The position numbers were made by a program, and so were the translations under genes. The notes beneath the pieces are model-generated. The model was given only the letters and a program-made list of their open reading frames with translations. It was not told where the DNA came from and ran no database searches. DNA of 64,000 nucleotides from Alteribacillus sp. YIM 98480 (GTDB taxonomy: Bacteria; Bacillota; Bacilli; Bacillales; Marinococcaceae), in the NCBI RefSeq assembly GCF_009765375.1, contig NZ_VTOK01000013.1, forward strand, positions 62,001 through 126,000, given 5' to 3'. Positions 1 through 64,000 of the stretch are shown one piece after another (position 1 is the stretch's first letter; every line of letters starts with the position of its first letter).

Positions 1-1
1 T

Positions 2-115
2 TCCCCGCGTATTGACAAGATCGAATTGAAGCGTCGCGGAAAAGTCCGTCAAGCGAAGCTTTACTATCTTCGCAACCTGCGCGGAAAAGCAGCCCGCATC
101 AAAGAAATTCGATAA
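2..115 (+). CDS. rplS: 50S ribosomal protein L19, C-terminal fragment
   Basis: Only the last 37 codons are inside the window; the start lies upstream of base 1. The frame reads [19 protein letters not shown] and ends in a basic tail with the stop at 113-115. This is the conserved C-terminal end of bacterial ribosomal protein L19, which sits at the 30S-50S interface. The position directly before lepB and rbgA matches the Bacillus order. A strong intrinsic terminator follows within 15 bases, so L19 closes its own transcription unit (typically rpsP-rimM-trmD-rplS). Identification is by sequence and synteny. Confidence 0.93.
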
Positions 116-125
116 GAAAAAAGAT

Positions 126-165
126 AAAAAAGACTGTGGCGGCCCGAACCGTTACAGTCTTTTTT
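126..165 (+). terminator. Rho-independent terminator after rplS
   Basis: Perfect 12-bp arms, AAAAAAGACTGT (126-137) and ACAGTCTTTTTT (154-165), enclose a GC-rich 16-nt loop. The right arm runs into more T residues. It separates rplS from lepB. Confidence 0.9.
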
Positions 166-176
166 TCATTTTATTT

Positions 177-221
177 TTATACTTTATGAAAGTTTAACAT
201 TATTAAAGGATTAAAGTATAA
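177..221. repeat. Dispersed inverted-repeat element, copy 1
   Basis: Perfect 9-bp arms TTATACTTT (177-185) and AAAGTATAA (213-221) enclose a 27-nt AT-rich centre containing TTTAAC. The same arms with 26-29 nt between them recur at 16202-16248 (one mismatch) and 58127-58170 (perfect), all intergenic. I see no coding content. See the finding on the repeat family. Confidence 0.6.
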
Positions 222-278
222 GAAAAAATAAGGCTTTTGCCAGGATAAAAATCCAATTATTTAAGACACTCAGAATAC

Positions 279-307
279 TCTTATGTCCGGCAGGAACGTG
301 CTATAAT
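279..307 (+). promoter_or_regulatory. Probable SigA promoter of lepB
   Basis: A perfect TATAAT (302-307) is preceded by TG at 299-300, forming an extended -10. The -35 region near 279-284 (TCTTAT) is poor, as often tolerated with an extended -10. It lies about 40 bases before the lepB start. Confidence 0.5.
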
Positions 308-345
308 AATAGATATTCGATCAACGAGCTTAAGAGGAGATACAT

Positions 346-897
346 ATGTACCAAATGAGCGATAGCTGGAAAGAGTGGATCAGACTGTTGTTTTTTGCAG
401 TAACAATTGCCATTGTCGCACGCACTTTTTTGATTGCCCCTATTATTGTAGATGGAGAATCGATGGCTCCAACTTTGGCTGACGATGACCGCATGATCAT
501 TAATAAAACAAGCTACTGGTTTTCAGACCCAGAAAGATTTGATGTAATAGTATTTCATGCCTCAGAAGAGAAAGACTATATTAAACGAGTCATCGGTGTG
601 CCTGGAGACACTCTATATTACGATAATGATTCGTTATATATAAACGATAAAAAGATACCAGAACCCTATTTACAGTCAAAAGAAACAAACGATGAAAAAC
701 CAGTTACTTTCGATTTCACTTTAGTAGATGCTACAGGTATGAGCACTATTCCGGAAGGGCATGTATTTGTACTTGGAGATAACCGCAGGCACAGCTTTGA
801 TTCAAGAAGTATCGGCCTTATAGAAACGGAAGATATCGTGGGAGAAGCAGAGTTAACCTTTTGGCCTGTCTCTCATCTTAACTGGCTTCGTAATTAG
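346..897 (+). CDS. lepB: Type I signal peptidase (LepB/Sip family)
   Basis: Membrane-bound serine protease that removes signal peptides from secreted proteins on the outer face of the membrane. The 183-residue length fits the single-anchor Bacillus Sip type. Residues 12-34 form the N-terminal anchor, followed by the catalytic serine in GESMAPT (Ser39) and the catalytic lysine in DYIKRVIGVPGD (Lys80). The C-terminal box LGDNRRHSFDSR is the S26 family signature. The start has a good Shine-Dalgarno, AAGAGGAGA, about 6 bases upstream. It is followed 15 bases later by rbgA. Several Sip paralogues usually occur per genome, so the exact paralogue name (sipS/T/U/V) is not assigned. Confidence 0.95.
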   Translation: MYQMSDSWKEWIRLLFFAVTIAIVARTFLIAPIIVDGESMAPTLADDDRMIINKTSYWFSDPERFDVIVFHASEEKDYIKRVIGVPGDTLYYDNDSLYINDKKIPEPYLQSKETNDEKPVTFDFTLVDATGMSTIPEGHVFVLGDNRRHSFDSRSIGLIETEDIVGEAELTFWPVSHLNWLRN

Positions 898-912
898 AAA
901 GGAAGTGAACAG

Positions 913-1785
913 ATGAGTATACAATGGTTTCCCGGACATATGGCAAAAGCTAAACGAGAAGTAACCGAACAATTAAAGAAAGTAGATATGGTGATAGAAC
1001 TGGCTGATGCAAGAATACCCCATTCTTCAAGGAATCCTATGCTTGATTCTATTCTGCAAGGAAAGCCGCGTCTATTAGTTCTGACAAAAAGCGATATGGC
1101 TGATCCTGCTATGACAAAAGAATGGCTTCAGACATTTCAACGAGAAGAAATCGATGCCCTTTCTATCAATGCATTGAAAAACCAAGGAGCAAAACCGATT
1201 ATTGAAAAATCAAAAAAGCTGACCGCTCCTATCTTTGAGAAAATGGCGAGAAAAGGCATTCGGCCGCGCCCGATCCGAGCCATGATTGTAGGTATACCTA
1301 ATGTAGGAAAATCTACTGTTATTAACCGTCTTATAGGAAAAAAGAGCGCAAAAACCGGAGACAAACCAGGCGTTACAAAAGCACAGCAATGGCTGAAAGT
1401 CGGACGTGATATGGAACTGTTAGATACTCCTGGGATTCTTTGGCCTAAATTTGAAGATCAGCTGATCGGATACCGTCTCGCAGCTACTGGAGCAATTAAA
1501 GATGAACTTCTTGATTTTGAAGACATCGCATTGTTTGTGCTTAACATTTTAAAGGAAAGATATCCTGCGGAATTAAAAGACCGATATAAATTAGAGGAAC
1601 CTCTTCCAGAAGACGGAGTGGAGTTGTTTGATGTCATAGGAAAGAAAAGGGGCTGCTTGCAAGCAGGCGGTTACGTAGACTATGAGAAAGCAGCAGAAAT
1701 TATTTTAAGAGATCTGCGCAATGAAAAGTTCGGAAAAATTACGCTTGAAACTCCAGCAGACAGAGAGCAAATACAAGACGAATAA
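913..1785 (+). CDS. rbgA: Ribosome biogenesis GTPase RbgA (YlqF)
   Basis: GTPase needed for a late step of 50S subunit assembly, acting in the cytoplasm on the 45S intermediate. It is a circularly permuted GTPase: the G4 motif TKSD (58-61) comes before the P-loop GIPNVGKS (about 127-134) and G3 DTPG (171-174). The N-terminal signature [11 protein letters not shown] is typical of the family. The 290-residue length is normal. The start is preceded by AAAGGAAGTG. In Bacillus it lies directly after rplS and before rnhB, as here, except that lepB intervenes. Confidence 0.96.
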
Positions 1786-1842
1786 ATAATTATACTGTTA
1801 CGAAGGCAAAACATACCGATATTTATTAATGGGGAAGATGAC

Positions 1843-2616
1843 ATGGAACAAAATAAGAAAACTATTTCAGAGATAAAACAGATATTAGCAGACGGCAATG
1901 TAGGAGACAAATGGCTGGAAAAGCTGCGCAAAGACGAAAGAAAAGGTGTGCAGCAGCTGATAGCTCAGTATGAAAAAAAGCTGGCTAATAATAAAAAATT
2001 AGAAGAAGAGTATGTAACCCTTCTTCGTAATGAAAAAGAATGGCAGGCGCTCGGGTATCGTTATATTGCTGGAGTAGACGAAGTAGGAAGAGGGCCGCTT
2101 GCCGGACCGGTCACAGCAGGAGCTGCAATCTTACCAGATAACGCTTTATTTCCAGGGCTGACCGACTCAAAAAAACTTAGTGAAGAAAAAAGAGAATATT
2201 ATTATAACCTTCTAAAGGAACAGGTAATTGCTTACCATGTTGTTCATATTCCTGCTGAAAAAATTGATTCCATCAATATTTACCAGGCTTCCAAAGAAGC
2301 AATGAAGCAAGCTGTTGCCGGCTTAAGCATAAAAGCAGACGCATTGTTTATTGATGCGATGTCGCTGCCCCTTCCTTTGAAACAATTATCATTGACTAAA
2401 GGGGACGCAAAAAGTGCATCTATAGCAGCTGCATCAGTGCTTGCTAAAGTTGAAAGAGACCGTTATATGAAAGAAAAGGCCAACTTCTATCCAGAGTATG
2501 GATTTGAGAAACATATGGGCTACGGAACAAAACATCATCTTGAAGCTCTTCGCACTTATGGACCCACTCCAGAACACCGTAAAAGTTTCTCGCCGGTAAA
2601 AGCATGTTTATCCTAA
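1843..2616 (+). CDS. rnhB: Ribonuclease HII
   Basis: Endonuclease that cuts the RNA strand of RNA-DNA hybrids and single ribonucleotides embedded in DNA, using divalent metal ions. The catalytic DE pair lies in the conserved AGVDEVGRGPLAGPV block (Asp79-Glu80), with further acidic residues in LFIDAM and after SIAAASVLAKVERD. The C-terminal HMGYGTKHH and GPTPEHRKSF motifs are typical. The roughly 65-residue N-terminal helical extension matches Bacillus RnhB, and 257 residues is the usual length. AATGGGGAAGATGAC precedes the start. Confidence 0.96.
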   Translation: MEQNKKTISEIKQILADGNVGDKWLEKLRKDERKGVQQLIAQYEKKLANNKKLEEEYVTLLRNEKEWQALGYRYIAGVDEVGRGPLAGPVTAGAAILPDNALFPGLTDSKKLSEEKREYYYNLLKEQVIAYHVVHIPAEKIDSINIYQASKEAMKQAVAGLSIKADALFIDAMSLPLPLKQLSLTKGDAKSASIAAASVLAKVERDRYMKEKANFYPEYGFEKHMGYGTKHHLEALRTYGPTPEHRKSFSPVKACLS

Positions 2617-2723
2617 CATAGGCTTTTATTCGTTTCTCAGCTTAAAGCAGTCTCTTTTCAGCTTTGTTTTTAGATTCCAAAACGATTTTTTACATACAAC
2701 AAAAGCGGGAGGTGTGCTCCCTT

Positions 2724-4541
2724 ATGGGAAGACCAGAATTATTGTCATCTGCTTCAATGTCTCATACACAAAATATTCGCGCAAAAACGCTCCCATTAAA
2801 AAAAGGCCAAGTGTTTGAAGGGAAAGTATTGAAATTGTTTCCGAACCAAACAGCAGCTCTCCGCTTAGGGTCCATAAATGTTACTGCACGTTTAGAAGCA
2901 GCTTTAAGCGCAGGAAAACATTATTTATTTCAAGTGAAACAAAACGAAGGGATTCCTCGTTTGCAAGTGTTGGATACAAAACATTCCTCTGTTAGAAACT
3001 CGTCTGGTTCTATAGAAACAGCAAACGTGCTGCAAGCATTAGGACTTTCAGAAAATAAACAAAACCAAACAATGCTTCGTATGCTGCTTGCAGAACAAAT
3101 TCCTTTTTCAAAAGAAATAATTGAAGAAGGGGGCAAAATCCTTAAGAATGCAAACGCACTGGACCAAGATGGCATTCGAATATTGGCTGCAATGAGTCAA
3201 AAGCAATTTCCCATGACACCGCAAACGTTTCAAGCTCTTTATCAAGTAGAAAACGGTGCACCTTTGTCTTCTCAGATGCAAGAACTTTCTTCTCGCATTG
3301 ATGGAATGACTGAAAAAACGACTTCTCCTTCAGCAGTGCAAGCGGCGGCGACGCTTCAAAAACAACTTACTAAAACGATGGAAATAGCATCTATGAACGG
3401 TCCGGTAAATGGAGAAAGTGGACACAAACTTGTACAGCAGCTTTTGCAGTTAACTGTTTCTTCACAAACACCTGTTACAGTAAAAGATGGAGCAGCTGCA
3501 TTATTGCAGAAAACAGGCCTTGTGCCCGAATCAACCGGTTCAATATCTTGGCTCGACTCCTTTAAAAATACGATTCTTCACCCCTCTAACCGCACTGTTA
3601 TCCAACAGCTGTGGCCGAGTATAACAGAAGGAGAGAAGATCCCTCTAAGCAGCCTGGAATCCAAAGAGCTTTTTCAAACATTAATGAATCGGCTGTCCTT
3701 TCAAGAGGGAGAGAGCGGACGTCAGCAAATGAATCAGCTTCTTTCATTGTTTCAGCAGGCAGAAGGGCGGTCAAGACGGGTAGATCTAACAGCAGGACAG
3801 CTATCAAGAACCATCCAAGGCATGCAGGAAATGCCTCTGTCATCGCAAGAAAAACAAGCTTTAACGGTCATAGTACAAGGTTCATTTTCCAATCAATCAG
3901 CCGGTGCTCAAGGGATGTCGTCTGTAGCAGGACAGCTAACAAAATTGCTGGTACAGCTTGGTTTTCAGCATGAATCAGACCTTAGTCTTACGAATGCACA
4001 GTCTGAAACTAATGAGGCAGCAAAAGACCAATTAAAACAATCTTTGCTGCAGCATATTCCTCAACTTCCAGCATCAGCGAGAGAAAGCGCTGAAGCATTG
4101 CTGTACAGACTAACGGGTCAACAGCTGTTGGCACAAGACCAGCAAGGGCCGATACAACAAGCTGCATTACAGTTTCCTTTAGTGCTAGGAGACTATCACA
4201 CTGATTTAACCGTGCAATGGGAAGGCAGAAAACAAGAAGACGGACAGCTTCATCCCGATCACTGCCGAATTTTGTTTTATTTAGAAATGGAACGGCTTGG
4301 GGAAACGATAGCTGATGTCCAAATTCAGAATCGTTTTGTAACGGTTAACATCTTTAACGATAATGAAAAACCAATATTGTTAATGGAACTGCTGCAGCCT
4401 TTTTTAAAAGAAAGATTAAACGAACACCAATATATGCTGAGCTCCGTTAATTGGAAAAGGCTGCAAGACAGCGCCTCGACTAAACAAAGAAACGCTTATC
4501 AGCCATACACACAATCTAGAGGAGTGGATGTGCGGATATGA
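2724..4541 (+). CDS. ylqG: FliK-like protein YlqG (function unknown)
   Basis: A 605-residue, glutamine- and serine-rich protein. Its last 120 residues resemble the C-terminal domain of flagellar hook-length control protein FliK: hydrophobic strands with VQWEGRKQEDG, then IQNRFVTVNIFNDN and LLQPFLKERLNEHQYMLSSVNW. The long centre is low in conserved motifs, again like FliK. Start choice: the reading frame is open from 2664, but the ATG at 2724 has GGGAGGTG 9 bases upstream and begins MGRPELLSS, so I use it. Its stop overlaps the start of ylqH. Synteny with B. subtilis ylqG (between rnhB and ylqH) supports the name. Whether it acts in flagellar export is inference; the true fliK is at 23809. 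Confidence 0.8.
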   Translation: MGRPELLSSASMSHTQNIRAKTLPLKKGQVFEGKVLKLFPNQTAALRLGSINVTARLEAALSAGKHYLFQVKQNEGIPRLQVLDTKHSSVRNSSGSIETANVLQALGLSENKQNQTMLRMLLAEQIPFSKEIIEEGGKILKNANALDQDGIRILAAMSQKQFPMTPQTFQALYQVENGAPLSSQMQELSSRIDGMTEKTTSPSAVQAAATLQKQLTKTMEIASMNGPVNGESGHKLVQQLLQLTVSSQTPVTVKDGAAALLQKTGLVPESTGSISWLDSFKNTILHPSNRTVIQQLWPSITEGEKIPLSSLESKELFQTLMNRLSFQEGESGRQQMNQLLSLFQQAEGRSRRVDLTAGQLSRTIQGMQEMPLSSQEKQALTVIVQGSFSNQSAGAQGMSSVAGQLTKLLVQLGFQHESDLSLTNAQSETNEAAKDQLKQSLLQHIPQLPASARESAEALLYRLTGQQLLAQDQQGPIQQAALQFPLVLGDYHTDLTVQWEGRKQEDGQLHPDHCRILFYLEMERLGETIADVQIQNRFVTVNIFNDNEKPILLMELLQPFLKERLNEHQYMLSSVNWKRLQDSASTKQRNAYQPYTQSRGVDVRI

Positions 4542-4822
4542 AAAACAAAAAAGATCCACAAAAATCGGCAGTTGCTTTAGGTTATCAACCTCAATCTGAC
4601 GCTACACCTATGGTGAAAGCAAAAGGGAAAGGATATATTGCCAGTGAAATAATAAAAAAAGCAAAAGAAAATAATATAGCTGTTCAAGAAGATCCTTCGC
4701 TCGTCGAACTGTTGTCTCAACTAGAAATGAATCAAACGATTCCGCCTGATCTTTATGAAGTGGTCGCAGAAGTATTCGCGTTTATATATAGGATTGATCA
4801 AAATACGCATAAAAAGGAATAA
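4538..4822 (+). CDS. ylqH: FlhB C-terminal-domain-like protein YlqH
   Basis: A 94-residue protein that resembles the cytoplasmic C-terminal part of the flagellar/type III export switch protein FlhB: compare KAKGKGYIASEIIKKAKENN and ELYEVVAEVFAFIYRI-like ends with the end of flhB in this window. It has no membrane helices and begins downstream of where the self-cleaving NPTH motif would be, so it is equivalent to the cleaved C-terminal fragment only. The ATGA overlap with ylqG suggests translational coupling. Known homologues (YlqH, FlhX-like) are uncharacterised in most species; FlhX in some bacteria can stand in for the FlhB C-terminal fragment. A role here is inference. Confidence 0.85.
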   Translation: MKNKKDPQKSAVALGYQPQSDATPMVKAKGKGYIASEIIKKAKENNIAVQEDPSLVELLSQLEMNQTIPPDLYEVVAEVFAFIYRIDQNTHKKE

Positions 4823-4923
4823 ATAGGATAACCTAACATTAGAAAAACTAAGTCTTATGGCAATATACTTTGATCCTTTAGAAAAAATAAAACTTTCCTA
4901 AAGCATAAAAAAAGGAGTAGCCT

Positions 4924-5097
4924 ATGAAAGAACAAAGAAAACCAGTGGTAAAGCGGGCTCGAAACGGTCAATACATGGAAGAAGCAGGCCACGAGTTAGG
5001 ATTTTTTCGAAATATGGCAGAAATAAAAGCCCTTGCATCTATAGGAAAATGGTGGAAAAAAGAAGACGATAATAATGAAAATGAAGAAAACTGTTAA
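4924..5097 (+). CDS. Small charged protein, 57 residues, unknown function
   Basis: An open frame of 58 codons including stop, beginning MKEQRKPVVKRARNGQYMEE and ending in an acidic, asparagine-rich tail (residues about 46-57) after GKWWKKE. AAGGAG lies 6 bases before the ATG, which is ideal. The N-terminal half is basic and the middle is helical and hydrophobic (FFRNMAEIKALASIGKWW). It is followed by a terminator-like hairpin at 5121-5158. I do not recognise a family. The good ribosome site, compact spacing and downstream hairpin argue for a real gene, but coding status is not proven. Confidence 0.6.
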   Translation: MKEQRKPVVKRARNGQYMEEAGHELGFFRNMAEIKALASIGKWWKKEDDNNENEENC

Positions 5098-5120
5098 ATA
5101 ACAATTATAAAATGAAAAAC

Positions 5121-5158
5121 TTCCCTGGTACTAATTTACCGGGGGATTTTGCATTTTT
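5121..5158 (+). terminator. Terminator-like hairpin after the 57-residue gene
   Basis: CCCTGGTA (5123-5130) pairs with TACCGGGG (5137-5144) with one G-T wobble, loop of 6, followed by ATTTTGCATTTTT. It ends the ylqGH unit before the sucC promoter. Confidence 0.65.
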
Positions 5159-5203
5159 GTAAGTAAATAATAAAAAGATTTTCATAAACTTTTTGACGAA
5201 TTG

Positions 5204-5232
5204 TTGAATTTATCGGTTTTTTTTTATACGAT
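5204..5232 (+). promoter_or_regulatory. Candidate SigA promoter of sucCD
   Basis: TTGAAT (5204-5209), a 17-base spacer, then TACGAT (5227-5232). Each hexamer matches the consensus at four of six positions. It would give a leader of about 105 bases. No other strong candidate is seen between the hairpin and sucC. Confidence 0.4.
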
Positions 5233-5345
5233 AATTGATGTGTGCGAAACAATGGCCGCAACACAAGCCAATGATTCCACCCGATCCTTGCACGCAGGTT
5301 TACTGCATGGTATTCGTATCGAATCGTTAGGAGGATGGAGAGAAC

Positions 5346-6506
5346 ATGAATATTCATGAGTATCAAGGAAAAGAGCTCCTCAGAAAGTACGGTGTCTCCG
5401 TACCAAATGGAAAAGTAGCCTTTTCTGTTGAGGAAGCTGTCGAAGCTGCAAAAGAACTAGGATCTGACGTAAATGTTGTAAAAGCTCAGATCCACGCTGG
5501 AGGCCGCGGAAAAGCCGGCGGTGTAAAGGTTGCCAAGAACCTTGATGAAGTACGTACATATGCTGATGAGATTCTTGGTAAAACGCTTGTCACGCATCAA
5601 ACAGGACCCGAAGGCAAAGAAGTAAAGCGTTTACTTATTGAGGAAGGCTGCGATATTAAAAAAGAGTACTATGTCGGCCTTGTTCTCGACCGTGCTACTT
5701 CTAAAGTCGTAATGATGGCTTCAGAAGAAGGCGGAACTGAAATTGAAGAAGTAGCTGAAAAAACGCCGGAAAAAATCTTCAAGGAATTTATTGATCCGGC
5801 TGTTGGCATGCAAGGCTATCAAGCACGCCGTCTTGCATTTAACATCAATATTCCAAAAGAACTTGTCGGACAAGCAGTTAAATTTATGCTTGGGCTTTAC
5901 AAAGTATTCACAGAAAAAGACTGCTCGATTGCAGAAATTAATCCACTCGTTACAACAGGGGACGGCAATGTAATGGCACTTGATGCTAAGTTGAATTTTG
6001 ATTCAAACGCATTGTACCGTCAAAAAGATGTTTTAGAATTTAGAGATCTTGACGAAGAAGATCCAAAAGAAATTGAAGCTTCGAAGTTTGATTTGAGCTA
6101 TATCGCTCTTGACGGCAACATCGGCTGTATGGTTAATGGAGCCGGTTTGGCGATGGCAACGATGGATATTATTAAACACTACAAGGGCGACCCAGCCAAC
6201 TTTTTAGATGTAGGCGGCGGCGCTACAGCAGAAAAAGTTACAGAAGCGTTTAAAATTATTCTTTCCGATGAGCATGTAAAAGGCATTTATGTTAATATCT
6301 TCGGAGGAATTATGAAGTGTGATGTCATCGCGGAAGGTGTCGTAGAAGCGACAAAGCAAATCGGCCTTGAAATTCCGCTTGTTGTGCGCCTCGAAGGTAC
6401 GAACGTAGGACGAGGAAAAGAAATTTTGGAACAGTCCGGACTTAACATTACAGCTGCTGATTCTATGGCAGACGGGGCACAAAAAATTGTATCTCTAGTG
6501 AAATAG
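5346..6506 (+). CDS. sucC: Succinyl-CoA synthetase (ADP-forming) beta subunit
   Basis: ATP-grasp subunit of the TCA-cycle enzyme that interconverts succinyl-CoA and succinate with nucleotide triphosphate synthesis. The N-terminal [17 protein letters not shown] signature, the nucleotide-binding [17 protein letters not shown] segment (about 44-60) and the C-terminal [15 protein letters not shown] loop are all present. The length of 386 matches the family. AGGAGG lies 7-8 bases before the start. It is followed 19 bases later by sucD, so the two form one operon and the alpha2-beta2 or alpha-beta enzyme. Confidence 0.97.
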
Positions 6507-6525
6507 AAAGGCGGGACGAAGACTA

Positions 6526-7437
6526 ATGAGCATCTTTATTAATAAAGATACAAAGGTGATTGTACAGGGGATCACCGGTTCTACTGGTTTATTCCATACC
6601 CAGCAGGCCGTCGAGTACGGCACGCAGATTGTCGGCGGTGTAACGCCTGGTAAAGGCGGAACAGAAGTAGAAGGCATTCCTGTATTTGATACAGTAACAG
6701 ACGCAGTAAAAGAAACAGGTGCGAATGCTTCTGTTATCTATGTGCCGCCTGCATTTGCTGCTGATGCCATTATGGAAGCGGTAGACGCAGAAATGGATCT
6801 TGCTATTTGCATCACAGAAGGTATTCCTGTTATTGATATGTTAAAAGTGAAACGCTTTATGGAAGGTAAGAAAACTCGTCTAGTTGGGCCAAACTGCCCA
6901 GGCGTTATCACACCAGAAGAATGCAAAATCGGTATTATGCCTGGTTACATTCATAAAAAAGGCCACGTAGGAGTGGTTTCACGTTCTGGTACACTCACAT
7001 ATGAAGCAGTACATCAGCTTTCCACAGCTGGGATTGGCCAGTCTACTGCTGTAGGCATTGGCGGTGACCCGGTGAATGGAACAGACTTCATTGACGTGCT
7101 GCAAGCATTTAACGATGATGATGATACAGAAGCTGTTATTATGATTGGTGAAATCGGCGGTACAGCAGAAGAAGAAGCTGCTGAATGGATTAAGGCCAAC
7201 ATGAAAAAACCAGTAGTCGGCTTTATTGGCGGACGTACTGCACCTCCAGGAAAGCGTATGGGCCACGCTGGCGCGATTATTTCCGGAGGTAAAGGAACAG
7301 CGGACGAAAAAATCTCAACGCTTGAAAAATGCGGAGTAAGTGTGGCAGACACACCTGCAGAAATTGGGGAAACCCTTATTTCTTCTTTAAAAGACAATGG
7401 CATCTATGAAAAATGCAAAACCCACGATCCACAATAA
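6526..7437 (+). CDS. sucD: Succinyl-CoA synthetase alpha subunit
   Basis: Partner of SucC; binds CoA and carries the histidine that is transiently phosphorylated. The N-terminal Rossmann CoA-binding segment [17 protein letters not shown] (11-27) and the active-site [10 protein letters not shown] with His247 are visible. Family motif [10 protein letters not shown] is at 121-130. The length is 303 residues, in the usual range. AAAGGCGGGACG precedes the start. A perfect 15-bp inverted repeat follows the stop by 16 bases. Confidence 0.97.
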
Positions 7438-7453
7438 ATATTTAGAGGAATAA

Positions 7454-7492
7454 GACAGGAAGGACAGGTGTCAAAAGCCTGTCCTTCCTGTC
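7454..7492 (+). terminator. Perfect 15-bp hairpin between sucD and dprA, no T-tract
   Basis: GACAGGAAGGACAGG (7454-7468) and CCTGTCCTTCCTGTC (7478-7492) are exact inverted repeats with a 9-base loop. The position suits a terminator for sucCD, but the hairpin is followed by ATCCTTAAAAATGG rather than a T run. It may instead stabilise the upstream mRNA or attenuate dprA. Confidence 0.6.
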
Positions 7493-7502
7493 ATCCTTAA
7501 AA

Positions 7503-8393
7503 ATGGAGGGATGGTATACGTTTACTTTCACTGAAAAATTGCTGCATCTCCACGAGGCCCCCTGTATTCATTGGAAGAGAATACTTGCTTTTTATGAAGC
7601 CGATCCTGCTTTTGATCTTCCCTACCAAATGAATTCTTCCGAGCTTTCCTCTTTTTTACGTATTTCTCCGACACAAGCATCTCTTCTCTACCACTCCTTA
7701 CACTCCTATTCTCCAAATGAAAAACTTGCAATGTATCAAGATAAGGGCATTCATATTCTCACTTCTTTTGACAAATGCTTTCCGGAAAGATTGAATTATA
7801 TGTATGATCCCCCGTGGATCCTTTATGCAAAAGGAGATCTTCGTTTACTCCATTCCCCTTTAAGTTTAGCTGTAGTTGGAACGAGAACACCTACAGAATA
7901 TGGTAAAAACGCCCTGCATCATCTTCTGCCGGAACTGATAAAAAGCGGAGTAACAATTGTCAGCGGTCTTGCGAATGGAACAGATGCATTTTCCCACAAT
8001 ATCGCAATAAATAAAGGTGGAAAAACCATTGCTGTACTCGGTTCTGGATTTGAGCATATTTATCCCCGACATCATTTTCGTCTTGCATCCGTCATTGCAG
8101 AAAAGCATTTATTGCTGAGTGAATATCCTCCATCAATCCCTCCAAGAAAATGGCAATTCCCTATGCGAAACCGTCTTATCAGCGCATTATCAGATATAAC
8201 ATTTATTTCAGAAGCGGGGGAGAGAAGCGGTTCTCTGATCACTGCATATCAAGCCTTAGAACAAGGAAAAGATGTGAGAGTGCTGCCTGGATCCATATTT
8301 TCTCCAATGTCCAAAGGGACCAATCAATTACTAGCTGAAGGAGCTGCTCCGGTCTTGAGCAGCAGGGATTTATGGTATGAGCGCTGGATGTGA
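7503..8393 (+). CDS. dprA: DNA processing protein DprA (Smf)
   Basis: Binds incoming single-stranded DNA during transformation and loads RecA. The Rossmann-like domain is clear: LAVVGTRTPTEYG, then SGLANGTDAFSHNIA (the conserved SG-A-GID-type loop), GKTIAVLGSGFEHIYP and the FPMRNRLIS motif, then a short C-terminal part. The 296-residue length is typical of Bacillus DprA. The start is uncertain. The in-frame ATG at 7503 has no upstream Shine-Dalgarno; instead GGAGGG lies at 7505-7510, inside the frame. The next in-frame ATG (7629) would cut conserved helices. I keep 7503 as the only standard upstream codon. Confidence 0.93.
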   Translation: MEGWYTFTFTEKLLHLHEAPCIHWKRILAFYEADPAFDLPYQMNSSELSSFLRISPTQASLLYHSLHSYSPNEKLAMYQDKGIHILTSFDKCFPERLNYMYDPPWILYAKGDLRLLHSPLSLAVVGTRTPTEYGKNALHHLLPELIKSGVTIVSGLANGTDAFSHNIAINKGGKTIAVLGSGFEHIYPRHHFRLASVIAEKHLLLSEYPPSIPPRKWQFPMRNRLISALSDITFISEAGERSGSLITAYQALEQGKDVRVLPGSIFSPMSKGTNQLLAEGAAPVLSSRDLWYERWM

Positions 8394-8591
8394 AGATAGG
8401 CCTCATTTTTCCAAAAATATGCGTATAAAAGAGAAACATAGACATTTTGGGTAGACAGGGCACATAAACTGTGAAAAAATGATTGTGATTTGTTTCCCAA
8501 AAACGATGCGATTTGGACTTTTAGCGGAGAAAAAGAAATAAAGTATAAAAAACCTGGCGTTTTGTTATTTTAATAGTATGATGTATACAAT

Positions 8592-8621
8592 TTGACAAAG
8601 TACCTTAAACTGGATGATAAT
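8592..8621 (+). promoter_or_regulatory. SigA promoter of topA
   Basis: A perfect TTGACA (8592-8597), an 18-base spacer, then GATAAT (8616-8621), 43 bases before the topA start. The 271-bp dprA-topA gap holds nothing else I can identify. Confidence 0.65.
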
Positions 8622-8664
8622 ATGTAGAATTCTAAAAATATAAAAGGGGGAGGAAACAAGAGAT

Positions 8665-10737
8665 ATGGCAGATTATTTAGTAATCGTTGAATCTCCCGCT
8701 AAAGCAAAAACGATCGGTAAGTATCTTGGGAAGAAGTATACTGTCAAAGCTTCCATGGGTCACGTTCGGGATTTGCCGAAAAGTCAAATGGGAGTAGATA
8801 CAGAGCATAATTATGACCTTAAATATATAACGATTCGAGGTAAAGGTCCTGTCTTAAAAGAGTTAAAAGCAGCTGCGAAAAAAGTAAAGAAAATTTACCT
8901 TGCAGCCGACCCTGATAGAGAAGGAGAAGCCATTGCCTGGCATTTAGCATACAGCCTTGGAATTGATGAGCATTCAAAATGCAGGGTCGTTTTTAACGAA
9001 ATTACGAAAAGTGCCATTAAAGACGCTTTTAAAGACCCTAGACCTATTAATATGGATTTAGTTGATGCGCAGCAGGCACGACGCGTTTTAGACCGGCTTG
9101 TAGGGTATAATATCAGCCCGTTATTATGGAAAAAAGTCAAAAAAGGTCTCAGTGCCGGGCGTGTTCAATCGATTGCGGTAAAGATGATTATAGACCGTGA
9201 AAAAGAAATTAAAAACTTTGTGCCAGAAGAATACTGGAGTATTGAGGGCACTTTTAAACGAGGAAAAGATCAATTTGAAGCCAAATTTTATGGAATTGAC
9301 GGTAAAAAGAAAGATCTTCGTTCTAAAGAAGAAGTAGATGAGGTCCTATCTCGTTTAAAAGGCAGCGATTTTACGATACAAAAAGTTACTAAAAAAGAAC
9401 GGAAACGAAACCCTGTCCAGCCGTTCACCACGTCCTCCATGCAGCAGGAAGCTGCCCGAAAATTAAACTTTCGAGCGAAAAAAACGATGATGATTGCCCA
9501 GCAGCTATATGAAGGGATTGATATTGGCAAGGAAGGAACTGTCGGTTTAATAACCTATATGAGAACGGATTCCACTCGTATTTCTAATACTGCAAAAGAA
9601 GGCGCAAAGGCTTACATTGAAGAAAAATATGGCAGTGAATATACGAGAAAAGGCAAAAGAGAAACAAAAAACAGCAATAATGCACAGGACGCTCATGAAG
9701 CCATTCGACCAACTACAGTAGAAAAAGACCCAAAGACCATTAAACAATATTTAAGCCGTGATCAATACAGGCTTTATAAACTTATATGGGAACGTCTCGT
9801 TGCAAGTGAAATGGCCCCTGCCATCATGGATACGATGTCTGTAGATTTGGAAAACGGCGGAGTCATCTTTCGTGCAAACGGATCCAAACTAAAGTTTCCA
9901 GGTTTTATGAAGGTATATATTGAAGGCAGAGATGATGGCAAACAAGAACAGGATAAATTTCTTCCTGATTTGAAGGAAGAGGAAACGGTAAACAAAGAAG
10001 AGTTAAATGAAAACCAGCATTTTACTCAGCCGCCTCCACGCTATACAGAAGCACGTCTAGTAAAAACAATGGAAGAAATGGGGATTGGCCGGCCTTCTAC
10101 TTATGCGCCGACACTCGATACAATTCAGCGCAGAAATTATGTAGCGTTAGAAGATAAACGGTTTGTTCCTACTGAACTCGGTGAAATAGTGCTTGAGCTC
10201 ATTGTTGAATTTTTCCCGGAAATATTAGACGTAGAATTTACGGCAAAAATGGAAAATGACCTTGACTATATTGAAGAAGGACGTCAGAATTGGATTCAGA
10301 TCATTGATGAGTTTTATCATGGATTTGAAAAACGGCTGAAAGTTGCCGAAGAAGAAATGAAAGAAGTTGAGATTCGTGATGAACCCGCTGGTGAGGATTG
10401 TGAAAAATGCGGACATCCTATGGTGTATAAAATGGGCCGGTATGGTAAATTTATGGCCTGTTCCAATTTTCCAGACTGCCGCAATACAAAGGCTATTGTT
10501 AAAGAGATCGGGGTAAAATGTCCAAAATGTAAAGAAGGAAATATTGTCGAGAGAAAAAGCAAAAAGCAGCGAAAGTTTTTTGGCTGCGACCGCTATCCGG
10601 AATGCGACTTTGTTTCCTGGGACAAACCAATAGCAAGACCTTGCCCAAAATGCGAATCTTTGTTAGTTGAAAAGAAAACGAAAAAAGGCGTAACCGTTCA
10701 ATGCAGTGAATGTGATTATAAAGAAGAACCAAATTAA
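8665..10737 (+). CDS. topA: DNA topoisomerase I
   Basis: Type IA topoisomerase that relaxes negatively supercoiled DNA through a 5'-phosphotyrosine intermediate. The Toprim domain begins [19 protein letters not shown] and includes [15 protein letters not shown]. The active-site tyrosine lies in [11 protein letters not shown] (about Tyr298). The C-terminus carries three zinc-ribbon units: [18 protein letters not shown] to [15 protein letters not shown] to CDRYPEC, and CPKCESLL to CSECDY. The total of 690 residues is normal for Bacillus TopA. GGGGGAGGAA stands about 11 bases upstream. A promoter precedes it and a terminator follows, so it is probably monocistronic. Confidence 0.97.
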
Positions 10738-10749
10738 CAATATAAAACC

Positions 10750-10782
10750 GGAAAGATCCCCTTTAAAAAAAGGGGGTTTTCC
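10750..10782 (+). terminator. Terminator after topA
   Basis: CCCCTTT (10758-10764) pairs with AAAGGGG (10769-10775) around an AAAA loop, and flanking GGAAAGAT / GTTTTCC extends the stem. The T residues are within the right arm. Confidence 0.6.
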
Positions 10783-10901
10783 TATGTCTCGCTGTTAAGG
10801 TTTTAAGGCAGCCGGTCACAGTGTAATCACAATATTATAATGATATTTGGCAGTAAGCTATGTTTTGCTTACGTATGAACCAAAAAGGAGAGAATGTACG
10901 T

Positions 10902-12212
10902 ATGGCAATAGAGAAACAGAAAGTAAATGTTATAGGAGCAGGACTAGCTGGTAGTGAAGCTGCCTGGCAGCTTGCAATACGAGGAGTGCAAGTAAACCTT
11001 TATGAAATGAGGCCAAACAAACAGACACCAGCACATCATACAGATAAATTTGCTGAGCTAGTATGCAGCAATTCATTAAGAGGGAACAGTTTAACCAATG
11101 CAGTTGGGGTTTTAAAAGAAGAAATGCGTATACTTGATTCCGTCATTATCCGAGCAGCTGATGAGTGTTCTGTACCTGCTGGAGGCGCACTTGCAGTAGA
11201 CCGTCACGAATTTGCAGCCAAAGTAACCGAACGTGTAAAAGGTCATGAAAATGTTAATGTATACCAAGAAGAAATCAACGAAATTCCAGAAGGACCGACG
11301 ATCATTGCGACTGGTCCGCTTACAACAGAAGGACTTTCCAAAAACATAAAAGCATTGAGCGGCGAAGATTATCTTTATTTTTATGATGCCGCAGCACCGA
11401 TAATAGAAACCGACAGCATCGATATGAACAGAGCCTATGTAAAATCCCGTTATGATAAAGGAGAGGCAGCTTATATTAACTGTCCGATGACCGAAGAAGA
11501 ATTTAACAGGTTTTATGAGGCGTTAACAACAGCAGAAACCGTGCCGTTAAAGGAATTTGAGAAAGAAATCTTTTTTGAAGGATGTATGCCTGTTGAAGTC
11601 ATGGCGGCAAGAGGAAAAAAAACGTTGTTGTTTGGCCCGATGAAACCAGTTGGGCTTGAGCATCCTGAAACAGGGGAACGGCCTTATGCTGTTGTTCAGC
11701 TTCGGCAGGACAATCAGGCCGGCACTCTTTATAATATAGTCGGCTTTCAAACACATTTAAAATGGGGCCCTCAAAAAGAAGTGGTTCGCATGATACCCGG
11801 GTTGGAAAACGCAGAGATTGTAAGATATGGAGTGATGCATCGAAATACGTTTATCAATTCGCCCAATCTTCTTCATCCGACATATCAGTTCAAAAAAAGA
11901 GAAAATTTGTTTTTTGCTGGACAGATTACAGGCGTTGAGGGGTATGTTGAGTCTGCAGCGGCAGGGCTGATTGCTGGAAGAAATGCTGCTCTCTTAAATG
12001 AAGATAAAAGCCCTGAAGTGCTTCCTGAGGATGCTGTGATTGGAGCACTTGCCCAATATATCACGACAGCAAATCCAAATAACTTTCAGCCGATGAACGC
12101 TAATTTTGGCTTGCTGCCGCCTCTTTCAAAAAAAATTAAGAACAAAAAAGAACGAAATGAACAATTAGCAGAACGAGCACTGGGGTCCATTCAGAATTTT
12201 ATGAAAAAATAA
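10902..12212 (+). CDS. trmFO: tRNA (uracil-54-C5)-methyltransferase, folate/FAD-dependent
   Basis: Makes ribothymidine at position 54 of tRNA, with methylenetetrahydrofolate as carbon donor and FADH2 as reductant. The N-terminal FAD-binding motif [18 protein letters not shown] is at residues 7-24, and [12 protein letters not shown] and [16 protein letters not shown] are family blocks. Start: the frame is open from 10860, but the ATG at 10902 begins [12 protein letters not shown] and has AAGGAG 11 bases upstream, giving 436 residues as in other TrmFO. A TATAAT sequence at 10836-10841 may be its -10, but no convincing -35 was found. Confidence 0.96.
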
Positions 12213-12279
12213 TCAATTCCCTTGCCTGCTATGGGCGACTATGATAAAATTTAATAGCTTTTGTGTAAAGGGTGAGTAA

Positions 12280-13203
12280 ATGGCTGAAAAAATGTTTTCG
12301 TTTTATTTAAACGGTTTTAAAAAGTACCTTCAAGTGGAGAAGAGTGTCTCTGATTTAACCTTGGTGGCATACGAGAGAGATTTAACAGATTTCCATGAGT
12401 TTTTACATGAAGAGGGATTAACAAGTCCGGTTGAGGCAGATACACGCACAGCCCGGGTTTATTTCAGCCATTTATATAACAAAAAATACGATCGGGCCAC
12501 CGTAGCAAGAAAAATATCTGCTCTTCGCACGTTTTACAAGTTTTTAAAAAGAGAAGGCTATGTGGAAAACAATGCTTTTTTGTCTTCTAGTTTGCCGAAA
12601 AAAGAGAGAAAACTGCCGCGTTTTTTGTATGAAGACGAATTGACCAAATTGTTTCATTCCTTTGATATAACGAAAGATCTCGATCAACGAGATCTAGCTA
12701 TTTTTGAGCTCCTTTATGCTACTGGGATGCGTGTTAGTGAATGCTGCCGCGTTCAAGTAGATGATGTAGATGAAGATTTAGCCACATTACTTGTAAAAGG
12801 AAAAGGCAGAAAGGAACGCTACGTGATAGTCGGCAGCTTTGCTCTAGAAGCAATTTCTTATTATAAAAATCATGCTAGAAAAAGACTTTCACAAAAGAAT
12901 AAAGGAGAGCCGGCAAAAGCGTTATTTCTGAATAATAACGGCGCTCCTCTAACAGAAAGAGGAGTTTGTTATGTAGTAAATAAGAGGGTGAAAGCTGTAT
13001 CACATACGCTGAATATTTCTCCGCATGATCTGCGGCATACGTTTGCCACCCATCTGTTAAACAACGGGGCAGATATGCGGACGGTACAGGACTTACTAGG
13101 TCATGAACATTTATCAACCACCCAAATATATACTCATGTAACAAAAGACCGTTTAAAAAGTGTGTATGAAAATGCCCACCCTCGGGCACGTAAGAAAGGT
13201 TGA
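12280..13203 (+). CDS. xerC: Tyrosine recombinase XerC (CodV)
   Basis: Site-specific recombinase that, with XerD, resolves chromosome dimers at dif. The N-terminal SAM-like domain (about 1-90) carries the YLQVEKSVSDLTLVAYERDL signature. The catalytic domain shows ATGMRVSE (first Arg), HDLRHTFATHLLNNG (His and second Arg), GHEHLSTTQIYTHVT (second His and the nucleophilic Tyr). The length is 307 residues. The gene leads the xerC-clpQ-clpY-codY cluster, known in B. subtilis as codV-clpQ-clpY-codY. GGGTGAGTA precedes the start. Confidence 0.96.
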   Translation: MAEKMFSFYLNGFKKYLQVEKSVSDLTLVAYERDLTDFHEFLHEEGLTSPVEADTRTARVYFSHLYNKKYDRATVARKISALRTFYKFLKREGYVENNAFLSSSLPKKERKLPRFLYEDELTKLFHSFDITKDLDQRDLAIFELLYATGMRVSECCRVQVDDVDEDLATLLVKGKGRKERYVIVGSFALEAISYYKNHARKRLSQKNKGEPAKALFLNNNGAPLTERGVCYVVNKRVKAVSHTLNISPHDLRHTFATHLLNNGADMRTVQDLLGHEHLSTTQIYTHVTKDRLKSVYENAHPRARKKG

Positions 13204-13215
13204 TGACGATTGGAT

Positions 13216-13758
13216 ATGTCCTTTCACGCAACGACAATATTTGCGGTGCGCCATAATGGCAAAGGAGCAATGGCAGGCGATGGTCAAGTAACATTTGGGC
13301 AAGCGGTTGTTATGAAGCACACAGCAAAAAAGGTCAGAAAAATTTATAACAATCAAGTGCTGGCTGGATTTGCTGGTTCAGTAGCAGATGCCTTTACATT
13401 GTTTGATATGTTTGAAGGGAAACTCGAACAATGGAATGGAAATTTACAAAGAGCGGCTGTTGAACTTGCAAAAGAATGGCGAAGCGATAAAATGCTGCGC
13501 AGACTAGAAGCAATGCTGGTCGTTATGAATAAAGACAGCTTACTATTAGTGGCTGGTACAGGGGAAGTAATTGAACCAGATGACGGGATTATTGCGATTG
13601 GCTCAGGAGGAAATTATGCACTTGCTGCCGGCAGAGCGCTTAAACAGCATGCCGCTCACTTAGAAGCAAAAGAAATAGCAGAAGCTTCATTAAGAACGGC
13701 GGGGGATATTTGTGTATACACAAATGATCAACTCGTTGTGGAAGAGCTTTCGGAATAA
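13216..13758 (+). CDS. clpQ: ATP-dependent protease subunit ClpQ (HslV, CodW)
   Basis: Proteasome-like peptidase that works with the ClpY (HslU) ATPase ring. The frame reads [11 protein letters not shown], followed by GDGQVTFG and [16 protein letters not shown], all hallmarks of HslV. As in B. subtilis CodW, a short SFHA extension precedes the TT pair that forms the N-terminus of E. coli HslV; the Bacillus enzyme is reported to use an N-terminal serine. Start choice: TTG at 13210 has the better Shine-Dalgarno distance (AAAGGTTG), but ATG at 13216 would leave serine after methionine removal. I chose 13216 for that reason; the choice shifts only two codons. Confidence 0.94.
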
Positions 13759-13798
13759 CGTTAAAAATTTTTTTGAAAAGAAAGGGGATTACAACTAA

Positions 13799-15190
13799 AT
13801 GGAAACCCCGCTTACGCCGAAACAAATAGTAGAGAAACTTGATCAATATATTATTGGACAAAAGGAAGCAAAAAGGTCTGTCGCTGTCGCACTTCGTAAT
13901 CGGTACCGCCGGAGCAAATTAAGCGAAAACCTAAGAGAGGAAATTACTCCTAAAAATATTTTAATGATAGGGCCTACTGGTGTCGGAAAAACAGAGATTG
14001 CAAGACGTCTCGCCAAATTAACTGGAGCTCCGTTTACAAAGGTGGAAGCAACAAAATTTACGGAAGTCGGGTATGTCGGCCGCGATGTGGAGTCTATGGT
14101 TCGCGATTTAGTTGATACATCGGTTCGCCTTGTAAAAGAGGAAAAAATGCAGGAAGTTCAAAAAGAAGCTGAAATAGAGGCCAACAAAAAACTGGTTAAG
14201 CTGCTTGTTCCGGAAAGAAAGAAACAGCAAAATTATAAAAACCCATTTGAAATGATTTTCCAGCAGCAAAATAACGAGGAAGAAGATCAGCCTCAAGAAG
14301 ACCAGAATCTTGCTCAAAAACGCAGGCAGATGGAACATCAGCTCGCCCTAGGAGAGCTCGAGGACCATATGGTGACCATTGAAGTGGAAGAACAGGCCGC
14401 TAATATGATGGATATGTTTCAAGGTTCTGGAATGGAACAAATGGGGATGAATATGCAGGAAATGCTGGGCAGTATGATGCCGAAAAAGAAAAAAAAGCGA
14501 AGACTCCCAGTGAAAGATGCAAGAAAAATTCTCATAGAACAAGAAGCCCAAAAGTTAATAGACATGGACGAAGTGGGACAACTGGCTGTTTCAAAAGCCG
14601 AGCAGCTGGGTATTATTTTTATAGATGAGATTGACAAAGTAACCGGCAAACAGCAGCAAAGCAGTGCAGATGTTTCTAGGGAAGGGGTACAGCGTGATAT
14701 TCTTCCGATTGTCGAAGGCTCTACCATTACTACAAAACACGGTCCTGTAAAAACAGATCACATTTTATTTATCGCCGCTGGAGCGTTTCACATGTCTAAA
14801 CCTTCTGATTTAATTCCAGAATTACAAGGCAGATTTCCAATAAGAGTGGAGCTGAATAGTCTAGGTCCTGCAGACTTTAAGAAGATTTTAAGAGAACCAG
14901 ACCAGGCTTTACTGAAACAATATCAAGCTTTATTACAAACTGAAGGTATAAATGTGGAATTTTCTGACGATGCTGTGCATAAAATCGCAGAAATTGCTGA
15001 AGATGTCAATCAGCATACTGAAAATATAGGGGCTAGAAGGCTTCACACTTTGTTAGAACGACTGCTTGAAGACCTTTCATTTGAAGCACCCGATATTACG
15101 ATGGAAAAAATAACGATTACTCCAGAATATGTGGAAGAAAAATTAGCAACCATTGCAAAAAATCGTGATATGAGCCGATATATTTTATAA
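13799..15190 (+). CDS. clpY: ATP-dependent protease ATPase subunit ClpY (HslU, CodX)
   Basis: AAA+ unfoldase that feeds substrates into ClpQ. The Walker A motif [15 protein letters not shown] starts near residue 58, the pore motif [14 protein letters not shown] follows at about 89, and Walker [11 protein letters not shown] lies near 274. The variable I-domain between them (about 110-240) is rich in glutamine, lysine and glutamate. The C-terminal sensor motif [21 protein letters not shown] and the terminal SRYIL, which docks into ClpQ, are intact. The length of 463 is typical. AAAGGGGAT precedes the ATG by about 10 bases. Confidence 0.96.
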
Positions 15191-15213
15191 GGAAAACAGG
15201 AGGAGACATTAAA

Positions 15214-15990
15214 ATGGATTTATTATCAAAAAGCCGTAAAATCAATGACATGCTTCAAAAAACTGCTGGAGATCATGTGAATTTCAAAGATATGGCAGAA
15301 ACATTACGGGATATAATCACGGCAAATGTATTTGTCGTCAGTCGTCGTGGTAAGTTGTTAGGATATGCCATCAAACAAGAAATTGAAAATGATCGAATGA
15401 AAAAAATGCTTGAAGAAAGACAATTTCCTGAAGAATACACATCTGGTTTATTTAAGATTGAAGAAACTTCTCCAAACCTTGGAATTGAAAGTGAATACAC
15501 TGCATTCCCTGTCGAAAGCAAAGAACTGTTCAGTTCTGGGCTTACAACCGTTGTACCGATCATTGGAGGCGGACAGCGTCTTGGGACACTCGTCCTTGCC
15601 AGGTTAAATGATTCATTTGACAACGATGATCTCATTCTAGCCGAATATGGTGCGACGGTGGTCGGCATGGAAATTCTTCATGAAAAAACACAAGAAATTG
15701 AAGAGGAAGCAAGAAGCAAAGCAGTTGTTCAAATGGCTATTAGCTCGCTGTCTTACAGTGAACTAGAAGCGGTAGAACATATATTTGAAGAGCTAGAAGG
15801 AAAAGAAGGCCTGCTCGTAGCTAGTAAAATCGCTGACCGTGTCGGCATTACGAGATCCGTTATTGTAAACGCCCTAAGAAAGTTAGAAAGTGCTGGAGTA
15901 ATAGAATCTCGTTCACTAGGTATGAAAGGAACGTACATTAAAGTACTTAATGATAAATTCCTATATGAACTTGAAAAAGTAAAAACGTAA
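15214..15990 (+). CDS. codY: Global transcriptional regulator CodY
   Basis: GTP- and branched-chain-amino-acid-sensing repressor that controls amino acid synthesis, transport, competence and motility genes. The N-terminal GAF domain (about 1-155) begins [15 protein letters not shown]; the C-terminal winged helix contains [20 protein letters not shown] (the recognition helix, about 204-225). The length is 258, normal is about 259. AGGAGG lies 9 bases before the start. It is the last gene before a strong terminator, and it sits just upstream of the fla/che operon, which CodY represses in B. subtilis. Confidence 0.97.
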
Positions 15991-16006
15991 ATACAAAGCA
16001 GTGAAG

Positions 16007-16044
16007 AACAGGGAAAGATCAAATCTTTCCCTGTTTTTTTTTTT
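16007..16044 (+). terminator. Strong intrinsic terminator after codY
   Basis: Perfect 13-bp arms AACAGGGAAAGAT (16007-16019) and ATCTTTCCCTGTT (16023-16035) with a CAA loop, followed by an uninterrupted T run to 16044. It insulates the codY cluster from the fla/che operon. Confidence 0.95.
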
Positions 16045-16084
16045 GTAAGGTAAGAAATGATAAATAGTTGCGTTTTACATGTCT

Positions 16085-16197
16085 AGCGCAAGCGCCTACT
16101 CGCTCGAGATTCCTTCGGTTCGTCAATGGAAAGCAAAGACAGCTTTCCATATGCCGACCCTCCAGGACTTGTCGCTCGTGAGCAAGGCGCTTGCGCT
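16085..16197. repeat. Palindromic extragenic repeat (REP-like)
   Basis: Exact 12-bp terminal inverted repeats AGCGCAAGCGCC (16085-16096) and GGCGCTTGCGCT (16186-16197) enclose a 9-bp inner hairpin ATGGAAAGC (16126-16134) / GCTTTCCAT (16142-16150). The element is GC-rich in an AT-rich spacer. From memory, similar elements with AGCGCC/GGCGCTTGCGCTTTT ends are common in Bacillaceae genomes; this was not checked. Confidence 0.65.
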
Positions 16198-16201
16198 TTT
16201 C

Positions 16202-16248
16202 TTATACTTTTTAGCAAGGTTTAACTTTGTATAAGGTTTAAAGTAAAA
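16202..16248. repeat. Dispersed inverted-repeat element, copy 2
   Basis: TTATACTTT (16202-16210) and AAAGTAAAA (16240-16248) are inverted with one mismatch, with TTTAACTTTG and TAAGG between. The sequence after it, with TTCGCCATTT and CGGTAAG, resembles the sequence after copy 3 at 58127. It directly adjoins the REP-like element. Confidence 0.5.
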
Positions 16249-16626
16249 GCTTACGAAATTCGCCATTTAGAATAGTCGGTAAGCTAATTAAAAATTAAAA
16301 ATAATGTCGGTAATGATAAATATATGTTTTGTATTAAAGGCAGGTCAGAGATCATACGCAACCATTTTAAAAAATAGGAAATGACGGGAAAAAAGACCTA
16401 TTAAATTTTTTGTGAACATTAAAAGAAATCTTATGGTCGATAAGTTATATTTAGTGAACGACTAGAGCGGCAGTTGTTGTATATAGTGAATATATTAAGT
16501 GAGGCTTTCATTAGATACGTAAAATCTAATGAATGATTAAACGGTTAACGGTACAAAAGAATTATAAAAAAGGTAAAATTTGGTTTCTTAATAATGCCGA
16601 TGCTTGTGAAACGGATTAGACAGGGT

Positions 16627-16655
16627 TAGACAAAAGTCATTTATTTTTATACAAT
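16627..16655 (+). promoter_or_regulatory. Probable SigA promoter of the fla/che operon
   Basis: TAGACA (16627-16632), 17-base spacer, TACAAT (16650-16655); each hexamer matches consensus at five of six positions. It lies about 110 bases before flgB, consistent with the SigA-driven fla/che promoter known in B. subtilis. Confidence 0.55.
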
Positions 16656-16771
16656 TTGGGTAGTAATGGCTAAATATTTGAATATAAAGGAAACATTTGC
16701 CTAAAAGGCATAAAATACGGGAATAATCACCTAAGATTTAAGGTCTTAAGTAATAGGAAGGGAGAACAAGA

Positions 16772-17164
16772 ATGGGGCTGTTTAATTCTTCTACTTTTCA
16801 AAACCTTGAGAATGGTTTGAATGGAGCTGCATTAGAGCAGAAAGCCATTTCGCAAAACATTGCCAATGTTGATACACCAAACTACAAAGCTAAACGTGCT
16901 GCCTTCAAGCACACATTAAATGAAGCCATTCAAACTCAGATTCAGGCAAATAGAACAAACCAAAAACATATAGAGTTTGGCGGTTCGCCTGCCGGAGCAC
17001 ATGTGCGAGAAGAAAATTCGACAATGTACAATCATAACGGAAATAATGTCGATATTGATAAAGAAATGTCTAATCTTGCTAAAAATCAAATCTATTATAA
17101 CGCACTTACAGATCGGTTAAGCGGAAAGTTTGGCAGCCTGAAAACAGCAGTAAGAGGGGGGTAA
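16772..17164 (+). CDS. flgB: Flagellar basal-body rod protein FlgB
   Basis: Proximal rod component that joins the MS-ring and export gate to the drive shaft. The 130-residue length is typical. The rod-protein N-terminal helix is present, with LEQKAISQNIANVDTPNYKA (about 22-41), and the C-terminal VDIDKEMSNLAKNQIYYNAL motif ends the chain. GGAAGGGAG precedes the ATG. It is the first gene of the fla/che operon and is followed 6 bases later by flgC. Confidence 0.96.
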   Translation: MGLFNSSTFQNLENGLNGAALEQKAISQNIANVDTPNYKAKRAAFKHTLNEAIQTQIQANRTNQKHIEFGGSPAGAHVREENSTMYNHNGNNVDIDKEMSNLAKNQIYYNALTDRLSGKFGSLKTAVRGG

Positions 17165-17170
17165 AACAAT

Positions 17171-17635
17171 ATGGGAATATTTGACGGTATTAATACATCT
17201 TCTTCTGCGCTAACTGCTCAAAGACTGCGTATGGATGTAACGTCTTCTAATATAGCCAACGCTGATTCGACAAGGGGGCGTTTGGTAGATGGTGAATGGG
17301 AACCTTACCGTAGGAAAATGGTCACTATGTCTCCAAAACAGTCTGGTTTTTCTTCTTTTTTAAATCAAGCGAAAGCACAAGGAGAAACGTCGCCTGTTGG
17401 TCAAGGAGTGCAAGTAGACAGATTGATAGAGGATCAAACACCATTTAGGCAGGTTTACCAGCCGGATCATCCAGAAGCAGATGAAGATGGTTTTGTAGAG
17501 ATGCCAAATGTCGATCCTTTAAAAGAGATGGTGAACATGATGAGTTCAACTCGTTCTTATGAAGCAAATATCACCAGTATGAATGCCACAAAAAATATGA
17601 TGCTAAAGGCACTCGAAATTGGTAGAAGTCAGTAA
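17171..17635 (+). CDS. flgC: Flagellar basal-body rod protein FlgC
   Basis: Rod component paired with FlgB. The N-terminal block LTAQRLRMDVTSSNIANADST and the C-terminal block MMSSTRSYEANITSMNATKN are the conserved coiled-coil ends of axial proteins; GVQVDRLIEDQTPFRQVYQP is FlgC-specific. The length is 154 residues, with family members usually 134-150. The Shine-Dalgarno GAGGGGGG overlaps the end of flgB. Closely spaced neighbours on both sides indicate co-transcription. Confidence 0.96.
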   Translation: MGIFDGINTSSSALTAQRLRMDVTSSNIANADSTRGRLVDGEWEPYRRKMVTMSPKQSGFSSFLNQAKAQGETSPVGQGVQVDRLIEDQTPFRQVYQPDHPEADEDGFVEMPNVDPLKEMVNMMSSTRSYEANITSMNATKNMMLKALEIGRSQ

Positions 17636-17651
17636 AATAGGAGGTTAGCCT

Positions 17652-17966
17652 ATGAGTAATCATTTAATAAATGGTACATATCCCAACACATTAAATCAGG
17701 AATCTTTACGGCTTAACGAAAATAATAAAACACCAGCTGAGGCACAAGAGTCTTTTAAAACAGCATTAAACGAGGCAGTTTCTAATGTCAACGAGGCGCA
17801 GCTTAAATCTGATGAAATGACTTCGAAATTAGCAAGCGGAGAAGTGGAAGATCTTCATGAAGTTATGGTTACAGCAGAAAAAGCAAGTGTTACTTTGCAA
17901 AGCACAGTAGAAATTAGAAATAAAGCATTAGAAGCATACCAGGAGATCATGCGGATGCAAGTATGA
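17652..17966 (+). CDS. fliE: Flagellar hook-basal body complex protein FliE
   Basis: Links the MS-ring to the rod. The C-terminal family signature EVEDLHEVMVTAEKASVTLQ followed by VEIRNKALEAYQEIMRMQV is clear. The first 30 residues are variable, as usual. The length is 104 residues. AGGAGG stands 6-7 bases before the start. Gene order flgB-flgC-fliE-fliF matches B. subtilis. Confidence 0.96.
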   Translation: MSNHLINGTYPNTLNQESLRLNENNKTPAEAQESFKTALNEAVSNVNEAQLKSDEMTSKLASGEVEDLHEVMVTAEKASVTLQSTVEIRNKALEAYQEIMRMQV

Positions 17967-18008
17967 TGAATAAACCTGGCCGGGAAGTTTTTACAGTCGG
18001 GAGGACCC

Positions 18009-19601
18009 ATGAAAGAGAAGTTTTTACAATTTAAAAATCAGACAACGGAATATTGGCGAAAACGAACAAAGGGGCAAAAAAGCCTCCTCATTGGATTTAT
18101 TATACTTATTATTCTTGTAATAGTCTTCACTATATACTTTGGCACACGCACAAATTACGCTCCTTTGTATTCCGACCTTTCCCCTGAAGAAAGCGGACAA
18201 ATTAAAGAGACCCTGGACAACAGAGGGGTGCCTTCTCAATTAACGAATAATGGATCAACTATTAACGTTCCAGAAACGCGAGTAGATTCGTTAAAAGTTG
18301 AACTAGCATCTGAAGGGGTTCCGGAAAGCGGTTCGATCGATTATACCTTTATTGAAGATCAAATGGGCTTTGGGATGACAGACAATGAATTTGATGTCAT
18401 GGAACGCGCCGCAATGCAAACAGAGTTAGAAGGCCTTATTCAAAATATTGAAGGAGTGGATGCGGCCAACGTTATGATCACGCTGCCGCAGGAATCGACT
18501 TGGGTGGCAGAAGAGGATGAAGGGGCTTCTGCGTCTGTCGTAATTGATACAGGCGGAAGAAACAACATGGATCAAACTCAGGTGAAAGCTCTGTATCATC
18601 TTGTTTCCAAAAGTGTGCCCAACCTGTCTGTAGATAATATCGTTATCATGAACGAAAGATTTGAGCATTTTGATTATGAAAACCAAGATTCCTCAAATTC
18701 TACTTTAAATGCGTACGAAGAACAACGCAGCATTCAAGACGATATTGAAAAAGACATACAATCTCAAATTCAGCAAATGCTTGGGACAATAATGGGACCA
18801 GATAAAGTGGTTGTTTCGGTGACAACCGATGTCGATTTCACCCAGGAAAACCGCGAAGAAGCACTGGTGGAACCAGTAGACGAAGAGAATATGGAAGGTA
18901 TTGAAATTAGTGCAGAGCGAATCACTGAGACGTATGAAGGCGAATTTGATGAAGAGGGCGGAGTTCCTGGTGCAGGTGAAGAAGACGTTGTTAATTACCC
19001 GGCAGGAGCTGCATTTGGAGACGGTGATTACGAACGTACAGAAGACAGAATAAATAATGAAGTGAATCGAATTCATAGAGAAATTGTAGAGAGCCCTTAT
19101 AAAATTCGTGATTTAGGCATTCAAGTGATGGTAGAACCGCCAGACCCTGAAGATCCGGAATCTTTAGCACCGGAAAGCTTAAATGACATAGAACAAATCT
19201 TAAGTACAGTAGTGAGCACTAGCATTGATGATACCTATTTACAAGATGTTACAGAAGATGAAATAAATAACAAGATTTTTGTTTCAGCCCAAGAATTTGA
19301 AGGGAAAATTGACTTTGAAACAGAGGCTGGATCTTCGATTCCTTTATGGATGTATATTTTGGCAGGAGTGTTAGGTGCTGCTGTTATCGTTTTACTCGTT
19401 CTGCTTTTAAGACGAAAGAAAGAAGAAGAGGAAGAAGATCATGTGTACTTAGATCAAATGACAGCACAAGATGAAGTCCCGGATTTACCGGAAGATGAAG
19501 ATTCAGAACAGGCAACAAGACGAAAACAGCTTGAAAAACTTGCAAAGGAAAATCCTGAAGAATTTTCAAAACTATTACGGACCTGGTTGTCCGATGATTA
19601 G
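18009..19601 (+). CDS. fliF: Flagellar MS-ring protein FliF
   Basis: Forms the membrane-spanning MS-ring that seeds basal-body assembly. The first transmembrane helix is at about 24-46 and the second at about 444-468; between them lies the extracellular ring-building region with SEGVPESGSIDYTF and QTELEGLIQNIEGVDAANVM. The cytoplasmic tail ends ARKNPEEFSKLLRTWLSDD-like (here KENPEEFSKLLRTWL), the FliG-binding motif. The length of 530 is normal. The domain between the helices is strongly acidic. GGGAGGACC precedes the start. Confidence 0.96.
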   Translation: MKEKFLQFKNQTTEYWRKRTKGQKSLLIGFIILIILVIVFTIYFGTRTNYAPLYSDLSPEESGQIKETLDNRGVPSQLTNNGSTINVPETRVDSLKVELASEGVPESGSIDYTFIEDQMGFGMTDNEFDVMERAAMQTELEGLIQNIEGVDAANVMITLPQESTWVAEEDEGASASVVIDTGGRNNMDQTQVKALYHLVSKSVPNLSVDNIVIMNERFEHFDYENQDSSNSTLNAYEEQRSIQDDIEKDIQSQIQQMLGTIMGPDKVVVSVTTDVDFTQENREEALVEPVDEENMEGIEISAERITETYEGEFDEEGGVPGAGEEDVVNYPAGAAFGDGDYERTEDRINNEVNRIHREIVESPYKIRDLGIQVMVEPPDPEDPESLAPESLNDIEQILSTVVSTSIDDTYLQDVTEDEINNKIFVSAQEFEGKIDFETEAGSSIPLWMYILAGVLGAAVIVLLVLLLRRKKEEEEEDHVYLDQMTAQDEVPDLPEDEDSEQATRRKQLEKLAKENPEEFSKLLRTWLSDD

Positions 19602-19612
19602 GAGGTTGTCGT

Positions 19613-20626
19613 ATGCCACAAGCTAAAGAAACGTTAAGCGGGAAACAGAAGGCAGCGATGCTCCTGATTTCCCTTGGTCCAGATGTTTCAGCTCAAGTTT
19701 ATAAATACTTGAGTGAAGAAGAGATTGAAAAGCTTACTCTTGAAATCGCCAATGTCAGAAAAGTAGACAGCGGTATGAAAGAAAACGTACTAGAGGAATT
19801 TTACCAAATTGCTGTGGCTCAAGATTATATTGCTCAGGGAGGAATTGGATACGCGAAGAGTGTACTAGAAAAAGCTCTGGGTGAAAATGAAGCAATGCAA
19901 GTAATAAACAGATTAACGTCTACTTTGCAAGTAAAACCATTTGATTTTGCAAGAAAAGCAGATCCATCTCAAATATTAAATTTCATACAAAACGAACACC
20001 CCCAGACGATAGCTCTTATTTTGTCTTATTTAGAATCAGTACAGGCCGGACAAATTTTATCTGAGCTCCCGCAAGAAGTGCAAGCAGATGTTGCAAAACG
20101 CATTGCAGTAATGGACAGTACATCGCCTGAAGTGGTAAACGAAGTAGAAAATATATTAGAACAAAAGTTGTCGGCTACTGTTACACAAGACTATACAGAA
20201 GCCGGTGGTATTGAGTCGGTAGTAGAAGTGTTAAATAGTGTGGACCGGAGTACAGAACGTACTATTTTAGATTCACTTGAAATTCAAGACCCTGAATTAG
20301 CAGAAGAGATTAAAAAGAGAATGTTTGTATTTGAAGATATCGTTACGCTTGATAATCGCTCGATCCAAAGAGTTATTCGTGATGTTGAAAACGAAGATCT
20401 GCAGCTCTCTATGAAAGTCGCCAGTGAAGAAGTTAAGGAATTAGTGTTTAATAATATGTCCCAGCGCATGGCTGAAACGTTTAGAGAAGAAATGGAATTT
20501 ATGGGACCTGTCCGCCTTCGCGATGTTGAAGAATCACAGACAAGAATTGTTTCTGTGATTCGAAAACTTGAAGAATCTGGTGAAATTGTCATTGCCCGCG
20601 GAGGAGGGGATGATATTATTGTCTAG
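19613..20626 (+). CDS. fliG: Flagellar motor switch protein FliG
   Basis: C-ring protein that binds FliF and interacts with the stator for torque. The N-terminal segment LSGKQKAAMLLISLGPDVSA, the middle-domain EHPQTIALILSYL motif (EHPQT, about 125-137) and the charged C-terminal torque helix, including RMAETFREEMEFMGPVRLRDV, are all visible. The length is 337 residues, typical. AGGAGG lies upstream. Its stop overlaps the start of fliH by 8 bases. Confidence 0.97.
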   Translation: MPQAKETLSGKQKAAMLLISLGPDVSAQVYKYLSEEEIEKLTLEIANVRKVDSGMKENVLEEFYQIAVAQDYIAQGGIGYAKSVLEKALGENEAMQVINRLTSTLQVKPFDFARKADPSQILNFIQNEHPQTIALILSYLESVQAGQILSELPQEVQADVAKRIAVMDSTSPEVVNEVENILEQKLSATVTQDYTEAGGIESVVEVLNSVDRSTERTILDSLEIQDPELAEEIKKRMFVFEDIVTLDNRSIQRVIRDVENEDLQLSMKVASEEVKELVFNNMSQRMAETFREEMEFMGPVRLRDVEESQTRIVSVIRKLEESGEIVIARGGGDDIIV

Positions 20627-21428
20627 ACTTATCAAGGCCCCTCATGCTTTGACAGAGAGCTCTAACAAGAAAGCTATTCAATTAAAGCCAATTTCTTCTC
20701 ATCAAACAAAAGATGAAAATAGCGCGGCACATACGGAAGATGATACTGCTGCCATGATGGAATACGAATTACAAGAGAAGCTCGGAAAAGTAAACGAGCA
20801 GCAAGAAGCTGCAGTCCAGCTGAAAGAGCAAGCCAAGCGAGAACTAGAACAGACAAGAAAACAAATAAGCGAAGAAGAACAAGAGTCTAAACAACGCATA
20901 GAACAAGCATTTTCAAAGGCAAAAGAAAATGGTTATGCAGAAGGGTTTGAGCAAGGTGTCAATGACGGGAAGGCTTCTTACGATGAAGCTATTGAAGAAG
21001 TGAAAGCTATTATACATTCTGCTAAACAAGAGTATACAAGCTACCTTGAAAAAGCCGAACCTGTCATTTTAGATCTTGCTCTTGCAGTTGCGAATCGAGT
21101 AATCTATAAATCTTTAGAAGATGAAGACGGAACGTGGCTTGAAATTGTTAAAAACGCTGTACAAGAAGTAAAAGACCACGAAGATATAGCAATATACGTT
21201 CCTATTTCCCGTTATGAAGAAACCAAACAGCAGCGTCAAGAGATTGAAAATGTATTAACTTATTCCAAAGAGCTCCTCCTGCTTCCGGACGGACATTTAA
21301 GTGAAGATCAATGTATTATTGAGACTTCTTATGGAAGAGTCGATGCATCTCTTGATAGTCAGCTCGATGAATTGAAAAACAAACTGCAAGACATGTTGAA
21401 AGAAGGAAGACCTGATGAAAGCAGCTGA
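20619..21428 (+). CDS. fliH: Flagellar assembly protein FliH
   Basis: Regulator of the export ATPase FliI; forms a peripheral stalk-like complex. It is rich in glutamate, lysine and glutamine with a long coiled coil (about 50-110). The C-terminal domain has VILDLALAVANRVIYKSL and YGRVDASLDSQLDELK. Start: TTG at 20619 (MSRLIKAPHALTE) has AGGAGGGG about 9 bases upstream and gives 269 residues; the ATG at 20610 is too close to the same site, and the farther upstream ATG (20568) overlaps fliG by 59 bases. It overlaps the fliI start by 14 bases. Confidence 0.92.
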   Translation: MSRLIKAPHALTESSNKKAIQLKPISSHQTKDENSAAHTEDDTAAMMEYELQEKLGKVNEQQEAAVQLKEQAKRELEQTRKQISEEEQESKQRIEQAFSKAKENGYAEGFEQGVNDGKASYDEAIEEVKAIIHSAKQEYTSYLEKAEPVILDLALAVANRVIYKSLEDEDGTWLEIVKNAVQEVKDHEDIAIYVPISRYEETKQQRQEIENVLTYSKELLLLPDGHLSEDQCIIETSYGRVDASLDSQLDELKNKLQDMLKEGRPDESS

Positions 21429-22728
21429 TTTACTGGACATCGTACCTGCTATAAATCCTTATAAACAATACGGAAAAGTAACTAGAGTGGTCGGGCTCAC
21501 GATAGAATCGAAAGGCCCTAAGACATCTGTGGGGGATGTTTGTCTTATCCACCCCCACGATCAAAATAGGCCGGTTATGGCAGAAGTGGTCGGATTTAAA
21601 GAAAAAAATGTTTTGCTGATGCCACTAAGCCAAACGATAGATATTGGTCCCGGATGCTTAGTAGAAGCAACTAGAAATCCGCTTCAAATAAAGGCTGGTT
21701 ACGGAATTATTGGAAAAGTAATTGATGGAACTGGACAGCCTTTGGATGGCTCTGCTCTTCCAGAAGGGCTTACCTCCGTGGGGACAGAATCTGATCCTCC
21801 CAATCCGTTATTAAGACCGAGAATTGATACACCGCTGTCACTAGGAATAAAAGCGATTGATGGACTGCTTACTGTTGGCAAAGGACAGCGTGTAGGTATT
21901 TTTGCCGGAAGCGGCGTTGGAAAAAGCACCCTTCTTTCCATGATTACAAGGCACTCCGAAGCCGATGTTAATGTTATTGCTCTTATTGGAGAACGAGGCC
22001 GGGAAGTGAAAGATTTTATTGAACGCGATCTTGGTCAAGAAGGGATGAAAAAATCTGTACTAGTGGTTGCAACATCAGATCAGCCGGCTTTGATGCGAAT
22101 TAAAGGGGCCATGACTGCTACAGCTGTAGCCGAATATTTCAGAAACCAAGGAAAGCACGTAAATTTGATGATGGATTCTGTTACTAGATTTGCTATGGCA
22201 CAACGAGAAATTGGATTAGCAATAGGCGAACCCCCTACGACAAAAGGATATACGCCATCTGTTTTTGCTCTCCTTCCCAGGCTGCTAGAACGTTCCGGTA
22301 CAAGTGAGACAGGTTCAATCACCGCGTTTTACACTGTTCTAGTTGATGGTGATGACATGAATGAACCAATAGCAGATGCAGTAAGAGGGATCCTAGACGG
22401 CCATCTTGTATTAGACCGGAAACTTGCTGATAAAGGTCACTATCCAGCGATTAACATATTAAAAAGTGTTAGCAGGGTGATGGGGGAAATAGTAAGTGCA
22501 GATCACAGCCAGGCGGCAGAAAATTTCCGCAGGTATTTATCCACATATGATGAATCTCAGGATTTAATTAACATAGGTGCTTATAAAAAAGGGTCTTCAA
22601 AAGACATCGACAAGGCTGTAAAGATGTATCCGGCAATGACTCGTTTTTTACAGCAGAATAATGACTACAGTCATCCCTTTACCGAAACGATCAAATTATT
22701 AAAAGAGCAATTTCAAAAAGGAGAATAG
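21415..22728 (+). CDS. fliI: Flagellar export ATPase FliI
   Basis: Hexameric F1-beta-like ATPase of the flagellar type III export apparatus. Walker A is GSGVGKST (165-172), followed by LIGERGREVKDFIERDL and the Walker B strand VNLMMDSVTRFAMAQREI. The C-terminal ATP-synthase-like domain ends IKLLKEQFQKGE. The length is 437 residues. The start is preceded by GAAGGAAG inside fliH, implying coupling. Confidence 0.97.
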   Translation: MKAADLLDIVPAINPYKQYGKVTRVVGLTIESKGPKTSVGDVCLIHPHDQNRPVMAEVVGFKEKNVLLMPLSQTIDIGPGCLVEATRNPLQIKAGYGIIGKVIDGTGQPLDGSALPEGLTSVGTESDPPNPLLRPRIDTPLSLGIKAIDGLLTVGKGQRVGIFAGSGVGKSTLLSMITRHSEADVNVIALIGERGREVKDFIERDLGQEGMKKSVLVVATSDQPALMRIKGAMTATAVAEYFRNQGKHVNLMMDSVTRFAMAQREIGLAIGEPPTTKGYTPSVFALLPRLLERSGTSETGSITAFYTVLVDGDDMNEPIADAVRGILDGHLVLDRKLADKGHYPAINILKSVSRVMGEIVSADHSQAAENFRRYLSTYDESQDLINIGAYKKGSSKDIDKAVKMYPAMTRFLQQNNDYSHPFTETIKLLKEQFQKGE

Positions 22729-22730
22729 CT

Positions 22731-23168
22731 ATGTCGTTTGAATATCCCTTTCAAAAGATTTTGGAGCTTAAAGAACAAGAAAAAGAAAAAAAAGAACAAG
22801 AATATCAACAATCATTCGAGCAGTTTGAAAGCATGGCTTCCTCTCTATACGAACTGCTGAAACAAAAAGAACAGATGGAATCTGTATATCAAGACAGAAT
22901 GAGTACAGGCATATTAATTCAAGATCTCCAATTGAATGAAAAGCTGGTCATTCAGCTGCAACAGCAAATTCACCAAATAAAGCTTAAAACAGATCAGGCG
23001 AGAAATGACATGTACCAAAAAGAAAAAGAAATGCAAAATGCGTCGATTGAATGTAAAAAATACGAAAAAGTAAAAGCTTGGAAGAAAGAAGCGTACGAGC
23101 AGCACGTAAAAAGGGAAGAAGAAAAACAAATGGATGAAATATCAACCCGACGTTATGTGTTTCAGTAA
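22731..23168 (+). CDS. fliJ: Flagellar export chaperone FliJ
   Basis: Coiled-coil stalk protein that sits in the FliI ring and activates the export gate. The 145 residues are almost wholly helical and charged, beginning FEYPFQKILELKEQEKEKKE, the family's N-terminal signature, and ending with an antiparallel partner helix with VKREEEKQMDEISTRRY. It starts 2 bases after the fliI stop, with AAAGGAG upstream. Confidence 0.93.
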   Translation: MSFEYPFQKILELKEQEKEKKEQEYQQSFEQFESMASSLYELLKQKEQMESVYQDRMSTGILIQDLQLNEKLVIQLQQQIHQIKLKTDQARNDMYQKEKEMQNASIECKKYEKVKAWKKEAYEQHVKREEEKQMDEISTRRYVFQ

Positions 23169-23205
23169 ATAAATTGTTGAGTAGAGCATGAAAATAGGTG
23201 AAGGT

Positions 23206-23775
23206 ATGCCAAAAAAGACATCAGAAAAAAAAACTGGAAAACTGCAATGGTTTGTTTTGATCATTTTCATTCCTATATTGTTTGCTGCCATCATCGCGGG
23301 TGTTCTTTTATCTATTTTAGGAATTAACGTGCTTGATTTAGGAAAGAGCGCAGCATCGGACCTCCCCGTTGTATCGTCTTTTTTTGAAGAAAAAGAGAAT
23401 GAAACAGATGATGAGCTTGCCAGCAGACCATCAGAAGAAGAACTGAACGAAAAAGATCAAGAAATAACAAGGCTTGAACAAGAAATAGAAGAAAAGGACG
23501 AAGAGCTGAGAAGGTTAGAAGAAGAATTAGAAGACCTGCAAATAGAATTGGAAACCGAAGCAGAAAACAGAGAACAGATGAATACCGAATTAAAAGAACT
23601 CGCGCAAGTCTATGAAAATATGTCTGCTGGCAAAGCGGCTGATATTTTGGCTGAAATGGAGACAGATCAAATACTAAGGCATATAGCTGAAATGAATACA
23701 GAAGCCAGAGCAGCTATTATTGGAAAAATGGAAGCAGAGCAAGCTGCAGAAGTAATGAATGCGTTAGATGAGTAA
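23206..23775 (+). CDS. ylxF: MotE-like flagellar operon protein (YlxF)
   Basis: Single-pass membrane protein with a transmembrane helix at about 13-35 (LQWFVLIIFIPILFAAIIAG), an acidic coiled coil at about 75-125, and a C-terminal MgtE-N-like helical repeat (AGKAADILAEMETDQILRHI, MEAEQAAEVMNAL). This layout matches YlxF/MotE, a chaperone for the stator protein MotB in other bacteria. I start at ATG 23206, which has AGGTGA close upstream, giving 189 residues; ATG 23188 in the same frame is possible. The position between fliJ and fliK is the standard one. Confidence 0.85.
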   Translation: MPKKTSEKKTGKLQWFVLIIFIPILFAAIIAGVLLSILGINVLDLGKSAASDLPVVSSFFEEKENETDDELASRPSEEELNEKDQEITRLEQEIEEKDEELRRLEEELEDLQIELETEAENREQMNTELKELAQVYENMSAGKAADILAEMETDQILRHIAEMNTEARAAIIGKMEAEQAAEVMNALDE

Positions 23776-23808
23776 ATATATACATGCCTTGAAAGGAGGT
23801 GAAAAGTA

Positions 23809-25308
23809 ATGCAAATGATAATACCCGGTTCGATGACACAAAAATTATCAGGAACACAAGCTGCTTTACCGCAACAAGGATCATCAAAAAGTAAAGACAG
23901 TAAAGCGTTTCTTGAAGCATTAGAAGAAGCTCAGCTTCCCGAAAACGATCGCGAAGAGCTTCTTGAAATGGCCGAAGACGTTTCTATGAAAGACCTGCTG
24001 GCTGCAATTTTGCAAGATGGAGAAAGACTGTTTAAAGAGTTTGACGAAGAATTACAAAGTTTATTTGAAAATGATGAAACATTTGATTGGACTGGTGAGT
24101 TAGAGGCTTTAATAGACCAATTACCTGGAAACGTAAGGGAGTTGGGAGATAACCTGCAAGGAATGGAATCGGAAAAAGCACTTGCAATGATTGAACAATG
24201 GCTTAGCGGAATGTCTGGAGAAAAATTTGAAGACCTTAAAAATCAAGAGCAAAAATTCACAGAATCTATGATTGGACTGCTAGCTATTTTCAATCAAACG
24301 TATGATAATGAACATTCTGATAAAGCGTTGCCTGAATTAAACCAATCACTGGCCTCGCTTGCAAATACTATTTCCAAAGGACATGCAGGTGAATCAATCG
24401 ATACAAAAAAAATTGTCGATCATTTGACACAGTGGGCGAAAAAACAAGTGAACAGCAGCCAATCGATTGAACAATTAGTTCCACAAATGCAAAAGACGGT
24501 GTCTCCTGAAGAAATTACAAGAAATGAAAGGCAGCAGCAAACAGCGGGTATGATGAGTAAGGCCCAGCAATTAGCTGTTCACCGTGGAAATGAAGGAGTA
24601 CAGCAGGTAGCGGGTGCGGTAAAAGATCAAGAAGCAGCAAGTACGATGAGTAATACAGCTTTTTACCGTGGAAATCAAGGTGTTGATAGGAATACAGAAG
24701 GATCTCAAAGTAAAAGTCACTACTTGCAGGAGTTATTAAATCGAGGATTTTTCGCATCAGAATCTAGATCGAACAGCAATCAAACAGCACTAGGAGCTCA
24801 AGGAACGGGCACAGCGATGACAAATGTCGCGCAGCTAGTCATGCACTTAGGAGAAAACAAAACCGAACATGCAAGAAGTCAGGAATTTGTGAAACAATTT
24901 CAAGATTTGCTTGGAAGAAGCAGTTTGCAGTCGTTTAAAAACGGCACGCAAGAGCTTTCCTTAAAATTGCATCCTGAACATCTTGGACGCGTTGACATAA
25001 AATTAGTGCAGCAAAATGGCCAGATTAATGCTCAGCTGTTAACTACGACAAAAACAGCAAGAGAAATGATAGAAAGTCATATTCAGCAGCTGCGTCATAC
25101 TTTTGCACAGCAAAATATTCAAGTGGACCGAATCGAAATCGGCCAGCAGCAGCCTTCTTATTTACAGCAGGAAAGTCAAAATAAAGAACAAGAACAGCAG
25201 CCCTTTTCCGAAAGTAATCAATCAGAGCAGCAAGAAGAATCCTCAGAGGACAGCGATAATTCCTTTAGAGAGATGCTAGACGAGCTGACTTTTAATGAAC
25301 AAGTGTAG
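23809..25308 (+). CDS. fliK: Flagellar hook-length control protein FliK
   Basis: Secreted molecular ruler that, through FlhB, switches export from hook to filament subunits. The conserved C-terminal domain (about 375-450) contains LSLKLHPEHLGRVDIKLVQQ and a helix with MIESHIQQLRHTFAQQNIQV. The N-terminal two thirds are glutamine- and serine-rich and poorly conserved, as expected. An imperfect internal repeat with RGNEGVQ and RGNQGVD lies near residues 262-288. The acidic, glutamine-rich tail is also typical. AAAGGAGGTG precedes the start. Length: 499 residues. Confidence 0.93.
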   Translation: MQMIIPGSMTQKLSGTQAALPQQGSSKSKDSKAFLEALEEAQLPENDREELLEMAEDVSMKDLLAAILQDGERLFKEFDEELQSLFENDETFDWTGELEALIDQLPGNVRELGDNLQGMESEKALAMIEQWLSGMSGEKFEDLKNQEQKFTESMIGLLAIFNQTYDNEHSDKALPELNQSLASLANTISKGHAGESIDTKKIVDHLTQWAKKQVNSSQSIEQLVPQMQKTVSPEEITRNERQQQTAGMMSKAQQLAVHRGNEGVQQVAGAVKDQEAASTMSNTAFYRGNQGVDRNTEGSQSKSHYLQELLNRGFFASESRSNSNQTALGAQGTGTAMTNVAQLVMHLGENKTEHARSQEFVKQFQDLLGRSSLQSFKNGTQELSLKLHPEHLGRVDIKLVQQNGQINAQLLTTTKTAREMIESHIQQLRHTFAQQNIQVDRIEIGQQQPSYLQQESQNKEQEQQPFSESNQSEQQEESSEDSDNSFREMLDELTFNEQV

Positions 25309-25317
25309 GTGATAAAC

Positions 25318-25917
25318 ATGTCAAGTTCAATACAAGAAACATATGCCCTGCCTTCTAAACAAGATTCATTGATTAAAGATAAAGAAGACGCCAATATCAT
25401 GGGAAAAGACGATTTTCTAAAAATCTTAATGGCTCAGCTTCAAAATCAGGACCCTTTAAATCCAATGGAAGATAAAGAATTTGTATCCCAAATGGCACAG
25501 TTTTCTTCTCTCGAACAAATGACCAATATGTCTACTGCGATGGAAGATTTCGTAAATGCACAAAAAAGCGGCTCACTTGTTCAACATAGTGAACTGATCG
25601 GTAAAAATGTAATATGGGAACGGCAAACAGAAACAGATGGGCAACCGACGGGTACAGAAGAAGTAGAAAGCACCGTTAAATCTGTAAAAAGAGACAGCGA
25701 CGGAAATATTCGTTTACTTTTAGAAGATAACCGCTGGATTAACAGTGAGCAACTAATTCAAGTAGGAAATGTCTCAACTGATGGAGGAAGTGAAGAAGAT
25801 TTTATAGAGGAAACCGATGAAGCAACCATGCAAGATCCCCAGCAGCAAATGGTAGGACAAACTGCTCCTTTAGAAAACGAAATAGAACAGGATCCGATGA
25901 TGAATGAAACAGAATAA
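25318..25917 (+). CDS. flgD: Flagellar hook capping protein FlgD
   Basis: Scaffold that caps the growing hook and is absent from the finished flagellum. The N-terminal family signature MGKDDFLKILMAQLQNQDPL followed by NPMEDKEFVSQMAQFSSLEQM is unmistakable. The C-terminal half is short (no large Ig/FlgD_ig part), as in Bacillus, and ends in an acidic, glutamine-rich tail. I start at ATG 25318 (MSSSIQETY, 199 residues), with TAGGTGA about 5 bases upstream. Confidence 0.94.
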   Translation: MSSSIQETYALPSKQDSLIKDKEDANIMGKDDFLKILMAQLQNQDPLNPMEDKEFVSQMAQFSSLEQMTNMSTAMEDFVNAQKSGSLVQHSELIGKNVIWERQTETDGQPTGTEEVESTVKSVKRDSDGNIRLLLEDNRWINSEQLIQVGNVSTDGGSEEDFIEETDEATMQDPQQQMVGQTAPLENEIEQDPMMNETE

Positions 25918-25953
25918 AAGTGAAAATTGCCTGATAAACAGGAGGCGAAACTT

Positions 25954-26343
25954 ATGAGTTCAGGCATTCATACGAGCGGCCTTCATCAATTACCCCATCC
26001 TCGCCCAACGAAACAAATGCCAAAAGCTGCAAACGATCAGCTCTCTTTTAAAGATGTTTTTGAAAAAGAACTGCAAACAACTAAAGAGTTAAAGATAAGT
26101 AAACATGCAGAAAAAAGGCTTCATAAGAGAGACGTGGATGTGACGGATACAGAGTGGAAAAAAATCTCGGAAAAAGTAGAGGAAGCCAAATATAAAGGTG
26201 TTAAAGATTCGATTGTCTTAACAGATAGCGCTGCACTGGTAGTAAGTGCGGAAAATCAAACAGTGATCACAGCTATGACCCGTGAAGAAGCGTCTGACCA
26301 TATTTTTACGAACATAAACGGCACCATTGTAGTAAAAGAATGA
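25954..26343 (+). CDS. Flagellar operon protein, TIGR02530 family
   Basis: A 129-residue protein always found between flgD and flgE in many Firmicutes fla operons. The conserved core is ISKHAEKRLHKRDVDVTDTEWKKI, then VEEAKYKGVKDSIVLTDSAALVVS and a C-terminal NINGTIVVKE; this is the family listed as flagellar operon protein TIGR02530. It has no signal or membrane segment. The function is not established; a role in hook assembly is inferred from position. The start at 25954 (MSSGIHTSG) has CAGGAGGCG upstream, better than the upstream in-frame codon at 25927. Confidence 0.88.
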   Translation: MSSGIHTSGLHQLPHPRPTKQMPKAANDQLSFKDVFEKELQTTKELKISKHAEKRLHKRDVDVTDTEWKKISEKVEEAKYKGVKDSIVLTDSAALVVSAENQTVITAMTREEASDHIFTNINGTIVVKE

Positions 26344-26433
26344 CCGGCTCGACCTGTAAAAGGAAGCCGCTGTACGGTGGAATGAAAGAAGCCGTATGAC
26401 TGAATATGAAAAAGAAAAAGGAGGATGAGGCGC

Positions 26434-27219
26434 ATGCTTCGTTCGATGTACTCCGGCATATCCGGAATGAAAAACTTTCAACAAAAACTAGATGTCACAG
26501 GTAATAATATATCAAACGTTAACACGTTTGGTTTTAAAAAAGGAAGAGCAACTTTCAAAGACATGGTAAGCCAGCAAATAGCAGGTGCAACTGGCCCAGG
26601 GGAGAACCGCGGGGGTGTAAACCCAAGGCAGGTAGGATTAGGGACGCAGCTTGGAACAATCGATACGGTTCATACCCAAGGCAGTCTTCAAAATACAAAT
26701 AGGGAACTTGATCTTGGAATATCCGGAGATGGCTTTTTTCAAGTTGTGGATGGAGATCAAACCTTTTATACGAGAGCTGGCAATTTCTATTTAGATGAAG
26801 AAGGAGATATCGTAAATGGTGATGGCCTTTATTTAGATGGAGCAGGGGATATGAACATTCCTGCAACGGCAGAAAGCTTTAGTATTGGCGAAGAAGGCAC
26901 AATAACTTACGTTGATGAAAATGGAGACCTTCAAGATGCTGGTGAAATAGAAGTAGCCCAATTTGCTAACCCAGAAGGTTTACAAAAGTCAGGGGATAAT
27001 TTATATCAAGAAACAGAGAATTCGGGAGAGCCGGAAATCTCTAATCCTGGAGAGGATGGGGCTGGAACATTAGTAGCTGGCACACTCGAAATGTCTAATG
27101 TGGACCTTTCAGAAGAGTTTACCGAAATGATTACGGCACAACGTGGATTCCAGGCAAACACTCGTGGTATTACGACCGCTGATGAAGTCCTGCAAGAATT
27201 AATGAATTTAAAACGATAA
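26434..27219 (+). CDS. flgE: Flagellar hook protein FlgE (short Bacillus form)
   Basis: Structural subunit of the hook. It begins MLRSMYSGISGMKNFQQKLD with the axial-protein motif VTGNNISNVNTFGFKKGRAT and ends SNVDLSEEFTEMITAQRGFQ then ANTRGITTADEVLQELMNL. At 261 residues it matches the short FlgE of B. subtilis (about 264), which earlier was annotated flgG. ATG 26434 is used because AAGGAGGATGA lies about 9 bases upstream; the ATG at 26425 is too close to that site. Confidence 0.93.
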   Translation: MLRSMYSGISGMKNFQQKLDVTGNNISNVNTFGFKKGRATFKDMVSQQIAGATGPGENRGGVNPRQVGLGTQLGTIDTVHTQGSLQNTNRELDLGISGDGFFQVVDGDQTFYTRAGNFYLDEEGDIVNGDGLYLDGAGDMNIPATAESFSIGEEGTITYVDENGDLQDAGEIEVAQFANPEGLQKSGDNLYQETENSGEPEISNPGEDGAGTLVAGTLEMSNVDLSEEFTEMITAQRGFQANTRGITTADEVLQELMNLKR

Positions 27220-27235
27220 GGTATACATCCATTTA

Positions 27236-27285
27236 AAGAAGGAGGTTTGAGCCGGGGCGTGCTCCCGGCTCATCCATTACATATG
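27236..27285 (+). promoter_or_regulatory. Shine-Dalgarno and start of swrD separated by a 9-bp stem-loop
   Basis: AGAAGGAGGT (to 27246) is the only Shine-Dalgarno near swrD. Next comes a 9-bp stem, TGAGCCGGG (27248-27256) with CCCGGCTCA (27264-27272), loop of 7, and then 10 bases before ATG 27283. Folding the stem leaves about 11 unpaired bases between ribosome site and start, near the normal distance. Confidence 0.6.
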
Positions 27286-27495
27286 ATCCAATTAACAAAA
27301 TTAAACGGCCAAACCTTTTTACTTAATATTCCGTTGATCGAACAAGTAGAAGCTTTACCTGATACAACGATCACACTCATAAACGGCAAAAAACTAGTAG
27401 TGAGAGAAAATATAAAAGATGTTCATGACGCAGCAAACGCCTTTTACCGGAGAATCGGATTAATGGGGATAACAGTCAGGGAGGAGGAGCTTTAA
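27283..27495 (+). CDS. swrD: SwrD/FlbD family swarming motility protein
   Basis: A 70-residue protein of the FlbD family (YlzI/SwrD in B. subtilis, where it increases flagellar power for swarming). It begins MIQLTKLNGQTFLLNIPLIE and continues EALPDTTITLINGKKLVVRE, the diagnostic core. The homologous start is ATG 27283. The frame is open upstream from a TTG at 27247 and a GTG at 27259, but those would add residues absent from the family. The ribosome site is separated from the ATG by a stem-loop (see regulatory feature). It is followed by fliL after 2 bases. Confidence 0.9.
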   Translation: MIQLTKLNGQTFLLNIPLIEQVEALPDTTITLINGKKLVVRENIKDVHDAANAFYRRIGLMGITVREEEL

Positions 27496-27497
27496 TC

Positions 27498-27926
27498 TTG
27501 TTTCAAAATAAATTAGTCAACATCATGCTCATTATGATCATCTCAATTACCTTGATTGGGGTCGTTACATTAGTTTTAGTTAACTATTTTTCCGCACCGG
27601 AAGCCGGAGCTGAACCTACTATAGATGAAATTATAAATAATTCTTGGGAAACAGAAGAAATTACCACCAATCTGGAAGACAATCACTTTTTAAAAACACA
27701 GTTCCGCATCCATGTCGATTCAGGAAAGGCAAAAGATGAATTGGAAAAAAGGGATTTTCAAGTGAACAACTTAATTATCCATCAACTCGCAGGGATGTCT
27801 TCTTCTGATATAAAAACCCAGGAGGGAATAGAAGAATTAGAGTCTACCCTTCGCTTAAAAATCAATGACATTATGAACGAAGGCAAAGTCATTCGTATTT
27901 ATACAACAGAGAGATTGATACAATAA
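27498..27926 (+). CDS. fliL: Flagellar basal body-associated protein FliL
   Basis: Single-pass inner membrane protein that surrounds the stator and supports torque. The transmembrane helix is at about 8-30 (IMLIMIISITLIGVVTLVLV), and the C-terminal extracytoplasmic domain has ITTNLEDNHFLKTQFRIHVD and LRLKINDIM. The start is TTG at 27498 with GGAGGAGG about 8 bases upstream, inside the end of swrD. The length is 142 residues, normal for Bacillus FliL. Confidence 0.93.
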   Translation: MFQNKLVNIMLIMIISITLIGVVTLVLVNYFSAPEAGAEPTIDEIINNSWETEEITTNLEDNHFLKTQFRIHVDSGKAKDELEKRDFQVNNLIIHQLAGMSSSDIKTQEGIEELESTLRLKINDIMNEGKVIRIYTTERLIQ

Positions 27927-27957
27927 CGCGTACGTGAAGCGAAGTGAGGTGAAAAAA

Positions 27958-28941
27958 GTGGCAGATGTTCTTTCACAAGGTGAAATAGATTCTTTATTAT
28001 CAGCCCTGTCGACCGGGGAAATGGATGTGGATGAGTTAAAAAAAGAAGAGACCGAGAAAAAAATAAAATCATATGATTTTAAAAGAGCGCTCCGTTTTTC
28101 AAAAGATCAAGTTCGCAGTTTATCCCGTATACATGAGAATTTCGCAAGGCTGTTAACAACAACCTTTTCAGCGCAATTGAGGACGTTTGTGCAAATTTCC
28201 GTGGCATCCGTTGATCAGCTTCCATATGATGAATTCATTCGCTCTATACCAAAGATGACCTTACTCAATATCTTTGAAGCTTATCCCCTGGATGGACGTC
28301 TGCTTATGGAAGTTAATCCTAACATAGGTTATGCCATGCTTGATCGTCTGCTTGGCGGCAAGGGTACAAGCATTAATAAAGTTGATAATTTAACTGAAAT
28401 AGAGACAAAAATAATGACCCAAATGTTTCAGCGTATGCTTGATACATTTCAAAGTGCATGGGAATCCGTGTTAGATATAGACCCGGAAATGCAGGATCTT
28501 GAAGTAAACCCTCAGTTTATACAGATGGTTTCACCAAATGAAACAGTGGTCGTTATTTCTTTATCTACGACGATAGGCGAGACAACCGGAATGGTCAATA
28601 TTTGTCTTCCGCATGTTGTACTAGAGGAAATATTGCCGAAATTATCGGTTCATTATTGGATGCAGACAAAGAAAAAACAAAGAGACGAAACCGAAATAGA
28701 TGCTCTTGAACAGACTGTCAAATCTGCTCCTTTATTAATGCAGGCAATCCTTGGCTATTCAGAAATCACGATCGAAGAGTTTTTAAATTTACATGAGGGA
28801 GACGTAATCGAGCTTGATCAAAATATTCATGAACCGCTGCTTCTTGTTACCGGCGGGGAGCCGAAATATTATGGACAACCAGGTCAATTGAAAAGCAATA
28901 TGGCCATTCAGATCACAGAAGAAATTAAGGAGGGGGATTAG
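27958..28941 (+). CDS. fliM: Flagellar motor switch protein FliM
   Basis: C-ring switch protein that binds CheY-P through its N-terminus. The GTG start at 27958 gives MADVLSQGEIDSLLSALSTG, the conserved CheY-binding segment, and has GAGGTGA 7 bases upstream; the open frame begins farther up at 27934. Further blocks are YDFKRALRFSKDQVRSLSRI, ARLLTTTFSAQLRTFVQISV and NPQFIQMVSPNETVVVISLS. The C-terminal SpoA domain follows. The length is 327 residues. Confidence 0.95.
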   Translation: MADVLSQGEIDSLLSALSTGEMDVDELKKEETEKKIKSYDFKRALRFSKDQVRSLSRIHENFARLLTTTFSAQLRTFVQISVASVDQLPYDEFIRSIPKMTLLNIFEAYPLDGRLLMEVNPNIGYAMLDRLLGGKGTSINKVDNLTEIETKIMTQMFQRMLDTFQSAWESVLDIDPEMQDLEVNPQFIQMVSPNETVVVISLSTTIGETTGMVNICLPHVVLEEILPKLSVHYWMQTKKKQRDETEIDALEQTVKSAPLLMQAILGYSEITIEEFLNLHEGDVIELDQNIHEPLLLVTGGEPKYYGQPGQLKSNMAIQITEEIKEGD

Positions 28942-28942
28942 C

Positions 28943-30199
28943 ATGAACGATGATATGCTCTCTCAAGAAGAAATTAATGAATTATTGAAAAGTGTTGGCG
29001 GAGATGATGACGAAGATGTAAATCAAAATGAAAACCAAGAGGAAACCCAGCACACGGAAACGAAAACACCTCGCAAAAACAGCAGTCAAATTGATATAGA
29101 AGATTATTTAAATACTATTGAACAAGATGCACTTGGAGAAATTGGTAATATCTCTTTTGGAAGCGCGGCTACCGCACTGTCTCAATTACTAAATCAAAAA
29201 GTAGATATTACGACTCCGGTTGTGTCTCTTGTACATCAAGAGGAACTAGACAAGGAATTTCCCCAGCCGCATGTAGCAGTTCACGTCCAATATACGGATG
29301 GATTTGAAGGAACAAACTTGTTAGTTATTAATACATTAGATGCTGCAATTATTGCAGATTTAATGCTTGGCGGAGATGGAACAAATCCTTCCGAAGATCT
29401 TACTGACATGCATATAAGCGCTGTACAAGAAGCTATGAATCAAATGATGGGTTCTGCTTCTACATCAATGTCCACCATCTTTAATAAGCGAGTTGATATT
29501 ACTCCGCCAGGAATTGACCTTATGGATGTGAAAGAATCCAGAGGAACAAACAATATTCCTAATGATGACATGCTTGCTAAAATTTCGTTTCATCTAAAAA
29601 TTGGAGAACTTATCGATTCATCTATTATGCAGCTTGTCACTATTCCGTTTGCCAAACAGATGGTGGAAGATCTAATGAAGCCTCCTGTTGAAAAGGGAGA
29701 AAAACCGGCGGAAAAAGCTTCTAGTCTTGCTTCGAAAGCGGAACAAGCTTCCAAAGTACCTAGTGATGCACCACCTTCTCAACATAGAGAAAAACATGAT
29801 AATTCCCACACTCAACAGCCTCAAAGAAAAGAGCAGGAACAGCAGATTTTAGGAGGAGGTTCAGAGCTGCAACGTGCAAAGAGTGTACAATCAGCCGAAT
29901 TTTCGTCATTTGAATCACCTGCTTTAAATGAAGCAGAATCGAAGAATTTAAATATGCTTCTTGATATTCCACTTGATGTGACGGTGGAGTTAGGCAGAAC
30001 GAAGCGGTCCATAAAAGATATTTTAGAATTCTCTCAAGGATCGATCATAGAACTAGATAAGCTGGCAGGTGAACCCGTTGATATTCTCGTGAATCAGAAA
30101 TTAGTAGCCAAAGGCGAAGTGGTGGTGATTGACGAAAATTTTGGAGTTCGTGTTACTGACATTGTCAGCCAGGCCGATCGATTAAAAAAATTAAAATAA
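28943..30199 (+). CDS. fliY: Flagellar motor switch phosphatase FliY
   Basis: Gram-positive C-ring protein that combines a CheC-like CheY-P phosphatase with a FliN-like domain. The N-terminal MLSQEEINELLKS resembles the FliM CheY-binding motif. Two phosphatase helices are intact: DALGEIGNISFGSAATALSQ and VQEAMNQMMGSASTSMST, each with the Glu-(x2)-Asn pair. A low-complexity linker (about 250-325) rich in lysine, glutamine and serine leads to the C-terminal SpoA/FliN domain, LLDIPLDVTVELGRTKRSIK onwards. The length is 418. AAGGAGGGGG precedes the start. Confidence 0.95.
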   Translation: MNDDMLSQEEINELLKSVGGDDDEDVNQNENQEETQHTETKTPRKNSSQIDIEDYLNTIEQDALGEIGNISFGSAATALSQLLNQKVDITTPVVSLVHQEELDKEFPQPHVAVHVQYTDGFEGTNLLVINTLDAAIIADLMLGGDGTNPSEDLTDMHISAVQEAMNQMMGSASTSMSTIFNKRVDITPPGIDLMDVKESRGTNNIPNDDMLAKISFHLKIGELIDSSIMQLVTIPFAKQMVEDLMKPPVEKGEKPAEKASSLASKAEQASKVPSDAPPSQHREKHDNSHTQQPQRKEQEQQILGGGSELQRAKSVQSAEFSSFESPALNEAESKNLNMLLDIPLDVTVELGRTKRSIKDILEFSQGSIIELDKLAGEPVDILVNQKLVAKGEVVVIDENFGVRVTDIVSQADRLKKLK

Positions 30200-30226
30200 C
30201 TTTCTATAAGGAGGATGCAGAAGAAC

Positions 30227-30589
30227 ATGGCACATTCTGTTTTAATTGTTGATGATGCATCATTTATGCGAATGATGATTAAAGATATTTTAGAAAAAAA
30301 CGATTTTGAAGTAACAGGTGAAGCAAAAGACGGACAAGAAGCTGTGGAGTTGTATAAAGAAAAGTCTCCTGATCTGGTGACAATGGATATAACAATGCCG
30401 GAAATGGATGGTATTGCTGCTTTAAAAGAAATAAAAGCATTTGACCCAAACGCTAAAGTCATTATGTGTTCTGCTATGGGACAGCAGGCAATGGTCATTG
30501 ATGCGATTCAAGCAGGAGCAAAAGATTTTATTGTGAAGCCTTTTCAGGCAGACCGGGTGCTTGAAGCTATCAATAAAACACTGGGCTGA
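30227..30589 (+). CDS. cheY: Chemotaxis response regulator CheY
   Basis: Single receiver domain that carries the chemotaxis signal to the motor switch. Key residues are visible: acidic pair Asp9-Asp10, phospho-acceptor Asp54 in VTMDITMPEMDG, Ser82 and Lys104 in IVKPF. The ATG at 30227 (MAHSVLIVDD, 120 residues) is chosen; the ATG at 30215 touches the AAGGAGG ribosome site. In B. subtilis CheY-P promotes counterclockwise rotation. No cheA lies nearby (see findings). Confidence 0.95.
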   Translation: MAHSVLIVDDASFMRMMIKDILEKNDFEVTGEAKDGQEAVELYKEKSPDLVTMDITMPEMDGIAALKEIKAFDPNAKVIMCSAMGQQAMVIDAIQAGAKDFIVKPFQADRVLEAINKTLG

Positions 30590-30607
30590 TTTAGCGGAGG
30601 TATGAAG

Positions 30608-31285
30608 GTGAACAGTAAAACAACACGGTGGAAGATCATGACTATTATTGCGCTGGTGATATGGATTACTATGACGCAAACGTTAGCAGCCGAAGAGGAG
30701 GATCGAACAATAAGCGAAGCATTGCAGCAGAGTAATGAAGAAAATACCGATGCAGTCAATGGAAACGAAACCTCAAATAATGAAGATATTGTTTCAGATG
30801 AAGAAACACAGCTAGTAGAGGACAGAAGCGCGTTTGCTATACTTCTTCAGTTAGTTCTCGCACTCGGAGCAGTCATTGCTGTCATGTATTTTCTCTTAAA
30901 GTTCATTAATAAAAAAACACAGAGATTCCAATCTAATCAAACGATGCAGAATCTTGGCGGTGTTCCGCTTGGGCAAAACAAATCTGTCCAGCTTGTTAAA
31001 GTAGGAGACCGTCTCTTAGTAGTTGGTGTAGGCGATTCTATTCAACTATTAAAAGAAATAGAACGAGAAGAAGAAATCGATGAGCTGCTTACATCTTATG
31101 GCGGAAACAATACGTCGTGGGGCGAAAAAGGCGCTTCATACCTAACTAGAATTCTAAACAATTCCTCCTCTTCTAAAGAGAAAGCCAATGCTTCTTCCTT
31201 TCAGCAGATGTTTGAAGAGCAGCTAGGAGAAATGAAGAAAACGAGAAAGAAAGCTCGTCACCGTTTAAAGGAGTATGACAAATGA
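30608..31285 (+). CDS. fliO: Flagellar biosynthetic protein FliO (FliZ)
   Basis: Membrane protein that assists assembly of the FliP export pore. It has an N-terminal signal-like hydrophobic segment (about 9-27) ending TLAAEEE, a transmembrane helix near residues 74-95 (FAILLQLVLALGAVIAVMYF), and the FliO-domain blocks LGGVPLGQNKSVQLVKVGDR and LLVVGVGDSIQLL. Start: GTG 30608 has GGAGG 7 bases upstream, whereas ATG 30602 lies almost on it. The length is 225. Overlaps fliP by 4 bases. Confidence 0.9.
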   Translation: MNSKTTRWKIMTIIALVIWITMTQTLAAEEEDRTISEALQQSNEENTDAVNGNETSNNEDIVSDEETQLVEDRSAFAILLQLVLALGAVIAVMYFLLKFINKKTQRFQSNQTMQNLGGVPLGQNKSVQLVKVGDRLLVVGVGDSIQLLKEIEREEEIDELLTSYGGNNTSWGEKGASYLTRILNNSSSSKEKANASSFQQMFEEQLGEMKKTRKKARHRLKEYDK

Positions 31286-31962
31286 TTTTTATGATTCCAG
31301 GTGTTGATTTTGGCAATTTCATTAGTGATGATCCATCTGATCTTGCCACAACGCTGCAATTAATATTGCTTATTACTGTACTATCTCTCGCTCCTGCGAT
31401 TCTTATTTTAATGACGAGCTTTACACGAATTGTTATTGTCCTTTCTTTTGTTAGAATGGGACTGGCTACCCAGCAAACACCTCCAAACCAGGTCTTGATC
31501 AGCTTAGCCCTTTTTATGACCTTCTTTATCATGGCGCCGGTGTTTTCGGAAGTGAATGATGAAGCATTAACCCCCATGCTTGAAGGAGAACTGAATCAAG
31601 AAGAAGCTTTTAGTGAGGCTGCTGTGCCGATGAAAGAATTCATGTCCGAGCACACACGTGAAAAGGATTTATCATTATTTATGGGATATGCCGGGATGGA
31701 CAGACCCGAAACATTAGAAGATATTCCATTAACAACACTCATACCAGCGTTTGCTATTAGTGAATTGAAAACAGCATTTCAAATAGGCTTTTTAATCTTT
31801 GTTCCGTTTCTAGTGATCGATATGATTGTTGCTAGTGTGCTTATGTCTATGGGCATGATGATGCTTCCGCCCGTTATGATTTCACTTCCTTTTAAAATAT
31901 TGCTTTTTGTTCTTGTGGATGGATGGTATTTAATTGTGGAATCGCTCTTAATTAGTTTTTAG
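31282..31962 (+). CDS. fliP: Flagellar export gate protein FliP
   Basis: Forms the pentameric core of the flagellar export channel with FliQ and FliR. It has four hydrophobic segments; conserved blocks are LMTSFTRIVIVLSFVRMGLA, TPPNQVLISLALFMTFF and IPAFAISELKTAFQIGFLIF, followed by VDMIVASVLMSMGMMMLPPV-like text (here IDMIVASVLMSMGMMMLPP). The length is 226. The ATGA overlap with fliO and AAAGGAG support the start. There is no long cleavable signal peptide at the N-terminus. Confidence 0.97.
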   Translation: MIFMIPGVDFGNFISDDPSDLATTLQLILLITVLSLAPAILILMTSFTRIVIVLSFVRMGLATQQTPPNQVLISLALFMTFFIMAPVFSEVNDEALTPMLEGELNQEEAFSEAAVPMKEFMSEHTREKDLSLFMGYAGMDRPETLEDIPLTTLIPAFAISELKTAFQIGFLIFVPFLVIDMIVASVLMSMGMMMLPPVMISLPFKILLFVLVDGWYLIVESLLISF

Positions 31963-31988
31963 AGATGTAAATAGAAGGTGATTTAAAC

Positions 31989-32258
31989 ATGACAGCAGAA
32001 ACGGTCATTAATCTTGCGGAAAATGGTGTATGGACCGTATTTTTTGTAGCGGGCCCTCTTTTAGTTGTTGCCCTCGTGCTGGGGTTTGGGGTTGCAATTT
32101 TTCAAGCAACGACACAAATCCAGGAACAGACGCTTGCATTTATACCAAAAATATTAGGAGTGCTGTTATCATTAGTTATTTTTGGTCCATGGATGTTATC
32201 ACAGCTCGTTAACTTTACATATCAGATTTTGAATAATCTTCATGAATTTATAGGGTAA
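31989..32258 (+). CDS. fliQ: Flagellar export gate protein FliQ
   Basis: Small two-helix membrane protein of the export channel. The 89 residues contain helix 1 at about 17-40 (VFFVAGPLLVVALVLGFGVA), the loop IFQATTQIQEQTLAFIPKIL that is the family signature, and helix 2 at about 54-75. AGAAGGTGA precedes the start. It is followed 3 bases later by fliR. Confidence 0.96.
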   Translation: MTAETVINLAENGVWTVFFVAGPLLVVALVLGFGVAIFQATTQIQEQTLAFIPKILGVLLSLVIFGPWMLSQLVNFTYQILNNLHEFIG

Positions 32259-32261
32259 AAC

Positions 32262-33044
32262 ATGATGACATTAGAATGGATAAACCAGCTGCCGGTTTTT
32301 TTGCTCGTTCTTATCAGGGTGCTTGCTTTTTTTACTAGCATGCCTCTCTTTACGTATCGGACAATTCCGGCACATTTTAAAGTAGGACTAGGTGTTTTTT
32401 TTGCATTTATTATTGTTTTTACCATTGACACGCCAGAAATGGGGATTAACAGCACTTATATTTTATTAATTTTTAAAGAAATGCTGGTAGGGCTTAGCAT
32501 CGGTTTATTAGCAGGAATTCTTATTTATGCGGTGCAAGTGGCCGGTATGTTTTTGGATATTGCTTTTGGGTTTTTAGTTGCAAATGTTATTGACCCGCAA
32601 ACAGGAGCTCAAAGCCCTCTTATGGGGGGGTATTTGTACACATTCACATTATTGTTTTTGTTAGCGGTGGATGGGCATCATCTCATTATGGATGGGATTT
32701 ATTATAGTTATGAATTTATCCCGGTAGATCAACTTTCTCTTCCTTTCGGAAATGAGGCTGTAGCTGATCATATCCTTACGTCTTTTAGCACTATGTTTAT
32801 GATAGCTTTTCAAATGAGCTTTCCGGTTATCGGCTCCTTGTTTCTCGTAGATGTCGCACTTGGAATGATGTCACGGGCTGTTCCGCAAATGAATGTGTTT
32901 GTTGTTGGTCTTCCGTTAAAAATATTTGCCGGTCTTCCGCTGCTTGCTGTAACGATGCCAGCTTTCTTCATGGCAGCTGACAATCTTTTTGATGAAATGT
33001 TTACGGCGATGCGAACACTAATGGAAATGTTTGGGGGAGCGTAA
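32262..33044 (+). CDS. fliR: Flagellar export gate protein FliR
   Basis: Membrane component that joins the FliP pentamer in the export channel. It has about six hydrophobic segments over 260 residues; blocks such as FFTSMPLFTYRTIPAHFKVG, FKEMLVGLSIGLLAG and GMMSRAVPQMNVFVVGLPLK are characteristic. The start is ATG 32262, with a second ATG directly after it at 32265; the ribosome site (GGGTAAA) is weak, suggesting coupling to fliQ. Confidence 0.95.
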   Translation: MMTLEWINQLPVFLLVLIRVLAFFTSMPLFTYRTIPAHFKVGLGVFFAFIIVFTIDTPEMGINSTYILLIFKEMLVGLSIGLLAGILIYAVQVAGMFLDIAFGFLVANVIDPQTGAQSPLMGGYLYTFTLLFLLAVDGHHLIMDGIYYSYEFIPVDQLSLPFGNEAVADHILTSFSTMFMIAFQMSFPVIGSLFLVDVALGMMSRAVPQMNVFVVGLPLKIFAGLPLLAVTMPAFFMAADNLFDEMFTAMRTLMEMFGGA

Positions 33045-33045
33045 T

Positions 33046-34128
33046 ATGAGACTTAGATTAAACCTCCAGTTTTTTGCTCAGGAAAAAACCGAAAAAGCAA
33101 CGCCGAAAAAAAAGCAAGAAACGAGAAATAAAGGTCAGGTGCCAAAAAGCACAGATGTTAATACGGCATTTATACTGCTGGCTGTTTTTTTGTTTATGTT
33201 TCTTTATGGCGGTGTACTCGGAACTCATTTGTTTACGATGATGCAGCACGTCTATCAAGAGTATATTCAGTGGGATATTACCACTAACACTATTCCAGCC
33301 ATTTTTAAAGAATTAAGTATAAACTCAGCCTTAGTCATGATGCCGATAATGCTTGTTGCCCTTTTTGTAGGAATGGGAGCGTCCATGCTTCAAGTCGGTT
33401 TTATGTTCACCCCTGAAGCGATCAAATTCAAATTGGAAAAAATTAATCCTTTGAGTGGGTTTAAACGAATATTTTCTTTAAGAGCTTTGGTTGAATTTCT
33501 AAAATCGATGCTGAAAATATTGCTTGTCGGCATGCTCGTTTTCACGATTATTTGGCTGAGCCTGGATTCATTAATGTTTTTATCGCAAAAAAGTGTGTCA
33601 GATGGATTTGGCGAAATTGCCAGGCTGACTGGCATTATAGGAGTTTCGGCAGCACTTCTCCTATTGTTTTTGTCGATTCCAGATTATATCTACCAAAAAT
33701 ACGATCATGAAAAACAAATCCGGATGTCTAAACAGGATGTAAAGGATGAACAGAAAAAAATGGAGGGAGACCCTCTCATTAAATCTAAACGCCGCAAAAA
33801 ACAAATGGATATGGCGATGCAGCGTATGATGCAGGAGGTTCCTAAAGCAGATGTAGTTATCACCAATCCAACCCATTTTGCAATTGCTCTTACTTATGAA
33901 GAGGATAAAATGGCCGCACCAAAAATCACAGCAAAAGGAGCCGATTTTGTTGCTCTTCGAATAAAAACAATCGCTAAAAACAATGATGTCATTCTAGTTG
34001 AAAACAAACCACTGGCTAGAGCTTTATACAACCAGACAGATATTGGGGATGAAGTACCAGAAGAATTGTTTAAAGCAGTAGCGGAAGTACTTGCTTATGT
34101 GTACCGATTGAAAAATCAGCTTATATGA
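33046..34128 (+). CDS. flhB: Flagellar export switch protein FlhB
   Basis: Membrane protein whose cleaved cytoplasmic tail sets export specificity. Four transmembrane segments lie in the first 215 residues. The autocleavage site NPTH is intact at about 275-278 in VVITNPTHFAIALTYEED, and the C-terminal fragment ends EELFKAVAEVLAYVYRLKNQ. The N-terminal EKTEKATPKKKQETRNKGQV is typical. ATG 33046 has GGGGGAG 6 bases upstream; length 360. YlqH at 4538 resembles this C-terminal fragment. Confidence 0.96.
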   Translation: MRLRLNLQFFAQEKTEKATPKKKQETRNKGQVPKSTDVNTAFILLAVFLFMFLYGGVLGTHLFTMMQHVYQEYIQWDITTNTIPAIFKELSINSALVMMPIMLVALFVGMGASMLQVGFMFTPEAIKFKLEKINPLSGFKRIFSLRALVEFLKSMLKILLVGMLVFTIIWLSLDSLMFLSQKSVSDGFGEIARLTGIIGVSAALLLLFLSIPDYIYQKYDHEKQIRMSKQDVKDEQKKMEGDPLIKSKRRKKQMDMAMQRMMQEVPKADVVITNPTHFAIALTYEEDKMAAPKITAKGADFVALRIKTIAKNNDVILVENKPLARALYNQTDIGDEVPEELFKAVAEVLAYVYRLKNQLI

Positions 34129-34158
34129 AAATAGGAAAGAATAAAAGGAGTATTATCT

Positions 34159-36195
34159 ATGGGAGCAAGAGAATTTTCTGTATTATTAGGTGTTATCTTA
34201 ATTGTTATTATGCTTATTATCCCGCTGCCAACGGTCATGCTGGATATATTAATTATTATTAATATTTCTCTTGCCCTTGTTATTATTTTAGTTTCGATGA
34301 ATACAAAAGAGCCGTTGGAATTTTCCATTTTCCCGACATTGCTTCTGCTTGTCACCTTGTTTCGTTTAGGTCTTAATGTATCTACGACCCGTTCCATCTT
34401 AGGTAACGCTGAAGCGGGCAATGTAATTGACACTTTCGGAAATTTTGTTATTGGCGGTAGTGCACTTGTTGGTTTTGTGGTGTTTTTAATATTAATTATT
34501 ATTCAATTTGTCGTTATCGTAAAAGGGGCCGAACGTGTGTCAGAAGTTGGAGCTCGCTTTACGCTGGACGCGATGCCAGGTAAACAAATGAGTATTGATG
34601 CCGATTTAAATGCAGGTATGATATCGGAGCAAGAAGCAAAAGGACGGCGTGAAAAAATTGAACAAGAAGCGGATTTTTACGGGTCTATGGACGGCGCTAG
34701 TAAGTTTGTAAAAGGAGATGCCATAGCAGGGATTGTTATTGTTATTATTAATATGATTTTTGGGCTTGTTATTGGCATGGTAGAACACGGCATGGGAGTT
34801 GGTGAGGCAGCCAATACATACACGCTTCTTACGGTCGGGGATGGTCTTGTCAGTCAAATACCGGCTTTACTCGTATCAACAGCGACAGGAATAGTAGTCA
34901 CCCGGGCGGCATCTGAAGGTAATCTTGGACATGATGTAACCAAACAGCTTTTTGCCTATCCGACAATGCTATTTGTTGCAGCAGGAGCCATTTTTCTGCT
35001 GGGAATCTTTACTCCTATTCAAATTTTATTAACGACCGTCATTGCTGGAATTCTCGCATCATTAGGTTATTTCTTAAAGCAGACCGAACAAAAAATCACC
35101 CGCGATGAAGAAGAACCTGAAGATGAGCAAGAAGAAGATGAGATGAAATCACCTGAAAATGTTGTGAGCTTGTTAACGATAGATCCAATCGAGTTTGAGT
35201 TTGGCTACGGCCTGATTCCTTTAGCTGATGCAAACCAAGGCGGTGATTTGCTTGACCGTGTTGTGATGATCAGACGTCAGCTTGCTCTTGAGATGGGAAT
35301 GGTCGTCCCGGTCATCCGTATACGGGATAATATCCAGCTTCAGCCAAATGAGTATGTCATCAAAATGAGAGGCAATGAAGTGGCAAACGGTGAATTGCTG
35401 CTCGATCATTATATGGCTATGAGTCCAGGCGTGGAAGATGAAAATATTTCTGGGATTGAAACCACTGAACCAGCTTTTGGATTGCCGGCGTTGTGGATTG
35501 GGGAAGAAATGAAAGAACAAGCTGAATTAGCCGGTTACACAGTCGTTGACCCGCCATCCGTAGTTTCCACTCACTTAACGGAAGTGATAAAAGCACATGC
35601 ACACGAACTGCTCGGACGTGAAGAAACTAAACAGCTTGTTGATCATTTAAAAGAAAGCTATCCAACGCTTGTAGAAGAAGTGACACCGAACCCGCTTGGA
35701 TTGGGAGAGATACAAAAAGTTTTGTCAAATTTATTAAAAGAAAAAGTATCGATTCGAAACTTGCCGACGATTTTCGAAACTCTCGCTGAATATGGTCCAT
35801 TATCAAAAGATATGACGCTTATTACAGAGTATGTGAGACAATCTCTCTCAAGGCAAATTACAAAACAATATTCTGTATCTGGAGAACCTTTATATGTTGT
35901 AACGATGAGCGGCAATGCGGAGAAGAAAATAGCTGATTCCGTACAGCAAACGGAACATGGAAATTACTTGGCCATGAATCCTGAAGATTCTCAATCTCTT
36001 ATAGAAAAAATCGGTAAAGAAGCAGAAAGACTATCAGAAATGGGGCAAACACCTATACTGCTTTGTTCACCAGCAGTGAGAATGTATATATATCAAATGA
36101 TAGAACGATTTTTTCCACAAGTCCCTGTTTTGTCTTATAACGAACTTGAGCCTAATGTCGAAGTCCAAAGCGTGGGAGTGGTGAGCGCCGAATGA
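34159..36195 (+). CDS. flhA: Flagellar export protein FlhA
   Basis: Large export-gate component that binds substrates and chaperones and conducts ions. The N-terminal half has about eight transmembrane helices and the FHIPEP block with FPTLLLLVTLFRLGLNVSTT, then GARFTLDAMPGKQMSIDADL. The cytoplasmic C-terminal half (about 330-678) has DPIEFEFGYGLIPLADANQG. The length of 678 is typical. AAAGGAGTATT precedes the start. It overlaps flhF by 4 bases. Confidence 0.97.
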   Translation: MGAREFSVLLGVILIVIMLIIPLPTVMLDILIIINISLALVIILVSMNTKEPLEFSIFPTLLLLVTLFRLGLNVSTTRSILGNAEAGNVIDTFGNFVIGGSALVGFVVFLILIIIQFVVIVKGAERVSEVGARFTLDAMPGKQMSIDADLNAGMISEQEAKGRREKIEQEADFYGSMDGASKFVKGDAIAGIVIVIINMIFGLVIGMVEHGMGVGEAANTYTLLTVGDGLVSQIPALLVSTATGIVVTRAASEGNLGHDVTKQLFAYPTMLFVAAGAIFLLGIFTPIQILLTTVIAGILASLGYFLKQTEQKITRDEEEPEDEQEEDEMKSPENVVSLLTIDPIEFEFGYGLIPLADANQGGDLLDRVVMIRRQLALEMGMVVPVIRIRDNIQLQPNEYVIKMRGNEVANGELLLDHYMAMSPGVEDENISGIETTEPAFGLPALWIGEEMKEQAELAGYTVVDPPSVVSTHLTEVIKAHAHELLGREETKQLVDHLKESYPTLVEEVTPNPLGLGEIQKVLSNLLKEKVSIRNLPTIFETLAEYGPLSKDMTLITEYVRQSLSRQITKQYSVSGEPLYVVTMSGNAEKKIADSVQQTEHGNYLAMNPEDSQSLIEKIGKEAERLSEMGQTPILLCSPAVRMYIYQMIERFFPQVPVLSYNELEPNVEVQSVGVVSAE

Positions 36196-37328
36196 AAGTA
36201 AAAAAATTTACAGCGAAAGATATGCCAGAAGCAATGAAAAAAATTAGAACGGAACTTGGTGAAGAAGCAGTTATTTTAAACTCAAAGCCTGTGTATGCAG
36301 GCGGTATTCTTGGCTTTTTCAAAAAGAAAAGCATTGAGGTAATTGCTGCACTCGATGATACTAAAGCTTCGACACCGCCAAAACCTCAGCCTGCTCAACC
36401 GGTGAAAACGAATATAGAAGAACTGCCGCGTTCTGCGCCGGTAAAACCAACGGAAGATTTGCAAAAAGAGGTACAGGAACTGAAGAAAATGATTTCTTCA
36501 TTGCACCGGCAAGAAAAAGTATCAGTGAATGGCTATCCTGTTCCAATTCAACGTATCGATGCTAAGCTCAAAGAACAGGAAATTAACGAACATATCAGAT
36601 ACCAATTGATTAAAGAATTGCTTTCAGAATGGTATCGTACCGAAAACCCAGATGATGAATTAGTCCTCAAATGGACGAAAACATATCTTATGAAAATGTT
36701 ACAGCAGATGGAATTTGGGCCGGCTCTTCCATCGAAAAAAATCATTAATTTAATAGGACCTACCGGTGTCGGGAAAACCACAACGATAGCAAAAATGGCG
36801 GCATATTATCATTTAGAACAAAAACAATCTGTAGCTTTTATTACAACTGATACCTACCGTATAGGAGCAGTAGAACAGTTGAAAACATATGCCAAAATAT
36901 TAGACCTTCCCATTGAAGTCGCCTATTCTATAGACGATTTTCAAAAAGCAAAAGAAATGTTTCAAGATAAAGATATCATTCTTGTTGATTCGGCAGGACG
37001 AAATTTCAGAAATCCTATATATGTGGAAGAGCTTCAAAAATTGATTGATTTTAAAGAAGATATGTCCACCTATCTTGTATTGGCTCTTACTTCTAAATAC
37101 AAAGATATGAAAAAAATACACGAACAATTTTCGCTTATTCCAATCGATAAATTTATATTTACAAAAAAGGATGAAACTTCTTATGTTGGGCCTATGATCA
37201 ATATGATAGCGGAAACAAATACGGGCACAGCCTATGTTACAAATGGCCAAAGCGTGCCGGATGATATAGAAGCGGCCGATCCAAAGAAAGTAACAGAATG
37301 GATATTTGAGGAGGATGGCCATGCGTGA
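36192..37328 (+). CDS. flhF: Flagellar biosynthesis GTPase FlhF
   Basis: SRP-type GTPase that helps set flagellar position and number. The N-terminal basic segment MKVKKFTAKDMPEAMKKIRT, a helical N-domain, and the G-domain with P-loop [15 protein letters not shown] (near 189-203), DTYRIGAVEQLKTYAKIL and VDSAGR motifs are present. The length is 378. The start overlaps the flhA stop (ATGA). flhG follows with an 8-base overlap and acts as its regulator. Confidence 0.96.
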   Translation: MKVKKFTAKDMPEAMKKIRTELGEEAVILNSKPVYAGGILGFFKKKSIEVIAALDDTKASTPPKPQPAQPVKTNIEELPRSAPVKPTEDLQKEVQELKKMISSLHRQEKVSVNGYPVPIQRIDAKLKEQEINEHIRYQLIKELLSEWYRTENPDDELVLKWTKTYLMKMLQQMEFGPALPSKKIINLIGPTGVGKTTTIAKMAAYYHLEQKQSVAFITTDTYRIGAVEQLKTYAKILDLPIEVAYSIDDFQKAKEMFQDKDIILVDSAGRNFRNPIYVEELQKLIDFKEDMSTYLVLALTSKYKDMKKIHEQFSLIPIDKFIFTKKDETSYVGPMINMIAETNTGTAYVTNGQSVPDDIEAADPKKVTEWIFEEDGHA

Positions 37329-38205
37329 TCAAGCTCAAAATTTACGAAAAGTAATGGAACATAATAAAGAAGATATAAAGCGGCATACAAAGGTTATTTC
37401 AGTGATCAGCGGCAAAGGCGGTGTAGGTAAATCAAATATATCATTAAATTTTTCTCTGTCATTAGCAGAACAAGGAAAAAAAGTCCTGTTATTTGATCTT
37501 GATATTGGAATGGCAAATCTCGATATTTTAATGGGCTTGATGCCGTCTTCTCATGTAGTCGATGTAATTGAACATGATCGGTCCATTTGGGACATTATGG
37601 AAGAGGGTCCGTGTGGTATACAATTAATAGCCGGAGGTTCTGGGTTAACGAAGGTATTTGAAATGACAGCAGCGAAACAAGACCGTTTTTCTCAGCAGAT
37701 GGCATTACTGGATGGATGCTTTGATTTTATCGTTTTTGATATGGGGGCCGGGGCAAGTGAGGATGGTTTGAATTTTATTCTAGCATCCAATGAAACTATT
37801 ATTATTACCACCCCAGAACCAACATCCATTACAGATGCCTATGCCATGTTGAAATATATTCACTCCAAAGACCCGTTTTTGACGAGTTCAATACTTGTAA
37901 ACCGGACGGAATCAAACATAGAGGGCAAGCAGACGGCAGAGAATCTGCAAAGGGTGGCTAGGCGATTTTTAGAAAAAGAATTATCTATTCTAGGAAGTGT
38001 ACCTTATGATAAACATGTGTTAAAAGCAGTGAAACAGCAATCGCCGTTTCGTTTGAAATATCCTGCATCCCCTGCTGCAAAAGCAATAAAGGCTTGCGCG
38101 AATTCTTTTATTGGAAAAGAAAATCTTCCAGAAAAAAAGCCCGCTTTTCGTCAATTTTTGACGCAGATGAAAGGTTTTCTCAAAAGGGGGCCTAAAAATG
38201 ATTAA
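37321..38205 (+). CDS. flhG: Flagellar number regulator FlhG (YlxH, MinD-like ATPase)
   Basis: MinD/ParA-type ATPase that activates FlhF GTPase and restrains flagellar number; in B. subtilis it also helps C-ring assembly. The deviant Walker A SGKGGVGKS is at residues 30-38, and LLFDLDIGMANLDILMGL follows. An N-terminal DQAQNLRKVM helix resembles the FlhF-activating segment. ATG 37321 has GAGGAGG 6-7 bases upstream; the upstream in-frame codon at 37306 lies before that site. The length is 294. Confidence 0.95.
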   Translation: MRDQAQNLRKVMEHNKEDIKRHTKVISVISGKGGVGKSNISLNFSLSLAEQGKKVLLFDLDIGMANLDILMGLMPSSHVVDVIEHDRSIWDIMEEGPCGIQLIAGGSGLTKVFEMTAAKQDRFSQQMALLDGCFDFIVFDMGAGASEDGLNFILASNETIIITTPEPTSITDAYAMLKYIHSKDPFLTSSILVNRTESNIEGKQTAENLQRVARRFLEKELSILGSVPYDKHVLKAVKQQSPFRLKYPASPAAKAIKACANSFIGKENLPEKKPAFRQFLTQMKGFLKRGPKND

Positions 38206-39247
38206 TGTATTAGTGGTAGATGATTCAGCTTTTATGCGGAAACTCATATCTGATTTTATTAATGAACATCCTGGCATGAAAGTAAACGACACAGCAAGAA
38301 ACGGGAAAGATGCCCTTAAAAAAATAAAAAAACACAAGTACAGCGTTGTAACCTTGGATATAGAGATGCCTGAAATGGGAGGCTTAGAAGCATTAACCCA
38401 TATAATGAGCGAACACCCTTGTCCGGTAGTTATGGTCAGTTCATTAACCCAAGAGGGGGCCGAACAGACCATGCAGGCAATGGAAGCAGGAGCTGTCGAT
38501 TTTGTTGGGAAACCTTCTGGAGCTATTTCTTTAGATTTACACCTCATCAAAGAAGATTTAATTTTTAAGATTGAAGCTGCTGCGAAGGTGAATATGAGCG
38601 CTCATTTAAATAAGAAGACCATTCCAGGGAGGCTGCCAGCAAAAAAGACATTTTCTCACACGATAGAGGGGAAAAAAATTTTGGCTATTGGTACATCAAC
38701 CGGGGGGCCAAAAGCTCTTCAGAACGTATTGCCGCGTTTAGAAAGAAATTTCCCAGCACCGATATTTATCGTACAGCATATGCCGCCAGCATTTACGAAT
38801 TCTTTAGCTAAACGCCTGGATCAGTTAAGCAGTATTACTATTAAAGAAGCAGTAGATGGAGAAGTAGCTAAAAAAGGAACAGCATACATAGCCCCAGGAG
38901 GAAACCATTTAAAAGTGAGAAAAATGGGGATGTCTCTTATTAATGAAGTGACAAACGCTCCTCCGTTAAATGGTCATCGTCCTTCGGTAGATGTTCTCTT
39001 TTCTTCATTGGCTGAATTAAAAGATTATCATGCAGCTGCGTTAATTATGACAGGTATGGGAAGTGATGGTGCAAAAGGCTTACTGGAAATGAAAAAGAAC
39101 AAAAGCTGTATTGCAGTGGCGGAATCGAAAAAAACTGCCATTGTCTACGGAATGCCTAAAGCAGCTGCCAATACAGCTAAGACTGACTACAATTTAGATC
39201 TTGACGAAATAGCCCCTTTTCTAAATCAACAATTTTGCAGAACTTGA
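38198..39247 (+). CDS. cheB: Chemotaxis response regulator protein-glutamate methylesterase CheB
   Basis: Removes methyl groups from, and deamidates, chemoreceptors during adaptation; activated by phosphorylation. The receiver domain has acidic Asp8-Asp9 and phospho-acceptor Asp54 in TLDIEMPEMGG. The C-terminal esterase domain has the catalytic triad Ser167 (GTSTGGPKAL), His194 (IVQHMPPAF) and Asp290 (GMGSDGAKG). The length is 349. It overlaps flhG by 8 bases. In B. subtilis cheA and cheW follow; here cheC follows after 27 bases. Confidence 0.96.
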   Translation: MINVLVVDDSAFMRKLISDFINEHPGMKVNDTARNGKDALKKIKKHKYSVVTLDIEMPEMGGLEALTHIMSEHPCPVVMVSSLTQEGAEQTMQAMEAGAVDFVGKPSGAISLDLHLIKEDLIFKIEAAAKVNMSAHLNKKTIPGRLPAKKTFSHTIEGKKILAIGTSTGGPKALQNVLPRLERNFPAPIFIVQHMPPAFTNSLAKRLDQLSSITIKEAVDGEVAKKGTAYIAPGGNHLKVRKMGMSLINEVTNAPPLNGHRPSVDVLFSSLAELKDYHAAALIMTGMGSDGAKGLLEMKKNKSCIAVAESKKTAIVYGMPKAAANTAKTDYNLDLDEIAPFLNQQFCRT

Positions 39248-39274
39248 ATTTTGTGTAAAGGCGGGAATAAGAAA

Positions 39275-39910
39275 ATGGAAGTTATTCAACAAATTAAACC
39301 TTTTCATTTAGATGTACTAAAAGAGGCAGGAAACATTGGAGCTGGTAATGCAGCAACGTCTTTATCACAACTATTAAATAAAAAAATAGATATGAAAGTG
39401 CCTTCTGTTCGAATTGCTGGTTTTCAGGAACTGCAAGCGTTAGCAGGCGGGGAAGAAACGATTGTTGCAGCCACTTTTCTTCGTATTACAGGAGAAGCGC
39501 CTGGCAGCATGTTTCTTATTCTGCAAAAAAAAGAGGCAGAAGAGTTATCCTATTATTTAACGGGTAAGAAAGTAGATATAGCAGAAGGAACATTCGATGA
39601 GTTGGCGGGCTCTGCCCTGCAAGAATTAGGAAACATATTAGCTGGTTCGTACTTGTCTGCATTATCTGATTTTACATCGATCAATATGCAGCCTTCCGTC
39701 CCCTCATTGGCTGTAGACATGGCGGGAGCTGTGATGAGTTCAGGGTTGATAGAAATCTCTCAAGCAGGTGATTATGCAATTGTTATCGATACGGAGATGA
39801 AAGAAACCGAAGGGAACACGCCTTCTGCAGCCACTGGTCAATTTTTTCTGTTTCCTGATCCTGATGCGTTTATAAAAATTTTTGAAGCCTTAGGGGTAGA
39901 GCTGCCATGA
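39275..39910 (+). CDS. cheC: CheY-P phosphatase CheC
   Basis: Dephosphorylates CheY-P and, with CheD, tunes receptor adaptation. Both phosphatase helices are complete: LKEAGNIGAGNAATSLSQLL (Glu17, Asn20) and LQELGNILAGSYLSALSDF (Glu117, Asn120). The length of 211 is normal. ATG 39275 has AAAGGCGGG somewhat far upstream (about 12 bases); an in-frame codon at 39251 would add eight residues not seen in the family. The ATGA overlap with cheD indicates coupling. Confidence 0.95.
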   Translation: MEVIQQIKPFHLDVLKEAGNIGAGNAATSLSQLLNKKIDMKVPSVRIAGFQELQALAGGEETIVAATFLRITGEAPGSMFLILQKKEAEELSYYLTGKKVDIAEGTFDELAGSALQELGNILAGSYLSALSDFTSINMQPSVPSLAVDMAGAVMSSGLIEISQAGDYAIVIDTEMKETEGNTPSAATGQFFLFPDPDAFIKIFEALGVELP

Positions 39911-40407
39911 AACTTGACCATAAAAAGGTAATAAAAGTAGGAATGGCTGAATGGAAGCAAATAGAATTCCCAAACACAATACGCACTTCCGGACTTGGCT
40001 CTTGTGTAGGTGTAGTTGTGTATGATCAATGGAAAAAGAAAGCTGCTTTAGCGCATATCATGCTCCCAGATTCTACCATGGCAAAATATAAACAAATAAA
40101 CCGAGCTAAATTTGCAGATACAGCTATAGAGGATGTCGTAGCCGTGCTGCAAACAAAGGGGTGTTCCATCCAAAATATGAAAGCAAAAATAGCAGGAGGT
40201 GCCCAAATGTTCTCTATTTCTTCAACAAATGACATCATGAGAATCGGTCCAAGAAACGCAGAGGCTGTAAAAAAAATATTACGAAAATATCGTATACCTG
40301 TAGCAGCAGAAGATATTGGCGGGAACAAAGGAAGAACCATTGAATTTGACCCAGAGCTTAGCACGCTTCACATTCGTACGGTCAATCAAGGAGAGGCCGT
40401 GATTTAA
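39907..40407 (+). CDS. cheD: Chemoreceptor glutamine deamidase CheD
   Basis: Deamidates glutamines on chemoreceptors and binds CheC. The catalytic cysteine and histidine are in LGSCVGVVVYD (Cys33) and ALAHIMLPDS (His50), and KIAGGAQMF is the third family block. The length is 166. It starts in the last bases of cheC and its stop overlaps the next start by one base. Confidence 0.96.
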   Translation: MKLDHKKVIKVGMAEWKQIEFPNTIRTSGLGSCVGVVVYDQWKKKAALAHIMLPDSTMAKYKQINRAKFADTAIEDVVAVLQTKGCSIQNMKAKIAGGAQMFSISSTNDIMRIGPRNAEAVKKILRKYRIPVAAEDIGGNKGRTIEFDPELSTLHIRTVNQGEAVI

Positions 40408-40736
40408 TGAAATTTGATTCGTGGAAAACAAATGTTTTTGCTGCACTTATAGGGTTTATTGTTTTCTTTTTCTTGTCATGGAGAGTAAATCTATTAACGA
40501 CTTCGTTGATCAGAGCAGGACTTTTTAGTCTCATTGTCTTCGTCACTGCTTTTTTGTTCCGCTGGATGCTTCGAAAAATACAGGCGGCCCCAGAAGAAGA
40601 TGATGACAAAACACAAGAGGAGTCTGTTGAACAAAAGGACAGAGAGTCTGAAGAAAAAGAAGAAAATGAGGATTCTTTGTCAGAAGAAGAAATAGAATCG
40701 GCGTCTCGATTTATTAAAGAAAAGCTGAACGAGTGA
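40407..40736 (+). CDS. Small two-helix membrane protein between cheD and sigD, unknown function
   Basis: A 109-residue protein. Two hydrophobic helices lie at about 8-25 (VFAALIGFIVFFFLSWRV) and 32-50 (LIRAGLFSLIVFVTAFLF), followed by a short basic stretch (RWMLRKIQ) and a very acidic tail of about 50 residues rich in glutamate and aspartate. The charge pattern suggests both ends face the cytoplasm. GGAGAGG lies upstream. I do not recognise a characterised family. Tight spacing with cheD (one-base overlap) and sigD (13 bases) shows it is part of the operon; a role in motility control is only inference. Confidence 0.85.
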   Translation: MKFDSWKTNVFAALIGFIVFFFLSWRVNLLTTSLIRAGLFSLIVFVTAFLFRWMLRKIQAAPEEDDDKTQEESVEQKDRESEEKEENEDSLSEEEIESASRFIKEKLNE

Positions 40737-40749
40737 AAGGAGGCTCTTT

Positions 40750-41520
40750 ATGGCACGTTCTACTACGCATGCTCATCAAGAGATATGGGATAAATGGATA
40801 AGAAACGGCGACGAGAATGCTGCCGATCAATTGGTAGAAGCATATATGCCGCTCGTTCATTACCATGTTCAGCGAATTGGATCAAACCTTCCCAAAAATG
40901 TAGCAAAAGAAGAATTAATCAGCCATGGATTAACAGGATTATATGACGCTATGAAAAAATTTGATTTCTCAAGGGAGTTAAAATTTGATACGTATGCTTC
41001 TTTTCGCATTCGAGGCGCCATTATTGACGGACTGCGTCAAGAAGATTGGATGCCAAGATCTTTAAGGGAAAAAGCCAAAAAAATAGAAGAAACCATGGAA
41101 AATCTCGAACAAAAATATGGTCGTTATGTTTCGGAAGAAGAAGTAGGAAAAGCCCTGAGTATGAGTGGAGAAGAGGTAAGAAAAATTGCAGCAGAAAGTT
41201 TTTTTGCTAATACCTTATCGATTGATGAAGAAACACCAGAAGGAGAACGAGAAGAAACGTTTAGTGCTTCCATAGAAGATAGGGACGTATTGTCACCAGA
41301 AGAAACATTAATAAAGACGGCAGCATTACAGGAACTAGCTGAGGTCATTCAGAATTTACCGGAAAAAGAAAAGACAGTAATTGGGTTATTTTATCAAGAA
41401 GAAATGACATTAACAGAAATAGGAGTAATTATGAATCTCTCCACTTCCCGTATATCTCAAATCCATTCTAAAGCCCTTTTTCGATTAAAACAGGCTTTGA
41501 TGAAACGCTTGGAGAGCTAA
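40750..41520 (+). CDS. sigD: RNA polymerase sigma-D factor (FliA family)
   Basis: Directs transcription of late flagellar, chemotaxis and autolysin genes. Region 2 contains HVQRIGSNLPKNVAKEELIS, FDTYASFRIRGAIIDGLRQE and the DWMPRSLREKAKKIEE start of region 3; region 4 has LPEKEKTVIGLFYQEEMTLT and an HTH with MNLSTSRISQIHSKALFRLK. The length is 256, close to B. subtilis SigD (254). AAAGGAGG precedes the start. It is near the distal end of the operon, where expression falls off in B. subtilis. flgM is not in the window. Confidence 0.97.
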   Translation: MARSTTHAHQEIWDKWIRNGDENAADQLVEAYMPLVHYHVQRIGSNLPKNVAKEELISHGLTGLYDAMKKFDFSRELKFDTYASFRIRGAIIDGLRQEDWMPRSLREKAKKIEETMENLEQKYGRYVSEEEVGKALSMSGEEVRKIAAESFFANTLSIDEETPEGEREETFSASIEDRDVLSPEETLIKTAALQELAEVIQNLPEKEKTVIGLFYQEEMTLTEIGVIMNLSTSRISQIHSKALFRLKQALMKRLES

Positions 41521-41581
41521 GTCAAAAATCGGTTTTCGTTCTATGTTGTATTTCATTTCGTAAAAAAGAAGGCTTGATACT

Positions 41582-42961
41582 ATGAGTTTACAAGATTTTT
41601 TCGAAGTGAGGATTTCGGAAGATAAGCTTTCAGCCCATGTTTTGGCTGCTGCTTCTTTAGAGTCCACTTCTGTTTGGACGAAAGAAGAGTGGGATGTTTT
41701 TTTAAAGGAAGAGAGTGTCGTTTTTGGGGTCCTTGATGAAAACATTGATGCTTTAGTAAATGATCCGTCTTCTGTTGCTTTTCCAATAGAAGTGGCGGTA
41801 GGAATCGCTCCTAAAGATGGAGGACATGCATATATAAAGCCAGCATTACAAGACGAGAAACAGCAAGAAATGGAAGAAACAAAAGGGGCAGTCAATTTAA
41901 AAAATGTCGTGGACATTCCAATGGTAGAGCAAGGTGAGCTTGTCGGTGAAAAAGTAGCAGCTGAAAAAGGCAGGGATGGAAGAGCAGTAGATAATGAAGT
42001 GTTAGAAGCAAAAGATGGGCGTGATTTTGTGCTTCGTCCTGGAAAAAACACGAAAGTGGAAGGCAGCTGTCTTTACGCGGTAACATCTGGACAAGTCAGT
42101 ATCCAAAAAAAGACCATCCATGTTTATCCATTGTATGAAATTAATGGCGATCTAGATTTAAAGACCGGAAATATTGATTTTACTGGGAACGTTCAAATCC
42201 GTGGTAATATTCCAGCAGGTTTTGAAGTAAAAGCCAAGGGAGATATAAGAGTACAAGGAACAGTAGAAGGTGCCTATCTAGAAGCGGAAGGCTCGATTTA
42301 TATTTCTTCAGGTGTTACTGCTCAAAATAAAGGTTTCATTCAAGCAGGAAAGGACATTGAAACAACTTATTTAAATGAAGCGAAAGTACAAGCAGGAGGC
42401 ACAATCACTGTCAAACAAGCCATCATGCATAGTAATTGTGAGGCAGGAGAAAGCATTAATTGTCTGCAAAACAGAGGGCTCGTGGTAGGGGGGAATTTAT
42501 CTGCTGTTCGTTCCATTCACGTAAAAGAAGCTGGCAATCCTATGAATACGGCCACTTCTTTTTTCATTGGTGTTCCACATTATTTTTTAAACGTGCAGCG
42601 TCAACACGAACATACACTAATAGAAGCGAAAGAAGAAAGCCAAAAAATCATGCAGCTGTTAAAAGCATTGGAGGCAAAGGAGAAAGAAGGGATACCTCTG
42701 TCCTCTAAAGAAAGAGTGATGAAACTAAGAGCTCGCAATACCCTTAAGTCTTGGAAAGAGCGGGCAAAAGATGCAGCTGAAGAACTAGAAGAAATGCACG
42801 GTATGTTTAATAATGAAGAAAATGGTATAGTAATTATTGAAGGAACACTGCATCCGAATGTTGATTTTCATTTTGGAAAATACCGCCGTAAGATAAATTC
42901 GACTTACAAAAAGGTAAAAATGCTATATGAAGAAGGAGAAATTGCACTGAAAATAGTATAA
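41582..42961 (+). CDS. FapA/DUF342 domain protein
   Basis: A 459-residue protein of the flagellar assembly protein A (DUF342) family. After a variable N-terminal part (about 1-70), the conserved block VAVGIAPKDGGHAYIKPALQ and a beta-helical region (about 190-310) with GDLDLKTGNIDFTGNVQIRG, VKAKGDIRVQGTVEGA and EAEGSIYISSGV repeats are seen, followed by a C-terminal coiled coil (about 340-410). Such genes are common downstream of sigD in Bacillaceae. Localisation or scaffold roles have been suggested for homologues; function here is not established. AAGAAGG stands upstream of ATG 41582. Confidence 0.85.
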   Translation: MSLQDFFEVRISEDKLSAHVLAAASLESTSVWTKEEWDVFLKEESVVFGVLDENIDALVNDPSSVAFPIEVAVGIAPKDGGHAYIKPALQDEKQQEMEETKGAVNLKNVVDIPMVEQGELVGEKVAAEKGRDGRAVDNEVLEAKDGRDFVLRPGKNTKVEGSCLYAVTSGQVSIQKKTIHVYPLYEINGDLDLKTGNIDFTGNVQIRGNIPAGFEVKAKGDIRVQGTVEGAYLEAEGSIYISSGVTAQNKGFIQAGKDIETTYLNEAKVQAGGTITVKQAIMHSNCEAGESINCLQNRGLVVGGNLSAVRSIHVKEAGNPMNTATSFFIGVPHYFLNVQRQHEHTLIEAKEESQKIMQLLKALEAKEKEGIPLSSKERVMKLRARNTLKSWKERAKDAAEELEEMHGMFNNEENGIVIIEGTLHPNVDFHFGKYRRKINSTYKKVKMLYEEGEIALKIV

Positions 42962-43004
42962 GTTCATTATACGTTCGTAATAGTCCTGATTAGGAGGCGG
43001 AATA

Positions 43005-43319
43005 ATGAGTTGGAAAGCGGTTGAGTTACAAGTAGCTATTCCAAGAACACAGGATGCAGGTAAAATTCAAGAGCAGCTTCAGCAGCGATCTCAAGCGGCT
43101 CAGGACAGGATGGCAGCTGTACAAGAAAAAGAACATAAAAAAGAACGGACACAAGTTACTAATAAACAAGAAACGAATAAAAATCATTTTGAAAAACAAA
43201 AAGACGGCGAGACGAGCCGAGAGAGCTGCTTTACTGGTGAAAACAGAAAAGCAAAAAAAGAAGAAAACGAGACGATAGATCATCCTTATAAAGGAAAAAA
43301 GATTGATTATACAGGGTAG
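43005..43319 (+). CDS. Conserved charged protein of the fla/che tail, unknown function
   Basis: A 104-residue, hydrophilic, lysine- and glutamate-rich protein. The first 35 residues, MSWKAVELQVAIPRTQDAGK, then IQEQLQQRSQAAQDRM, look conserved and folded or helical; the rest is a low-complexity basic/acidic tail ending HPYKGKKIDYTG. I recall the N-terminal block as shared by unannotated proteins near sigD in other Firmicutes, but assign no family. AGGAGGCGG lies 7-8 bases before the ATG, and the next gene starts 9 bases after the stop. Confidence 0.8.
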   Translation: MSWKAVELQVAIPRTQDAGKIQEQLQQRSQAAQDRMAAVQEKEHKKERTQVTNKQETNKNHFEKQKDGETSRESCFTGENRKAKKEENETIDHPYKGKKIDYTG

Positions 43320-43328
43320 GAATAAAAA

Positions 43329-43847
43329 ATGACCATTGTTTTACTTGTTATCAGCATGGCTTTCCATTTGCTTACATTTTTTATTTTCATTCTTTTTTAT
43401 CAACAACAGCAAAAGTTAAAAGAAGAACGGCGCGAGCTATATGGTATGCGTGAAGATATGGAAGAAGTATTGGAAAGCTATACAGCAGATATAAAAAAAG
43501 AAAACGAAGAATTAAAACATTTACTCCATGAAAAGAGCACGTCCAATCTTAAACAAGATCAGGATTATTTTCCGATAAATACGGAGGAAAAGAAGAATGG
43601 GCTCGAGGTTCAAAAATATAAAAATAAACATCAATCTTTCCATGAACCAGCTCCCCAACCTGCTGAACCTTCATTTGAAAATTATTCTCCTCTAACAGAT
43701 CAAAAAGCAGAGGATACGGTAGAACAATCTTCCCAAGCGCAAGTTCTGTCTCTTGCTTCACAAGGATATAAGCAAGATGAGATTGCAAAAAAACTTAATA
43801 TGGGAAAAGGAGAAGTCGGTTTACTTTTAAAATTTTATCATAAATAG
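43329..43847 (+). CDS. swrB: SwrB-like protein (DUF6115)
   Basis: A 172-residue single-pass membrane protein. The N-terminal hydrophobic helix (about 2-25, IVLLVISMAFHLLTFFIFIL) is followed by a charged coiled coil (about 28-70) and a glutamine-rich linker. The C-terminal HTH-like segment LASQGYKQDEIAKKLNMGKG then EVGLLLKFYHK matches SwrB/YlxL, which in B. subtilis promotes assembly of the export apparatus and swarming. It is the last gene of the fla/che operon, before the separate rpsB promoter, as in B. subtilis. Confidence 0.85.
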   Translation: MTIVLLVISMAFHLLTFFIFILFYQQQQKLKEERRELYGMREDMEEVLESYTADIKKENEELKHLLHEKSTSNLKQDQDYFPINTEEKKNGLEVQKYKNKHQSFHEPAPQPAEPSFENYSPLTDQKAEDTVEQSSQAQVLSLASQGYKQDEIAKKLNMGKGEVGLLLKFYHK

Positions 43848-43858
43848 CGCTGACAATC

Positions 43859-43887
43859 TTGCGTTGCTACAAAACGTATGGTATATT
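43859..43887 (+). promoter_or_regulatory. Strong SigA promoter of rpsB
   Basis: TTGCGT (43859-43864), 17-base spacer, TATATT (43882-43887), with TG at 43879-43880 giving an extended -10. It begins 12 bases after the swrB stop and separates ribosomal protein expression from the motility operon. Confidence 0.75.
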
Positions 43888-43909
43888 AATCCACGGTGTT
43901 ATTACACAC

Positions 43910-43968
43910 GTCTGACTGATTTAAGCAACGGTGCCCTTGACAGGGTCTTGCTTAAATATGAAGCAGAC
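43910..43968 (+). promoter_or_regulatory. Structured rpsB mRNA leader
   Basis: Outer stem GTCTG (43910-43914) / CAGAC (43964-43968), then a perfect 10-bp stem ATTTAAGCAA (43919-43928) / TTGCTTAAAT (43948-43957), capped by CCCT/AGGG. It lies between the promoter and the AAGGAGGAA ribosome site and is a candidate autoregulatory S2-binding leader. Confidence 0.55.
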
Positions 43969-43996
43969 GGAGGAAAAAACCTAAGGAGGAATAAAC

Positions 43997-44752
43997 ATGG
44001 CTGTTATATCCATGAAACAACTGTTAGAAGCAGGGGTTCACTTCGGGCATCAAACACGCCGCTGGAACCCGAAAATGAGCCGTTATATCTTTACAGAGCG
44101 AAACGGCATCTACATCATTGATTTACAAAAAACGGTGAAGAAAGTAGAAGAAGCGTACAAGTATGTGCGTGATCTTGCAGCAGACGGTGGTAAAATCTTG
44201 TTTGTTGGAACGAAAAAGCAAGCACAAGATTCTGTCCGTGAAGAAGCGCAGCGCTCTGGGATGTATTACATCAACCAGCGCTGGCTCGGCGGAACGCTTA
44301 CAAACTTTGCAACAATCCGTAAGCGTATCGCACGCCTGAAAGACATTGAAAAAATGCAGGAAGATGGAACATTTGATGTTCTTCCAAAAAAAGAAGTTAT
44401 GCTTTTGAAAAAAGAAATGGATCGTCTTGAGAAATTTCTTGGCGGTATTAAAGAAATGAACGAACTTCCAGACGCTATTTTCATCATTGACCCGCGCAAA
44501 GAGCGTATCGCTGTTGCGGAAGCTCATAAATTAAACATTCCGATTATTTCTATCGTGGACACGAACTGTGACCCTGATGAAATTAATAAAGTGATTCCTG
44601 GTAATGATGACGCGATTCGTGCTGTACGTCTTTTAACTTCTAAAATGGCAGACGCTGTTATCGAAGCTACTCAAGGAGCAGAAGAAGCTGTAGTTGAACA
44701 GCCAAAAGAAAACGAAGCAGAAGAGAAGGAAGAAGAAGAAACCCTTTCCTAA
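43997..44752 (+). CDS. rpsB: 30S ribosomal protein S2
   Basis: Late-assembling small-subunit protein near the mRNA exit platform. The opening [20 protein letters not shown] and the blocks [20 protein letters not shown] and [20 protein letters not shown] are diagnostic. The C-terminal tail is acidic ([12 protein letters not shown]-like), and total length is 251, slightly longer than the B. subtilis protein. AAGGAGG stands 9 bases upstream. It has its own promoter and leader and ends at a terminator, then tsf. Confidence 0.97.
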
Positions 44753-44800
44753 TCTTCACAACATCCCTGCTCTTTAGCAGGTAGATATATGCTTAACTAT

Positions 44801-44842
44801 AAAGGGTGATAAAAGGGGCATGCCCTTTGTCACCCTTTTTCC
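44801..44842 (+). terminator. Terminator between rpsB and tsf
   Basis: AAAGGGTGA (44801-44809) pairs with TCACCCTTT (44830-44838), with a nested AAAGGG/CCCTTT hairpin inside, followed by TTT. A smaller hairpin CCTGCT-CTTT-AGCAGG lies at 44766-44781. The pair could partly terminate, adjusting S2 to EF-Ts ratio. Confidence 0.85.
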
Positions 44843-44915
44843 TTGCATAATTTGCTTTTCAATCAGTGAAAATGTACTTAACACACTTTTATACTACTTG
44901 GAGGAGGAATAATCC

Positions 44916-45797
44916 ATGGCAATTTCGGCTAGCATGGTAAAAGAACTTCGTGAAAAAACAGGTGCAGGTATGATGGACTGCAAAAAAGCATTGTCAGAAA
45001 CGGACGGTAATATGGAAGAAGCAGTAAATTACCTTCGCGAAAAAGGAATTTCTAAAGCAGCTAAAAAAGCAGACCGTGTAGCGGCAGAAGGTCTTACGTA
45101 CGTAACAAATGAAGGGAACAAAGCAGTTATTGTAGAAGTGAACGCAGAAACGGACTTCGTTGCAAAAAATGAAAACTTTCAAAATCTCGTTCAAAACATC
45201 GCAGGCTACTTGCTTGAAAAGGAGCCAGCTGATGTAGAAGCTGCTCTTTCCGGAGAAATGGAAAACGGTGCTACACTAGAAGCGTACATTAATGATCAAA
45301 TTGCAAAAATTGGTGAAAAAATTTCTCTCCGCCGTTTTGAAGTTGTTCAAAAAGACGATAATGCAGCATTTGGTGCTTACTTGCACATGGGCGGCCGTAT
45401 TGGCGTGCTGACTCTCTTAGAAGGTACAACAGACGAAGATTTGGCAAAAGATATTGCAATGCATGTCGCTGCTATCAACCCAAGCTATGTTTCCCGCGAT
45501 GAAGTACCTGCAGAAGAAACGGAAAAAGAACGTGAAGTGTTAAAACAGCAAGCTTTAAATGAAGGCAAACCAGAAAATATTGTAGAAAAAATGGTAGAAG
45601 GCCGTATCAATAAATATTTTGAACAAATTTGTCTGCTTGATCAAGAATTTGTTAAAGATTCCGATCAAAAAGTTGGTAAATATGTGAAAAGTAAGGGTGC
45701 TTCTGTCAAAACGTTTGTTCGTTATGAAGTGGGAGAAGGCATGGAAAAACGTGAGGATAACTTCGCTGAAGAAGTAATGTCACAAGTGAAAAAATAA
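44916..45797 (+). CDS. tsf: Translation elongation factor Ts
   Basis: Nucleotide-exchange factor for EF-Tu. The N-terminal UBA-like domain has [20 protein letters not shown] and the adjacent [20 protein letters not shown]; the core carries [20 protein letters not shown], the EF-Tu-contact TDFVAKN motif. The length is 293. GGAGGAGGAA precedes the ATG. Two hairpins with T tracts follow before pyrH. Confidence 0.97.
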
Positions 45798-45810
45798 TAA
45801 AACACTTGGC

Positions 45811-45916
45811 AGGGGCTGAAAGGCGTAGCTGTCTCAAATGATTTACAGCGGCAATCTGGTGGATTACACCAGGTACCCTCTTCTATTGAGAAGGTCTACC
45901 CCGGCCCCTTCTTTTT
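45811..45916 (+). ncRNA. Candidate branched RNA element / terminator between tsf and pyrH
   Basis: An 8-bp closing stem AGGGGCTG (45811-45818) / CGGCCCCT (45902-45909) encloses three hairpins: GCTGT/ACAGC (45828-45849), CTGGTG/CACCAG (45856-45872) and CTTCT/AGAAG (45880-45893). It is followed by TCTTTTTG. The simplest role is a terminator after tsf, but the four-way layout resembles a structured leader or small RNA. I do not recognise a known family. Confidence 0.45.
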
Positions 45917-45928
45917 GTTTGAGAAACA

Positions 45929-45966
45929 GGGACTGCTTCGTAGATAAGGGCAGCCCCTCTTTTTCA
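45929..45966 (+). terminator. Second terminator-like hairpin before pyrH
   Basis: AGGGACTGC pairs with GCAGCCCCT with one A-C mismatch around a 13-base loop, followed by CTTTTTC. It lies about 20 bases after the branched element. Confidence 0.65.
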
Positions 45967-46055
45967 TAAGTGATAACTCAAATATTTAGAACGGTCCAAC
46001 AGTTTTAACGCTTTAACCACGCTCACACTGCATTTAAGGAAAACGGGGGTTAAAC

Positions 46056-46775
46056 ATGGGAAAATACAATAGGGTAGTATTGAAATTGAGCGGAGAAGCC
46101 TTGGCAGGGCAGCAAGGATATGGAATTGATCCGGATGTTATTCAATCCATTGCTTCGCAGATAAAAGAAATTGTAAAATTAGATGTAGAAGTAGCTGTAG
46201 TTGTCGGCGGCGGCAATATTTGGCGCGGTATGGCAGGCAGTTCAAAAGGGATGGACCGGGCTACCGCTGATTACATGGGCATGCTGGCAACGGTGATGAA
46301 TTCATTAGCTCTGCAAGACAGTTTAGAGGATAATGAGGTGGAAACAAGAGTGCAGACGTCTATTGAAATGAGACAGGTAGCAGAACCATACATACGCCGT
46401 AAAGCTATACGTCATCTCGAAAAAAAACGCGTCGTTATTTTTGCTGCTGGTACAGGAAATCCGTACTTTTCGACCGATACGACTGCAGCGCTTAGAGCAG
46501 CGGAAATTGAAGCAGAAGTTATATTAATGGCTAAAAACAAAGTAGACGGAGTATATGACGCAGATCCATTTGTAAATGAAAATGCAAAAAAATACAGGGA
46601 ATTAACATATTTAGATCTCTTAAACGGCGGGTTAGGGGTTATGGATTCAACCGCCTCTACTCTATGCATGGATAACAATATCCCGCTGCTTGTTTTCTCT
46701 ATTATGGAAGAAGGAAATATTAAAAAAGCGGTTCTTGGTGAAGATATAGGAACCGTGGTCAGGGGGAACGAATAA
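46056..46775 (+). CDS. pyrH: Uridylate kinase (UMP kinase)
   Basis: Hexameric amino-acid-kinase-fold enzyme that phosphorylates UMP to UDP in pyrimidine synthesis. It opens with [20 protein letters not shown], and has [28 protein letters not shown] and [20 protein letters not shown], all family blocks for nucleotide and UMP binding. The length is 239. ACGGGGG stands upstream. It overlaps frr by one base. Confidence 0.97.
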
Positions 46776-47332
46776 TGGCGAAAGAAAAAATTCAAGAAGC
46801 AACTGAAAAAATGGGTAAATCCGTCGAGTCTCTTAACCGAGAATTGGCGACGCTGCGAGCTGGACGGGCAAATCCGTCAATGCTTGATAAAGTAATGGTT
46901 AATTACTATGGAGCAGAAACACCTTTGAATCAACTTGCCACGATTTCTGTACCGGAAGCAAGACTTCTTATTGTTACTCCGTTCGATAAATCTTCTATTG
47001 GAGATGTTGAAAAAGGAATACAAAAAGCTGATCTTGGCCTGTCGCCAAATAATGATGGGGAAGTTATCCGCATTAACATCCCTTCGTTAACAGAGGAACG
47101 AAGAAAAGAATTAAGTAAATTAGTAAAAAAATACGCGGAAGATGCCAGGGTTGCTGTGCGAAATATACGCCGCGATGCAAATGATGAATTGAAAAAGCAG
47201 CAAAAAGAGGGCGAAATTACGGAAGATGAGCTGCGCAGACACCAAGATGAAGTACAAAAGGTAACGGATAAACATATTAATACAATCGACAAAGCTGCTG
47301 AAAATAAAGAGCAAGAAATTATGGAAGTTTAA
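46775..47332 (+). CDS. frr: Ribosome recycling factor
   Basis: Splits post-termination ribosomes with EF-G. The two-domain, tRNA-shaped protein has [20 protein letters not shown] near the start and the C-terminal helices [20 protein letters not shown] and [20 protein letters not shown]. The length is 185. The start overlaps the pyrH stop, and its ribosome site, CAGGGGG, lies within pyrH. A terminator follows. Confidence 0.97.
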
Positions 47333-47364
47333 GGCAAATCACGTTACAATGAGAACGTGCTAAT

Positions 47365-47397
47365 AAAACCCTCTTCTTAGTTAGGAGGGTTTTTTTG
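47365..47397 (+). terminator. Terminator after frr
   Basis: AAAACCCTC (47365-47373) pairs with GAGGGTTTT (47385-47393), loop of 11, continuing in T residues. A second short hairpin CACGTT/AACGTG lies just upstream at 47340-47359. Confidence 0.88.
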
Positions 47398-47484
47398 CAC
47401 CGTTAAAGAATGAAAAATGAGTATAGATGATGTATGCTTAACTTACATATTCGTTATACCTTAACAAAGGCTGGTGCCCTCTAT

Positions 47485-48249
47485 ATGATTAATCGATTTT
47501 TTCATCCCGCAGAAATGAATAGTGAACAAAGTAACACACCCTTAGACCCAAACAATATTCCCACACATATAGCAATTATTATGGACGGTAATGGACGTTG
47601 GGCTAAACAAAAAGGGCTGCCGAGGATAGCCGGACATAGAGAAGGCATGAAAGTAATTAATAAAGTTGTTGAAAAAGCAGATGAACTCGGCGTGAAATAT
47701 TTGACATTGTACGCTTTTTCTACAGAGAATTGGAAAAGGCCCAAGTCAGAAGTGGATTTTTTGATGAAGTTGCCAGAAAGATTTTTATCAAAGGAATTAC
47801 CGAAACTTCAAAAAAACAATGTAAAAGTAAGGATTATGGGGGATGAAACACTTCTTCCGCCTCATACAATTCAAGCTGTAAGAAAAGCCGTTGAAGAAAC
47901 ATCTGAAAACACGGGTATGTTATTAAATTTTGCTTTGAATTATGGAAGCAGACACGAATTAGTGCATATGATGAAAAAGATGGGAGAAAGCATTTCAAAA
48001 GGAGAATTATCTCCTCAGGATATTGATGAAAAAATGATTTCCGATCGTCTTTTAAGCAGCGGGCTTCCTGATCCTGATTTGCTCATACGGACAAGCGGTG
48101 AAAAGCGCCTTAGTAACTTTATGCTTTGGCAGCTTGCATACAGCGAATTTTGGTTTACAGAAGTGCTTTGGCCTGATTTCAAGGAAAATGATCTAATGCA
48201 AGCCATTCAGACGTATCAACAGCGCAAAAGGCGGTACGGCGGTGTATAA
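47485..48249 (+). CDS. uppS: Undecaprenyl diphosphate synthase
   Basis: Cis-prenyltransferase that makes the C55 lipid carrier for cell-wall synthesis. The catalytic motif IIMDGNGRWAKQKGLPRIAG contains Asp34; further blocks are TLYAFSTENWKRPKSEVDFL, NFALNYGSRHELV and LIRTSGEKRLSNFMLWQLAY. I start at ATG 47485 (254 residues), with AAAGG/GGTG sequences moderately far upstream; the open frame begins at 47434 and another ATG is at 47515, so the start is uncertain. It leads the uppS-cdsA-dxr-rseP-proS-polC run. Confidence 0.93.
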   Translation: MINRFFHPAEMNSEQSNTPLDPNNIPTHIAIIMDGNGRWAKQKGLPRIAGHREGMKVINKVVEKADELGVKYLTLYAFSTENWKRPKSEVDFLMKLPERFLSKELPKLQKNNVKVRIMGDETLLPPHTIQAVRKAVEETSENTGMLLNFALNYGSRHELVHMMKKMGESISKGELSPQDIDEKMISDRLLSSGLPDPDLLIRTSGEKRLSNFMLWQLAYSEFWFTEVLWPDFKENDLMQAIQTYQQRKRRYGGV

Positions 48250-48263
48250 ATGGAGGACGAAAC

Positions 48264-49064
48264 ATGAAACAGCGACTTATTACCGGAATTATTGGTGCAA
48301 TCGCATTACTAAGCGTCGTAATAATAGGAGATAATGTATTCACTCTTGCAATTGCCGTCGTCGCTTCCATTGCAATGTATGAGCTGTTAAAGATGAAACA
48401 AATCAAACCTTTATCGTTAATGGGAATTATTAGTTTAATTATTATGTGGATTTTATTAGTTCCTGCGGCATGGCTTGATATTCCGCTTCTTTTGCACGTG
48501 TCGAAAGTAGAATTATTTTTAATGATGATTTTATTGCTTTTGGCTTTAACGGTGGTCACGAAAAATACGTTTACATTTGATGAAGCGGGTTTTGTTATAT
48601 TATCCTCTGTTTATATTGGATATGGGTTTCATCACCTTATTTTAGCTAGAAATCTTGAAGATATTGGTCTTGTGATGGTTTTTTTAATCTTGTTCATTAT
48701 TTGGGCTACAGATTCTGGTGCCTATTTTGTAGGGAAAAAATGGGGGAAACATAAATTATCTCCACATATAAGCCCTAAAAAAACGGTTGAAGGATTTATC
48801 GGGGGAATTGTTGTTGCTGCAGTGATCGGTGTATTGTTTCATTCGTTTTTCCCTGTGTTTTCTTCAACCTTTACTTTAGCCGCTTTTATCATTGTGACTT
48901 CCGTTTTTGGTCAACTTGGCGACCTTGTTGAATCGGCATTAAAGCGCCATTATGCCGTGAAAGACTCTGGCAGCGTATTACCTGGGCACGGAGGCGTTCT
49001 TGACCGGTTTGACAGTTTAATTTTTGTGATGCCGATATTGCACTTTTTACACTTTTTTGGATAA
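48264..49064 (+). CDS. cdsA: Phosphatidate cytidylyltransferase
   Basis: Integral membrane enzyme that makes CDP-diacylglycerol, the precursor of acidic phospholipids. There are about seven or eight hydrophobic segments over 266 residues. The CDS signature is at the C-terminus: LVESALKRHYAVKDSGSVLP then GHGGVLDRFDSLIFV. GGAGGACGA stands upstream. Gene order uppS-cdsA-dxr is conserved across Bacilli. Confidence 0.96.
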   Translation: MKQRLITGIIGAIALLSVVIIGDNVFTLAIAVVASIAMYELLKMKQIKPLSLMGIISLIIMWILLVPAAWLDIPLLLHVSKVELFLMMILLLLALTVVTKNTFTFDEAGFVILSSVYIGYGFHHLILARNLEDIGLVMVFLILFIIWATDSGAYFVGKKWGKHKLSPHISPKKTVEGFIGGIVVAAVIGVLFHSFFPVFSSTFTLAAFIIVTSVFGQLGDLVESALKRHYAVKDSGSVLPGHGGVLDRFDSLIFVMPILHFLHFFG

Positions 49065-49103
49065 AGACTATATACATTTCACATATCATAAAGGAGCATA
49101 TCA

Positions 49104-50252
49104 ATGAAAAACATAGCTTTAATAGGTTCCACTGGCTCCATTGGCACCCAAACACTTGATGTTATTCGAAAGCACCCTGACCGTTTTAATCTTATATCCC
49201 TTGCAGCCGGCAGAAATGTAGAACGTGTTATTGAACAGGTCCAGGAGTTTAAGCCGCGTGTCGTGGCTGTAGAACAAAAACAAGATGCAGAAAAAATCCA
49301 ACAGCAATTCGGAGATGTTGTGAAAGTATTCTATGGAAAAGAGGGACTTATTGAAGCATCTGTGTTACATGATGCTGATTTTTTAATGAATGCTTTAGTT
49401 GGAAGTCTTGGTCTTGAACCGACTTTGCAGGCAATGGAAGCTGGAGTGGACATCGGAATTGCCAATAAAGAAACGTTAGTAACAGCCGGGCACTTAGTTA
49501 CAGAAAAAGCAAAAGCGCATAATGTAAACCTTTTGCCGGTAGACAGCGAACATTCGGCAATCTTTCAAAGCCTCGAGGGAAACCGCATCGATGAAGTGGA
49601 AAGGCTTATCCTGACAGCTTCTGGGGGGAGTTTTAGAGAGTATACACGTGATCAATTGGAAGAGGTTTCGGTAGAAGATGCTCTAAATCACCCTAATTGG
49701 AACATGGGTGCTAAAATAACAATTGATTCAGCAACAATGATGAATAAAGGATTCGAAGTAATAGAAGCGCACTGGCTTTTTAATATCCCTTATGATGACA
49801 TTGAAGTCCTTCTTCATAAAGAAAGCATTATTCATTCACTCGTTGAATATCGTGATAAAAGCGTTCTTGCTCAGCTTGGTACCCCTGATATGAGAGTTCC
49901 TATTCAATATGCAATGTCTTATCCAGAAAGGCTTGAATTAAGAGATACGAACAGGTTAAACTTATGGGAAATAGGAAAACTGCATTTTGATAAGCCTGAT
50001 TTTGACCGATACCGTTGTTTACGCTATGCTTATGAAGCAGGAAGAACGGGCGGAACTTTACCTGCGGTGTTAAATGCAGCTAACGAGGAAGCAGTGAAAC
50101 AATTTCTGCAAGGAAAAATAACATTTCTTTCGATTGAAGAACACATAGAAAAAGCTCTAGAGCGTCATCAGGTCATTGCTGGTCCGTCCCTTGATACTAT
50201 TTTGGAAGTAGATAAGGAAACAAGGACATATGTTAGCTCTCGAATAGGATGA
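49104..50252 (+). CDS. dxr: 1-deoxy-D-xylulose 5-phosphate reductoisomerase
   Basis: Second enzyme of the non-mevalonate isoprenoid pathway, converting DXP to MEP with NADPH. The N-terminal NADPH-binding [20 protein letters not shown] is at residues 7-26. The substrate and metal-binding blocks [17 protein letters not shown] and [11 protein letters not shown] are intact, as is [20 protein letters not shown]. The length is 382. AAAGGAG precedes the start. It supplies isoprenoid units to the neighbouring uppS product. Confidence 0.97.
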
Positions 50253-50265
50253 AGGTGGGAGAAAC

Positions 50266-51528
50266 GTGGATACTTTAATAGCGATAATTATTATATTTGG
50301 TGTACTGGTAGCTGTTCATGAGTGGGGGCATCTTTATTTTGCAAAAAAAGCTGGCATCCTTTGCCGTGAATTTGCTATCGGTTTTGGGCCGAAAATTTTC
50401 TCGACTAAGAAAAATGAAACCGTCTATACTATTCGTTTATTACCGTTAGGCGGGTTTGTCCGCATGGCAGGAGAAGATCCGGAAGCTGTACAAATCAGAC
50501 CTGGGTACGAAGTTGGTCTTGTATTCAATCATGAAAATAAAGTTCGCCAAATTATTGTAAACAACAAATCAAAGCATCCTGAAGCAAAAGTTGTTTCTGT
50601 AGAGCGGATAGATCTTGAAAGACGTTTGCAAATTGAAGCATATACAGACGAGGAAGCAGGGCTGCAAACATTTAAGGTAGATGATAAATGTGATGTCATT
50701 GTAGATGAAAAAGCTGAACAGATCGCCCCGCTCGATCGTCAATATGGTTCAAAAAAGCCATGGCAGAAAGCAGTTGCTATTTTTGCCGGCCCATTTATGA
50801 ATTTTGCACTGGCATTCGTCATTCTTGTGACTTTTGGATTGATTAGCGGAGTGCCTCAGGACGATGCCAAGTTAGGAGAATTCACAGAGGAGAGTCCAGC
50901 TAGGGAAGCAGGACTTGCAGAAGGTGACGAGGTTTTAGCGATTGAAGGCCAAGAAGTAAGCAGCTGGGATGAAATGACTACGGCTATTCGCGAGCATCCA
51001 AATGAAGAAATTACTTTCGAAGTAGTTAGAAACGGGGAAAACCTTACTATCCCTGTGGAGACAAATTCGAGGTATGATGAAATGGCAGAGGAAGAAGTTG
51101 GTATAATTGGGGTAGCAAGTGTAATGGCACACTCTCCTCTCGAAGCTGTCCAATATGGGGCGAGTCAAGTCTATCAAGTGAGCATGCTTATTTTTGATGT
51201 ATTAGGAATGATTGTTACTGGTCAATTTTCACTTGATTATTTATCTGGGCCAGTAGGTATCTATAATTATACGGGAGAAGCTGCTTCATTAGGAATGGCT
51301 GTGCTTATTCAATGGGCCGCTATGTTAAGTGTCAACCTTGGGATCGTTAATTTACTTCCACTTCCGGCTTTGGATGGAGGAAGACTGCTGTTTATCTTTG
51401 CAGAAGCCGTGCGCGGAAAGCCAATAGATCCTCAAAAAGAAGGGATGATTCATTTTATTGGATTTGCCTTGCTCTTTTTGTTGATGCTAGTAGTCACCTG
51501 GAATGATATTAATAAATTTTTTATGTAG
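50266..51528 (+). CDS. rseP: Site-2 zinc metalloprotease RseP (RasP)
   Basis: Intramembrane protease that cuts anti-sigma factors such as RsiW and clears signal-peptide remnants. The zinc site HEWGH is at 18-22 in the first transmembrane helix; the third ligand is in PLPALDGGR near residue 365. One PDZ domain lies at about 195-275 ([20 protein letters not shown]). The length is 420. The start is GTG at 50266 with AGGTGGGAG upstream, 13 bases after dxr. Confidence 0.95.
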
Positions 51529-51581
51529 ACAATGCTAACAATTAGTGGACGTAATAACATAAGAAAGAGGGTTCTTCGTTT

Positions 51582-53294
51582 ATGAGACAGCAATTATTTT
51601 TCAGTCCTACGATGAGAGAGGTTCCCCAGGGAGCAGATATACCGAGTCATCAGCTAATGCTTAGAGCTGGTCTTATTCGCCAGACAGCCTCTGGGATTTA
51701 TTCTTATTTGCCGCTCGGACGCAAAGTCCTTCGCAAGGTCGAACAGATTATTCGGGAGGAAATGGACGCTGCCGGCGGTCAGGAGTTATTAATGCCTGCT
51801 ATTCAACCTGCTGAGTTATGGGAGGAATCTGGACGGTTGGATGATTACGGCCCTGAACTTATACGATTAAAGGACAGGCATGAACGGGACTTTGTGCTAG
51901 GGGCAACGCATGAAGAAGTTATCACGAGCCTTATTCGAGATGAAGTAAACTCGTATAAAAAACTGCCGATGAACTTATATCAAATTCAAACGAAATATCG
52001 AGATGAACGCAGACCAAGGTTTGGTGTGCTTCGCTCTCGTGAATTTATTATGAAAGATGCTTATTCATTTGATACGAATAAAGAGGGTCTGGACAAAAAT
52101 TACAGAGCAATGTATGAGGCGTATACAAATATATTTAAAAGGTGCGGATTGGATTTTCGTGCTGTAAAAGCGGATGCAGGTGCGATTGGAGGAAAAGGCG
52201 GTACCCACGAATTCATGGTGCTTTCTGATGTGGGAGAAGACACGATTGCCTATTCAAATGGCTCTGAATACGCAGCAAATATTGAAATTGCTGAGCTGCC
52301 GGATATGTATGAAAAAGCGGTTTCTCCTTCTAAAAGCTTAAAAGAATTAGACACACCAGGGATGAGAACAATTGAAGATTTAACGAACGGCCTTGAAATA
52401 GAGAGTAGCAGCTTGTTAAAATCAGTACTGTTTCTAATAGATGATAAACCTGTGTTGATTGTCTGCCGGGGCGATCATGAGATAAATGAAATAAAAGTCC
52501 AAAATGCTTTTGACGCAGAAAACGTAATGTTAGCAGAAACAGAAGACATTCAACATATTATGGGAACAGAAGCTGGTTTTATCGGACCGGTAAACGCACC
52601 AGAAGAAGTAACAATCGTATGTGACTTTGCGGTAAAGGCTGTATCTTCGGGTGTTTGCGGAGCAAATCTAGTAGACAAGCACTATCAAAATGTACATCCA
52701 GACCGTGATTTTAAAGTCGAAAAATATGGTGATTTCCGTCTCGTACAAGAAGGGGATCCATCCCCTGATGGAAAAGGTACGATCCAATTTGCCAAAGGGA
52801 TTGAAGTAGGTCACGTCTTTAAACTTGGAACAAAATATAGTGAAGCCTTGGGAGCTCAGTATTTGGATGAGAACGGACGGGCCCAGCCAATTATTATGGG
52901 CTGTTATGGAATCGGTGTGAGCAGAACTATTGCTGCGATTGTAGAACAGCACCATGACGATAACGGATTAATGTGGCCAAAGGCTGTTTCACCGTATGAT
53001 CTACATCTGTTAGTGTTAAATCCAAAGCAGGAAGAGCAGAACCAGCTAGGTGAAACATTATATGAAACGCTGAAAAAAGCAGGATACGATGTACTTTATG
53101 ATGATAGAAAAGAGCGTGCAGGCGTTAAATTTAAGGATTCTGATCTTTTTGGTCTCCCGATCCGAATAGCATGTGGCAAAAAGGCAGCAGAACAAATAGT
53201 AGAAGTAAAAACAAGACGGGATGGAAAGATGGAAGAAGTGCATATTAATGATTTGCCCACGCATTTAGCATCCATAGAAAAAGAATTATTTTGA
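51582..53294 (+). CDS. proS: Prolyl-tRNA synthetase
   Basis: Class II synthetase that charges tRNA-Pro. Motif 1 region LMLRAGLIRQTASGIYSYLP, motif 2 TKYRDERRPRFGVLRSREFI, and motif 3 GCYGIGVSRTIAAIVEQ are visible. Between motifs 2 and 3 lies the editing (INS) domain of the bacterial type, about residues 225-385. The C-terminal anticodon-binding domain ends DRKERAGVKFKDSDLFGLPI. The length is 570. AAGAGGG stands upstream. A perfect terminator follows. Confidence 0.97.
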   Translation: MRQQLFFSPTMREVPQGADIPSHQLMLRAGLIRQTASGIYSYLPLGRKVLRKVEQIIREEMDAAGGQELLMPAIQPAELWEESGRLDDYGPELIRLKDRHERDFVLGATHEEVITSLIRDEVNSYKKLPMNLYQIQTKYRDERRPRFGVLRSREFIMKDAYSFDTNKEGLDKNYRAMYEAYTNIFKRCGLDFRAVKADAGAIGGKGGTHEFMVLSDVGEDTIAYSNGSEYAANIEIAELPDMYEKAVSPSKSLKELDTPGMRTIEDLTNGLEIESSSLLKSVLFLIDDKPVLIVCRGDHEINEIKVQNAFDAENVMLAETEDIQHIMGTEAGFIGPVNAPEEVTIVCDFAVKAVSSGVCGANLVDKHYQNVHPDRDFKVEKYGDFRLVQEGDPSPDGKGTIQFAKGIEVGHVFKLGTKYSEALGAQYLDENGRAQPIIMGCYGIGVSRTIAAIVEQHHDDNGLMWPKAVSPYDLHLLVLNPKQEEQNQLGETLYETLKKAGYDVLYDDRKERAGVKFKDSDLFGLPIRIACGKKAAEQIVEVKTRRDGKMEEVHINDLPTHLASIEKELF

Positions 53295-53304
53295 TACATG
53301 AGTC

Positions 53305-53354
53305 AAGGCTGTTTTCAGGCTCTAATAACAGAGTCTATTTAAAACAGCCTTTTT
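53305..53354 (+). terminator. Terminator after proS
   Basis: Perfect 11-bp arms AAGGCTGTTTT (53305-53315) and AAAACAGCCTT (53341-53351), with a second inner stem CTCT/AGAG, followed by TTT. Confidence 0.88.
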
Positions 53355-53475
53355 GTTTCCAATGATGCTTTTAACGGTTTAAAAAATATATAAACTGAAT
53401 ATGTAAGAAACATAGAACGTGGTGTTTTATATGGAAACAAGTTGAGTTTTTCTAATGATGGGGAGGATATATCCT

Positions 53476-56400
53476 ATGAGCACCGAGGAGAATCAAATTA
53501 GAAAAGATCGTTTTCAATTGCTCCTTCAACAGATTATGATGCCAAAAGATGTTATCGATGAGCATTTTAAAGGAGGAAAAGTTGACAAATTAACGATATG
53601 GAAAGAAGAAAAGAAGTGGCATTTTCGATTCACATTGTTAACTCCTCTTCCGTATGAAGCATTTTTACAATTAGAAGAAAGAATTACTAGAGCTTTTCAA
53701 CAAATAGCCTCTGTGCAATTTTCTATTTCCTATGAACAGGAAGTACTGCCACTGTCAAATATACCTTCCTACTGGCCTTCTATTATAAACAGGCTCGAAG
53801 GATTAGCTCCCTACGTAAGACAACGTTTAAATGGCAGAACACCAACGATTACGGGTAACAAATTAACGATTATTTGTAAAAATGAAGCAGAAGGTGCTGC
53901 GCTTGAACGCCGATTGCATGAGCCTCTTAATGAAATATTGGCTGAATTCGGTTTTCCGACCTGTCAAATAGAGACGAAAGTGGAAACGTCAGCAGAAGAG
54001 GTAGCGCAGTTTGAGGAAAAAAAGAAACAAGAAGACCGCTCTAAAATAGTGCAAGCAATGATGGAAAAGAAAAAGCAGGAAAAACAAGCGCAGGAAGAAA
54101 ATAAAGTGAAAACCTTGCAGATTGGATATCCGATAAAAGATGAACCGGTACCGCTAGAAACCATTCAAGAAGAAGAAAGACGAATGACCGTACAAGGTTA
54201 TGTATTTGAGGCTGAAACAAGAGAACTTAGAAGCGGCAGGACATTATTAACTTTTAAAATAACCGATTATACGGACTCCATATTGGTGAAAATGTTTTCA
54301 AGAGATAAAGAAGATGTTCCTCAATTTGAAGCACTCAAAAAAGGAATGTGGCTGAAAGTACGAGGCGGCGTACAAAATGATACATTTGTTCGTGATTTAG
54401 TTATGATCGCAAATGATATTATTCAAATACAGCCGGAAATTCGAACAGATGAAGCTGAAGAGAAAAGAGTAGAATTGCACGCTCATACAGTGATGAGTCA
54501 AATGGACGCTACTGTTACAGCTTCTCAATATGTAGAAAAAGCAGCAGAATGGGGACATGAAGCCGTCGCTATTACAGATCACGGAGTGGTACAAGCTTTC
54601 CCGGAAGCTTATAATGCTGCACAGAAACATGGAATTAAAGTGTTGTACGGAATGGAAGCAAATCTTGTAGATGACGGTGTACCCATTGCTTATAACGAGG
54701 CGGACAGAAATCTATATGATGACACATTTGTTGTTTTTGACGTCGAAACGACTGGTCTCTCGGTCGTATACGATACCATTATTGAATTAGCAGCAGTAAA
54801 AGTGAAAGACGGAGAAATTGTTGATCGTTTTGAATCTTTTGCGAATCCGCATGAGAAGCTGTCAGACACAATAATAGACCTTACTGGTATTACCGATGAT
54901 ATGGTTGAAAATGCCCCAGAAGTGAGTACGGTCTTAAAAGATTTCAAAGAATTTACGGATGATGCCGTCCTTGTGGCTCACAATGCCAGCTTTGATATGG
55001 GCTTTTTAAATGAAGGATATAAAAAAGCAAATATAGAAACTGCTGAAAACCCAGTGATTGACACGTTAGAACTGGGCCGTTTTCTCTATCCGCAATTAAA
55101 AAACCACCGTTTAAACACGCTTTGTAAAAAGTTTGACATAGAACTGGTCAGCCATCACCGCGCGATTTATGATGCGGAGGCTACCGGTTATTTGTTATGG
55201 AAAATGGTCAAAGACGCAATAGAAAAAGGAATAAACCGCCACTATGAATTAAATAAAAATATGGGACAAGGTGATTTTCATCGGCTTAGACCATCTCATT
55301 GCACGTTAATCGCTGAAAATCAAGAAGGGTTAAAAAATTTATATAAACTCGTATCTATGTCTCATATTGATTACTTTTTCCGGACTCCTCGTATTCCAAG
55401 ATCCAAACTTCAAAAGCACCGCAAAGGTATTTTAGTAGGTTCTGGATGCGACAAAGGCGAAGTTTTTGAGACGATGATGCAAAAATCAGGAGACGAAGCA
55501 AAGAAAGCTGCTGAGTTTTATGACTACCTAGAAGTACAGCCTCCTGGTAATTATTCTCATCTCGTCGAAAAAGAACTGCTTCGAAACGAGGATGCTATTT
55601 ATGATATTTTGAAAAAAATAATCACGCTGGGTGAGGAACTCGGAAAACCTGTCATTGCTACAGGGAATGCTCATTACATGGAACCAGAAGATCACGTATA
55701 TAGAAAGATATTAATTGCTTCACAAGGCGGGGCTAATCCATTAAATAAACAAACCTTGCCGCAAGTTCATTTTAAAACGACCAATGAAATGATAGAGAGC
55801 TTTTCTTTTCTTGAAGCTGATACAGCACGATCAATAGTTATTGATAATGCTCGAGAGCTTGCTGCCCGTGTCGAGGAAATCCATCCTATTCCTGATGAAT
55901 TATACACACCAAACATCGAAGGGTCCGACCAGGAAATTCGTGAAATGAGTTATGGGATGGCTAAAAGTATTTATGGTGATCCATTGCCTGAAATTGTAGA
56001 AAAAAGGCTCGAAAAAGAATTAGAAAGTATAATCGGCCATGGCTTCGCTGTTATTTATTTAATATCTCAGAAGCTCGTAAAAAAATCTTTAGATGACGGC
56101 TATCTGGTAGGTTCACGCGGCTCGGTAGGTTCCTCTTTTGTTGCAACCATGACAGAAATTACAGAAGTAAATCCGCTCCCTCCGCACTACGTATGTCCGT
56201 CTTGTAAGCATTCGCATTTCTTTAACGATGGTTCTGTCGGTTCTGGCTTTGATTTACCTGATAAAGAATGTGAACAATGCGGAACATCTTACGTGAAAGA
56301 TGGACAAGATATCCCATTTGAAACGTTTCTCGGGTTTAAAGGGGATAAAGTGCCGGATATTGACTTGAACTTTTCCGGGGAATATCAGCCGATTGCTCAT

Positions 56401-57774
56401 AACTATACAAAAGAGCTGTTTGGAGAAGACAGTGTTTACCGTGCTGGTACGATTGGAACAGTAGCAGATAAAACAGCTTATGGTTTTGTTAAAGGCTACC
56501 AAGGAGATTTGGATATTCATTACCGAGGGGCAGAAATCGATAGACTGGTTTCCGGATGTACAGGGGTGAAACGCACAACAGGACAACATCCAGGCGGGAT
56601 TATCGTTGTCCCGGATGAATATGATATTCATGATTTCTGTCCGATTCAATTTCCGGCGGATGATAAGGGGTCAGAATGGAGAACAACACATTTTGACTTT
56701 CATTCCATTCACGATAATTTGTTAAAACTTGATATACTCGGTCACGATGATCCAACGGTGATTCGTATGCTTCAAGATCTGAGCGGGATAGATCCAAAAA
56801 CGATACCTACAGATGACGAAGAAGTTATGAAGATATTTAGCGGACCGGAAGTACTCGGAGTGACGCCAGAACAAATACTGTGTAAAACAGGAACATACGG
56901 TATACCTGAGTTCGGTACTAGGTTTGTTCGGCAGATGCTTGAAGAGACAAATCCAAGCACATTTTCGGAGCTTGTTCAAATATCCGGGCTGTCCCACGGG
57001 GCAGATGTGTGGCTTGGTAATGCACAGGAACTTATCCAAAGCGGTACGTGTGTGCTAAAAGATGTGATCGGCTGTCGTGATGACATTATGGTTTATCTCA
57101 TTTACAAAGGTGTGGAACACTCGCTCTCCTTTAAGATCATGGAATTTGTCCGAAAAGGCAGAGGACTGCAAGAAGAATGGGTAGAAGAAATGAAAAAGCA
57201 CGGCGTTCCTGATTGGTATATTGAATCGTGCCTGAAAATTAAATATATGTTCCCGAAAGCACACGCCGCAGCTTATGTGTTAATGGCTGTACGTATTGCT
57301 TATTTTAAAGTCCATTATCCTATATTATTTTATGCAGCTTACTTTACGGTCAGGGCCGATGACTTTGATCTGGGAACAATGGTTAAAGGAGCTGCTTCTA
57401 TCCGAAGCAGAATTGAGGAAATTCAAGCGAAAGGTCTGGACGCTTCACCAAAAGAAAAAAGTTTAGTAACAGTATTAGAGCTGGCGCTTGAAATGTGTGA
57501 AAGAGGATTTACTTTTCAAAAAGTAGATTTGTACCGCTCGAAAGCAACAGAGTTTGTTGTTGATGGGGACAGCTTAATTCCTCCATTTAACGCGCTCGAC
57601 GGGGTAGGTACGAACGCGGCGGTTAATATTGAAAAAGCTAGAGAAGCTGGAGAATTTTTGTCTAAAGAAGACTTGCAGCAGCGGAGTAAAGCAACAAAAA
57701 CAGTTATTGAGCATTTAGATTTACATGGTTGTCTTGAAGGTCTGCCCGACTCAAATCAACTATCTCTTTTTTAA
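53476..57774 (+). CDS. polC: DNA polymerase III PolC-type (Gram-positive replicative polymerase)
   Basis: Main replicative polymerase of low-GC Gram-positives. Domains in order: N-terminal part (1-220), OB-fold (about 235-325), a PHP domain split by the exonuclease ([13 protein letters not shown] near 335), a 3'-5' DEDDh exonuclease ([10 protein letters not shown] near 418 to [14 protein letters not shown]), then the polymerase with a four-cysteine zinc site ([10 protein letters not shown] and CEQCG, about 905-937), [13 protein letters not shown] with catalytic acids, and [23 protein letters not shown] 53476 (MSTEENQ, 1432 residues) has GGGGAGGAT about 9 bases upstream; the frame is open from 53455. 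Confidence 0.97.
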
Positions 57775-58016
57775 GCAATATAACTTTTTTACATGCGGCG
57801 TGTTCTGTCTATCCTTAACAACTCGCCGCTCGGGTGCATGAAATAATGGATCATTTGCTGTAGAAAGAGCTTGATATTCAACCTTAGCCCAACTTCCTTT
57901 ATTAGGGAGCTTCCGTTTTCTTAGAAATGGCGTCATTTGTCGAAACCGGAGTATGTTGCATTCTATGGCAGAGTGTGGTAGTCTTTTTGATGGATACTTC
58001 AAATATGCACGGGGCG

Positions 58017-58043
58017 AAGAGTGGGTAATTACCCACTCTTTCG
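58017..58043 (+). terminator. 24-bp perfect palindrome, possible polC terminator
   Basis: AAGAGTGGGTAA joined directly to TTACCCACTCTT, followed by TCGTTTG. As RNA it would fold as a stem of about 10 bp with a 4-base loop and a weak T tract. It lies 240 bases after the polC stop. Confidence 0.55.
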
Positions 58044-58126
58044 TTTGCAATTATAGCATTCTTTTAAGATACTGGTTCACACACATGTAAAGACTTAAAT
58101 TGATCCATACTAAGAAAATCCTTGTT

Positions 58127-58170
58127 TTATACTTTAAGAATGTTAACAATGTTAAAAGATCAAAGTATAA
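58127..58170. repeat. Dispersed inverted-repeat element, copy 3
   Basis: Perfect arms TTATACTTT (58127-58135) and AAAGTATAA (58162-58170) with 26 bases between them, including the palindrome-like TTAACAATGTTAA. Followed closely by the CCGCCA-TT-TGGCGG hairpin (58186-58199). Same family as 177-221 and 16202-16248. Confidence 0.6.
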
Positions 58171-58370
58171 GCAAAACTACGACTTCCGCCATTTGGCGGT
58201 AAGGATTACCTGTGTTTTTGAATTCTGCGTTGCTTCCTGTACCGGGTCATTTAGCATGGCTGTTGATAATAACATGAATGATGCATTTAAAGGCATCGCG
58301 CCCCCTTCACGTTTCTAGAAGAAAATGTCACATGCTTTTCTAACACTGTATAGAAAGCACGGCATTCATT

Positions 58371-58483
58371 CGCCATAAGAACTCGTCGACAAGCCGAGTT
58401 TTTCTAATACTTTTGGAAAAAATTTAACTTTGCACTAAGGCTTCCGTCATAAGGAATTGGCGGCAAGCCAAGTTTTTCTAATA
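58371..58483. repeat. Imperfect tandem repeat with two terminator-like hairpins before rimP
   Basis: CCATAAGAACTCGTCGACAA onwards (58373-) and TCATAAGGAATTGGCGGCAA onwards (58447-) repeat with a 74-base period. Each has a short stem (AACTCG/CGAGTT; TTGGC/GCCAA) followed by GTTTTTCTAATA. The stretch between them (AATACTTTTGG to CACTAAGG, 58406-58440) resembles the repeat at 16202. The second unit ends at the rimP ribosome site. Confidence 0.65.
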
Positions 58484-58495
58484 AGGAGGCAGGAA

Positions 58496-58966
58496 ATGAG
58501 TGAAAGAATAAAAGATACAGCATCCAGACTGGCACAGCCTGTTTTAGAAGAAATGAATTTAGAATTAATTGATGTGGAATATAAAAAAGAAGGAAAAAAT
58601 TGGTTTTTACGCGTGTTTATAGATGGTGAAAAAGGCGTTGATATCGAAGACTGCGGAAAAGTAAGCGAGCGTCTTAGTGAACAACTTGATAAAGAAGATC
58701 CGATTCAAGGAATGTACTATCTTGAAGTCTCTTCTCCAGGTGCTGAGCGTCCATTAAAAGATGATAAAGACATTGCCAGGTCGATTGGCAAGCATGTTTA
58801 TGTTACTACTTATGAAGCCATTGATGGAGAGAAAGCATTTGAAGGTGTACTTAAAGACTTTGATGGAGAAATATTAACGATCGAAGGGAAAGCAAAGCAA
58901 AAGACAGTGACGTATACTGTTCCATACAACAAGGTGGCAAAAGCACGACTAGCTGTCCAATTTTAA
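58496..58966 (+). CDS. rimP: Ribosome maturation factor RimP
   Basis: Assists maturation of the 30S subunit. The blocks [40 protein letters not shown] and [20 protein letters not shown] are diagnostic. ATG 58496 (MSERIKDT, 156 residues) has AAGGAGG about 6 bases upstream; the frame is open from 58457, but that region is the terminator-like repeat. First gene of the conserved rimP-nusA-rnpM-ylxQ-infB-ylxP-rbfA operon. Confidence 0.95.
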
Positions 58967-59022
58967 GAAGATACCGGATCTAATAGAAGGACCAGCCGGT
59001 AAAAAAGGGGGAACCAAAGTCC

Positions 59023-60186
59023 ATGAACAGTGATTTTATGGATGCGCTAACGACATTAGAAACGGATAAAGGCATTGAAAAAGAAATTATTTTAGAAGCC
59101 ATAGAAGCGGCCTTGATTTCTGCATATAAACGAAACTTTAACCAGGCTCAAAACGTACGGGTTTCTATAAACCGTGAAAACGGAAGCATTCGGGTGTTTG
59201 CCCGTAAAGAAGTGGTAGAAGAAGTATTTGATCCTCGACTTGAGATTTCGCTTGAAGCAGCCAAAGACATGAATCCTAACTATGAACTAGATGATGTGGT
59301 TGAGCTTGAGGTGACGCCGAAAAATTTCGGAAGAATTGCTGCTCAAACTGCGAAACAAGTAGTTACTCAGCGAGTGCGTGAAGCGGAAAGAAGCATCATT
59401 TATTCAGACTTTATTGATCGTGAAGAAGATATTATGACTGGGATTGTGCAGCGCCAGGACAACCGTTTTATTTACGTTGACCTTGGGAAAGTAGAAGCAT
59501 TGCTCCCACAGGGAGAACAAATGCCAAATGAAACATATAAACACAACGACCGGATTAAAGCGTATATAACAAAAGTGGAGAAAACTACGAAAGGACCGCA
59601 AATTCTTATATCCCGTAGTCACCCAGGGCTTTTGAAACGACTGTTTGAGCTTGAAGTGCCAGAGATTTATGACGGAACCGTAGAAATATTATCGGTGGCT
59701 AGAGAAGCCGGCGACCGCTCTAAAATCTCTGTGTATGCAGAAGATCCAGATGTGGATCCGGTTGGAGCTTGTGTTGGACCAAAAGGGCAGCGTGTTCAAG
59801 CTATTGTTGATGAACTGAAAGGAGAAAAAATCGATATTGTTCATTGGTCCGAGGACACTTTTGAATATGTTTCCAATGCATTAAGTCCATCCAAAGTTCT
59901 TGACGTACAGGTGGATGATGAGGAAAAAAGCACGCTTGTTATCGTTCCGGATTATCAACTTTCACTTGCTATTGGTAAACGAGGTCAAAATGCTAGACTG
60001 GCAGCAAAGTTAACAGGGTGGAAAATTGATATTAAAAGCGAATCAGAAGCAGAAGAACTTGGCCTTTATGACCCAAATGCCCCTGCTTCTAAACGAAATA
60101 TAGAAGAATCGGACGAGCTTCTTGAAAATGATGAAGCTCTGGCTTTTGAAGACAGCAGTGATGAAGAATATATAGAAGAAGATTGA
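59023..60186 (+). CDS. nusA: Transcription termination/antitermination protein NusA
   Basis: RNA-polymerase-associated factor that modulates pausing and intrinsic termination. N-terminal polymerase-binding domain (about 1-125), S1 domain (about 135-200) with DIMTGIVQRQDNRFIYVDLG, KH1 with DPVGACVGPKGQRVQAIVDE and KH2 with LAIGKRGQNARLAAKLTGWK. The tail is acidic (ENDEALAFEDSSDEEYIEED). There are no C-terminal acidic repeat domains of the E. coli type, as usual in Bacillus. The length is 387. AAGGGGGAACC precedes the start. Confidence 0.97.
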   Translation: MNSDFMDALTTLETDKGIEKEIILEAIEAALISAYKRNFNQAQNVRVSINRENGSIRVFARKEVVEEVFDPRLEISLEAAKDMNPNYELDDVVELEVTPKNFGRIAAQTAKQVVTQRVREAERSIIYSDFIDREEDIMTGIVQRQDNRFIYVDLGKVEALLPQGEQMPNETYKHNDRIKAYITKVEKTTKGPQILISRSHPGLLKRLFELEVPEIYDGTVEILSVAREAGDRSKISVYAEDPDVDPVGACVGPKGQRVQAIVDELKGEKIDIVHWSEDTFEYVSNALSPSKVLDVQVDDEEKSTLVIVPDYQLSLAIGKRGQNARLAAKLTGWKIDIKSESEAEELGLYDPNAPASKRNIEESDELLENDEALAFEDSSDEEYIEED

Positions 60187-60210
60187 TGGGTGGAAAAGGA
60201 GCGAAGAACC

Positions 60211-60480
60211 TTGAAAAAGAAAAAGCCTATACGAAAATGCATTGTGACAGGTGAAGCGAAAGAGAAAAAAGAACTCGTTCGTATTGTAAGGGACCCGGAC
60301 GGTAATGTCTTTGTGGACCACACTGGCAAAAAAAACGGCCGCGGCGCTTATTTAACTAATGATGAACAATGCTTTCTTCAGGCCAAAAAGAAAGATGCTC
60401 TCTCCCGTCATTTAAATACACAAGTTTCTCCGGAGGTTTATGAACGCCTGCTTGAGGAAAGAAAGAAAGGAACGAAATAA
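60211..60480 (+). CDS. rnpM: RNase P modulator RnpM (YlxR)
   Basis: Small RNA-binding protein; in B. subtilis it binds the P RNA and modulates RNase P. The family signature is PIRKCIVTGEAKEKKELVRI, then VDHTGKKNGRGAYLTNDEQC, with the GRGAY motif. Start: TTG at 60211 (MKKKKPIRK, 89 residues) has AAAGGAGCG 7-8 bases upstream; an in-frame GTG at 60190 precedes that site. The stop overlaps ylxQ by one base. Confidence 0.92.
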   Translation: MKKKKPIRKCIVTGEAKEKKELVRIVRDPDGNVFVDHTGKKNGRGAYLTNDEQCFLQAKKKDALSRHLNTQVSPEVYERLLEERKKGTK

Positions 60481-60782
60481 TGAACGATTCTTTTCACTCC
60501 TTCCTCGGACTTGCCGCTAGAGCTGGTAAATTAAAGACGGGAGAAGAAACAGTACTGAAAGAGATAAGAAATCAGTCTCTTCATCTTGTCATTATGGCCG
60601 GAGATGCTTCACCAAATACACAAAAAAAATTCAAAGATAAGTCCAGCTATTATCAAGTGCCGCTCTTCATTGCAGGCGATCGGGACTCACTCGGTCATGC
60701 TATTGGAAAAAATAGCCGTGTGATCATTGGCGTTACAGATAAAGGGTTTGCCAAAAAGCTGATCTCAATGCTGGATTATTAG
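60480..60782 (+). CDS. ylxQ: L7Ae-family ribosomal protein YlxQ
   Basis: Putative K-turn RNA-binding protein of the L7Ae/L30e/S12e/Gadd45 family. The 100 residues contain FLGLAARAGKLKTGEETVLK, VIMAGDASPNTQKKFKDKSS and the C-terminal GVTDKGFAKKLISML. The N-terminal RAGKL-TGE motif is the RNA-binding signature. It starts at the last base of rnpM and is followed by infB with its ribosome site right after the stop. Confidence 0.94.
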   Translation: MNDSFHSFLGLAARAGKLKTGEETVLKEIRNQSLHLVIMAGDASPNTQKKFKDKSSYYQVPLFIAGDRDSLGHAIGKNSRVIIGVTDKGFAKKLISMLDY

Positions 60783-60800
60783 AAGGTGGAGGTTATGCTT

Positions 60801-62915
60801 ATGAAAAAAATGAGAGTTTATGAATATGCGAAATCGGTTAATAAATCAAGCAAGGAAATAGTAGAACAATTAAAAAATATGGATGTGAACGTTTCAAACC
60901 ACATGTCTGTCATAGATGAAAACACTGTTGCAAAGCTGGAAGGAAAAACAAACAACAGTCAAGAGAATAAGCCAAAACCAGAAAATAAACAGCCTTCCAG
61001 CCAAAAAAGTGAACGAGGAGATAAAAAGAAAAATAATATGAATAAAACAAAAAAAGAGAACAACCAAAACAAACAAAATAAAAACAATGCAAAAAAAGGA
61101 AAAAAACATAAAAAAGACAATCGTCAGCAGCGCTTTCAAGATTCTAAACAACAACAAGCTGTACCAGAAAAGGTCACGTACAGCGGATCGCTGACTGTTG
61201 GAGAGTTGGCGGAGAAATTAAACAAGGATTCTTCAGAATTAATTAAAAAACTTATGTTTCTCGGGGTAATGGCAACCAAAAATGAAGATTTAGAAAAAGA
61301 AACCATTGAACTTATTGCAGAAGATTACGGGGTAGAAGTAGAAGAGGAAATAGAAATTGATGAACTTGGTATTGAAACGCAAGTCGAAGAAGACGATCCG
61401 GCTAAATTAGAAGAACGTCCACCTGTTGTTACAATTATGGGCCATGTCGACCACGGGAAAACAACACTATTAGATTCTATCCGTCATACAAAAGTTACCG
61501 CTGGAGAAGCAGGCGGGATTACACAGCATATTGGTGCCTATCAAGTAAGAGAAGACGGAAAAAAAATTACGTTTTTAGATACACCTGGTCACGCCGCTTT
61601 TACGACGATGCGTGCTAGAGGTGCTCAAGTAACTGATATTACTATACTAGTGGTTGCTGCAGACGATGGAGTTATGCCGCAGACAAAAGAAGCCATTAAC
61701 CACGCAAAAGCAGCTGAAGTACCGATTATTGTAGCTGTAAACAAGATGGATAAAGAAGGGGCTAACCCGGATCGAGTCATGCAGGAGTTAACAGAGTTTG
61801 AACTTGTGCCAGAAGCTTGGGGAGGCGACACTATCTATGTAAATGTTTCTGCTTTAAAAGGGGACGGCATAGATGAACTTCTGGAAATGATCTTACTTGT
61901 TGCCGAAGTAGAAGAGTTAAAAGCTAACCCTGATAAACGAGCACGGGGCACAGTGGTTGAAGCAGAATTGGATAAAGGACGGGGCCCTGTTGCTACGCTG
62001 TTAGTCCAAGAAGGTACAATGAAAGTCGGCGATCCAATCGTTGTCGGAAATACGTATGGAAAAATACGTGCCATGGTAAACGACCTAGGGAAACGTGAAA
62101 AATCAGCAGGACCGTCTACCCCCGTTGAGATTACTGGTTTAAACGGTGTCCCAAATGCAGGGGATCAATTTGTTATTTTTGAAGATGAAAAGAAAGCTCG
62201 TCAATTTGGTGAAGCAAGAGCAAACCGGGCTCGCGAAGAAGAAAGAAATCAAACATCGAAAGTGAGCATTGACGATTTATTTGATCAAATCCAAGAGGGC
62301 GACGTCAAAGAGATTAATGTTATTGTTAAGGCGGATGTGCAAGGCTCTGTCGAAGCAGTGAAAGGTTCTTTGGAGAAGATTAATGTAGAAGGCGTCAAGA
62401 TTAACATTATTCATGCTGGCGCTGGTGCCATTGCTGAATCGGATGTCATTCTTGCTTCTGCTTCGAATGCGTTAATTATCGGCTTTAATGTAAGGCCTGA
62501 TGCGAATGCAAAACGAACAGCTGAATCGGAAAAAGTTGACATTCGACTGCACCGTGTTATTTATGATGCCATTGAAGAAATTGAATCTGCCATGAAAGGT
62601 ATGCTCGATCCAGAATACGAGGAAAAAGTTATCGGGCAGGTAGAAGTGCGCCAGCTCTTTAAAGTATCTCGTATTGGAACTATCGCAGGGAGCTATGTAT
62701 TAGAAGGAAAAATTACAAGAGATTCTACCGTGCGATTAATTCGTGATGGTGTTGTCATCTATGAAGGAAACTTAAACGCGTTAAAACGGTTTAAAGATGA
62801 CGTAAAAGAAGTAGCTGCTGGGTATGAATGCGGGATTACGCTGCAAAATTATAACGATGTAAAAGAAGGCGACATTATTGAAGCTTACATCATGGAGGAA
62901 ATTAAACGCGCATGA
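60801..62915 (+). CDS. infB: Translation initiation factor IF-2
   Basis: GTPase that brings initiator tRNA to the 30S subunit and promotes subunit joining. N-terminal IF2-N motifs [20 protein letters not shown] and a second copy at [20 protein letters not shown] flank a lysine/asparagine/glutamine-rich linker (about 50-120). The G-domain P-loop [12 protein letters not shown] is near residue 214, with DTPGHAAF and NKMDK. C-terminal domains bind fMet-tRNA. ATG 60801 (MKKMRVYEY, 704 residues) has GGTGGAGG 8 bases upstream; in-frame codons at 60786 and 60795 lie on that site. Confidence 0.96.
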
Positions 62916-63190
62916 TAGGAGCTGTACATTGTGAATGTCTAATTTATCAAGCCCAGTCGTTAAAAGAAAAGAGAGCAGTGCTAAAAAGTATAACTGCGCG
63001 ATTGAAGCAAAAGCTAAACGTATCGGCCGCCGAAATGGATTATCAAAATCTTTGGCAGCGCACAGCTATATCAGTTGTCACCATTAATCAAGAGAAACGC
63101 ATAGTGGAAAAAGAGCTGCAGGCAGCCCTTGATATGATAGACCAGATGCCAGAGATAGAGCGTACCGTAACAGAATACGAATGGCTTTAA
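62912..63190 (+). CDS. ylxP: DUF503 protein YlxP
   Basis: A 92-residue cytoplasmic protein of the DUF503 family, linked in B. subtilis to ribosome assembly factors by position and to RbfA-like functions by inference. It begins [20 protein letters not shown] and continues [20 protein letters not shown], the family core; [20 protein letters not shown] closes the fold. ATGA overlap with infB. It is followed 17 bases later by rbfA. Confidence 0.92.
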
Positions 63191-63207
63191 TAAAGGAGGC
63201 AGCGGAT

Positions 63208-63558
63208 ATGAGCAATGTCAGAGCTGACCGTGTAGGCGAACAAATAAAAAAAGAACTAGCTGATATTTTAGCCCGTGAGGTGAAAGATCCACGTGTTCAA
63301 TTTGTAACGGTAACAGGAGTAGATGTAACTGGAGACCTCCAGCAGGCTAAAGTATTTGTAACTGTTCTTGGTGAAGAGAAAGATAAAGAAGAAACATTAA
63401 AAGCTTTACAAAAAGCAAGAGGGTTTATACGAAGTGAAATTGGTAATCGAGTACATTTGCGCAAAACCCCGGAAATTTCCTTTCAGTTTGATGAGTCCAT
63501 TGATTATGGGAACCGTATTGAAAGGTTATTAAGGGAAATAAATGAAGAAGAAAAGTAA
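63208..63558 (+). CDS. rbfA: Ribosome-binding factor A
   Basis: Binds 30S near the 16S 5' end for late maturation. The 116-residue protein begins [20 protein letters not shown] and has [20 protein letters not shown] and [19 protein letters not shown]-like text (here [16 protein letters not shown]), the family KH-type core. ATG 63208 has AAAGGAGGC upstream; an in-frame start at 63181 lies inside ylxP. A long terminator-type hairpin follows. Confidence 0.95.
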
Positions 63559-63580
63559 GGAAGATATTTCATAAGCTGCA

Positions 63581-63689
63581 AAGCTGTCTCTAAAGAAAAA
63601 ATGGATGTGTGATAAGGGTGCAGCACCTTTTTCGGGTCTGCTGCTTGCAGCCCCGGGACATCCTTCTTTGAAGACAGCTTCTTTTTTTC
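63581..63689 (+). terminator. Long branched hairpin with T tract between rbfA and truB
   Basis: Left arm AAGCTGTCT (63581-63589), AAAGAA (63592-63597), GGATGT (63603-63608) pairs with ACATCC (63658-63663), TTCTTT (63664-63669), AGACAGCTT (63672-63680). Two inner hairpins, GGTGC-A-GCACC and GCTGC-TT-GCAGC, fill the loop. CTTTTTTT follows. Much longer than a normal terminator. Confidence 0.8.
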
Positions 63690-63785
63690 GTATAGTATTA
63701 TAATATTTTTTTCGATAAACATTATAAGACAGCAATGATTTTTACCATAAAACCTTGGTGAATAGCTTAAGTAGGTGACATACAT

Positions 63786-64000
63786 ATGTTAAATGGTATC
63801 GTTCCGCTCTATAAACGAAAAGGCATGACTTCTCATGACTGTGTAACGAAATTAAGAAGAATGTATGAAACAAAAAAAGTTGGGCATACGGGTACATTGG
63901 ATCCGGATGTTGAAGGGGTACTCCCTATCTGTATTGGGAAAGCAACAAAAATCTCAGAATACATTACTTCCTTGCAAAAGCAGTATGAAGCTGAGATAAC
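63786..64000 (+). CDS. truB: tRNA pseudouridine-55 synthase TruB, N-terminal fragment
   Basis: Makes pseudouridine 55 in the T-loop of tRNAs. Only about 71 codons are inside the window; the gene runs off the right edge. It begins [20 protein letters not shown] and carries the catalytic [20 protein letters not shown] with the nucleophilic Asp39. AGGTGA lies 7 bases before the ATG. The preceding hairpin suggests its own promoter; TTGAAG (63668-63673) and TATAGT (63691-63696) are 17 bases apart but overlap the hairpin. Confidence 0.95.

Follow-up and report, generated by a model that had tools for sequence, protein, structure and literature searches.

A looped-out hairpin probably splits the ribosome-binding site of swrD in Alteribacillus and many other Bacilli

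We analysed the junction between flgE and swrD in Alteribacillus sp. YIM 98480 (contig NZ_VTOK01000013.1), which lies within a stretch of 64,000 nt (contig positions 62,001 to 126,000), referred to below as the window. The gene downstream of swrD is fliL. For the upstream gene we use flgE, which we take to be its name in B. subtilis, while the NCBIfam model that it passes is labelled FlgG. The nearest named relatives, ranked by SwrD identity, are Bacillus piscicola, Alteribacillus iranensis and Aliibacillus thermotolerans. The junction contains the following features.

26425 to 27219, forward strand: flgE, open reading frame with stop codon TAA at 27217-27219; passes NCBIfam FlgG NF009278 (433 bits, cut-off 350)
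27239 to 27246, forward strand: Shine-Dalgarno sequence (SD) of swrD, AAGGAGGT; anti-SD pairing -11.2 kcal/mol; last G 37 nt 5' of the ATG
27248 to 27256, forward strand: 5' arm of the predicted hairpin, TGAGCCGGG, with a G-U extension at 27257; from folding and covariation
27264 to 27272, forward strand: 3' arm of the predicted hairpin, CCCGGCTCA, with a G-U extension at 27263; from folding and covariation
27273 to 27282, forward strand: 10-nt linker from the stem to the start codon
27283 to 27495, forward strand: swrD (ylzI/flbD), 70 aa, ATG at 27283-27285; Pfam FlbD PF06289, 84.5 bits, above cut-off

The SD lies 19 nt beyond the flgE stop codon and is the sole strong SD for swrD; no second one at normal spacing was found in the window. 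An initial annotation of this DNA had named AGGAGGT as the only strong site and had placed 36 nt between its T and the ATG, and these coordinates are correct. The 9-bp G+C-rich stem that it had drawn across the gap was recovered with the addition of a tenth pair (G-U, 27257/27263), which closes the loop CGTGC. When the hairpin (27248-27272) is excluded, 2 nt on the SD side (27246-27247) and 10 nt on the start side leave 12 nt between the last G and the ATG, so that the near-normal folded spacing proposed earlier stands and only its value, about 11 bases, shifts with the way of counting. As to the start itself, SwrD aligns with its relatives from the first residue onwards in all 61 loci compared.

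The fold of the window alone is suggestive only, because a 101-nt segment containing the hairpin (-25.5 kcal/mol, z -2.2) was equalled by 4 of 200 shuffles; it is the comparative evidence that carries the structure far beyond chance. In this single-sequence fold the SD is predicted to be mostly paired (0.10 unpaired) with early swrD codons at 27307-27320, a pairing that is absent from the consensus fold of 15 aligned upstreams described below. An origin of the hairpin as a dispersed repeat or MITE was discarded, since the 8-bp stem core occurs at a single place in the 4.58-Mb genome. Neither the window nor 16 related loci gave an Rfam 15 match at the gathering threshold, and the best sub-threshold match within 27150-27400 was caiA (E 0.3; 20.5 bits against a gathering threshold of 55.5).

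Four samples of swrD loci were compared: 61 loci from named genomes; all 87 loci from the 87 swrD-bearing genomes among 101 (that of the window and 100 relatives); 27 new loci and 40 chosen for spread from 299 genomes of the class, 209 of which have swrD; and 30 loci from the genus of a B. subtilis-like genome, in which 44 of 44 genomes have swrD. By eye, most Bacillales-like rows show an SD, a hairpin and a start codon in that order, with stems that differ widely. Among 229 distinct swrD upstreams, from relatives that are not independent of one another, 149 have a far SD without a near one (far, -5.5 kcal/mol or better and at least 22 nt off; near, -5 kcal/mol or better), 62 have a near SD and 18 have neither; the stricter SD caller chose the wrong SD in three loci that look split by eye (L019, L102, L108), put L015, L133 and L150 in the near class and missed the giant hairpins of L028 and L034. 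The first 168 distinct upstreams, where the far class was defined by a strong SD at least 24 nt off and none near, gave 124 far, 37 near and 7 neither. Folding better than 95% of 300 dinucleotide shuffles was found for 106 of these 124 far cases (median z -3.7; p<=0.01 in 83); the other 18 failed this test.

The geometry of the far class is constant where its stems are not. A spacer fold with an energy of -8 kcal/mol or lower is predicted for 136 of the 149 far-SD upstreams, and in these the last G of the SD lies 1.9 +/- 1.25 nt from the stem and the stem 8.2 +/- 2.5 nt from the start codon. Raw spacing (37.3 +/- 5.8 nt, range 28-57) falls to 10.1 +/- 3.0 nt once the hairpin is removed; spacing in the near-SD class has a mean of 8.4 and a median of 7 nt. 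Raw spacing also rises with hairpin span (r = 0.88, slope 0.84): the bigger the hairpin, the further out the SD, as a looped-out spacer would predict. A split ribosome-binding site has an SD too distant from the start with no near alternative, a structure lying entirely between the two, and a working distance once that structure is excluded; we found the first in the window (37 nt) and in 149 of 229 upstreams, the second by prediction and covariation, and the third in the window (12 nt) and across the 136 hairpin-bearing upstreams. Predicted SD accessibility in these 136 (median 0.40 unpaired) is close to that of flgE and fliL (0.41 each; fliM 0.21), and predicted accessibility of the start codon is likewise similar to flgE and fliL.

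Stem conservation with covariation, which the initial annotation had set as a check on its proposal, is present. In a sequence-only alignment of 15 upstreams (A3), whose rows were hand-picked from the family of the window and for similar stems, the consensus fold is the swrD stem; at every one of its nine pairs at least one sequence is altered on both sides, and 94% of cells pair. The covariation score, 0.595, was reached by none of 500 shuffles (0.289 +/- 0.035), and sliding one arm against the other gave no more than 0.233. Further pair types were not in excess over shuffles in this alignment (229 of 500). A relative from the same genus (L065) provides an example, a G-C to A-U pair change in the stem. 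Two larger alignments were set aside: A2 (19 rows, genus Bacillus), in which MAFFT placed the stems of different subgroups out of register, was excluded from the covariation count, and A4 (54 rows), with mixed stem registers, was not used for a covariance model. Exchanging arms between sequences, a test that depends on no alignment, pointed the same way. For 87 non-redundant upstreams of the 124, own arms paired at -12.6 kcal/mol and swapped arms at -7.4 (z -20, 5000 permutations), while sequence by sequence the own arm came first in only 23 of 87 and within the top 5% in 39 of 87.

Compared with neighbouring genes, the layout is nearly confined to swrD. Under a strict rule (far SD at -7 kcal/mol or below, hairpin at -9 kcal/mol or below, near SD absent), a split was called in 112 of 188 swrD upstreams and, at the same loci, in 1 of 147 flgE, 0 of 159 fliL, 0 of 172 fliM and 0 of 49 fliY upstreams; 103 of the 188 swrD cases remained when nearby alternative starts also had to have no near SD. 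A flgD control (1 of 74 with a near SD, 0 split) was discarded because its query began inside the gene. A scan of the window listed five cases, of which swrD is the sole compact hairpin by eye; the other four were rejected by eye because their folds are branched or long or because other starts compete. The B. subtilis-like genome (G418), of which 1.6 Mb was scanned, gave 10 strict candidates among 13,133 open reading frames of at least 45 aa, and three of these, swrD included, lack any further start with an SD nearby. In 0.4 Mb of the genome of the window, swrD excluded, there were two candidates, one of which, a 49-aa open reading frame, has no competing start. A separate observation in the B. 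subtilis-like genome concerns a 433-aa open reading frame with a TTG start (L330:1612, forward strand), which is preceded by AGGGAGGTG, a 7-bp hairpin and 6 nt; because another of its starts has a near SD, this is a doubtful case.

The same comparison settles the start-site reasoning for swrD. Both TTG 27247 and GTG 27259 are in frame with swrD, as had been noted before, and the GTG lies 13 nt past the final G of the SD, which would allow translation to begin within the spacer and would turn the hairpin into coding sequence. Elsewhere this reading finds little room, and we regard it as highly improbable. In 91 of the 149 far-SD upstreams the stretch from SD to conserved start contains an in-frame stop codon, 123 of 149 retain no usable in-frame start before the conserved one, and an in-frame start 4-13 nt past the far SD occurs in only 8 of 149, the window included. 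At normal spacing past the far SD, a start codon in whatever frame is also seen in only 27 of 136 cases, against 67 after shuffling (ATG alone, 7 against 22), the control being a simple letter shuffle of the 15 nt 3' of the SD. Because of these in-frame stops and this scarcity of start codons, the far SD most likely serves the conserved distal start, as the initial annotation had assumed, and GTG 27259 appears incidental.

The split layout is widespread. By a loose rule it was called in 78 of the 87 swrD-bearing genomes (that of the window and relatives), with at least one split in 41 of their 44 families (none in f22, f26 and f32), in 28 of 30 loci of the genus of the B. subtilis-like genome and, among named loci, in 34 of 45 that are Bacilli-like and 1 of 16 from other phyla or MAGs; at class level this rule misfiles some rows as split (near SDs are seen by eye in L172, L173, L275, L277, L281, L283, L291 and L300), so that its use here beyond the named loci is restricted to the 87 genomes and the 30 loci from the genus. 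In the B. subtilis-like genome, TAAGGAGG is followed by 2 nt and then by a 10-bp stem with the loop GUAA, from which another 8 nt lead to the ATG. Two loci of the same genus with alike upstreams (L189, L191) have no junction hairpin, an 11-nt gap between flgE and swrD and a GTG start. Three Shouchella loci (L036, L037, L043) and four Thermotogota or Pseudothermotoga loci (L047, L050, L051, L054) instead carry a near SD, 8-9 nt off. Four class-level loci (L284-L287) lack a near SD and have flgE and swrD genes that overlap, by 1 or 4 nt, and translational coupling apparently takes the place of the split site there.

The largest departures are in Allobacillus saliphilus (L028) and A. salarius (L034), where an insertion in the loop puts the SD about 169 and 253 nt from the ATG. 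Their intergenic lengths are 175 and 259 nt, against 42 nt in A. halotolerans (L035), which has a short hairpin. Both keep the stem base and a 10-11-nt 3' linker, with the SD at the 5' foot. A 196-nt piece of the A. salarius junction, nearly all of it insert, has 30 matches in the A. saliphilus genome and 26 in that of A. halotolerans, partial matches included, because of which the insert looks like a mobile, multicopy palindromic element of MITE type; no multicopy insert was seen outside these two loci.

Translation of swrD probably proceeds from a split ribosome-binding site whose hairpin is looped out. Comparison across genomes establishes, at the level of sequence, a predicted fold with compensatory upkeep and constant geometry, shows no SD nearer to the start, and finds the layout almost nowhere in front of neighbouring genes. 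The looped-out spacer first suggested for this locus thus finds strong support in the compensation at all pairs, the advantage of own over swapped arms and the tracking of hairpin size by SD distance. The tail of 16S rRNA would pair with the strong SD on or soon after the flgE stop codon, the G+C-rich hairpin would remain folded and looped out, and the 30S subunit would see SD and ATG about 9-12 nt apart. The stem would then act as a structural spacer: its sequence, loop and length vary, but the distances from its base, about 2 nt to the SD and about 8 nt to the start, hold. We infer that the 30S subunit tolerates the hairpin in its folded state, that initiation gains from the folding and that the hairpin sets the dosage of SwrD; a dependence of swrD translation on RNA folding, proposed in the initial annotation, would follow from this geometry. 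A strong SD would suit B. subtilis, because this species is described as being without S1 and as tolerating structure poorly (PMC1805508).

Other roles of the hairpin have to be weighed against this split site. The SD core begins no more than 3 nt from the flgE stop codon in 47 of the 136 split cases, for which reason ribosomes terminating on flgE may compete with or feed swrD. A bolder version would make the site a widely kept device of Bacilli that couples swrD initiation to flgE termination: the terminating ribosome or its 30S subunit would sit on the SD and keep the base of the stem open, and swrD would start only once the hairpin snaps back and brings the start codon within reach. If so, a motor-power protein would be metered by translation of the hook gene through a hop over a hairpin and not by scanning, but we find this version doubtful. 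The same proximity to the flgE stop could also favour a regulator, either a protein or the ribosome finishing flgE, that acts on the hairpin and switches SwrD synthesis much as ThrRS does at thrS, where a hairpin within a bipartite site can act as an operator (PMC3858243). SwrD is also reported to be about 6-fold more abundant in swarming Paenibacillus polymyxa (PMC6878767), a point that is qualified by the near SDs of L293-L297, which we take to be Paenibacillus-like. Such a switch seems unlikely, given that the 136 split hairpins have loops of 3-15 nt with no common motif, the commonest loop sequence occurring in 4, and that the distance from stop codon to SD is not fixed (quartiles 1 and 15 nt). 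The earlier suggestion of control by a binding protein is unsupported, since the loops share no motif; nothing points to a sequence-specific binder across the class, and lineage-specific binders may exist.

The hairpin may also serve the flgE mRNA as an intercistronic element, in 3'-end stability, processing or the shielding of swrD from flgE translation, with SD placement secondary. Outside the far class, 26 of 43 upstreams with intergenic lengths of 35-200 nt fold better than 95% of shuffles, although these 26 include L028 and L133, which are splits by eye, and L061 from another phylum, and a hairpin stands 5' of a near SD in several Bacilli (L294-L297, L271, L281, L283, L162, L163, L169). 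As a substitute for the split site, this role is quite unlikely, because it leaves unexplained the shift of the SD with hairpin size, the 149 of 229 upstreams without a near SD and the fixed flanking gaps. The two roles could coexist, and since the hairpin elsewhere often lies 5' of a near SD, splitting the SD from the start is not its sole role everywhere. The junction hairpin may be older than the split and may also have a role in mRNA stability or insulation. That it terminates or attenuates transcription 3' of flgE is scarcely credible. The stem is G+C-rich and intergenic, and a T-run follows the junction hairpin in L162, L163 and L281, but there are no terminator-like sites at 26900-27600 of the window, TTTT lies close 3' of the stem in only 4 of the 136 split cases, and the window hairpin does not show the G+C-rich stem followed by a U-run of an intrinsic terminator.

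To our knowledge, few ribosome sites split by a hairpin are known in cells or phages. Our search of the literature on swrD/ylzI and on split or hairpin-interrupted sites, with most subscription papers and the SwrD discovery paper outside its scope, found no account of this element. The split site predicts that the motility protein SwrD is dosed at translation. Its presence in a B. subtilis-like genome offers a tractable host, and natural stems of many sizes, together with two loop insertions, provide material on how the 30S subunit accepts structure between SD and start.

Among described systems, the hairpin of E. coli thrS resembles that of swrD in interrupting an otherwise unstructured ribosome-binding site. 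The 30S subunit is reported to bind this bipartite site in one step, for which unfolding is not needed (PMC3858243, PMC3936740), and without S1 when the SD is made strong (PMC3858243). The thrS site differs in that its SD is weak, its upstream part is U-rich and its hairpin is recognized by ThrRS; the SD of swrD is strong, and its hairpins showed no conserved recognition sequence. The pseudoknot of E. coli rpsO is likewise a structured initiation region on the 30S platform, but it includes coding sequence and is described as needing S1 (PMC3858243), while the swrD element is a simple hairpin. The closest likeness is with genes 25 and 38 of phage T4, where the SD is also over-distant from the AUG and RNA structure restores a working distance; the intervening structure is reported to cut the SD-AUG distance from 27 to 11 and from 22 to 5 nt, and destabilizing it lowers initiation (PMC3014915). 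Gene 25 also shares with swrD an intercistronic junction, and its stem is reported to be kept in T-even phages. The T4 effect was demonstrated by mutation and DMS probing, whereas the swrD element is known from sequence comparison and predicted folds. Unlike the T4 genes, swrD is cellular, its raw spacing is longer (28-57 nt in the 136 cases and far more in the two with loop insertions), and its stems differ in sequence and are maintained by compensatory change. By anatomy, the swrD site would thus belong with split sites of the T4 gene 25/38 type, as a putative member kept across many Bacilli.
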